Shown piece after piece: positions 1 through 37,247 of a stretch of 37,247 nt of DNA. The position numbers and the translations under genes were made by a program. Position 1 is the stretch's first letter. Each line of letters opens with the position of its first letter. This stretch comes from Devosia equisanguinis (GTDB lineage Bacteria > Pseudomonadota > Alphaproteobacteria > Rhizobiales > Hyphomicrobiaceae), in NCBI GenBank assembly GCA_945889015.1, contig CAMDBL010000013.1, positions 1-37,247 on the forward strand, read 5' to 3'. The notes beneath the pieces are model-generated. The model ran no database searches, was not told the origin of the DNA, and worked only from the letters and a program-made list of their open reading frames with translations.

Positions 1-808
1 CGTCGGCCAGCAGCAGTGCGCCGTCGCGATCCAGGCCCGCGAAGCGGCCCGACACGGGGCCTTGCCCCGCGTTGACGATCAGCGGCTCACCGACCGGACC
101 TGCCCGGTCCGCCCAAGCCTCGCGGATCGTCTGGAATTCCTCGCCTTCATCCCAGATCGCCAGCGCCGCGTCCATAGCCGATGCGACAAAGCCCAGAACC
201 GCATCGCGATTGGTGGCAATTCCGGACGCGGCAAGGCTCGTCGCAGCCCGATCGAGCCCCTCGGGGGTGCCGGCGATGTTGAGACCTATGCCGATCACCG
301 CGACCAGGCCCGGCCCGCCGAGCCCCTGCGCGCTCTCGAGCAGGATGCCGCCGAACTTGGCTTGACCGATCAGGACGTCGTTGGGCCATTTGAGGCGGAG
401 CGTGGGCACTCCACCCTCCCCCTGGACGGGGGAGGAATGGGGAGGGGGTGGCGCAGAACAAGTGTCGTCGTGGACACCCTCCTCTCCAATCCTCCCCGAC
501 AAGGGAGGAGGAGAACCGACGCACGCCAACCTCCGCACCGCATCCACGACCGCGACGCCCGTCAGCAGCGCCAACTGCTGCGCGATCTCGGGACCACACG
601 ACAGGCGCAGCAAAAGGCTCGCAGTGAGATTGCCGGGGACGTCGCTCCAGTTGCGGCCCGATCGGCCACGCCCGCTCGTCTGCTCGTCGGCGACCAGCCA
701 GACGTTGCCGGGATCACCGGCGGCGGCCAGTCGCATCGCCTCGGTGTTGGTGGACGCCACCCGATCGAAGGTCACCAGCCGGTAGCCGGGTGGCATCGCG
801 GCGGTCAT
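1..808 (-). CDS. birA: Biotin--[acetyl-CoA-carboxylase] ligase, partial (runs off the window)
   Basis: Attaches biotin to the carboxyl-carrier protein of acetyl-CoA carboxylase and other biotin enzymes, through biotinyl-AMP, in the cytoplasm. The frame is open from the ATG at 808 to the window edge, about 269 residues. Visible landmarks are the substrate-recognition start (FDRVASTNTEA), the nucleotide-binding motif GRGRSGRNW, and KWPNDV, which carries the lysine contacting biotin. There is no N-terminal helix-turn-helix, so this is a catalytic-only ligase and not a repressor. Between VDAVRRLA and TLRLKWPNDV lies about 40 residues of proline- and glycine-rich sequence that the family does not have. 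It is encoded by a GC-rich hairpin repeat and keeps the frame open. The start follows the nuoN stop by four bases, so the gene is probably the last one of the nuo transcript. The C-terminus is outside the window. Identity is firm; whether the enzyme tolerates the insert is unknown. Confidence 0.9.
   Translation of the reverse strand, partial: MTAAMPPGYRLVTFDRVASTNTEAMRLAAAGDPGNVWLVADEQTSGRGRSGRNWSDVPGNLTASLLLRLSCGPEIAQQLALLTGVAVVDAVRRLACVGSPPPLSGRIGEEGVHDDTCSAPPPPHSSPVQGEGGVPTLRLKWPNDVLIGQAKFGGILLESAQGLGGPGLVAVIGIGLNIAGTPEGLDRAATSLAASGIATNRDAVLGFVASAMDAALAIWDEGEEFQTIREAWADRAGPVGEPLIVNAGQGPVSGRFAGLDRDGALLLAD
411..511. repeat. GC-rich double-hairpin repeat inside birA
   Basis: Two hairpins sit within the coding sequence. 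One has perfect 8-base arms (CCTCCCCC at 415-422, GGGGGAGG at 428-435). The other has arms CCTCCC/GGGAGG at 491-508. They are separated by about 55 bases. The layout and composition resemble the intergenic element between nuoJ and nuoI at 6983-7107. The element lies exactly where the birA product has about 40 extra residues, and the frame is maintained through it. I infer a mobile or self-propagating small palindromic repeat that landed in the gene. Confidence 0.75.
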
Positions 809-812
809 CGGC

Positions 813-2264
813 TCACATCAATGTCTTGGCGGCGGCCGCTGCCGCGCGCACCACCGGCTCGCCGATGAAGGACACGGAGAACACGACCATCAGCAGCGCC
901 GCGATCGCGTAGACGATCCGCACCTTTGCGGGCGAGGGCAGGAAGGCGGGCTTGGCCTCGTCGAAGAACATCACCTTGATGACGCGCAAGTAGTAGAAGG
1001 CGCCGATCACGCTGGCGATCACGCCGATGATGGCGAGCGGCCACATCTGCGCCTTCACGGCGGCCAGGAACACATACCACTTGCCCCAGAAGCCCGCGAG
1101 CGGCGGAATCCCCGCCAGCGAGAACATCAGCAGGCCGAGCGCGGTCGCCATGCCGAGGTTGGTCTGGGCGAGGCCCGCCAGCTCGTCGATCTCCTCGACC
1201 GGGCCACCATCGCGGCGCATGCACAAGATGACGGCGAACGAGCCGAGCGTCATGACGAGATAGATCGCCATGTAGACCAGCACGCCCTGCAGTCCCTCGG
1301 CGTTGTTGGCGGCGAGACCGACCAGCGCGAAGCCGATGTTGGCTATCGAGGAGTAGGCCATCAGCCGCTTGATGTTGGTCTGGCCGATGGCGCCGAAGGC
1401 ACCGAGCAGCATCGAGGCGAGCGCCAGGAACACGATGATCTGCTGCCACTGCGCACCCATGCCTGGAAAGGCGGTCGCGAGCACGCGGACCACCAGCGCC
1501 ATCGCCGCCATCTTCGGCGCCGAGGCGAAGAACGCGGTCACCGGCGTCGGTGCGCCCTGGTAGACGTCGGGCGTCCACATGTGGAACGGCACCGCCGAGA
1601 TCTTGAACGCGAGGCCGACCAGCAGGAACACGAGGCCGATGACGAGGCCGATGTTCTGGCCCGCGTCCACGGATTTCGCCGCCGTCGCGATCACCTGGAA
1701 GCTGGTCGAACCGGTGAAGCCGTAGATCAGCGAGGCGCCGTACAGCAGCATCCCCGACGACAGCGCGCCGAGGACGAAATATTTGAGACCCGCCTCCGAC
1801 GAGCGCACGTCGTCACGGCGGAAGGCTGCGACCACGTAGAGTGCGAGGCTCTGCAGCTCGAGGCCGAGATAGAGCGCGATGAGATCGCCGGCCGAAACCA
1901 TCATCAGCATGCCCGTAGTGGCGAGCAGGACGAGGACGGGGTACTCGAACTTCAACGACTTGACGTCGCGCAAGTAGTCGAACGACAGCAGCAGCGAGAC
2001 GGCGGCGCCGGCGAGCACCAGCACCTTCATGAAGCGCCCGAAGCCGTCGACGACGAACGCACCGTCGAACAGGCGGACCGTTTCATTGGGCTGGGCGACG
2101 ACCTGCCAGCCCACCACCGCCAGCAGCGTGATCGCGAGCCAACCGACCGTCTCGCCGGTGCCCTGGTCGTCGCGCATGAACACGCCGAGCATCAGCAGCA
2201 CCATGGCGCCGACGGCGAGCGTCAGCTCCGGGTAGAGCGGTGCGAGCGTCATCAGGTAGCTCAT
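813..2264 (-). CDS. nuoN: NADH-quinone oxidoreductase subunit N
   Basis: Antiporter-like membrane subunit of respiratory complex I, 483 residues, about 14 transmembrane helices in the inner membrane. The family glutamate in the membrane is seen in [18 protein letters not shown]. The broken-helix region with the key lysine is seen around [20 protein letters not shown] and the following SAPKMAA. Its ATG overlaps the nuoM stop (ATGA at 2261-2264), so translation is probably coupled. The length matches the family. It is the last complex I gene; birA follows directly. Confidence 0.98.
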
Positions 2265-3787
2265 GGACGCTTGGCCTCCGCGACGGACTTGAGGATTGCC
2301 GGCGTCGCCTCAGCGCGCACCGAAGCCTCGTAATTGGCGACCAGCTTCTTCACCGACACCGCCGTCACATCGAGCAGCGGCGCGGGATAGAAGCCGAAGA
2401 AGATTGTCAGCACCAGGAGTGGTCCAAGCACGAGGATCTCGCGCGGCGTCATGTCCGTGATGCCCTTCAGCGCCGGCTTGGTCAGCTCACCGAAGATCAT
2501 GCGGCGGTACAGCCACAGCGCATAGCCCGCCGACAAGATGACGCCGAACGTGGCGAAGAACGCGACCCAGGTGTTGGCCTTGAACGCCGCGAGCAGCGTC
2601 AGGAACTCGCCGACGAAGCCCGACGTGCCGGGCAGGCCGACGTTCGCCATCGTGAACACCATGAAGGTGAAGGCGTAGATCGGCATGCGATTGACGAGGC
2701 CGCCATAGGCCGAGATCTGGCGGGTATGCATGCGGTCGTAGACGACACCGACGCACAGGAACAGCGCGGCCGAGACCAGCCCGTGCGACAGCATCTGGAA
2801 GATGGCGCCGTCGATGCCCTGCGTGGTCATCGTGAAGATGCCCATGGTCACGAAGCCCATGTGCGCGACCGACGAGTAGGCGATCAGCTTCTTCACGTCC
2901 TCCTGCGCCAGCGCGACGAGCGAAGTGTAGATGATGGCGACCACCGACAGCGTGAACACCAGCGGCGCGAGATCCTGCGACGCGATCGGGAACATCGGCA
3001 GCGAGAAGCGCAGGAAGCCGTAGCCGCCCATCTTCAGCAGGATCGCGGCCAGGATCACCGAGCCGCCCGTCGGCGCCTCGACGTGGGCGTCCGGCAGCCA
3101 GGTGTGCACCGGCCACATCGGCATCTTCACCGCGAAGGAGGCGAAGAACGCGAGCCACATCCAGGTCTGCATCTCCGGGGGGAACTTGAAGGCGAGCAGC
3201 GTCGGGATGTCGGTCGTGCCGGCCTGCCACCACATCGCCATCATGGCGAGCAGCATCAGGACCGACCCGAGCAGCGTGTAGAGAAAGAACTTGAAGCTCG
3301 CATAGACGCGTCGAGGACCACCCCAAACCCCGATGATCAGGAACATCGGGATCAGGCCGGCCTCGAAGAACAGGTAGAACAGCACCATGTCGAGCGCGCA
3401 GAACACGCCGATCATCAGGCACTCGAGCACCAGGAACGCGATCATGTACTCCTTGACGCGGTCCTCGACGGCTTCCCACGCCGACAGGATCGTCAGCGGC
3501 ATCAGGAACGTGGTCAGGATCACGAACAGCATCGAGATGCCGTCGACGCCCATCTTGTACTTGAGGCCGCCGAGCCAAGCCGTCTCCTCGACGAACTGGA
3601 AGTTGGCCGAGCCCTTGTCGAAGTTGATCCAGATGAGCAACGAGGCGGCGAACGTCAGGATCGTCGTCCACAGCGCGATCCAGCGTGCGTTGCCCTTCGC
3701 CTCCTTGTTCAGGAAAGCGATCAGCACCGCGCCGGCGAGCGGCAGGAAGGTGACGATCGACAGAATGGGAGTGGTGCCGATATTCAT
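2261..3787 (-). CDS. nuoM: NADH-quinone oxidoreductase subunit M
   Basis: Antiporter-like membrane subunit of complex I, 508 residues. The start chosen ([19 protein letters not shown]) overlaps the nuoL stop as ATGA at 3784-3787 and gives the usual N-terminus; the longer open frame upstream is only nuoL read in another frame. Proton-path motifs are present: [20 protein letters not shown] carries the membrane glutamate, [20 protein letters not shown] lies by the discontinuous helix, and [16 protein letters not shown] carries lysines of the central axis. About 14 transmembrane segments are predicted by eye. Confidence 0.98.
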
Positions 3788-5805
3788 TTCGCAGCCCCGC
3801 CCGCGATGAACCAGGTGATGATCAGCGCCACGCCGATCAGCATGGCGAAGGCGTAGTGGTAGACGTAGCCGGACTGCATCTTGACCACGCGTCCCGTGAC
3901 TTTCTGGACGCTCGCCGCGGTGCCGTCGATGATGCCGTCGATGGTGGCCCCGTCGCCGCCCTTCCACAGCCCCCAGCCGATCGCCTTCGCCGGCCTGACG
4001 AAGATCGCGTCGTAGAGCTCGTCGAAGTACCACTTGTTGAGGAAGAACAGGTACAGCGGCTTGAACGCCCTGGCGGTCGCGGCCGGCAGGCCCGGCGCCA
4101 CGATGTAGTAGAGCACCGCGATCCCGAAGCCCGCCGTCATGGCGATGGTCGCCGACCACGCCACCCAGGTCGGTACCTCGTGCATGGCGTGCAGGATGTG
4201 GTTGTGCTCGCCCTCGAACAGCGCCTTGGCCCAGAACGCCTTGTAGTCGTGGCCGATGAAGTACCCGGTGAACACGAAACCGGCAGCGACCGCACCGATC
4301 GCCAGCACCAACAGCGGGATCAGCATCACCAACGGGCTCTCGTGCGGGGTATGCGCATGACCGTGACCGTGCCCATGGTCGTCATGGGCATGGGCAGCGT
4401 GACCGTGGTCGTCGCCCTGCGAGGCCCAGCGCGGCGACTGATGGAAGGTCATGAAGATCAGCCGCCAGGAATAGAACGATGTCATGAACGCGGCGACGAC
4501 CAGCAGCCAGAACGCGTAGTTGCTCGGCGTGTGCGCGGCGTAGGCGGCCTCGATGATGGCGTCCTTCGAGTGGAAGCCGGCGAAGCCCGCGACGTGGGGG
4601 ATGCCGACTCCGGTCAGCGCCAGCGTGCCGATCAGCATCATCACGTAGGTGAAGCGGATATGCGGGGCGAGCCCACCCATCTTGCGCATGTCCTGCTCGT
4701 GGTGCATCGCGTGGATGACCGAGCCCGCACCGAGGAACAGCAGCGCCTTGAAGAAGGCGTGCGTGAACAGATGGAACACGCCCGCACCGTAGGCGCCGAC
4801 GCCGCAGGCGACGAACATGTAGCCGAGCTGCGAGCAGGTCGAATAGGCGATCACGCGCTTGATGTCGTTCTGCACGAGGCCGACGGTCGCCGCGAAGAAG
4901 GCGGTGATCGCGCCGACCAGCGTCACGACCTGCAAGGCGGTCGGTGAATACTCGAACAGCGGCGACAGCCGCGCGACCATGAACACGCCCGCGGTCACCA
5001 TGGTCGCGGCGTGGATCAGCGCCGACACCGGCGTCGGGCCTTCCATCGCGTCCGGCAGCCAGGTGTGCAGCAGGAACTGCGCCGACTTGCCCATCGCGCC
5101 CATGAACAGCAGCAGGCAGATGACCGTCAGCGTGTCGGCCTTGGCCCAGTCGAGGAACTGGATGGTGTGCAGCGGATGATCGGGCTTGGCGATTTCGCCG
5201 GCGGCAGCAAAGACGGCGTCGAGATTGATCGAGCGGCAGACGAAGAACAGGCCGAAGATGCCGAGCGCGAAGCCGAAGTCACCGACGCGGTTGACCACGA
5301 ACGCCTTGATCGCGGCCGCACTGGCCTCGGGCTTCTTGTACCAGAAGCCGATCAACAGGTAGGAGGCGAGACCGACGCCCTCCCAGCCAAAGAACATCTG
5401 CAGCAGGTTGTCGGCGGTCACCAGCGCCAGCATGGCGAAGGTGAACAGCGACAGGTAGGCGAAGAAACGCTGGCGGCTGTCGTCCTCGGCCATGTAACCG
5501 ATCGAGTACACGTGAACGAGGGCGGAGACGGTGTTGACGACGACCAGCATGACGGCGGTCAGCGTATCGACCCGGATCGCCCAGGAGACGTCGAGCTCGC
5601 CCGAGGTGATCCAGCGGAACAGCGTCACCTTCGCAGTCTCGTGACCGAAGCCGACGCGCCAGAACACGATCCACGAAAGTACTGCCGCGATCAGCATGAA
5701 GCCGGTCGTGATCAGCTCGGACGGGCGCGGCCCCAGCACGCGGCCGAGGAAACCGGCGATGAGTGCTCCGGCGAGGGGCAGGAGGACGATAGCAGTGTAA
5801 ATCAT
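3784..5805 (-). CDS. nuoL: NADH-quinone oxidoreductase subunit L
   Basis: Largest antiporter-like subunit of complex I, 673 residues, at the distal tip of the membrane arm. Motifs include [39 protein letters not shown] and [18 protein letters not shown]. The C-terminal part (from [13 protein letters not shown] onward) corresponds to the long lateral helix and final anchor. A loop at about residues 463-489 is packed with histidine, aspartate and glycine. The start at 5805 ([13 protein letters not shown]) matches the family N-terminus; an in-frame ATG nine codons upstream (5832) is less likely. No good ribosome-binding site is visible for either. A 200-base gap holding an inverted repeat separates it from nuoK. 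Confidence 0.97.
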
Positions 5806-5851
5806 GGGTTCGGCAAGCCCCCGGCCAAACAATCGGCAATGCTCAGCACCA

Positions 5852-5971
5852 CTGTCATCCCGGCCGCAGAAGGCGAGCCGGGACCCAGGGGTAGCTGGCT
5901 CGCCCGTGGCTCCTGGGTCCCAGCGCTACGCTCCAGCGCGTTCCGCGCTTGCGCTCCGGCCGGGATGACAG
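5852..5971. repeat. Long imperfect inverted repeat between nuoL and nuoK
   Basis: The outer arms are perfect 15-base inverted copies: CTGTCATCCCGGCCG at 5852-5866 and CGGCCGGGATGACAG at 5957-5971. Inner arms GGGACCCAGG (5880-5889) and CCTGGGTCCC (5912-5921) are also perfect. The whole can fold as one long cruciform or RNA hairpin within the nuo transcript. Repeats of this look are common between genes in alphaproteobacterial genomes. It may act as an mRNA processing or stability element; that is inference. Confidence 0.85.
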
Positions 5972-6007
5972 GACTGATCGGTGCGGGAGAGGTCGGCATC
6001 ACGAGCC

Positions 6008-6316
6008 TCATCCCTTCATCATTTTGATGTCCTCAACCGCGATCGAGCCGCGGTTGCGGAAGTAGACGACGACGATGGCGAGCCCGATCGCGGCCTCGCC
6101 GGCCGCGACCGTCAGCACGAACAGCGCGAAGATCTGGCCGACGAGATCGCCGAGGTGCGCCGAGAACGCCACCAGGTTGATGTTGACCGCAAGCAGCATC
6201 AGCTCGACCGACATCAAGATGACGATGACGTTCTTCCGATTGAGGAAGATGCCGAAGATGCCGAGCGTGAACAGGCACGCCGCGACCGTCAGATAGTGCC
6301 CCAGGCCGATGGTCAT
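6008..6316 (-). CDS. nuoK: NADH-quinone oxidoreductase subunit K
   Basis: Small membrane subunit of complex I, 102 residues with three transmembrane helices, the family's usual size. The two buried glutamates needed for proton transfer are visible in [15 protein letters not shown] and [15 protein letters not shown]. The start at 6316 ([13 protein letters not shown]) lies four bases after the nuoJ stop; the longer frame upstream is nuoJ read out of frame. It belongs to the nuo operon. Confidence 0.98.
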
Positions 6317-6320
6317 GTGC

Positions 6321-6965
6321 TTACTCCCCCGCCACTGGCTGCGGCTTCTTCTCGGGAATGCGCGACTCACCCGATGCGACGCGGATCACTTCCATCGCCG
6401 TCTTCGGGTTGCGCGCGACCTGAGCCGCGATCGACTGACGGCGCACGCCTTCCTTGTGGCGCAGCGTCAGCACGATGGCGCCGATCATGGCGACCAGCAG
6501 GATCAGGCCCGCGCCCTGGAAGAAATAGACGTACTTGGTGTAGAGCAGCCGCCCCAGCGCCTCGGTGTTGCCGATGCCGCCCGCAGCCGCGATCGGCGCC
6601 GCGAGCTTGCCGCCGAGACCTGTGTTCAGTGCTCGCGCGCCGAGCACCATGATCAGCTCCGCCAACACGATGCCGCCGATGATCAATCCCAAGGGCGCAT
6701 TCTGAATGAAGCCCGCGCGCAGCTCGGCGAAGTCGACGTCGAGCATCATCACGACGAACAGGAACAGCACCGCTACCGCGCCGACGTAGACGATGATCAG
6801 CAGCATCGCGAGGAACTCGGCGCCGAGCAGCACGAACAGTCCCGCCGCGTTGAAGAACGCGAGGATCAGGAAAAGCACCGCGTGCACCGGGTTCTTCGCC
6901 ACGATGACCATGGCGGCCGAGGCGACGCAGAGGACGGCGAAGAGGTAGAAGAAAAAGGCTGTCAT
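6321..6965 (-). CDS. nuoJ: NADH-quinone oxidoreductase subunit J
   Basis: Membrane subunit of complex I, 214 residues, five transmembrane helices. The third helix, which carries the pi-bulge region, reads [20 protein letters not shown]. The C-terminal cytoplasmic tail is rich in basic and polar residues. The start at 6965 ([17 protein letters not shown]) fits the family; the upstream extension of the open frame runs through a hairpin repeat and is not coding. The next gene, nuoK, starts four bases after the stop. Confidence 0.97.
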
Positions 6966-6982
6966 GCGGCACCCACGGTCAA

Positions 6983-7107
6983 TCTCCCCTCCCCCTCGCG
7001 GGGAGGGGTTGGGGGTGGGGGAAGGTTGGACGGCGCCAAAAGGCGGACGCTGACGTCCCCCCCCTCCGGCCCTTCGGGCCACCTCCCCCGCGAGGGGGGA
7101 GGCAAAG
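6983..7107. repeat. GC-rich hairpin repeat pair between nuoI and nuoJ
   Basis: This 163-base gap holds two palindromic blocks. One lies near 6985-7004 (CCCTCCCC...GGGGAGGGG around a CTCGCGG core). The other runs from 7060 to 7105 (CCGGCCCTTCGGGCC followed by CCTCCCCCGCGAGGGGGGAGG). The arrangement of two C/G-runs separated by about 50 bases is like the element inside birA at 411-511. It interrupts an otherwise tightly packed operon and would form stable hairpins in the mRNA. Confidence 0.8.
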
Positions 7108-7128
7108 CTATTGTCGCATACATCGCGC

Positions 7129-7617
7129 TCACCTGTAGTTCGCGTCGAGCGCGATGTTCTGGGCGATTTCCCGCTCCCAGCGGTCGCCGTTCGCGAGTAG
7201 GCGCTCCTTGTTGTAGAACAGCTCCTCGCGCGTCTCGGTGGCGAACTCGAAGTTGGGTCCCTCGACGATGGCGTCGACCGGGCAGGCCTCCTGGCACAGG
7301 CCGCAGTAGATGCACTTGGTCATGTCGATGTCGTAGCGCGTCGTGCGCCGCGTGCCGTCGTTGCGCCGCGGGCCGGCCTCGATGGTGATCGCATAGGCAG
7401 GGCAGATCGCCTCGCACAGCTTGCAGGCGATGCAACGCTCTTCACCGTTCGGATAGCGGCGCAGCACGTGCTCGCCGCGGAAGCGCGGCGACAGCGGGCC
7501 CTTCTCGAAGGGGTAGTTGAGCGTCTTCTTCTTCCCGAAGAAATATTTCATCGACAGGAACAGCGCGGAGACGAACTCCGCGAGGAAGAGCGATTTGATG
7601 CCGGCTGTGATGCTCAC
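7129..7617 (-). CDS. nuoI: NADH-quinone oxidoreductase subunit I (two [4Fe-4S] ferredoxin-like)
   Basis: Peripheral iron-sulfur subunit that carries clusters N6a and N6b toward quinone in complex I. Two [4Fe-4S] motifs are visible, [12 protein letters not shown] and [12 protein letters not shown]. The amphipathic N-terminal helix ([20 protein letters not shown]) and [17 protein letters not shown] are typical of the family. The GTG at 7617 is chosen: it gives 162 residues, the usual length, and lies just after the upstream small ORF with GCAGG ahead of it. The in-frame ATG at 7695 would overlap that ORF and add a non-conserved leader. Confidence 0.96.
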
Positions 7618-7633
7618 GGAGTTACCTGCTCGA

Positions 7634-7813
7634 TCAAATCCATCGCACGAGACCAAAGGCGAGTGCAGCACCCACCACGACCAGCAGACCGCCACCGCCG
7701 CGCAGCGCGTCCTGCGTGGCGGCCGTGATCCGCGTCCCCTTGAACAGCGCCACGCCGATGGCCGGCACGCCCGCAGCCAGGAAGAGCAAACCCATCACCT
7801 GGTTTCGATCCAT
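7634..7813 (-). CDS. Small hydrophobic protein (59 aa) inside nuo operon
   Basis: A predicted 59-residue protein with two transmembrane segments (about residues 6-24, [19 protein letters not shown], and 39-59, [20 protein letters not shown]). It is third of three small membrane ORFs between nuoH and nuoI, 16 bases before nuoI and 31 after the previous ORF. It shares the start (MD...GLL), size and topology of the 57-residue neighbour and may be its distant paralogue. I do not recognise a family. Candidate roles are a complex I accessory subunit or assembly factor, or an unrelated passenger; the sequence cannot decide. Confidence 0.65.
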
Positions 7814-7844
7814 GCTCACGTCGCCTGTCCTACTCATCCCATCG

Positions 7845-8018
7845 TCACGGCGTGCGCTGCCCACCCAGCAGCATCGACAAACCCAGCGCCGCGAAGGCCC
7901 CACCGAATACGTACAGCATCATGCGGGAAGCATTGGAGAGCTGCTGCATCCGCCGCGCGAAGATGAAGTCCGCGAGTCCCGTCACGATCAGCAATATGCC
8001 CAGCAGCCTATGATCCAT
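7845..8018 (-). CDS. Small hydrophobic protein (57 aa) inside nuo operon
   Basis: An ORF of 58 codons from ATG 8018 to TGA 7845, starting MDHRLLGILLIVTGLADF and ending GLSMLLGGQRTP. It has two transmembrane segments (about residues 5-19 and 34-50) linked by a basic loop (ARRMQQLSNASR). It lies 25 bases after the preceding small ORF and in the operon's orientation, so co-transcription is likely. No family recognised. It resembles the next ORF in size and topology. Confidence 0.6.
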   Translation of the reverse strand: MDHRLLGILLIVTGLADFIFARRMQQLSNASRMMLYVFGGAFAALGLSMLLGGQRTP

Positions 8019-8043
8019 GGCGCTCCACCACGCTCCGCATCCG

Positions 8044-8358
8044 TTATCGCTGTGTGTCCTTCAGCCACTCCCAGGCCATCCGTCCCGCAACCACAAGCAC
8101 CACCACGACGACCGCGACCATCGCCGCTGCGATCGCCGCCGTCGTCACATCCGGCCAGGTCACCGGCCGGTCACCGCCCTCTCCCGTGACCAGACGGGAC
8201 ACCAGCGTGTAGCCTCCGAGCAGAGCGGCGTACACCGCCGGCCTGATCATATCGGCCGGCTTCGACCAACCCTGGCGCGGCGACCAGTTCACCCACACCA
8301 TCATCGCAGGCCACAGCGCCAGCGACGTCGTGGCGGCTCCGAGGAGCGCCTGACTCAC
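8044..8358 (-). CDS. Small membrane protein (104 aa), translationally coupled to nuoH
   Basis: Starts at a GTG (8358) whose last two bases are the first two of the nuoH stop (GTGA), so translation is probably coupled. The 104-residue product begins [20 protein letters not shown]. It has three likely transmembrane segments: about 2-23, 37-60 ([20 protein letters not shown]) and 74-97 ([19 protein letters not shown]). A tryptophan-rich loop ([11 protein letters not shown]) follows the first. I do not recognise the family. The coupling argues for a real gene expressed with complex I. Function unknown. Confidence 0.65.
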
Positions 8359-9449
8359 CTCAACAGCCCCCCGTACTGCAGCACGCCCGCCACCACGATC
8401 ACCGAGGCCAGCGAGATCGGCAGGAACACCTTCCAGCCGAGCCGCATCAGCTGGTCGTAGCGGTAGCGAGGCACGATCGCCTTCACCATCGCGAACATGA
8501 AGAAGACGAAGCAGATCTTGCCGAGGAACCAGAAGATGCCGGGCACCCAGTTGAACGGCGCGATATCGACCGGGGGCAGCCAGCCGCCGAGAAACAGCGT
8601 CGTCGTCAGCGCGCACATGGTGCAGATCGCGACGTATTCACCCAGCATGAACAGCAGGTATGGGGTCGACGAGTACTCGACCATGAAGCCCGCCACCAGC
8701 TCCGACTCCGCCTCGGGCAGGTCGAATGGCGGGCGATTGGTCTCCGCCAGCGCCGAAATAAAGAACACGATGAACATCGGGAACAGCGGCAGCCAGTACC
8801 AGTCGAGGAACGACGCCGGCAGGCCGTACTTCACGCCCAGCCCGGTCTGCTGGGCCTTGACGATGTCGGTCATGTTGAGCGAGCCCGCGCACAACAGCAC
8901 GGTGATGATGACGAAGCCGATCGAGACCTCGTAGCTGACCATCTGCGCGGCGGAGCGCAGCGAGCCCATGAACGGATACTTCGAGTTCGACGCCCAGCCG
9001 CCCATGATGATGCCGTAGACGCCGAGCGAGGAGATCGCGAGCAGGTAGAGAATGCCGACGTTGAGGTCGGAGATCACCCACTTGCCCTCGACGAGACCGA
9101 AGAAGCTGCCTTCCGAGACCGGAATCACCGCCCACGAGGCGAGGGCGAATGTGGCCGTCGCCAGCGGCGCCAGCAGGAACACGCCCTTGTCGGCGCCAGC
9201 CGGGATCAGCGGCTCCTTCAACACGAACTTCAACAGGTCGGCGAACGACTGGAACAAGCCGAACGGGCCGACCACGTTGGGGCCGCGCCGCATCTGCACC
9301 GCTGCCCAGATCTTGCGGTCGGCGAGCAGCAGGAAGGCCAGGATGACCAGCACGGCCACGAGCATGACGAGGCTCTGGAAGACCATGATGCCGAGCGGCA
9401 CACCATAGTCCCAGAACACCCTCAGACCCCATTCGATCCATTCGTCCAT
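8355..9449 (-). CDS. nuoH: NADH-quinone oxidoreductase subunit H
   Basis: Membrane subunit that forms most of the quinone-binding channel of complex I, 364 residues, about eight transmembrane helices. Signature segments are [36 protein letters not shown] and [20 protein letters not shown], the acidic loop next to the quinone site. The ATG lies 16 bases after the nuoG stop. The stop overlaps the GTG of the next small ORF. The usual neighbour nuoI is displaced by three small membrane ORFs. Confidence 0.98.
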
Positions 9450-9465
9450 CAGCCGGCCCCGCTCG

Positions 9466-11583
9466 CTATTCTGCGGCGCGCAGGGCGGGCGCCCCGGCGG
9501 CCTTCTTCATCGCGCTGAGCTCGGCCATGATGGCGGAGGCCCGGGCGATCGGATTGGTCAGGTAGAAGTCCGGCACGGCGACGCCGAACGGCTCGGCGCC
9601 GAACGTGCCGCCCTTGCTCGCCAGCGCCGCGAGTTCGGATGTGGCCGACGGCGTCGGCTGCACCGCGTCGAGACGGGCCATCTGCGGCATCAGCTTGTAG
9701 AGCGCGGCGCGCAGCTCCCAGATCGAGTCGAACGGCAGCGTCTTCCCCGCCTTCGACGACAGCGCGCGGAGGATGGCCCAATCCTCCTTCGCATCGCCCG
9801 GCGGGAAGCCGGCGCGCTGCGTCATCTGCGAGCGGCCCTCGGTGTTGAGATAGGTGGCGCTTTTCTCGGTGTAGGCCGCGCCCGGCAGGATCACGTCGGC
9901 GCGGTGCGCGCCGGCATCGCCGTGCGTGCCCTGGTAGACGACGAAGGCGGAGCCGAGCTTGCCCATCTCGATCTCGTCGGCGCCGAGCAGATAAATCACG
10001 TCCATCTGGCCCTGGCCTGCGGCCGAGACCATGCCGGCAACGTCCCTGGCCGCGCTACCCGCAGGCACGAAGCCCATGTCGAGTCCGGCGACGCGCGAGG
10101 CGGCGGTATGCATCACGTTGAGAATCTGCCAGCCGGTGTCGGTGCTCTCTCCGGCGGCGACCGCGATCTTGGCTGCGAGCGACAGGATGGCGGCGCCGTC
10201 GGCCCGCGCCAGCGCGCCGTTGCCGACGATGACGACAGGCCGCTTCGCCTGCTTCAGGACGCCCGAGAACATGTGGCGGCCATCCGCGATCTCGGACAGC
10301 GTCTGCGGACCAGCGCCGAGATACTCGTGGCCATAGCCGAGATCCGCCCGGACGCCGATATGGCCGACGGTGAGGCCACCTTGACGCCAGCGCTTGCGGA
10401 TGCGGGCGTTGATCAGCGTTGCCTCGACACGCGGGTTGGTGCCGACGAGCAGGATCGCATCCGCCTGCTCGATGCCCTCGATGGTGGTGTTGAACAGATA
10501 GGTCGAGCGGCCGTTGCGCGGGTCGAGCTTGGCGCCGTCCTGACGGCAGTCGAGGCTGGTGACGCCCAGGCCCGACAACAGCGACTTCAGTGCGAACATC
10601 TCCTCCGCGCCCGCCAGATCACCGGCGATCGCGCCGATGCGCTCGGGCCGTGTCGAGGTGAGCTTGTCGGCGACGATGGCGAGCGCCTCGTCCCAGCTCG
10701 CGGCCTGCAGGCGGCCGTCGCGGCGCACATACGGCTGGTCGAGACGCTGGGTCCGAAGGCCGTCGCAGACGTGACGCGCCTTGTCGGAGATCCACTCCTC
10801 GTTGATCGCCTCGTTGACGCGCGGCAGGATCCGCATCACCTCGCGGCCGCGCGTATCGACCCGGATCGCGGACCCGACCGCGTCCATGACGTCGATCGAC
10901 TCGGTCTTCTTCATTTCCCATGGACGGGCGTTGAAGGCCCAGGGACGGTGCGTCAGCGCGCCGACCGGGCAGATATCGACCACGTTCGCCGACATCTCGG
11001 TCAGGATGCCCTGCTCGAGGTAGGTGGTGATCTCCATGTCCTCGCCGCGGCTGATCGCGCCGAGTTCCTCGACGCCCGCGACCTCGGTCATGAAGCGCAC
11101 GCAGCGCGTGCACTGGATGCACCGCGTCATCATGGTCTTGATGAGCGGGCCGATGTTCTTCTCCTCGACGGCGCGCTTGTTCTCGGCATAGCGCGAGCCG
11201 CCGCGGCCGTAGTTCAGCGCCTGATCCTGCAAATCGCATTCGCCGCCCTGGTCGCAGATCGGGCAGTCGAGCGGATGGTTGATGAGCAGGAACTCCATCA
11301 CGCCTTCGCGCGCCTTCTTGACCATCGGCGTGCGGGTCATGATCTTCTTCGGCGTGCCGTCGCGGTTGGGCGGCAGATCGTTGACGCCCATCGCGCAGGA
11401 GGCCGCCGGCTTCGGCATGCCCTCCACCTCGACCAGGCACATGCGGCAATTGCCGGCGATCGAGAGGCGCTCGTGATAGCAGAAGCGGGGAATCTCGACG
11501 CCCGCCTGCTCGCAAGCCTGCAGCAGCGTGATGCCGTCCTCGACCTCGATTGCCTTGCCGTCGATGATGAGCTGCTTCGGCAT
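9466..11583 (-). CDS. nuoG: NADH-quinone oxidoreductase subunit G
   Basis: Large iron-sulfur subunit of the complex I hydrophilic arm, 705 residues. The N-terminal [2Fe-2S] domain has Cys35, Cys46, Cys49 and Cys63. The His-Cys ligand region [20 protein letters not shown] follows. The [4Fe-4S] pair is seen in [13 protein letters not shown] and [10 protein letters not shown]. The C-terminal half is a degenerate molybdopterin-oxidoreductase fold without catalytic role. The ATG at 11583 has GGGGAAGGG just upstream. nuoG is the first nuo gene in this cluster; nuoF is not upstream. Confidence 0.97.
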
Positions 11584-11938
11584 GCCCTTCCCCGCGCCAC
11601 TTCACGCATGCAAGTACGCAAACGACCACGTCATGCGCGACGCGGCCCAAATCTCGCCACGCTTCCTACAATGCCGCGATGCGAGATGCTAGTGTCCGGA
11701 GGGGGAGAAAGAACCCCATCTTTAGGCGCGCCTCCGCTGGCGAAACGATCGCGCGGTGCCGGTGCGCGGGTGGCCCCCCGACGCGCCAAACCGCCGTAAA
11801 CATGGGCTTTCGGACCGCGACGGGTCGCCGATGGCTCATCGTACGGTGCCGTGGATCCGATCCGCCGGCCCCCTTCGAGCGGCAGCAGCCGGGACGGGGC
11901 GACAACATGCGCGGGGTAAGCGTCGCGAGCCTGTTCGA
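11584..11938. other. 355-base gap upstream of nuoG
   Basis: No convincing gene. Short open frames on both strands are composition artefacts with no recognisable domain or good start. It lies upstream of nuoG on the minus strand and downstream of the next minus-strand gene, so it should hold the promoter for the nuoG-N transcript. I see no clear -35/-10 pair. Confidence 0.5.
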
Positions 11939-12457
11939 TCAGACGGACTTGAGGGTTGGCCGGGACATAGGCCGCTCGACGGGCGCGGGCATAAACTCCG
12001 GTGCCACCTGCTCGGCCCCCGCGGTCGCGCTGATCAACCGCCGCACATCGCGCGTGAGGCCGCGATAGGGACCATCGAGGAACGCCGCGCTCGTCAGGAA
12101 TGCCCGATGCGGTGCAAGCTGCCGCAGCAGCGTCTCCTGCCATGCGGGCGAGGGGTCGATCAGCAGAATTTCCTCGCACACCGTCAGCACGTAGCCGACG
12201 AACCACTGGTACTGGGCGCGCTGCCGCCCTTTGGCGACATCGGTGGGTCCTGGCCGCGCAAGCTCTGGATGCTGCATCGCCTGCAGCAGGTAACTGGCAT
12301 AGACGCGCTTGGCCTCGGCCTCGCGCGCACTGCGGCGCACGGCGCGGCGCTCGCGCCACCACAGCACGATTACGACGGCCCCGGCTCCGACAACGGCCAT
12401 CGCACCGTAGACTTTCAAAAAAGCGGCCCACTGCAGCAAGGATGGATCGTTGGTCAT
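11939..12457 (-). CDS. Membrane-anchored protein of unknown function (172 aa)
   Basis: One N-terminal transmembrane segment (about residues 14-33, VYGAMAVVGAGAVVIVLWW) is followed by a strongly basic stretch (RERRAVRRSAREAEAKR). A soluble, mostly helical cytoplasmic domain follows. It contains QYQWFVGYVLTVCEEILLID and PAWQETLLRQLAPHRAFL, which read like a conserved helical pattern. I do not recognise a named domain. It ends 355 bases before nuoG and is probably transcribed separately. The start ATG at 12457 is preceded by a weak purine run. Confidence 0.75.
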   Translation of the reverse strand: MTNDPSLLQWAAFLKVYGAMAVVGAGAVVIVLWWRERRAVRRSAREAEAKRVYASYLLQAMQHPELARPGPTDVAKGRQRAQYQWFVGYVLTVCEEILLIDPSPAWQETLLRQLAPHRAFLTSAAFLDGPYRGLTRDVRRLISATAGAEQVAPEFMPAPVERPMSRPTLKSV

Positions 12458-12693
12458 GGCGCCCGCCCGTTCTGAAATATGACCGGCAGCGTAGTCGCTC
12501 GCGCCACGCTCTGCCGCCTCGACACGGGCCTGAGGCAGGCTTTATCCCCATGAAATTGAACGCCGCTCCGATTTTGCGGCGGCAGGAGCGCGACGAGATA
12601 CCAGGAACTTTATCGATTGCGTTCGTACTTCAAAAATTTGCATATGATAGACCACTGACTGTTCGTGATGTGGAGTTCTGGGAGATTTTTCCT

Positions 12694-13113
12694 ATGGACG
12701 CGATAATCAAGCGTGGTCAGGACTTGGCGATCGACCGTCCAGTGCCGGCTTCCTGGCAATCCATGAGCCGCCAGGTGCCTGCCATCGTCGCCGCAGATCA
12801 GCGCAAGGCGCTTCGCCGCCGTACCGATCTGCCCGGCTACCTCGTTGTCGAGGGACAAACAGGAACGATTCCCTGCAAGGTCTGCAACCTCTCTGCCACT
12901 GGCGCCTTGATCAAGTTGCAGGCGCCACCATCCAGCACGGTCGCCAACAGCCTTCCCGACCGCTTCGCGCTGGTTCTCACCCACTACAAGCAGGAGACCC
13001 GCATCGAGTGCGTCGTCGTCCGGCAGCGCCAGCTCGAGACTGGCGTGCGCTTTCACGGCCAGTTCCAGACCGTCAAGCGGCAGAGAAGCCTGTCCGAGAC
13101 GGCCAAGCGCTGA
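12694..13113 (+). CDS. PilZ-domain protein
   Basis: A 139-residue single-domain PilZ protein, a candidate cyclic-di-GMP receptor. The two ligand motifs are present: the arginine motif in RKALRRRTDL (about residues 46-55) and the NLSATG version of D/NxSxxG in KVCNLSATGALIKL. The start at 12694 is chosen because GGGAG lies nine bases upstream; the open frame extends much further upstream without coding character. The region just upstream (12625-12660) is unusually AT-rich for this genome and probably holds the promoter. The target process (motility, polysaccharide) cannot be inferred from neighbours. Confidence 0.85.
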   Translation: MDAIIKRGQDLAIDRPVPASWQSMSRQVPAIVAADQRKALRRRTDLPGYLVVEGQTGTIPCKVCNLSATGALIKLQAPPSSTVANSLPDRFALVLTHYKQETRIECVVVRQRQLETGVRFHGQFQTVKRQRSLSETAKR

Positions 13114-13125
13114 GCCGCTCCGGCC

Positions 13126-13503
13126 TCAGCGCTTGCAGAACATCTCGTAGAGCACGCGAAGGATTTGCCTCAACCGCTCGTCGGCGAGACTGTAGTAGAT
13201 CGTGCGCCCATCGCGGCGCGTCGTCACCAGCTCGTCCAGGCGCAAACGGGCGAGTTGCTGCGACACCGTCGTCTGCCTGAGCGACAACAACTCCTCGAGT
13301 TCGCCGACGGAGCGCTCGCGCTCGGCCAGCAGGCAGAGCAGAACCAGCCTGTGCTCGTGTGCCAGCGCCTTGAGGAAGTCGCTCGCATCCCGCGCCCGAT
13401 CCATCATCTGGGACAGCTCGGGCGACAGATGGTCCTCGCCGTCCAGCCGATCGGGGCGGTGATTCCCGGCCTTCTCGTCCATTTTAGTCGCCCGGCCGCT
13501 CAT
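13126..13503 (-). CDS. ArsR-family regulator with BigR/SqrR-like cysteine pair
   Basis: A 125-residue winged-helix repressor. The start ATG at 13503 overlaps the stop of the thioredoxin-like gene (ATGA, 13500-13503), so the two are translated together. The DNA-recognition region reads LEELLSLRQTTVSQQLARLR, followed by the wing TTRRDGRTIYYSLAD. The metal box of arsenic or cadmium sensors (ELCVC) is missing. There are two cysteines, Cys57 (LVLLCLLAE) and Cys123 (LYEMFCKR), 66 residues apart, the placement known for persulfide-sensing BigR/SqrR/YgaV. I infer a sulfide or persulfide responsive repressor of its own operon and possibly the divergent DsrE-like gene. Confidence 0.88.
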   Translation of the reverse strand: MSGRATKMDEKAGNHRPDRLDGEDHLSPELSQMMDRARDASDFLKALAHEHRLVLLCLLAERERSVGELEELLSLRQTTVSQQLARLRLDELVTTRRDGRTIYYSLADERLRQILRVLYEMFCKR

Positions 13504-13919
13504 CGAGTGCGCGAGCCTCCGATCAGGCGGGCAGCGCGCTGCGAGGGCAGCGGCGCGACCGGCGCAAGCGGCGTTAGACGCTTCAGCAGATCGCCGAGCA
13601 GCGGATAGAAGAAGTCGGCGCCGGGATAACCGGTGATGCGGCCTTTTTCCGCGCCGTCCTCGACCAGCACGAAGGTCGGCGTCGAGGTGACCGCCCGCTC
13701 GAGCTGGACGCCCGTCGGCCGACCGTCCCGGATGTCGCGGCGCGCGAGAGGGGCGATCAACCCCTCCTCCGAGCTGGGATAGCCGGGGCCGATCTCGGCA
13801 TGCCAGCGCTGGCACCAGACGCAGCCCGGCTCCTCGAACATGATCAGCTCGGCCGACTGCACGACCGGCATGAAAAGAGTGGCGGCGACAGCCGTCATCG
13901 CTGCAAGGAGAAAGCGCAT
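13500..13919 (-). CDS. Periplasmic thioredoxin-like protein (CVWC, SoxW-like)
   Basis: A 139-residue exported protein with an N-terminal signal peptide (MRFLLAAMTAVAATLFMPVV, cleavage probably after QSA). The redox motif EEPGCVWCQRW places the pair at Cys33 and Cys36, and STPTFVLVEDG supplies the cis-proline. It is a short thioredoxin fold of the type seen with sulfur-oxidation (SoxW-like) and sulfide-response genes. It overlaps the ArsR gene by ATGA and is divergent from the exported DsrE-like gene 99 bases away, so that shared gap is the likely operator. The substrate is unknown. Confidence 0.85.
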   Translation of the reverse strand: MRFLLAAMTAVAATLFMPVVQSAELIMFEEPGCVWCQRWHAEIGPGYPSSEEGLIAPLARRDIRDGRPTGVQLERAVTSTPTFVLVEDGAEKGRITGYPGADFFYPLLGDLLKRLTPLAPVAPLPSQRAARLIGGSRTR

Positions 13920-14018
13920 CGGTTTAATCTCGGGTATGCCTGCTCTGGACACAAGTGGCCGGCCCTTATCGACCTTCGGCCGCGTTGAATCCAGAAATGC
14001 CGCTCTGAAGGGAAGGTC

Positions 14019-14534
14019 ATGACCGATATCGACCGCCGCCACATGGTCTCGGGTCTCGCCTTGGCGGGAGGAATCGTCGCGGCGAGTTCCGCCGGCGCAG
14101 CGCCCACCGTCCTCGATCCCAAAACGATCAAGAAGGAAACCGACATCGCGTGTCTTTACCACTGCGATTTCGGCGAGCCGGCCCGCGTCAGGCAGATGAT
14201 CACCAACATCGCCAACCATCTGTCCGTCTACGACTTCGATCCGTTCAAGATCAAGATCGTGGTGGTCGCACACGGGCAGGGCATCAAGCCGTTCATCGAC
14301 AGCTTCGAGGGCACGCCCTGGGCCAAGGATTCGCCCGATTCGGAGTTGTTCACGCGCTACGCCGGCATCGCCAAGTACGGCGTCGAGGTGCTGCTGTGCC
14401 GGATCACCTTCAAGAACAACAAGATCGACGAGGCCAAGGCGCGCTCGGACAGCTTCATCAAGCTGGTGCCCTCCGGCGTCGCGACCGTCGGCGAGCTGCA
14501 GGCGAACGGCTTTGGATACCTCAAGATCGGCTGA
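14019..14534 (+). CDS. Exported DsrE/DsrF-family sulfur-relay-like protein
   Basis: A 171-residue protein with a Tat-like leader (DRRHMVSGLALAGGIVAASS), so it probably works in the periplasm. The mature part fits the DsrE fold: an alternating beta-alpha domain with KIKIVVVAHGQGIKPFID and GVEVLLCRITFKNN. The cysteine in the latter sits where sulfur-carrying cysteines occur in the family. GGGAAGG precedes the ATG. It is divergent from a thioredoxin-like gene and a persulfide-type ArsR gene, which supports a role in sulfane-sulfur handling. The partner and substrate are not known. Confidence 0.82.
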   Translation: MTDIDRRHMVSGLALAGGIVAASSAGAAPTVLDPKTIKKETDIACLYHCDFGEPARVRQMITNIANHLSVYDFDPFKIKIVVVAHGQGIKPFIDSFEGTPWAKDSPDSELFTRYAGIAKYGVEVLLCRITFKNNKIDEAKARSDSFIKLVPSGVATVGELQANGFGYLKIG

Positions 14535-14550
14535 CGCGAGGGCGGCCGCC

Positions 14551-15300
14551 TCAGGCCGCCGTCAGCTTGGCCATCACGGCCTCGTCGACCTCGAAGTTGG
14601 AGAAGACGGCCTGCACGTCGTCATCGTCGTCGAGTGCGGCGATCAGTTTCAGGATCGAGGTCGCATTGTCCTCGTCCACCGCCGTGGTCAGGTTCGGCTT
14701 CCACACGGCCTTCACGGTGTGCGCCTCTCCCAGCGACTTCTCCAGGGCCTGCGCCACCGTCCCGAGGCTGTCGAACGCGGTGGTCACGAGGTGACCTGCG
14801 GCATCCGAGACCACGTCGTCGGCGCCGGCCTCGATCGCGGCTTCGAGCACGGCGTCGGCGCTGCCGGCCTCCGGCTTGTACTGGATCTCGCCGACGCGGG
14901 TGAACATGTGGCTGACCGAGCCGGTCGCGCCCAGATTGCCGTTCTGCTTGGTGAACATGGCGCGAACCGCCCCGCCGGTGCGGTTGCGGTTGTCGGTCAG
15001 CGCCTCGACGATGATGGCGACGCCACCGGGACCATAGCCCTCGTAGCGGATCTGCTCGTAGGCGTCGGAGTCGCCGCCGGCCGCCTTCTTGATCGCCCGC
15101 TCGATGTTGTCCTTGGGCATGTTCTCCGCCCGGGCCGCCTGCACGGCGAGCCGGAGGCGAGGGTTCATGGCCGGATCCGGCGTGCCGGCCTTGGCCGCCA
15201 CCGTGATTTCTCGGGCGAACTTCGCGAACAGCTTCGCCTTCATCGCATCCTGGCGGCCCTTGCGATGCATGATGTTCTTGAACTGGGAATGACCAGCCAT
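14551..15300 (-). CDS. yebC: YebC/PmpR-family protein
   Basis: A 249-residue protein of the YebC/TACO1 family. Members were described as transcription regulators, and more recent work ties some of them to translation at difficult motifs such as proline stretches. The start [19 protein letters not shown] is diagnostic and fixes the ATG at 15300. Further family landmarks are [20 protein letters not shown] and an acidic C-terminal region ([16 protein letters not shown]). It is convergent with the DsrE-like gene. ruvC and ruvA, frequent neighbours in other bacteria, are not here. Confidence 0.96.
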
Positions 15301-15658
15301 GGTCGCCTGTCTCGCGTCTCGAGCTTGAAGGGTTGTATGTGGGCGCCGCGATCCGCGACAGCACCGGCTCACTTATAGGCGGCGTCGCCGCCGAAATCCA
15401 CCGGCCTGACGAGGCGCCCGAGCGGTCTGGCGCCGTGATGCAACGATGTCGGCGTAAATGCCGTTAACCTTCTGTAACGGCTTGCGCCCTGGGTTTGACT
15501 CAGGCAATCACTAGGACACGTCCGCTGCTGATTGCCCATCGCAGCCTACACGAGCCGGGACCGCCGCCGAAGGGCGCGATCCCCCACTACGAAAGTCCTA
15601 CCAGAACGTCCGTGGAGCGACAGCCAGCGCTGCCCCGAGACGGGTTTCCCACTCTGAA
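15301..15658. other. 358-base gap between yebC and ymdB-like gene
   Basis: No convincing protein gene. Two hairpins stand out: GCCGTTA/TAACGGC at 15460-15481, and GGCAATCA/TGATTGCC at 15503-15536 with an inner GGAC/GTCC stem. The right half could carry a structured RNA, or a terminator for an unseen transcript. No T-run follows either stem. The left part should contain the yebC promoter. Confidence 0.4.
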
Positions 15659-16480
15659 TCAAGACCAGAAGTCGGGCTCGGAAGGTTGCAGCACCCCTCC
15701 GAGCCTGACCGCCTTGAGCTTCAGCGCCAGGCCCGTCTTGTCGTCGATCTCAACCGCCAGCCCCGACACCGTCGCCGGCCCGAGCGCCGGCTCGAAGCGT
15801 CCACGCGGTATCTTGGTGATGAAGCGATTGATCGGCTCCTCGATGTCCATGCCGAGCACCGAGTTGTAGTCGCCGCACATGCCCGCATCGCTCATGTAGG
15901 CGGTGCCGTTGGGCAGGATGCGCTCGTCAGCGGTCGGCGCGTGGGTGTGCGTGCCGACGACGACGCTGACGCGGCCGTCGAGGAAATAGCCCAGCGCCTG
16001 CTTCTCGCTCGTCGCCTCGGCGTGGAAATCGACCAGGATCGCGTCCGCGCCGTGCTTCAACTTGCACGCGGTGACGGCCGTATCCAGCGCGCGGAACGGG
16101 CAATCTATGTCGGCCACGAACAACCGGCCCATGGCGTTGACCACCAGCACGTCGGCGCCGTTCCTCGCCTTGTAGAGCCCAGCCCCCCGTCCCGGCGTGC
16201 CCGGCGGCATGTTGGTCGGGCGAATGAGCCGCTCCTGGCGCTCGATGAACACCAGCGCCTCCTTCTGATCGAAGGAGTGGTTCCCGAGCGTCACCGCGTC
16301 GGCGCCCGCGTCGACCAGATCCTCCAGGATCGCCTCGGTGATGCCGAAGCCGCCTGCCGAGTTCTCGGCGTTGACGACGACGAAGTCCAGATTCCAGCGC
16401 CGACGCAGCCCCGGCAGCGCCTCCACCACCGCGTGGCGGCCGGCGCGGCCCACCACGTCACCAAGAAACAGCAGGCGCAT
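15659..16480 (-). CDS. YmdB-like metallophosphoesterase (TIGR00282 type)
   Basis: A 273-residue binuclear-metal phosphodiesterase of the family whose Bacillus member acts on 2',3'-cyclic nucleotides. Metal-binding motifs appear in order: GDVVGRAGR at the N-terminus, NAENSAGGFGI, LGNHSFDQKE, DFHAEATSEK and VGTHTHAPTADERI. The ATG at 16480 has GAGAGG six bases upstream and starts with MRLLFLGDVVGR. The in-frame ATG at 16504 is less likely. It lies 69 bases downstream of the 5-formyl-THF cyclo-ligase gene and is probably co-transcribed with it. The in vivo substrate in this lineage is not established. Confidence 0.93.
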   Translation of the reverse strand: MRLLFLGDVVGRAGRHAVVEALPGLRRRWNLDFVVVNAENSAGGFGITEAILEDLVDAGADAVTLGNHSFDQKEALVFIERQERLIRPTNMPPGTPGRGAGLYKARNGADVLVVNAMGRLFVADIDCPFRALDTAVTACKLKHGADAILVDFHAEATSEKQALGYFLDGRVSVVVGTHTHAPTADERILPNGTAYMSDAGMCGDYNSVLGMDIEEPINRFITKIPRGRFEPALGPATVSGLAVEIDDKTGLALKLKAVRLGGVLQPSEPDFWS

Positions 16481-16549
16481 CGGCACCTCTCGAGGGCGCG
16501 ACACGCGCCGGATTGCAGAGACAAGGGTTTCGGCAGGGCGGCGTCGCCG

Positions 16550-17179
16550 TCAGCCCGGCGTCTGAGGCGACGCACGGCACACGATCGCTCGCGCCGGCGT
16601 CAGAACCCAGTCGAGGCGCTCGTCATAGTCGAGGCAGGGCACCGAGTCGACCCTTTGCACGTCGTGGGCGAGGCCGACGGCGAGCACCGTCTTGATCCCT
16701 CTCAGCCGCGCGAGGGTGCGGTCGTAATAGCCGCCGCCGTAGCCGAGTCGCCCGCCGGTCTCGTCGAACGCCAGCAGCGGCATCAGCAGCACGTCGGGCT
16801 CCAGCACGTCCGCGGTGTCGGCCGGCTCGCTGATGCCCCATTGCCGCTCGACCATCGGATCGCCGGGCCGCCACGCCCGAAACAGCAACGGCTGGTTGCG
16901 ATCGACCATCACCGGCAGGCAGATGCGGTGGCCAGCGACCCGCGCGGCCTCCAGCGCCGGACGCGGATCGAGCTCGTCCCCGATCGGCAGGAAGCCCGAC
17001 ACGTTCAGCGCCTGCGGATGGCGGGCGAACAGTTCCCCGACCCGCCCGGCCACCGCTGCCGCTGCAGCTCCACGCGCCTCGGGCGCGACCTGCCGGCGAA
17101 CCTGCAATGCGGTCCGGCGCAGCGCGGCCTTGGCGCTTTTGATGTCGGTCTGGGCTGGCGAAGTGCTCGGCATCGACAT
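16550..17179 (-). CDS. 5-formyltetrahydrofolate cyclo-ligase
   Basis: A 209-residue enzyme that uses ATP to convert 5-formyl-THF to 5,10-methenyl-THF, returning stored folate to one-carbon metabolism. The ATP and folate site motif GRLGYGGGYYDRTL is clear, and the N-terminal KAALRRTALQVRR is typical. The ATG at 17179 is preceded by AGGAGCAATCG; a second ATG six bases on is also possible. In many proteobacteria zapA and 6S RNA lie just upstream of this gene. Here the upstream gene is an unrelated TPR protein on the other strand. Confidence 0.94.
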   Translation of the reverse strand: MSMPSTSPAQTDIKSAKAALRRTALQVRRQVAPEARGAAAAAVAGRVGELFARHPQALNVSGFLPIGDELDPRPALEAARVAGHRICLPVMVDRNQPLLFRAWRPGDPMVERQWGISEPADTADVLEPDVLLMPLLAFDETGGRLGYGGGYYDRTLARLRGIKTVLAVGLAHDVQRVDSVPCLDYDERLDWVLTPARAIVCRASPQTPG

Positions 17180-17302
17180 CGATTGCTCCTGGGCCGGAAG
17201 CTCCGGCGTTGGCTCGGGACTTGCAGCGCCACGAGCCCAATTTCGGCACACGCGCTCGCACGCCAGCGGCGCCTCGAGCGACGACGAGGTTAGGATCTGA
17301 CG

Positions 17303-18034
17303 ATGGCCAAGAACATAGGGCGATGGTTGATGCTGGCAACGGCCGGCCTGCTCACCCCATCCAACTCCCTTCCCGTCTCGGCCGCATCGGCCAACTCGGC
17401 CGGCTCTGCTCCGGTGGAGCGCGAGTGCTTCGAGGAAGGCAATGGCCAGCGCTTCTGCGCCGAACTGGTCTACGGCTGCCCGACGACGGACGTCAGCTGC
17501 CTGATCGACGACCTCAGCGGTGCCATCCTGCGTGCCCAGGGCGACCGCAACGCCAAATACGCGGCCTATCTCGCCCGCGGCATCGTCTCGCGCCGGGACA
17601 GCCGCGTCGCCGACGCGCTCGCCGATTTCGAGGCGGCACAGGCGTTGCAGCCGCAACAGGCGACGCCGCACATTCTGCTGGGGCAGCTCTACAGCGATCT
17701 CGGCCATCACGCCCGCGCGCTGTCGAGCTTCGACGACGCTGTCAAGATCGCACCCGGGCTACCCACCATCCTGGCCCAACGCGCCGCCGCCCGCCATCGC
17801 GGCGGCGACAGCGCCGGCGCCATCGCCGACCTCGACAAAGCCATCGCGGTGATGCGCTCGAAGATCAAGTTGCCGGACGGCGCCGACGAGCCGGTCGAGG
17901 CGCTGCTGGTTGCCCGCGGCGAGTTCCGCCGCAAAGGCGGCGACACGACCGGCGCCCGCAGCGATTTCCTGGCGGCACTGACCATTCAACCCGGGCTCAA
18001 GGCCGCCGTGGACGCCCTGGCGACGCTCCCCTGA
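17303..18034 (+). CDS. Exported tetratricopeptide-repeat protein
   Basis: A 243-residue protein with an N-terminal signal peptide (IGRWLMLATAGLLTPSNSLP, cleavage near VSA-A). A short cysteine-bearing segment (ECFEEGNGQRFCAEL, then GCPTTDVSC) comes before three to four TPR-like helical pairs. The clearest are PHILLGQLYSDLGHHARALS and AQRAAARHRGGDSAGAIADL. TPR domains bind proteins, so a periplasmic scaffold is plausible. The specific partner is unknown. It is divergent from the cyclo-ligase gene 123 bases away. Confidence 0.85.
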   Translation: MAKNIGRWLMLATAGLLTPSNSLPVSAASANSAGSAPVERECFEEGNGQRFCAELVYGCPTTDVSCLIDDLSGAILRAQGDRNAKYAAYLARGIVSRRDSRVADALADFEAAQALQPQQATPHILLGQLYSDLGHHARALSSFDDAVKIAPGLPTILAQRAAARHRGGDSAGAIADLDKAIAVMRSKIKLPDGADEPVEALLVARGEFRRKGGDTTGARSDFLAALTIQPGLKAAVDALATLP

Positions 18035-18063
18035 GGTCTGGGATCGGACGCAGCGTCCGAAAG

Positions 18064-18095
18064 GCAACGGCCCGGCGCCTGCGCCGAGCCGTTGC
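18064..18095. other. Strong hairpin after the TPR gene, in a 358-base gap (18035-18392)
   Basis: Perfect arms GCAACGGC (18064-18071) and GCCGTTGC (18088-18095) enclose a second stem GGCGC/GCGCC. It follows the TPR stop by about 30 bases, so it may end or stabilise that mRNA, but there is no T-run. The rest of the gap from 18096 to 18392 shows no gene I can support. Confidence 0.6.
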
Positions 18096-18392
18096 AGAAT
18101 ATAGTGCCGCGGTGGCCGTTGGAGCGGTTGATCTCGCCAGGTCCCTACGAGTGTAGGTGGGCGCCGTGTGTCCGGGACCAGGATCCCAGCCAGGGACAGC
18201 TCCCGAGCGAGTCTTATAGGCCCAGGAGATCGGTTTGCGCCTGACGTACCCCGCAGCGCGTGCAAGATGGGGCATGCGGGGGGAAAAGGGAAGGGGATCG
18301 CGGACAGGTTGTGGGGATAGAGGGGGGGGTGCTCATTGCAAAGCAGCAGTCGGCACTCTGCACAGGTCATGGGATTGTGCTAGGCTCGCGCC

Positions 18393-18533
18393 ATGACACG
18401 CGCAGAAGCCATTGCATAAGTAGCCCGATCGAAGGCCGATTTCGCTGCCGGTCGCAGCACGTCGGCTCGAGCATCGCACGAATATGTGGATGCAGAGCTT
18501 GCACGCCGACGGTCGGCGCGCTCGAAGCAATGA
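18393..18533 (+). pseudogene. Antitoxin remnant with in-frame TAA (partner of ParE-type toxin)
   Basis: Reading from ATG 18393 gives MTRAEAIA, then TAA at 18417-18419. The same frame then stays open (VARSKADFAAGRSTS...EYVDAELARRRSARSKQ) to a TGA at 18531-18533 that overlaps the toxin ATG as ATGA. The overlap and the small size are typical of an antitoxin placed before its ParE/RelE toxin. One base change would restore a 46-codon frame. No ATG follows the stop; the only in-frame GTG lies late. I infer a nonsense-inactivated antitoxin or a sequencing error. Confidence 0.6.
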
Positions 18534-18841
18534 GAGAAGTGCGATACTCAAAATCGTTCAACGACCAATTGATCGAGCTAATAGACTTCGGCGAGCAAAT
18601 GTATGGCGTCGAGCTTGCCGAAGCGAAGAAGCGGCTGGTCTACGAGACGATCGAGCGCATGCTGGCCCGGCACCTGCGAGTAAAGCGGCCTCACAACGTG
18701 CTCGAACTGACGATCAATCCGATCTCTAAGACCCCGTTCATCGTCCTCTATGACTTCGACGATGATGAGCTGAGGCTACACTTCATCTTTCACCGAAACG
18801 CAGACTTGTGCGATCTCGATCCCGCATCGGTCGAATGGTGA
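18530..18841 (+). CDS. RelE/ParE-superfamily toxin-like protein
   Basis: A 103-residue protein of the ParE/RelE fold: an N-terminal helical hairpin (YSKSFNDQLIELIDFGEQMY), a basic helix (RHLRVKRPH), then three strands (LELTINPISKTPFIVLYDFD and ELRLHFIFHRNADL). The C-terminus HRNADLCDLDPASVEW is typical of plasmid-stabilisation-type toxins. The ATG at 18530 overlaps the upstream antitoxin-frame stop. The reading frame is intact while the antitoxin frame has a stop codon. Family toxins inhibit gyrase or cleave mRNA; which applies here is not evident, and it may be inactive. Confidence 0.75.
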   Translation: MREVRYSKSFNDQLIELIDFGEQMYGVELAEAKKRLVYETIERMLARHLRVKRPHNVLELTINPISKTPFIVLYDFDDDELRLHFIFHRNADLCDLDPASVEW

Positions 18842-18915
18842 TTGGGAGTTCGTCCCAAAAACGAGACGATCTGCATCGATAAGGTCTGCCGCTCAATCAC
18901 GAAAGCGATGCTCGC

Positions 18916-19362
18916 CTACCCCACCGACGCCCCGATCAACCCCTCGATCCTGGCGCGGAAATCCTCCGGCAGCGACACGGACTTGCCCGTCGCCTTGTCG
19001 ACGTAGACGCTGCGGGTCTCGGCGATGGTGGTGCAGGTGTCGCCGACGAACAGGCCGTATCCCAGGCCGAACGAGCTGCGCCCGACATGGACGAGCACGA
19101 CGCCGACCTCGAGCGGCTTGGGATAGAGCAGCGGCGACAGATACTGCAGCGCGAGGCCCGCGATCACCCAGCTGCGGTCTGGCTCGCCCGCTCCCAGCAG
19201 CTCGCGCCGCATGGCGAGGCGCGCCTCCTCGACATAGGCCGGGAACACGCCGTGGTTGACGTGGCCGTTGGCATCCACGTCCTGGAACCGCGTCTGCACG
19301 GGCACGAGGTAGCGGTGGGTGCCACGGACACGGAGCTTGGCGGCGAGGGCTTCAGAGATCAT
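18916..19362 (-). CDS. Hotdog-fold acyl-CoA thioesterase (YbgC/4HBT type)
   Basis: A 148-residue hotdog-fold protein that probably hydrolyses acyl-CoA or a related thioester in the cytoplasm. The 4HBT motif is visible as RFQDVDANGHVNHGVFPAYV, with the aspartate of QDVDANGHVNH as the usual catalytic acid. The core helix reads VFPAYVEEARLAM and the closing strands SSFGLGYGLFVGDT. The start MISEALAAKLRVRG at 19362 is favoured over the upstream in-frame ATG at 19446, which lies inside an intergenic repeat. The substrate chain is not predictable. Confidence 0.85.
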   Translation of the reverse strand: MISEALAAKLRVRGTHRYLVPVQTRFQDVDANGHVNHGVFPAYVEEARLAMRRELLGAGEPDRSWVIAGLALQYLSPLLYPKPLEVGVVLVHVGRSSFGLGYGLFVGDTCTTIAETRSVYVDKATGKSVSLPEDFRARIEGLIGASVG

Positions 19363-19371
19363 GGCAGGACC

Positions 19372-19502
19372 CGTAGGGTGGGTTGGCGCGGGCACTCCGA
19401 TCATGACAGAGCGATCGCATACTTCCGCGCGTAACCCACCGATCACTCTCGACGTCGGCGTCGTAACGGTGGGTTACGCGCTTCGCGCTAACCCACCCTA
19501 CG
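19372..19502. repeat. Nested inverted repeat between thioesterase and aldolase genes
   Basis: Outer arms CGTAGGGTGGGTTGGCGCG (19372-19390) and CGCGCTAACCCACCCTACG (19484-19502) match at 18 of 19 positions. Inner arms CGCGTAACCCACCG (19428-19441) and CGGTGGGTTACGCG (19467-19480) are perfect. The unit GTAGGGTGGGTTA is also repeated within the arms. Similar elements occur between genes in many proteobacterial genomes. It lies just upstream of the thioesterase start and eight bases past the aldolase stop, so it may act as a terminator-like structure. Confidence 0.85.
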
Positions 19503-19510
19503 GCGTTGCA

Positions 19511-20545
19511 TCAAGCGGCTTTCTCGAGCTTGGCTTCCCACTTGCCGAGAGCGGCGAGGCCGTTCATGCGGGCGCGGTGGGCGAAAGCCTTCTGGGCTGC
19601 AGCGACGTTCTCGGTCTTGCCGCCCCAAGCCTTGAGCGCCGCGGCCTGCAGCGCCCGGCCGTAGCTGAAGGTCAGCTTCCAAGGCAGGTTGCCAATCGCG
19701 TTCATGAGCGAGAGGTGCTCGGTCGCGGCCTGATCGGACTGGCCGCCCGACAGGAAGGCGATGCCCGGCACGGCGGATGGCACGCAGGCCTTCAGCACCT
19801 TGACGGTCTTCTCGGCGACCTCGGCGGCAGAGGCCTGCTTGGCGCACTTCTGGCCGGCGATCACCATGTTCGGCTTCAGTACCATGCCCTCGAGCTTGAC
19901 GCCGGCGAAATAGAGCTCACGGAACGTCTCGTTCAGGATCCACTCGGTCACGTTGTAGCAGGTGTCGATGTCGTGGGTGGAATGGGTGCCGTCCATCACC
20001 ACCTCGGGCTCCACGATCGGCACGATCTGCGCCTCCTGGCAGAGCGCGGCATAACGGGCGAGCGCGTGTGCGTTGGCGTGGATGCAGTTGTGGGTGGGGC
20101 AGCCGTCGGCGATGGTGATCACCGCGCGCCACTTGGCGAAGCGTGCGCCGAGCTTGTGGTACTCGGCCAGGCGCTCGCGCAGGCCGTCGAGGCCCTCGGT
20201 CACGGTCTCGATCTTCGAGGTGGCGCCGACCAGCGGCTTGGCGCCGGTGTCGACCTTGATGCCGGGGATCGAGCCGGCGGCGTTCATCACGTCGACGAGG
20301 GGCGTGCCGTCCTTGGCCTTCTGGCGGATGGTCTCGTCATACAGGATGACGCCGGAAACGTGGTTCTTCATCGCCTCGGTCGAGCGGAACAGCATCTCGC
20401 GGTAGTCGCGGCGGCTGTCGGCGGTGCTCTCGACCTTGATGCTGTCGAAGCGCTTCTTGATGGTGCCGGAACTCTCGTCGGCGGCGAGGATGCCCTTGCC
20501 GGGAGCGACCATGGCTTGCGCGATGGCTTCGAGGGATTGCGTCAT
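19511..20545 (-). CDS. Fructose-bisphosphate aldolase, class I
   Basis: A 344-residue Schiff-base aldolase that interconverts fructose-1,6-bisphosphate with dihydroxyacetone phosphate and glyceraldehyde-3-phosphate, in the cytoplasm. Family motifs are GKGILAADESSGTIKKRF near the N-terminus and VLKPNMVIAGQ, where the lysine forms the imine. IVEPEVVMDGTHSTHD and IAFLSGGQSDQAAT bind the phosphates. The ATG at 20545 has GGAG eight bases upstream. The gene is alone; no other glycolytic gene is near. Confidence 0.96.
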   Translation of the reverse strand: MTQSLEAIAQAMVAPGKGILAADESSGTIKKRFDSIKVESTADSRRDYREMLFRSTEAMKNHVSGVILYDETIRQKAKDGTPLVDVMNAAGSIPGIKVDTGAKPLVGATSKIETVTEGLDGLRERLAEYHKLGARFAKWRAVITIADGCPTHNCIHANAHALARYAALCQEAQIVPIVEPEVVMDGTHSTHDIDTCYNVTEWILNETFRELYFAGVKLEGMVLKPNMVIAGQKCAKQASAAEVAEKTVKVLKACVPSAVPGIAFLSGGQSDQAATEHLSLMNAIGNLPWKLTFSYGRALQAAALKAWGGKTENVAAAQKAFAHRARMNGLAALGKWEAKLEKAA

Positions 20546-20822
20546 GGTTTTTCTCCAGTCAGGTCGTCGAAATCTGCCTGTGGCTTAACGTCTGGCGTGC
20601 CCCGACGGCAAGAGGCGGCGACCAAAGATGGTTGCGTTGTCCTCTGTCCGGCTTTTCCATGCCGCGGCCCACCTGACGGACGCACGCCCGCCGCTCGGAC
20701 TGCGGCATACGGTCCATTGGCGAACGGAACAGCCGCCACGGCGGATTTTAGCCATGAAATGTTGCTTCGTCCCGGCTCCGGGTGGCAAGGCCTGTGGCTG
20801 CGATCGAGGGACGACGAGACCG

Positions 20823-21131
20823 ATGTGGGCGGCACGCTTGAGCATAAACTTGGCGACCGTGCTCCTGCTGAGCGCGGCCGCCATCGCCCAGGCGCCCCTG
20901 TCGGAGACCGTGCCGCCGGACTGGAAGGCGGAGGGGGCGCCGGTCGCACCGACCGCGCTGGAAAGTCTTGCGGCCGACAATCCGGCCTGCACCGAATTCC
21001 GCAACTCCTGCATCGTCTGCGTCCGGTCGGAAAAGGGCGGCCTCGGCTGCTCGAACATCGGCATCGCCTGCCAGCCGGACACGAGTTGGCGCTGCACCAG
21101 CCCCGGCCTGCGCGATCTCGCGCCGAAGTGA
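20823..21131 (+). CDS. Small cysteine-containing exported protein (102 aa)
   Basis: A signal peptide (LSINLATVLLLSAAAIA, cleavage after AIA or AQA) precedes a mature part of about 80 residues. Six cysteines cluster in its second half (PACTEF, NSCIVC, LGCSN, IACQP, RCTSP), which suggests disulfides. I do not recognise the family. The start at 20823 is chosen because it begins the hydrophobic leader; the longer open frame upstream covers non-coding sequence. It is convergent with murA. Function unknown. Confidence 0.65.
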   Translation: MWAARLSINLATVLLLSAAAIAQAPLSETVPPDWKAEGAPVAPTALESLAADNPACTEFRNSCIVCVRSEKGGLGCSNIGIACQPDTSWRCTSPGLRDLAPK

Positions 21132-21173
21132 GGCGCGCGGCCTCTGGTCCTGGTTCTGGTCCTGGGTTCGGCT

Positions 21174-22466
21174 TCAGCCGCTCGCCAGCCGCTCGATCTC
21201 GGCGCCGCAGCGCGACAGCTTCTCCTCCAGCCGCTCGAAGCCGCGGTCCAGGTGGTAGACGCGGTTCACCGTGGTCTCACCCTCGGCGGTCAACCCTGCG
21301 ATCACCAGCGAAACGGAGGCGCGCAGATCGGTCGCCATCACCGGCGCGCCCTTCAGCATCGTGACGCCGCGGATCGAGGCCGTGTCGCCGTTGAGCTGGA
21401 TGTCGCAGCCGAGACGCGCCAGCTCCTGCACGTGCATGAAGCGGTTCTCGAAGATCGTCTCGCGGATCACGCTGGTGCCCTTGGCCTTCGCCATCAGCGC
21501 CATCATCTGCGCCTGCAGGTCGGTCGGGAACCCCGGAAACGGCTGCGTTTCGATGGAGACGGGCTCCAATCCAGCGCCGTTGCGCTGGATGCGGATGCCG
21601 TTTTCCTGGCGGGTGACGGTGACACCGCATTTCTCCAGCACCTGCAGCGCGTTCTCGAGCAGATCGGCGCGCGCGCCCTCCAGCACCACGTCGCCGCCGG
21701 TGGCGGCCACGGCCATCGCGAAGGTGCCGGTCTCGATGCGGTCGGCGACGACGGTGTGCACCGCGCCCTCGAGCTGGGTGCGGCCCTGCACACGCAGCGT
21801 CGAGGAGCCGATGCCCTCGATCTTGGCGCCCATCTTGACGAGGCAGTCGGCGACGTCGCCGACCTCCGGCTCGCGCGCGGCGTTCTCGATCACGGTCTCG
21901 CCCTTGGCCAGAGCGGCGGCCATCAGCACGTTGTGCGTGGCACCGACCGAGACCTTGGGGAAGGTGACCCGGTTGCCGATAAGCCCCCCCTTGGGTGCTT
22001 TCGCCACCACGTAGCCAGCGTCGATGACGATATCGGCGCCGAGCGCCTTCAAGCCCTGCAGGTGGAGATCGACCGGCCGCGTTCCTATGGCGCAGCCGCC
22101 GGGCAGCGACACCTTGGCCTGGCCCATGCGGGCGAGCAGCGGCCCGATCACCCAGAAGCTCGCGCGCATACGCGACACCATCTCGTAAGGGGCGGTGGTG
22201 TCGACGATATCGCGGGCGGTGAAATGGTAGGTCTCGCCCTGGTGTGATGGCCCACCGCGCTTGCCGTCGACCATGTGATCGACGCCGTGATTGCGCAGGA
22301 TGCGGGCGAGCAGATTGACATCGGCGAGGTTGGGCACGTTCTTCAGCGTCAGGGTATCGCGTGTGAGCAAGCTCGCTATCATCAACGGCAGCGCTGCGTT
22401 CTTGGCGCCGGAAATCGGGATGGTGCCCTTGAGCTTATGACCGCCGACGATCCTGATCCGATCCAT
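21174..22466 (-). CDS. murA: UDP-N-acetylglucosamine 1-carboxyvinyltransferase
   Basis: First committed enzyme of peptidoglycan synthesis, transferring enolpyruvate from PEP to UDP-GlcNAc in the cytoplasm. It has 430 residues, standard length. It starts [20 protein letters not shown], followed by AKNAALPLM with the PEP-contacting lysine and asparagine. The active-site cysteine is Cys125 in [16 protein letters not shown], the residue fosfomycin modifies, so no built-in target resistance of the Cys-to-Asp type. The ATG at 22466 has GGGAG upstream. A 307-base gap and then a small basic protein gene precede it on the same strand. Confidence 0.98.
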
Positions 22467-22773
22467 GCCCTTTGGCTCCCAGCACTTCGTGATGACGGCT
22501 CGAGACGTTGACGGCCTGAGGGCCGATGCCGGTCGGCGTCGCACGCCTCTGCCGCCCTGCTTCGCGTGTTCTGAGTGATTCGCGACGCGTGTGACACCCT
22601 CACCGGATCATTGGCGAGTGGCGCAAGAGTGGCAAGTGCAACCGGGTCACAGGGGGCAGCAACCGGGCTCGACGCAACGTGAACCGTCGCGGGAAAGCGT
22701 CTGCGGGATGGGTGAGCCCTGCCTCGTCCGAGCCCGGCCCTGCTCCGGCAGGGAAGGCGCATTCAATCAAGAT
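22467..22773. other. 307-base gap upstream of murA
   Basis: Open frames here are short and without recognisable features. It should contain the murA promoter on the minus strand if murA is not read through from the small ORF above. I see no clear promoter, repeat or RNA. Confidence 0.4.
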
Positions 22774-22983
22774 TCACTGACCCTCGGAGGCACCTTCGTC
22801 ACCATCAGCCGCAGCGCTATCGGACGAGCGCCGGGACATCAAGTCTCGCGCAGGTTCCCGGCGAACCCTCTGTTGCGACTTTCGCTTCGAGAGGTTGTCC
22901 CGCAATGCTTCCGCCAGGCGCTTCTCGCGCGCCGTCGAGACCGGTGACCTCTTGCGATCGGCTGGCGCGGAACCGTCACGCAT
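22774..22983 (-). CDS. Small basic protein upstream of murA (69 aa)
   Basis: A 69-residue charged protein with the core REKRLAEALRDNLSKRKSQQ. This is a lysine- and arginine-rich helix of the kind found in small ORFs near murA in alphaproteobacteria (from memory, not checked). The N-terminus is basic and the C-terminus acidic (AAADGDEGASEGQ). ATG 22983 is chosen because GGGAGAGG lies just upstream at good spacing; the ATG at 23097 would add a non-conserved leader. Function unknown. Confidence 0.65.
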   Translation of the reverse strand: MRDGSAPADRKRSPVSTAREKRLAEALRDNLSKRKSQQRVRREPARDLMSRRSSDSAAADGDEGASEGQ

Positions 22984-23096
22984 GAGCCTCTCCCTCGCCT
23001 TCGCTGTGTTTCGTGGCTCAGCGACGCCCTCCGGCGCCGCAAATCGTCGCGAGACAGTGCGCAACGCCGGAGCAAAACGCAATCGGTGAGACGACA

Positions 23097-23441
23097 TCAG
23101 CAGGCAGGCGGAGAGGCAACGGTGTCACCCTTTTTTGGGGAGAGGCCCTGAACCGTCGGCGGATGGACGGTCGCCGAGTGCGAGGACGGGCCATTCGGCG
23201 TCGTCATCGTGTGTGATCCACCCAGCCCACCTCCCGACCAGCCGGTCGATCCCATGTTCTTGGAGCCAGAGTGCTCACCCGTGGCCGGCGGTGTCTTGAG
23301 CGCACCCTGACGGGCATCGCAATCGCGCTGGCTGGTCGCTGCGTCTTTCACATCCTGAGATCGCGCCCCAGACATTCCCCAGGAGGTCAGAAGGAGGACA
23401 CTGGCCACGCTATAGCCAAAACTCGCTCGGCGCCCGCACAT
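23097..23441 (-). CDS. Small exported Gly/Ser/Thr-rich protein next to formate dehydrogenase
   Basis: A 114-residue protein with a signal peptide (FGYSVASVLLLTSWGMSGA, cleavage near ARS-Q). The mature chain has low complexity and is rich in glycine, serine, threonine and proline. It has a well-formed central block (SGSKNMGSTGWSGGGLGG) and a cysteine at the C-terminus. GGAG lies six bases before the ATG. It is divergent from the formate dehydrogenase operon, with only tens of bases between them. Adjacency suggests but does not prove a link. I recognise no domain. Confidence 0.65.
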   Translation of the reverse strand: MCGRRASFGYSVASVLLLTSWGMSGARSQDVKDAATSQRDCDARQGALKTPPATGEHSGSKNMGSTGWSGGGLGGSHTMTTPNGPSSHSATVHPPTVQGLSPKKGDTVASPPAC

Positions 23442-23471
23442 GTGATGCTCCGTTACCGAAAACTTCTACCT

Positions 23472-23555
23472 GTCACCTTCGATATGGTAGATTTCGGCCC
23501 GCTCGCCCTTTTTGACGTCGCCGCGGGAATAGAGAATGACGCCACAGGCGACCGA
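23472..23555 (-). pseudogene. Inverted fragment of formate dehydrogenase alpha subunit (Fe-S region)
   Basis: Read on the minus strand, this 84-base stretch encodes SVACGVILYS, RGDVKKGER and AEIYHIEGD in one frame. That is the well-conserved region of FdnG/FdoG just after the first cysteines of the [4Fe-4S] motif (CTYC-SVACG in the intact protein). It lacks a start and ends at a TAG three codons after GEGD-equivalent residues. The plus strand beside it still reads TGC ACC TAC (C-T-Y) at 23559-23567 and continues at SDHPTNRG. So the coding order has been cut, and this piece flipped and moved upstream. Confidence 0.85.
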
Positions 23556-26394
23556 GCGTGCACCTACTAGCGATCATCCCACCAATCGGGGCACGCTCTG
23601 CCCGAAAGGGGCCGCACTCCTCGACATGGTGCGGGCGAAAACGCGGACGGTCTATCCGCAGATCCGAAAGCCGGGATCGACCACGTTCGAGCGCGTTTCC
23701 TGGGACGTCGCCCTCGATCGCATCGCTCGCCTGATGAAAGACGATCGCGACCAGAACATCGTCGTCACCAATCAGCAGGGCGTGACCGTCAACCGCTGGA
23801 CCACGACGGGATATCTTGCGGCGTCCGCCACCACCAACGAGACGGCATGGCTCACCTACAAGACGGTGCGCTCGACCGGCATGGTGGCCTTCGACAACCA
23901 GGCACGTGTCTGACACGGCCCGACGGTGGCCAGTTTGGCTCCGACGTTCGGCCGTGGCGCAATGACCAACTCCTGGACCGACATCAACAACACCGACCTG
24001 ATCGTCATCATGGGCGGCAACGCCGCCGAAGCGCATCCATGCGGCTTCAAGTGGGTCACCGAAGCCAAGCACAACCGCGGCGCCCGGCTCGTCGTCGTGG
24101 ATCCACGATTCACGCGCTCAGCCTCGGTCGCGGATGTCTACGCGCCGATCCGGCAAGGGACGGACATCGCGTTCCTGCTCGGCGTGATCAATTATTGCAT
24201 CGAGAACGACAAGATTCAGTGGGACTACGTCAAGGCGTTCACCAATGCCACGCTCGTCATCAAGGACGGCTTTGCCTACCGCGACGGACTGTTCACCGGC
24301 TACGACGAGACGAAGCGCGACTATGTTCGAACGTCCTGGGAGTACGACATCGGGCCTGACGGTTTTGCTGTCGTCGATGACACACTGCAGAACCCGCGCT
24401 GTGTCTGGAACCTGCTGAAGGCGCACGTCGCACTGTATACGCCCGAGATGGTTTCGCGCATCTGCGGCACACCCAAGGACAAGTTCCTGCAGGTGGCGAG
24501 CATGATGGCCGAGTGCTCGGCCAAAGACAAAACCATGACCTCGATGTATGCACTGGGGTGGACGCAGCACTCCAAAGGTACACAGAACATCCGCACCATG
24601 GCCATGCTGCAGCTTCTGCTCGGCAACATCGGCGTGCTCGGCGGCGGCATGAATGCGCTGCGCGGCCATTCGAACATCCAGGGTCTCACCGACATCGGGC
24701 TGATGTCGAACCTCATTCCGGGATATCTCACCATCCCGACCGAGGCGGAGACGAGCCTCGAGACATATATGTCGACCCGCAATTTCAAGCCACTCAGGCC
24801 CAACCAGATCAGCTATTGGCAGAACTACCGGAAATTCTTCGTCAGCTTCCAGAAGGCGATGTGGGGCGCAGCTGCGACGCCGGCGAACCAATTCGCCTAC
24901 GATTGGCTGCCCAAGCTCGACGTGCCCTCCTACGATATCCTGCGTGCGTTCGAGTTGATGCACGGCGGCCAGATGAACGGCTACTTCTGCCAGGGCTTCA
25001 ATCCGCTGCTGGCGGCCCCCAACCGGCGCAAGATCACGGCCGCATTGTCGCGGCTCAAGTATCTCGTCGTGATGGATCCGCTGCAGACCGAGACGGCGCG
25101 CTTCTGGGAGAACCACGGCGACTTCAACGATGTCGATAGCGCCAAGGTCCAGACCGAGGTCATCGAGCTGCCGACGACCTGCTTTGCCGAGGACGAAGGC
25201 TCGCTCACCAATTCCGGCCGCTGGCTGCAATGGCATTGGGCGGGCGGCACGCCTCCGGGCGAGGCGCGATCCGACATCTGGATCATGTCCCAGATCTTCC
25301 TGCGTCTGAAGGCACTCTACGAGAAGGAAGGCGGCACGGTTCCCGAGCCGATCCTCAATCTCGACTGGCGCTACGAGAACCCCGGTGATCCCACGCCGCA
25401 GGAGCTCGCCAAGGAGATCAACGGCTACGCGATCGAGGATATTCCCGACGCGACGGATCCGACCCGGATCGCGCTCGGCAAAGGGCGGCAGGTCGCGAGC
25501 TTCGCCGCACTGCGCGACGACGGCACGACGGCATGCGGCTGCTGGATCTACTCCGGTTGCTTCACCGAGGCCGGCAATCAAATGGCGCGGCGCGACAATC
25601 GCGATCCCTCCGGTGCCGGCATCTATCCGAACTGGTCCTGGTCGTGGCCACTCAACCGGCGCATCCTGTACAATCGGGCCTCCGCCGACCTGCAGGGCAA
25701 GCCTTGGGATCCGGAACGCCGGCTGCTCGAGTGGAACGGCGAGAGGTGGGTCGGCATCGACGTCCCCGACACCGCGCCAACGGCCAAGCCCGATACCGTC
25801 ATGCCCTTCATCATGAACCCTGAAGGCACCTCGCGGCTTTTCGCGCGCCAACTTCTGCGCGATGGTCCGTTTCCGGTGCACTACGAGCCGTTCGAGAGTC
25901 CGGTCGCGAATGTCGTCGCGCCACACATCCGCGGCAATCCCGTGGCGCGCGTGTTCAAGAACGACTTCGAGCAGTTCGGGGAAGCCAAGGAGTTTCCCTA
26001 TGCCGCGACGTCCTATCGGCTGACCGAGCATTTCCACTACTGGACCAAGCACGCTCAAATCAATGCGTCTCTCCAGCCGGAATTCTTCGTCGAACTGGGC
26101 GAGGAGCTTGCGCGCGAGAAGGGCATCGTTTCCGGCAGTTGGGTCCGCGTCTCATCCAATCGCGGCTGGGTCCGGGCGAAGGCCGCCGTCACCAAGCGGC
26201 TGAGACCGCTGGTTTGCGACGGCAAGACCATCCACATCGTCGGCATCCCTCTGCATTGGGGATTCATGGGCGAGGCTCGCAAAGGATTTGGGCCGAACTC
26301 GCTGACGCCATTCGTCGGCGACGCCAACATCGAGACGCCCGAATACAAGGCGTTTCTCGTCGATGTAGAGCCGATTGCCGAGCCGGTCGCTTAA
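23536..26394 (+). CDS. fdnG: Formate dehydrogenase-N/O alpha subunit, selenocysteine-containing, 5' end rearranged
   Basis: Catalytic subunit of the membrane formate dehydrogenase: oxidises formate at a Mo or W bis-MGD centre and passes electrons to the beta subunit, normally in the periplasm. The frame is open from ATG 23536 to TAA 26392 except for a TGA at 23911-23913, in the context DNQARV-U-HGPTVASLAPTF. This is the selenocysteine and adjacent histidine of the family. A SECIS-like hairpin follows. From HPTNRGTLCPKGA onward the protein matches FdnG throughout (GRGAMTNSW, VVDPRFTRSASVAD, LRGHSNIQGLTD, RLTEHFHYWTKHA). With Sec it has 952 residues, about 65 fewer than the Escherichia coli homologue. 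The missing part is the Tat leader and the [4Fe-4S] cysteines. ATG 23536 lies in inverted DNA and is a nominal start. As read, the gene should not give an active enzyme. Confidence 0.9.
23911..23946 (+). promoter_or_regulatory. Selenocysteine UGA with SECIS-like hairpin
   Basis: The UGA is followed after 15 bases by GCCA-GTT-TGGC (23929-23939), with an outer stem CGACGG/CCGACG holding one mismatch. The spacing from UGA to apical loop equals that of the Escherichia coli fdnG element as I recall it (UGACACGGUCCAACGG...), and the first bases (TGACACGG) are identical. It would be bound by SelB with Sec-tRNA. selA, selB and selC are not in the window. Confidence 0.85.
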
Positions 26395-26404
26395 GGAGTG
26401 CGCC

Positions 26405-27343
26405 ATGTTCCCGGTCGTTCCCAATCCGGACACCAGCAAAGGCACCGCGACCTTCGGTGAGGCAGACCTCGTGGCCCGTTCCGCGTCTCGCGTGCCACCC
26501 CCGTCGCACCAGCTGACCCCGGTCGCCAAGCTCATCGACGTTTCCAAATGCATCGGCTGCAAGGCGTGCCAGGCAGCCTGCCTGGAATGGAACGACCTGC
26601 GCGAGCCGGTCGGCTACATGCACGGCGATTACACCAACCCCGAGGACTTGACGCCCGACAGCCTGACGTTGATGCGGTTCACCGAGTGGGTCAATCCATC
26701 GACAGACAACCTCGAATGGTTGATTCGCAAGGACGGCTGCATGCACTGCGCCGATCCTGGCTGCCTCAAAGCCTGCCCCGCGCCCGGCGCCATCGTACAG
26801 TACACCAACGGCATCGTCGATTTCGTGCACGAGAACTGTATCGGGTGCGGCTACTGCGTCAAAGGCTGCCCGTTCGACATTCCCCGGATCTCCCAGACCG
26901 ACCATACCGCTTGGAAGTGCACACTGTGCTCCGACCGGATCGCCGTCGGCCAGGGGCCGGCCTGCCAGAAGGCCTGCCCCACCCAGGCGATCGTGTTCGG
27001 CACCAAGGACGAGATGAAGGATTGGGCGGGCAAGCGGATCACGGATCTGAAGTCGCGCGGCTACGACAAGGCCGGGCTTTATGATCCGGTGGGCGTCGGC
27101 GGGACGCACGTCATGTACGTGCTCCAGCACGCCGACCGCCCCTCGCTCTACGCCAACCTCCCCGATAACCCACGCATCAGCCCGTTGGTCGAAGCGTGGA
27201 AGGGAGCTGGCAAATACGCCGGCGCGGCCGTCATCGCTCTCGCCGCGGTCACTGGCTTCCTTCACCACATCGTCTACGGCGCCAACCGGGTCTCAAAGGA
27301 GGACGAGGACAACGCCGATCGCCTCGCGGGAGGACAACAATGA
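26405..27343 (+). CDS. fdnH: Formate dehydrogenase beta subunit (four [4Fe-4S])
   Basis: Electron-transfer subunit, 312 residues. Four cysteine groups are visible: CIGCKACQAACLEW, CMHCADPGCLKACPAPGA, CIGCGYCVKGCPFDIP, and CTLCSDR with PACQKACPTQAI. A single C-terminal transmembrane helix (AGAAVIALAAVTGFLHHIVY) anchors it and leaves most of the protein on the periplasmic side. The start MFPVVPNPDTSK at 26405 is set by AAGGAG seven bases upstream, next to the alpha stop; the in-frame ATG at 26375 lies inside the alpha gene. The stop overlaps the gamma start (ATGA). Confidence 0.96.
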   Translation: MFPVVPNPDTSKGTATFGEADLVARSASRVPPPSHQLTPVAKLIDVSKCIGCKACQAACLEWNDLREPVGYMHGDYTNPEDLTPDSLTLMRFTEWVNPSTDNLEWLIRKDGCMHCADPGCLKACPAPGAIVQYTNGIVDFVHENCIGCGYCVKGCPFDIPRISQTDHTAWKCTLCSDRIAVGQGPACQKACPTQAIVFGTKDEMKDWAGKRITDLKSRGYDKAGLYDPVGVGGTHVMYVLQHADRPSLYANLPDNPRISPLVEAWKGAGKYAGAAVIALAAVTGFLHHIVYGANRVSKEDEDNADRLAGGQQ

Positions 27344-28050
27344 CATCGGCCGACAAGACCACCGACGAGCGTCATTTACGCGTCCCACGTTACTCGGGCA
27401 GCGCAAGGATCAATCACTGGACGGTTGCCGCCACCTTCGTGCTGCTCACACTCAGCGGTTTGGCGCTCTACCTCCCGAGCTTGTACTTCCTCACCGGACT
27501 GTTCGGTGGCGGCCAGAATACGCGCGCCATACACCCCTGGCTCGGATGCCTGCTGGTGCTGGCATTCGCGGGCCTGTTCGTGCGGTTCTTCAGTCAGAAC
27601 CTGCCGGAATCGACGGATCTGACCTGGCTCTCGCGCGCCGGCAAGGTCATCGACCCCGACGGGGAAAAGTTCCTGCCCGAGGTTGGCAAATACAATGCCG
27701 GGCAGAAGATCGTGTTCTGGTCACAGGCCGTGCTGATCACCATACTGCTCATCACCGGTCTCGCGCTGTGGCAGCAGGGATTGCCCTATATCGAGAGCGT
27801 GCTCGGGTTCCAGCTGTCGCTGGAGACGAGGCGATGGGCGGCCGTGATCCACGCCACGGCGGCAACGCTCTCCATCGTCGTCTGGATCGTGCACGTCTAT
27901 TCGGCCATCTGGGTTCGCGGCACCATGCCCGCCATGGTCGAGGGCTCGGTGAGCGGCGGTTGGAGCTGGAAGCATCACCGCCGCTGGCTGCGCAATAAGG
28001 TGGCCGAGGGCGACATCGAGCATACCGGTTCGCGCAACCCAGCCGAGTGA
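27340..28050 (+). CDS. fdnI: Formate dehydrogenase gamma subunit (cytochrome b556)
   Basis: Di-heme b membrane subunit that passes electrons from the beta subunit to quinone, 236 residues. Four transmembrane helices are seen, around INHWTVAATFVLLTLSGLAL, WLGCLLVLAFAGLFVRFF, IVFWSQAVLITILLITGLAL and VIHATAATLSIVVWIVHVYS. Candidate heme ligands are His in INHW, in AIHPWLG, in VIHATA and in IVHVYS. The ATG at 27340 overlaps the beta stop as ATGA. It is followed six bases later by fdhE. Confidence 0.95.
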   Translation: MTSADKTTDERHLRVPRYSGSARINHWTVAATFVLLTLSGLALYLPSLYFLTGLFGGGQNTRAIHPWLGCLLVLAFAGLFVRFFSQNLPESTDLTWLSRAGKVIDPDGEKFLPEVGKYNAGQKIVFWSQAVLITILLITGLALWQQGLPYIESVLGFQLSLETRRWAAVIHATAATLSIVVWIVHVYSAIWVRGTMPAMVEGSVSGGWSWKHHRRWLRNKVAEGDIEHTGSRNPAE

Positions 28051-28056
28051 GCCGCC

Positions 28057-28971
28057 ATGTCGATCCGCCATCCGTCGAGCAGCAGCAGCATGGGCATCGG
28101 CGAGGTGGCGGAGCCGCCGTTCGCCGTTCTGCCGAATGCGGACAGACTTTTCGCGCGCCGCTCCGAGCGGTTCTCGGAGTTGGCCGGACAAACCGCCCTC
28201 GAACCCTATTTGCAGTTCCTGGCACAGCTTTCGGGTATCCAGCACGAGTTGGCAGCCATCACGCCGGAACCTCCGCCGTCTCTTCCGCGAGCACGACCAC
28301 CGCTTTGCATGGAGCTGACGCTATCGGCTGACATGTCGGATTGGGAACCCGCGGATCACTGCGTCAGATCCTTTTGCGAACGGCTCGCGAGCGCGGACAC
28401 GACCACTCCCATCCGATCAGCCCTCGCTTCGCTGCTGGCCGCCTCGCCTCGACAGCGCCGCGCGCTGGCCGGCGCAGCCCTGCTCGGCACACCCGAGCCA
28501 GAGGACGTGGCCCCCTGCGTCTTGGCTGTCGCCGGTCTCCAGCCACTGTTTACCCGGCTCGCCTCCGTGCTCGACCTCGACGAATTGAGGCAGCACCACA
28601 ATGATCGCACCTGCCCAGCCTGCGGCGGGCCGCCGGCCGTCAGCTCCGTCGTTGGATGGCCGCGCGCCGCCAATACGCGTTTCTGCGCCTGCAGCCTGTG
28701 TGGCACCCAATGGCACGTCGTGCGCATCAAATGCCTGATGTGCGGAGAGCATGGCGGTATCGGCTATCTGACTCTTGAGGGCGACACCCGATCGTCGGTG
28801 AAGGCTGAGACGTGCGACGGGTGTGGTCACTACGTCAAAATTCTCTACCAGGTCGACGATCCCGGGCTCGAGCCGGTCGCCGACGACGTCGCGACCGCCG
28901 GCCTTGACATCAAATTGGAGACCGACGGCTGGTGCCGCGGCGGCCGCAATCCGTTCCTTCTGGGCTATTGA
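28057..28971 (+). CDS. fdhE: Formate dehydrogenase accessory protein FdhE
   Basis: A 304-residue cytoplasmic maturation factor for exported formate dehydrogenases. Four cysteine pairs in the C-terminal half form the iron-binding rubredoxin-like part: CPACGGPP, CACSLCGTQW, CLMCGEHGGIGY and CDGCGHYVKIL. The N-terminal half is the usual helical region (RFSELAGQTALEPYLQFLAQ). It is last in the operon. It is convergent with the RND pump gene, whose stop lies 42 bases away. Confidence 0.94.
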   Translation: MSIRHPSSSSSMGIGEVAEPPFAVLPNADRLFARRSERFSELAGQTALEPYLQFLAQLSGIQHELAAITPEPPPSLPRARPPLCMELTLSADMSDWEPADHCVRSFCERLASADTTTPIRSALASLLAASPRQRRALAGAALLGTPEPEDVAPCVLAVAGLQPLFTRLASVLDLDELRQHHNDRTCPACGGPPAVSSVVGWPRAANTRFCACSLCGTQWHVVRIKCLMCGEHGGIGYLTLEGDTRSSVKAETCDGCGHYVKILYQVDDPGLEPVADDVATAGLDIKLETDGWCRGGRNPFLLGY

Positions 28972-29013
28972 CCTCCCGATGGGCCGGCGCCCGGCCCGCC
29001 GGCAGCGGCCGCA

Positions 29014-32000
29014 CTATTCGGCCGGCGAAGGCGTTGCGGGTGCGGTGTCCGGGATCGGGCGGGCATGCACCTTTCCAACAAGGCTGTAGACGGTCGGAAT
29101 GACGATCAGCGTCAACAGCGATCCGAAGCTCATGCCACCGACGATGACCCAGCCGATCTGCTGACGGCTTTCGGCACCGGCACCAGTGGCCAGCGCCAGC
29201 GGCACCGCACCCAACACCATGGCGCCCGTGGTCATGAGGATCGGCCGAAGCCGCAAGGCGGCGGCCTCGACGGCGGCGTCCTCTCGGCTGCGACCCTTCT
29301 CCTGCAGCTGATTGGCGAACTCGACGATCAGGATGCCGTGCTTGGTGATCAGTCCGACGAGCGTCACGAGACCGATCTGCGAGAACACGTTGAGGGTGCC
29401 GCCGGTCAGCCAGAGCGCGCCCAGCGCACCCGTCATCGACAGTGGAACCGTGATCAGGATGATCAGCGGATCGCGGAAGCTCTCGAACTGGGCCGCGAGC
29501 ACGAGATAGATGAAGGCGATCGCCAGGATGAACACCAGCGCCAGGCTCTGCCCAGAGGAGCGGAACTCCCGGCTCTGGCCAGCCACGTCGGTCAGCGCCG
29601 TCTGGGGCAGCACCTCGCGCGCCGTCTGCTCGAGAAATGCAAGACCGTCGCCGAGCGCGAACCCGGGCGCCAGGTTCGCGGAGATCGTCACGGCGCGCAG
29701 CTGGTTGAAGCGTTTCAGCTCCTTGGGTGCCACGGCCTCGACGACCTTGACGATGTTGGAGAGCTGGACCATCTCGCCGGACGGCGCTCGCAGGAAGATC
29801 GTCGACAACGTCGCAGGACTGGCGCGATCTTCGGCGGCGAGTTGGACAAAGACGTCGTACTGCTCGCCGTTCTGCTCGAAGCGCGTCACCTGCCGCCCTC
29901 CGAGCAGGGTTTCCAGCGTCCGTCCCACGACGGTGACGTCAATACCGAGATCTGCGACTTTCGCACGGTCCATCTCGATGCGGAACTCCGGCATGTTGAG
30001 CTTCAGGTCGGTTTCCAGGCTCTCCAGCCCGGGGTAGGCCCGAATGCGATCCAGCATCAGATCGACGTACTCCTGCAGCTGATCGTAGGTGCCCGATGTT
30101 TGAATGACGAACTCGACGGGAGGCGAGGCCCCGCGCTGGCCGAACGAGCCGGAGTTGCTGGCGGAGGCCTGCACGCCGGGAATGCGGCGGAGTTGCGGAT
30201 TGAGCTGTGCGTTGATCTGCTGCTGCGAGCGCGTGCGGTCGTCCCAGTCGCTCAGCCGTCCGATCGCGGTGAAACGGGACACCTCGGGACTGCCGTTGAT
30301 GATCAGCGTCGACTGGACCTCGGGAACCTTGCCGAGGATGTCGCCCACCTGGGTGCTGTAGCGACGCGTATAGGCGAGCGTGGCGCCCTCGGGCCCCGTG
30401 CCCCTCACCCGCACCAGTCCGCGATCCTCGACGGGCGCCAGCTCGGACCGCAGTGACATGAAGAACAGCACACTGATCCCGCCGATCATCAAGGCGGTAG
30501 CGATGACGATCGTGCGATGGCGCAACGCAGTCGCGAGATACCTGCCGTAGCCCCTCTCGAAGGCGGTGAAGCCGCGCTCGATGGCGATGGAAATGCGCCA
30601 GGGTCGAGGATTGTGCTTGAGCAGCTTGGAGCACATCATCGGCGTCAACGTCAGGGCAACGAACCCGGAGACGAGCACCGCGCCGGCCAGTGTCAGCGCG
30701 AACTCAAGGAACAAGCGACCCGTGCGCCCCGGCGCGAAAGCGATCGGCGCGTATACGGCGGCGAGTGTCAGCGTCATCGCGATGACGGCGAATCCGATCT
30801 CCCTGGTCCCCTCGATGGCCGCGGGAACGGCGCTCATGCCCTCCTCGATGCGGCGGTAGATATTCTCGAGCACCACGATGGCGTCATCGACGACGAGACC
30901 GATCGCCAGCACCATCGCAAGCAGCGTCAGCGTGTTGATGCTGAACCCCATGGCGAACAGCAGCGTCAGGGTCGCGATCAGCGAGATCGGAATGGTTACG
31001 ATCGGAATGAGCGACGCCCGCAAGGATCGCAGGAAGAATATGATGACGAGCGCGACGAGCAGAATGGCCTCGCCGATGGTGTAGTACACCGCCTTGATGG
31101 AGCGATCGATGAACACAGCGCTGTCGTTGCCGATGTTGGCCGAGAGCCCCTGCGGCAGCGACTCGTTCACGCTCGGCAAAACCTCGCGCACGGCATTGGA
31201 AACGTCGAGCGGATTGGCGACCGCCTGCTTGACGCTGCCGACCGCGATCGCGGGTTGACCATCATAGAAGCTGTCGCGACGCTCGTCGGCTGCGCCGAGC
31301 TCCACACGCGCCACCTCGCCCAGCTTGACCTGATGATTGTCGGCGATCTTGATGATGACGTTGCGAAACTGCTCCGGTGTGCTCAACCCCGTACGGGACA
31401 GGACCGAGAACTCGCGATCACGGCTCTCGATGCGCCCTGAGGGAAGCTCGACGTTCTGGGCCCGCAGTGCGGCCTCGATCTCCTGAATTGTCAGGTTGAA
31501 GGCGGCCAGTCGCTCCCGGTCGATCCAGATCCGCATGGCGTAGCGGCGCTCGCCGAAGATCGACACATCGGCGACGCCGGTGAGATTTTTGAGCCGATCG
31601 ACGACGAAGCGATCGACATATTCGGTGATCTCCAGCGGGTTCATCCGGGCGCTGGTGAAGACCAGATACATGATCGCCTGAGCGTCGGCTTCGACCTTGG
31701 CGATGGTGGGCTCCTCCACCTCGACGGGGAGGCGGCGCCGGACCCGGCTGACGCGATCACGCACGTCACTTGCCGCCACGTCGGGATCGACATCGGAGTT
31801 GAATCGGACGGTGATCCGGCTGGTCTCCGAGCGACTCGTCGATTCCAGCACGTCGATGCCGGGAATGCCGGCGATGGAGCCCTCGAGCACCTGCGTGATC
31901 TGGCTCTCGATGATGGTCGCCGAGGCGCCGGGATAGCTGGTCGACACCGAGACCACGGGCTCGTCGACGTTGGGATACTCGCGCACCGTCAGCCGGCCAT

Positions 32001-32085
32001 AGGACACGACGCCGAGCAGGATCAGCACCAGGCTAAGCACGGTGGAGAAGACGGGCCGCCGAATGCAGAACTCGAACATGCTCAT
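29014..32085 (-). CDS. RND-family efflux transporter, HAE1 type
   Basis: A 1023-residue inner-membrane proton antiporter of the AcrB/MexB superfamily. It has the usual layout: N-terminal helix (CIRRPVFSTVLSLVLILLG), two large periplasmic loops, and two sets of transmembrane helices. The proton-relay aspartate pair is in LAIGLVVDDAIVVLENIYRR and the relay lysine in VGLITKHGILIVEFANQLQ. ATG 32085 overlaps the stop of the fusion-protein gene (ATGA). Substrate cannot be told from sequence. No outer-membrane TolC-type gene is in the window, so the pump probably borrows one. Confidence 0.95.
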   Translation of the reverse strand: MSMFEFCIRRPVFSTVLSLVLILLGVVSYGRLTVREYPNVDEPVVSVSTSYPGASATIIESQITQVLEGSIAGIPGIDVLESTSRSETSRITVRFNSDVDPDVAASDVRDRVSRVRRRLPVEVEEPTIAKVEADAQAIMYLVFTSARMNPLEITEYVDRFVVDRLKNLTGVADVSIFGERRYAMRIWIDRERLAAFNLTIQEIEAALRAQNVELPSGRIESRDREFSVLSRTGLSTPEQFRNVIIKIADNHQVKLGEVARVELGAADERRDSFYDGQPAIAVGSVKQAVANPLDVSNAVREVLPSVNESLPQGLSANIGNDSAVFIDRSIKAVYYTIGEAILLVALVIIFFLRSLRASLIPIVTIPISLIATLTLLFAMGFSINTLTLLAMVLAIGLVVDDAIVVLENIYRRIEEGMSAVPAAIEGTREIGFAVIAMTLTLAAVYAPIAFAPGRTGRLFLEFALTLAGAVLVSGFVALTLTPMMCSKLLKHNPRPWRISIAIERGFTAFERGYGRYLATALRHRTIVIATALMIGGISVLFFMSLRSELAPVEDRGLVRVRGTGPEGATLAYTRRYSTQVGDILGKVPEVQSTLIINGSPEVSRFTAIGRLSDWDDRTRSQQQINAQLNPQLRRIPGVQASASNSGSFGQRGASPPVEFVIQTSGTYDQLQEYVDLMLDRIRAYPGLESLETDLKLNMPEFRIEMDRAKVADLGIDVTVVGRTLETLLGGRQVTRFEQNGEQYDVFVQLAAEDRASPATLSTIFLRAPSGEMVQLSNIVKVVEAVAPKELKRFNQLRAVTISANLAPGFALGDGLAFLEQTAREVLPQTALTDVAGQSREFRSSGQSLALVFILAIAFIYLVLAAQFESFRDPLIILITVPLSMTGALGALWLTGGTLNVFSQIGLVTLVGLITKHGILIVEFANQLQEKGRSREDAAVEAAALRLRPILMTTGAMVLGAVPLALATGAGAESRQQIGWVIVGGMSFGSLLTLIVIPTVYSLVGKVHARPIPDTAPATPSPAE

Positions 32086-33227
32086 GTGCCGCCCCTCCGC
32101 GCGGCCGGAGCCGGACGGCCGGCATGGATGATCTCGACCGTCACGCCCGGACGCAATTTCAGCTGGCCCGCCGTGACGATCTCGGCCCCGGGCATGAGGC
32201 CCTCGAGAATCTCGACCTCGGCGCCTCTGCGCTCGCCGAGACTGACCTTCGCCTCGACGGCAGTGCCGTTCTCGATCTTGAAGACGAACGTCTCGCCACC
32301 GCGCGGCACGATCGCGCTCTCCGGCGCCAGCACGACGTCGCGGGTCTGCTGTCCCTTGACGACGATCCGGGCGAACAGGCCTGGCCGAAGCGCAAGGTCC
32401 GCGTTGGGGATGCGGGCCCGCAGCTGCAGGGCCCGACCGTTCACGTCGAGCTGGGGATCGATGGCATAGATCTCGCCGGCAAAGGTGCGCTCGGGCAGAG
32501 CATCGACGATCACGTCGACGGACTGACCGACCCTGACCGATGGCAGGAACTGCTCGGGAAGCTTGAAGTCGATTTTCAAGACATCGATTTTCTCGAGGTT
32601 CACGATCGGCGTGCCGGCGGCGATATAAGCACCGGGCGACACGTTGCGCAGTCCGACGCGCCCAGAAAACGGGGCCTTGATGGTATGCTTTGCCAGACGC
32701 ACGCGCTGAAGCTCCAGCGCGGCGACCGCGGTCTCGAAGCTCGCCGTCGCCTCGTCGATCGCCTTCTCCGTCACGTTGCCCGTGCGGGACAGCTGCTTGG
32801 CGCGGTCGTTGTTGGCGACGGCGAGATCGTAGCGGGCTTTCGCGTCGGCGACCTCGGCTCGTGCCAGCGAATCATCCAGTTGGACCAGCACCGCGCCCGC
32901 TTCGACCCTGCCCCCTTCGATGAAGCTCATCACCTCCACCCGTCCTGCAATCTCGGAGGTGATCTGCACCGACTCGTCCGACCGCAGGCCGCCGATGGCG
33001 CGGATGTCCGTCGTCGTTGTGGCGCCGCGCGCGGTGGCCGCCTCGACAGCGACGGGGCGCTCGCCTCCCTTGCCCCGGCCGGCTCCGACCACCGGCGCGG
33101 GATTTCCCTTCGCGACCGTGGCGAGCTGCGACGAGGGAGGTGCGGCCGAGCGGGATCCCGTCAGCCAAACGACCAGGACAACCGCCGCCAGAAATGCAGC
33201 AACTCCGGCGACCTTAGTGCGTTGCAT
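32082..33227 (-). CDS. RND efflux periplasmic adaptor (membrane-fusion protein)
   Basis: A 381-residue HlyD-like adaptor bridging the pump to an outer-membrane channel. An N-terminal anchor (VAGVAAFLAAVVLVVWLTG) has no lipobox cysteine, so it is anchored by a helix and not by lipid. Lipoyl halves (SEIAGRVEVMSFIEGGRVEA and HTIKAPFSGRVGLRNVSPGA) flank a helical hairpin. A beta-barrel and membrane-proximal domain follow. The start MQRTKVAGVAAF at 33227 has GAGG upstream; the longer frame to 33338 is not supported. It is translationally coupled to the transporter. Confidence 0.93.
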   Translation of the reverse strand: MQRTKVAGVAAFLAAVVLVVWLTGSRSAAPPSSQLATVAKGNPAPVVGAGRGKGGERPVAVEAATARGATTTTDIRAIGGLRSDESVQITSEIAGRVEVMSFIEGGRVEAGAVLVQLDDSLARAEVADAKARYDLAVANNDRAKQLSRTGNVTEKAIDEATASFETAVAALELQRVRLAKHTIKAPFSGRVGLRNVSPGAYIAAGTPIVNLEKIDVLKIDFKLPEQFLPSVRVGQSVDVIVDALPERTFAGEIYAIDPQLDVNGRALQLRARIPNADLALRPGLFARIVVKGQQTRDVVLAPESAIVPRGGETFVFKIENGTAVEAKVSLGERRGAEVEILEGLMPGAEIVTAGQLKLRPGVTVEIIHAGRPAPAARRGGT

Positions 33228-33523
33228 TCGCCCACCTCTGCATGTTGTCACGGCTGCGGAATCCCGGAGTACGGCGCCGCTTGCTTTGCGCCTCCACCCA
33301 TCGACAACGCGCAAGGCGCCACTTCCCGTCGGAATCACGCACTCGCGGCCAACTCGATCGCCGCTCGCGCGATGGGGTTGCAGTCGGGGCCCGGCTGAGC
33401 TATCAGTCTCCCCGCTTCGCCGGCACGTTCGGCCAAGGTGGGCGAGGGTTCTCGTCCAACGTCGGTGGCTCCATCGCGTAGCGTATCTGGAACCGCTTAA
33501 AACGCCAGTTCAATGAACGGCTT

Positions 33524-33598
33524 GCTGCCGTAGCTCAGTGGTAGAGCAATCCCTTGGTAAGGGAGAGGTCGAGAGTTCAATCCCCTCCGGCAGCACCA
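33524..33598 (+). tRNA. tRNA-Thr (anticodon GGT)
   Basis: A 75-base cloverleaf. Acceptor arms GCTGCCG and CGGCAGC pair perfectly. The D-arm is GCTCAGTGGTAGAGC, the anticodon stem and loop TCCCTTGGTAAGGGA with anticodon GGT, and the T-arm contains GAGAGTTCAATCCCCTC. A genomically encoded CCA follows the discriminator A. It reads ACC and ACU codons. Confidence 0.97.
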
Positions 33599-34351
33599 TC
33601 CTTTCGCTCACGGGCCACTGGCTCCCCCCTGCGCGCTGATCACCTTCGGCACTTGCAGGCTGCAAACAGGCTAGGTCCTGTTCTAAACGTCACGCGCGCC
33701 GCCGATGCGTCCCACGCCGACGCGTGAGGTGTGAACGTTCGATCGAGCCAGCTCGCCTGGGATCGCTCGCGATCCCCTCCCGTGATCTCGCGGCCGCTCT
33801 CCGTCAGGAGTGCAACCTGGCAAGGCCGTCGACCGGCAAAGTGCCTTCTGGCTCACGATGCAATTCGCTTCTTTTTGGCAACACTCGAAACGAGTTCTTT
33901 CGCACTGATAGATAATTTTGATCGATGTCACGTGACCACTACAGACTTCATGCCATCAGAGCCTCTAGTCGTACTCCATCAGGTTCGCGCCCCCGGGGCG
34001 AGGGCCTCACTCAACTGGCCGACGGCGGCCTCTGGGTAGCCTGTCCCGAGCTTCCCAAGCCCTGCCCCAGAATCGGTGGGGGAACCCGCAAGGGATCCCC
34101 CACCGAGGATCGGCAATCCCGCCACCCCCGATGGCAGCAGCGACTGCAGACCGCGGGAGCAATCTCGATCATTCGGATTGAGCACACGGGATGTTGGCCG
34201 CTCTGACTGATCAGAGCAATCAACTGCACTCAAAATCGCGGAAAAAACAGCTTTAGAGAGAATTGCAATTCTCAATGCCACCTGAAGGTGTGGATTTCCA
34301 CATTGAACGGTGGACAACTCGCCGCGAGAGCTTCCGCGCGCACCGCGACGA
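33599..34351. other. Non-coding stretch between tRNA-Thr and candidate sRNA
   Basis: About 750 bases with no supportable protein gene. Open frames on both strands are GC-composition artefacts. The right third is locally AT-rich and holds perfect dyads: CTCTGACTGATCAGAG (34201-34216), GAGAATTGCAATTCTC (34258-34273), CACCTGAAGGTG (34279-34290) and TGTGGATTTCCACA (34289-34302). These may be regulator sites for the RNA gene that follows. Confidence 0.5.
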
Positions 34352-34379
34352 TTGGCGGGCCAGCCTGCGACACTGTAGA
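34352..34379 (+). promoter_or_regulatory. Putative promoter of the candidate sRNA
   Basis: TTGGCG (34352-34357) as a -35 and TGTAGA (34374-34379) as a weak -10, with a 16-base spacer. Transcription would start near 34385, where the structured RNA begins. The -35 is fair and the -10 poor, so this is tentative. Confidence 0.35.
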
Positions 34380-34384
34380 CCTCA

Positions 34385-34490
34385 TGGGGTGATCTCTGGG
34401 TGTCCGTCGGCACGTCCCCCCTACACCCCCTGCCGGCAGACCCCACGACGCCCCCGCTCCGACCCCCATCGGAGCGGGGTTTTTTCTTTT
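34385..34490 (+). ncRNA. Candidate small RNA with C-rich loop
   Basis: A roughly 106-base unit. The outer stem is TGGGGT (34385-34390) with ACCCCA (34440-34445). The inner stem is GTCGGCA (34406-34412) with TGCCGGC (34431-34437). The 18-base loop between them has 13 C residues (CCCCCC, TA, CACCCCC). A strong intrinsic terminator closes the unit. No plus-strand gene is upstream within 780 bases, so the terminator needs a transcript. Alphaproteobacterial sRNAs with CU-rich exposed loops that pair with Shine-Dalgarno regions are known, and this has the same logic. I do not match it to a named family. Confidence 0.55.
34452..34490 (+). terminator. Strong intrinsic terminator
   Basis: A perfect 11-base stem, CCCCGCTCCGA (34452-34462) with TCGGAGCGGGG (34469-34479), has a loop of six bases and a tail TTTTTTCTTTT. 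The T-run is on the plus strand only, so it ends plus-strand transcripts and not the minus-strand gene at 34530. Confidence 0.93.
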
Positions 34491-34529
34491 CGGAGCAACG
34501 TGGCCCTAGCGAGCGCGGCTATCGCCACG

Positions 34530-35861
34530 TCAGCTTGTCGGTGCATCGAGCTTGCGGGTCAGATTCTCGAACTCGCGGCGCAGCTCCTCGTTCTTGAAAA
34601 TCTGCTCGAAGGTCGGCGCCTCCAGCTTCTGCAGAGCCTCGAACGATGACGAGCTGTCGCGCATCAGATTTCGCAGCTGGAAGCTCGCCTCCACCGTCTC
34701 ATAGGTGTTGTCGGCGATCTTGAGATCGTGCGTCGCCCGTGCCCGCGCCCGCGCGATCTGCTCGCGCTGCTGTTTCAGGTACTTCTGATAGCTGCGCGCC
34801 GCCTCCTCGGCCACTTTCTGGCTGTCGCGGTTGGACTCGAGCGCCCGCTTCTGATCGGGGCGGTTCTCCGCCTTGAGCAAATCATGAGTCCGCTGGCGGG
34901 CGGCGGCGATGTCCTTGAGGATCGCCTCCAGCTTGGGGCCATAGTTGGTGTCGATCTTGGCGATGGTGGCGTCCTGGGCATGCACCAGGATCGCGAACAG
35001 CGCGGCGTGCATGGCGAAATACTTGCGCGCTGCCGCCATGTTGTCGCCGGAGGACGCCAACAGCTTGCCGAGCTGGCCGTCGATCACCTTAGCCGCGTTG
35101 AACGTGGCGACGAGGCGCACGAGATCGCCCGACAGCACGCTTTCGAGCAGCAGGTCGACCTGATCGGGCGCGAGCTGGATGCCGGATTTGGCAAGGCCGT
35201 CATGGATCTCGGTCTTGGCGGCGCGGATGGCATCGCGATTGGACTCGATCCGCTTCTTGGTGTCCTCGATGTCACTGGCGAGGCTGTCGACAGTGTCGGC
35301 GGTAATGCCGGGCAGCAGCGCGTCCTTGGGCGCGGTGAGCTGGCGCTCCTTGGACTTGGCGATGCGCTCGTCGAGTTCGCGGATGTTGCGGCGCAGGCCT
35401 TCGATCTTCTTCTGCGTCTCGACCACGGGCACGTCCGTGACGATGCCCAGTGCCGCATCGAGCAGGGAGCGGATCTTCGCCTCGCGATCCTCGCGCGTTT
35501 CCGTCCACAGCGGCGGGACGAGAAAATCCTCCTTGCTCGGCAGCTTCTTGGCGTCACCCCGGTTGCGAGCGGTGTCCTGCAGGATGGCGTCGATCGCCCC
35601 CATCAGACGGCGCGCCTGCTCGTAGGCGGGATCGCCTTCGCGCGCATCCTTGTCGGCTGCGGCGGGTGCGGCTGCCTGGGGCGGTTGCGCCTTGTTCGGT
35701 TGCGCCTGGGCAAGCCGGGTGTCGCCGACGCGACCGAGCATCTCGGCGATGGCATCGCGCGCCGCCGACTGCGCAAACGCGTCCGCGCCCTGCAGCGACA
35801 GGGTGACAGCCAGTACCGCGAAACCGAAAAGCTGCCTTGAACCGACCCTTGACCTGACCAT
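34530..35861 (-). CDS. Exported coiled-coil protein of unknown function (443 aa)
   Basis: A signal peptide (SRQLFGFAVLAVTLSLQG, cleavage after AFA) is followed by a Pro/Ala/Gln-rich linker and then long charged helices. Likely coiled coils run through KKIEGLRRNIRELDERIAKS, DIEDTKKRIESNRDAIRAAK and KYLKQQREQIARARARATHD. There is no catalytic motif I recognise. The ATG at 35861 has GGAGG nine bases upstream and begins the leader; the frame extends to 35942 without support. The stop is 40 bases from the plus-strand sRNA terminator. Possibly a periplasmic structural or secretion-linked protein; unproven. Confidence 0.8.
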   Translation of the reverse strand: MVRSRVGSRQLFGFAVLAVTLSLQGADAFAQSAARDAIAEMLGRVGDTRLAQAQPNKAQPPQAAAPAAADKDAREGDPAYEQARRLMGAIDAILQDTARNRGDAKKLPSKEDFLVPPLWTETREDREAKIRSLLDAALGIVTDVPVVETQKKIEGLRRNIRELDERIAKSKERQLTAPKDALLPGITADTVDSLASDIEDTKKRIESNRDAIRAAKTEIHDGLAKSGIQLAPDQVDLLLESVLSGDLVRLVATFNAAKVIDGQLGKLLASSGDNMAAARKYFAMHAALFAILVHAQDATIAKIDTNYGPKLEAILKDIAAARQRTHDLLKAENRPDQKRALESNRDSQKVAEEAARSYQKYLKQQREQIARARARATHDLKIADNTYETVEASFQLRNLMRDSSSSFEALQKLEAPTFEQIFKNEELRREFENLTRKLDAPTS

Positions 35862-35990
35862 GTCTCGCGACCTCCGACCACGGCTCCAAGAGCGATGAAA
35901 TTGGGGCAAATCAATGAATACCCGAGGGTTATCCGCCTCCAAGTCCCATCCTGCCTCTCCAATCTCTGGCCACGCCCACCGGCCGGATCA

Positions 35991-36752
35991 TCACCTGTTC
36001 ACGCGGCGGTCGGCCTGCCGCACGGCCTCGATCAGGGTGGCATTGACCTGACGAGCGTCGGTCAGCACGCCGACGTGGGTGACGGTGGCGGCGGTGCCCG
36101 TCATGCGCCCTCGCGGCACCACACCCTGGCCCGCGTCGTCGCCCAGCTCGAGCCCGAGTCGCAACTCGCGCGGGCTGACGGCGAGCGCCGCGAACTCCAG
36201 CGGATGCGCGAACGACACATAGCCATCGCGACCGGCGACGACAACGTCGGGCAGCGCTTTTCGCACCTCGCGGATCAGATGGTCGGCGAGCATGCGGTAG
36301 GCCTTGGCGCCGGCGAGGATGGCGGCGAGATCGGTGCCGCCCGTCCCGCCGGCTGGAACGGCGGGAAGGTTGGAGGGTGGCGGAGTGGGTGGTGGACGGG
36401 CCGGCGCGGCCGATGCCGCCGGCACCAGAACCGGCCGCGGTCGCTCGCTGGCAGCGGGACCGGGCCGGGCAGCCGGCAGCGGCGCGGCGGGTGAAGGCCC
36501 GGCGCCGGTGAGGCCGCCGGCCACGCTCGCGGCCGCCGCATAGATCGGCTTGCCGCCGTTGTGATGGATGCGCTCGAGCCAGGAGGCCCAGGAGAAGTGG
36601 AAGCCCTTGGTCCTCAGCCAGTCGATGATGTCGTTGCGGTGGGCGAGCTTCTGCGCCTCGATCAGTACCATCCAGCCGGCGAGATCATGCCCCGTGTCGG
36701 CCTCGAGCCCGGCCAGGAACTCCCGCTCCCTCTCGGCATAGTCGATGGCCAT
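35991..36752 (-). CDS. DUF4287-like plus DUF5655-like two-domain protein
   Basis: A 253-residue cytoplasmic protein. The N-terminal part (AIDYAEREREFLAGLEADTG, then HRNDIIDWLRTKGFHFSWAS) looks like DUF4287. A Pro/Ala-rich linker follows (about residues 85-130). The C-terminal part (AYRMLADHLIREVRKALPDV, RDGYVSFAHPLEFAALAVSP, LTDARQVNATLIEAVRQA) looks like DUF5655. Such pairs are found in small proteins of unknown role. The ATG at 36752 is chosen from the domain start; the open frame to 37208 lies opposite the next gene. It starts 17 bases after the methyltransferase-like gene's stop. Confidence 0.8.
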   Translation of the reverse strand: MAIDYAEREREFLAGLEADTGHDLAGWMVLIEAQKLAHRNDIIDWLRTKGFHFSWASWLERIHHNGGKPIYAAAASVAGGLTGAGPSPAAPLPAARPGPAASERPRPVLVPAASAAPARPPPTPPPSNLPAVPAGGTGGTDLAAILAGAKAYRMLADHLIREVRKALPDVVVAGRDGYVSFAHPLEFAALAVSPRELRLGLELGDDAGQGVVPRGRMTGTAATVTHVGVLTDARQVNATLIEAVRQADRRVNR

Positions 36753-36769
36753 GGCCGTGATGCGACCTC

Positions 36770-37243
36770 TCAAATCCAGCGGCGGGAGCGAGCCTTGTAG
36801 GCGCGATAGGCCTCGCCGAACCGCGCCTCCAGATGACGCTCCTCGGGGAGAATGGCAAGCCATGTCACCAGGATTGCGAACAACGGCACGAAGATCGCGA
36901 ACCAGACGTTCTTGGTCAGCTCCGCGAGCCCGAGCAGGATCATCGCATCCGCCAAGTAGATCGGATTGCGAAACCGCACGAAGGGCCCCGTCGTCACCAG
37001 CACGCTGGCGCCGCGGTCGGGCCGTATCGCCGTCCCCGCCCGCGCCATGGTCCAGATCGCCCAGGCCGCCAGCAGCAGGCCCAGTCCGCCGATCCCCAGG
37101 CCGATACTGCGGGCCGCGAGATCGTCGACGCCCGGCCAGCGCAGCGGTTGCAGGCGGCCGAGCACGACAGCGCCCCCGGCAGCGGCGAGCAGCAGCAGCG
37201 GCGGCCATGGAATGCGGTTGGGTCTGGAGGCGGGATCGCTCAT
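36770..37243 (-). CDS. Isoprenylcysteine carboxylmethyltransferase-like membrane protein
   Basis: A 157-residue integral membrane protein of the ICMT/phospholipid-methyltransferase-like superfamily. About four transmembrane helices are seen: residues 13-30, 46-66, 88-104 and 112-128. The cofactor-binding signature is visible in TTGPFVRFRNPIYLADAMIL and the C-terminal LPEERHLEARFGEAYRAYKA. Bacterial members rarely have a known substrate; isoprenylated proteins are not expected here. ATG 37243 is four bases from the window edge, so a longer N-terminus cannot be excluded. It probably forms an operon with the following DUF gene. Confidence 0.82.
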   Translation of the reverse strand: MSDPASRPNRIPWPPLLLLAAAGGAVVLGRLQPLRWPGVDDLAARSIGLGIGGLGLLLAAWAIWTMARAGTAIRPDRGASVLVTTGPFVRFRNPIYLADAMILLGLAELTKNVWFAIFVPLFAILVTWLAILPEERHLEARFGEAYRAYKARSRRWI

Positions 37244-37247
37244 GCGC

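Follow-up and report, generated by a model that had tools for sequence, protein, structure and literature searches.

The biotin-protein ligase gene birA of Devosia equisanguinis carries a stretch of extra codons, and we conclude, with a probability of about 0.87, that a non-autonomous palindromic element of ~100 bp has inserted into this gene and is read in frame as a tolerated flexible loop, and that members of the same repeat family occupy further genes of the same genome. As we picture it, an element with the architecture of a REP dimer, in which a short spacer separates two C/G-run half-units in inverted orientation, would have entered birA of a Hyphomicrobiaceae-type bacterium; its length being divisible by three and the frame entered free of stops, it would be translated as a flexible loop of 34-36 residues that joins a helix to the KWPND strand. 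Copies of the same family would have landed in other genes, and selection would leave those that preserve the frame, bring in no stop and fall in tolerant loops or linkers. Both the mobility of the element and the tolerated activity of the enzyme are what we infer from the comparisons that follow. The window (the whole stretch of DNA that was analyzed, 37,247 nucleotides) belongs to a draft genome of 4.8 Mb (G000) in 360 contigs that is 96% complete, with contamination of 3.7%.

The extra codons of birA and the DNA that encodes them

The features at the birA end of the window are as follows.

2-808, minus strand: birA, biotin-protein ligase, truncated at its 3' end by the contig start (Pfam BPL_LplA_LipB, 1.2e-15)
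410-517, minus strand: extra birA codons, residues ~98-133, a Pro/Gly/Ser-rich loop, a span missing from most relatives
412-513, no strand: REP-dimer-like palindromic element, 102 bp (genome matches, fold z, alignment with other copies)
415-435, no strand: left half-unit, a small hairpin, CCTCCCCC..GGGGGAGG (inverted repeat and copy alignment)
491-512, no strand: right half-unit, a small hairpin, more diverged (inverted repeat and copy alignment)
429-497, no strand: long inverted arms 429-448 / 478-497, 85% complementary and 29 nt apart, linking both half-units

The gene runs from position 808 down to the contig start, and it is open across all 269 available codons, in agreement with the claim of the earlier note that the insert keeps the frame without stops. 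A phmmer search with the window birA product returned BirA structures from the PDB, and the alignment with E. coli BirA splits in two at chain residue 165, leaving query residues 96-132 unmatched. The extra stretch comprises ~34-36 residues between GRGRSGR and KWPND, and the net gain in the protein is ~34 residues. The earlier note, which had placed about 40 extra residues between two BirA motifs, was thus right that the insert is real, rich in Pro, Gly and Ser and at the named place, but overestimated its length, and the bounds of 408-527 that it gave narrow to 412-513 for the element and about 410-517 for the extra codons. Third codon positions have a GC content of 0.59 in the insert versus 0.86 and 0.80 in its flanks.

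The DNA of the insert had been described as two GC-rich hairpins, and this double hairpin is confirmed (415-435 and 491-512), with the addition that the two half-units are able instead to pair as a single long hairpin. In the stem of the left half-unit, 8 of 9 pairs are kept in all seven aligned copies; the outermost pair is kept in six of these, the exception being the window birA copy. The element DNA folds with a z score of -4.28, better than 200 of 200 dinucleotide shuffles, and the corresponding RNA reaches -4.45 on the plus strand and -3.89 on the mRNA strand (dinucleotide shuffles). The birA copy is open in all six frames, versus a shuffle mean of 2.8, yet the number of open frames ranges from one to six in other copies, some of which fall below their own shuffle mean, so that openness is no general design of the repeat.

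Rfam yields three matches in the window, none of them overlapping 412-513. A SECIS_3 element at 23908-23966 (plus strand, 82.3 bits) coincides with an in-frame TGA ahead of an ORF for a molybdopterin oxidoreductase, which is probably a selenocysteine formate dehydrogenase, and a 6S/SsrS RNA is present at 18100-18262 (minus strand, 59.4 bits). The region 29014-33338 (minus strand) encodes an AcrB-type RND efflux pump and a membrane-fusion protein.

At the protein level, we searched 103 genomes of the family, that of the window included and no congener among them, and 101 had a BirA match; the insert is missing at this site in 99 of the 101, only the window genome and one other (G005) showing a break, so that relatives do not share a homologous, non-repeat loop. 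Measured from GxGRxGR to KWPND, the span is 99 residues in the window versus 62-78 in 28 of 29 relatives, the exception being G005 with 128. Among 80 loci of the NuoN neighborhood, the span is 61-78 in the 60 recognized by motif, and in 18 of the other 20 the site is covered and has no large insert (tblastn); of the last two, L074 ends at the site, at a contig end, and L125 has a different palindromic insert. The 29-relative and 80-locus sets apparently share one genome (G006, represented by L015 and L050). In G100 and G124 the BirA match is split at a place away from the loop, and these two were not taken as inserts. Class-wide, 283 of 289 genomes have a BirA match, and among the approximately 150 matches listed and inspected an insert of at least 20 residues occurs only in the window genome. 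Together with a count of 0 inserts in 20 small-genome alphaproteobacteria, of which a regular expression for the motif recognized only 2, this speaks against a general trend of BirA inserts.

An AlphaFold model of the window BirA (50 sequences) has a mean pLDDT of 88.6, with values of 50-55 in residue blocks 101-130 versus 83-98 in the other blocks. The low-confidence blocks are located between helix 79-97 and strand 137-140, and the closest solved fold to the model is E. coli BirA; the predicted core is intact, and the insert is placed as a low-confidence loop between the helix and the KWPND strand. The search for a second birA in the 96% complete genome was negative, leaving a single detected biotin ligase gene. 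Because this sole detected copy keeps its frame and motifs, BirA with its added flexible loop most likely still works, insofar as the predicted structure is a guide. The gene is regarded as essential.

Dispersal of the repeat and its other in-frame insertions

A search of the window genome for copies of the birA element matched ten other places at E <= 1.4e-4, the best with 77% identity over 98 bases (E 2.5e-14), and four copies align with the element at 75-77% across about 100 bp. Among 15 compared copies, that in birA ranks with the more diverged (best identity 0.81, only one copy being lower), and its arms too are more diverged. A second copy is present in the window itself.

6985-7104 (about), no strand: second window copy of the C/G-run repeat, in a spacer adjoining a NuoI-type 4Fe-4S gene
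7129-7695: 4Fe-4S protein (NuoI-type), neighbor of the second copy (Pfam)

This sister copy has a best identity of 0.86 to another member of the family. The insert had been likened to a repeat between nuoJ and nuoI, and the copy beside nuoI is real, but the nuoJ side lacks Pfam support, the ORF taken for NuoJ (6367-6972) having no Pfam match. The half-unit pattern CCTCCCCN{4,9}GGGGAGG occurs at 78 sites in the window genome (reversed control, 0) and at least once in 71 of 103 family genomes (reversed controls, 0-2 per genome). Copy number varies widely across the family, the highest half-unit counts, 166 in G006 and 146 in G065, being about twice that of the window genome.

A RAYT transposase as the mover of the C/G-run repeat is unsupported in the window genome, where a search able to recover Y1_Tnp (PF01797) from 5 of 14 control genomes did not find it. 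Nor is there an evident link with copy number across the family: Y1_Tnp occurs in 14 of 103 genomes; it was not found in G006, the richest in copies, and G065, the second in copy number, has one weak match under the cut-off. Membership in the GTAG/CGTC REP superfamilies was likewise rejected. Within the 100 outer 10-nt flanks of 50 half-units, we counted GTAG 0, CTAC 1, CGTC 3 and GACG 3 times, versus background expectations of 1.1, 1.5, 6.4 and 6.6, respectively, so the tags are not enriched beside half-units.

Counts of insertions within genes are based on the first 50 of the 78 half-unit sites, which form 38 clusters when neighbors are merged, and on a Pfam scan that covered part of the spanning ORFs, 60 in number, of which five belong to other genomes. 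Ten of the 38 clusters are in frame inside a gene with recognizable parts on both sides, and only these are shown to be in-gene. Seven, including that in birA, lie within one protein core and three in interdomain linkers; the nine other than birA are as follows.

RsmE: in-core insertion, break 216/250 versus 4j3c
Valyl-tRNA synthetase (ValRS): in-core insertion, break 471/523 versus 1gax
RlmL: in-core insertion, break 239/279
RlmI-like methyltransferase: in-core insertion, break 176/225 versus 2igt
UbiB-like ABC1 kinase: in-core insertion, 218/269, two Pfam stretches, the second piece weak (i-Evalue 0.021)
RsmG: in-core insertion, Pfam match beginning with residue 71 (profile position 50), 5' side weak
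NDP-forming acyl-CoA synthetase: interdomain linker insertion, a weaker case (Pfam)
TIR-TPR protein: interdomain linker insertion, a weaker case (Pfam)
TsaE-APH fusion: interdomain linker insertion, a weaker case (Pfam)

The 5' side of RsmG is represented by a short, recognizable motif whose score falls below significance. In a related genome (G006), the repeat splits an FAD-linked oxidase between two FAD domains (break 286/396). The in-gene copies use all three phases relative to codons, as expected for random insertion followed by selection. Four of the seven in-core insertions are in genes of the RNA-methyltransferase type (RsmE, RlmL, RlmI-like and RsmG; L139, L142, L161 and L165), which may be chance.

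Nine more clusters were not counted as in-gene, since homology is confined to one side and the start codon may lie downstream of the element: FmdA-type (C9), acyl-CoA dehydrogenase (C39), AMP-binding (C57), XerC/D-type (C119), acetyltransferase (C53:4533), DUF559 (C108:2913), SpoU-type (C124:1100), GFO/IDH (C138) and racemase (C23:17921). One-sided cases in other genomes, namely, a UvrB tail (G006), a GHMP kinase (G020) and a HemN-type protein (G077), were also dropped, and the rest of the 38 clusters have no Pfam match among their scanned spanning ORFs.

These additional cases bear on the possibility that the frame of birA is open by chance, in a decaying pseudogene or as an artifact of assembly. 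The assembly is a draft of 360 contigs with 3.7% contamination, and the 3' end of the gene is beyond the contig, where a later defect could be situated. Against this, the frame and conserved motifs are intact across 269 codons, the 96% complete genome has no other birA, and ten in-frame cases in this genome plus one in G006 make a local artifact unlikely, and we consider this explanation quite improbable. An element inserted in birA and read as a tolerated loop is the reading that we retain, and the proposal of the earlier note that this repeat family can move into essential genes as a protein loop is supported by the dispersal of the repeat, by the other in-frame cases in conserved genes and by the predicted loop on an intact fold. 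As a warning for annotation, Pro/Gly/Ser-rich loops of such origin are inserts, not domains.

Different palindromes at one BirA loop

The only other break in the family, that in the birA of G005, is a longer insert in the same loop, and its DNA (L027, about 1921-2060) is a different palindromic repeat with 36 matches in that genome, self and some overlapping ones included. Four congeners of G005 (G028, G114, G115 and G116) are without this insert, and the insertion is therefore probably recent, as judged from these sequences. In Methylorubrum podarium (L125, 4746-4913), BirA continues in frame into a palindrome of approximately 170 bases that belongs to yet another repeat; the contig ends inside it, such that one side is visible and the KWPND side is outside the contig. 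This palindrome has 42-base arms that are 79% complementary and a fold z score of -7.10, and it recurs in that group, with 24 places in a plasmid record of Methylobacterium bullatum and 10 in one of M. aquaticum.

The insert might instead have been co-opted, its loop or mRNA hairpin tuning BirA activity, dimerization or birA expression. A strong hairpin on the mRNA strand (z of -3.89) and retention in an essential-type gene would suit such a role, whereas the low-confidence loop in the AlphaFold model, target genes that are unrelated to one another and the more diverged arms of the birA copy do not, and the presence of other repeats at this position in G005 and M. podarium favors a tolerant site over one useful sequence; overall, co-option seems to us a slim prospect. 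Least probable is a loop that arose from local C/G-run expansion, or an old lineage-specific loop: although the insert has a low-complexity, C/G-rich look and the compared genomes include no congener showing an empty site, about 100 bp align with four copies at 75-77% (up to 81%), the 102 bp of the element match the net gain of ~34 residues, and the codon-position GC of the insert is unlike that of its flanks.

Beyond the insertion of a palindromic element into birA as a tolerated loop, we lean somewhat toward a broader proposition, in which the untagged C/G-run REP-dimer family would be a genome-wide source of new in-frame loops in conserved Hyphomicrobiaceae genes, and the helix-to-KWPND loop of BirA would be a recurrent landing site, entered independently by unrelated palindromes (the C/G-run repeat, the G005 repeat, the M. 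podarium repeat and, possibly, Rickettsia/Wolbachia elements). BirA is a tractable case for the survival of selfish repeats inside needed proteins and for repeated entry into one loop, and its insert offers a simple growth-based assay.

Relation to known palindromic elements

Palindromic elements that have turned into protein loops are best known from the reduced, intracellular Rickettsiales, and the present genome, 4.8 Mb in size and outside that order, has a palindrome in nine conserved genes besides the one biotin ligase gene detected. The birA element is a dispersed palindrome of ~100 bp, and copies of its family are in frame in conserved genes and absent in relatives, absence having been compared in family genomes for BirA and judged against solved structures or Pfam for the other genes. 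Passages of two reports (PMC3767692, PMC2229807) describe the Rickettsia and Wolbachia elements as 100-150 bp in length, dispersed, in frame in conserved genes and solvent-exposed, and place such elements in biotin ligase genes of both genera. As portrayed in those passages, they are like the C/G-run repeat in being dispersed palindromes of ~100 bp in frame inside conserved genes, biotin ligase included, but the C/G-run repeat differs in host order and in its C/G-run sequence, and we would regard the likeness as a resemblance in kind only.

The intragenic REPs of Di Nocera et al. 2013 are described in passages of that paper (PMC3733652) as pairs of 20-40-bp palindromes in inverted orientation, separated by a spacer, and are assigned to the GTAG and CGTC superfamilies; free-living bacteria harbor them inside genes, those for tRNA synthetases of E. 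lithoralis and S. alaskensis among them, and two Xanthomonas species have different REPs at about the same recB site. So described, they share with the C/G-run repeat the inverted palindrome dimer with spacer and the position inside genes of free-living bacteria, whereas the C/G-run half-units are without GTAG/CGTC enrichment and Y1_Tnp was not found in the window genome. Enterobacterial RU/ERIC and Coxiella QMITE elements appear in passages of PMC2229807 and PMC5896051, and in the search entry of PMC2759123, as small, nonautonomous elements fused in frame to genes; they differ from the C/G-run repeat in sequence and host, and in the passages on QMITE hypothetical genes and gene ends predominate. 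We recognized no description of the C/G-run family in the titles, abstract starts or passages of the open-access papers searched. In-frame palindromic insertion is already known as a kind; the C/G-run family itself appears to be new, and its most interesting extension is repeated entry into a single loop of BirA.
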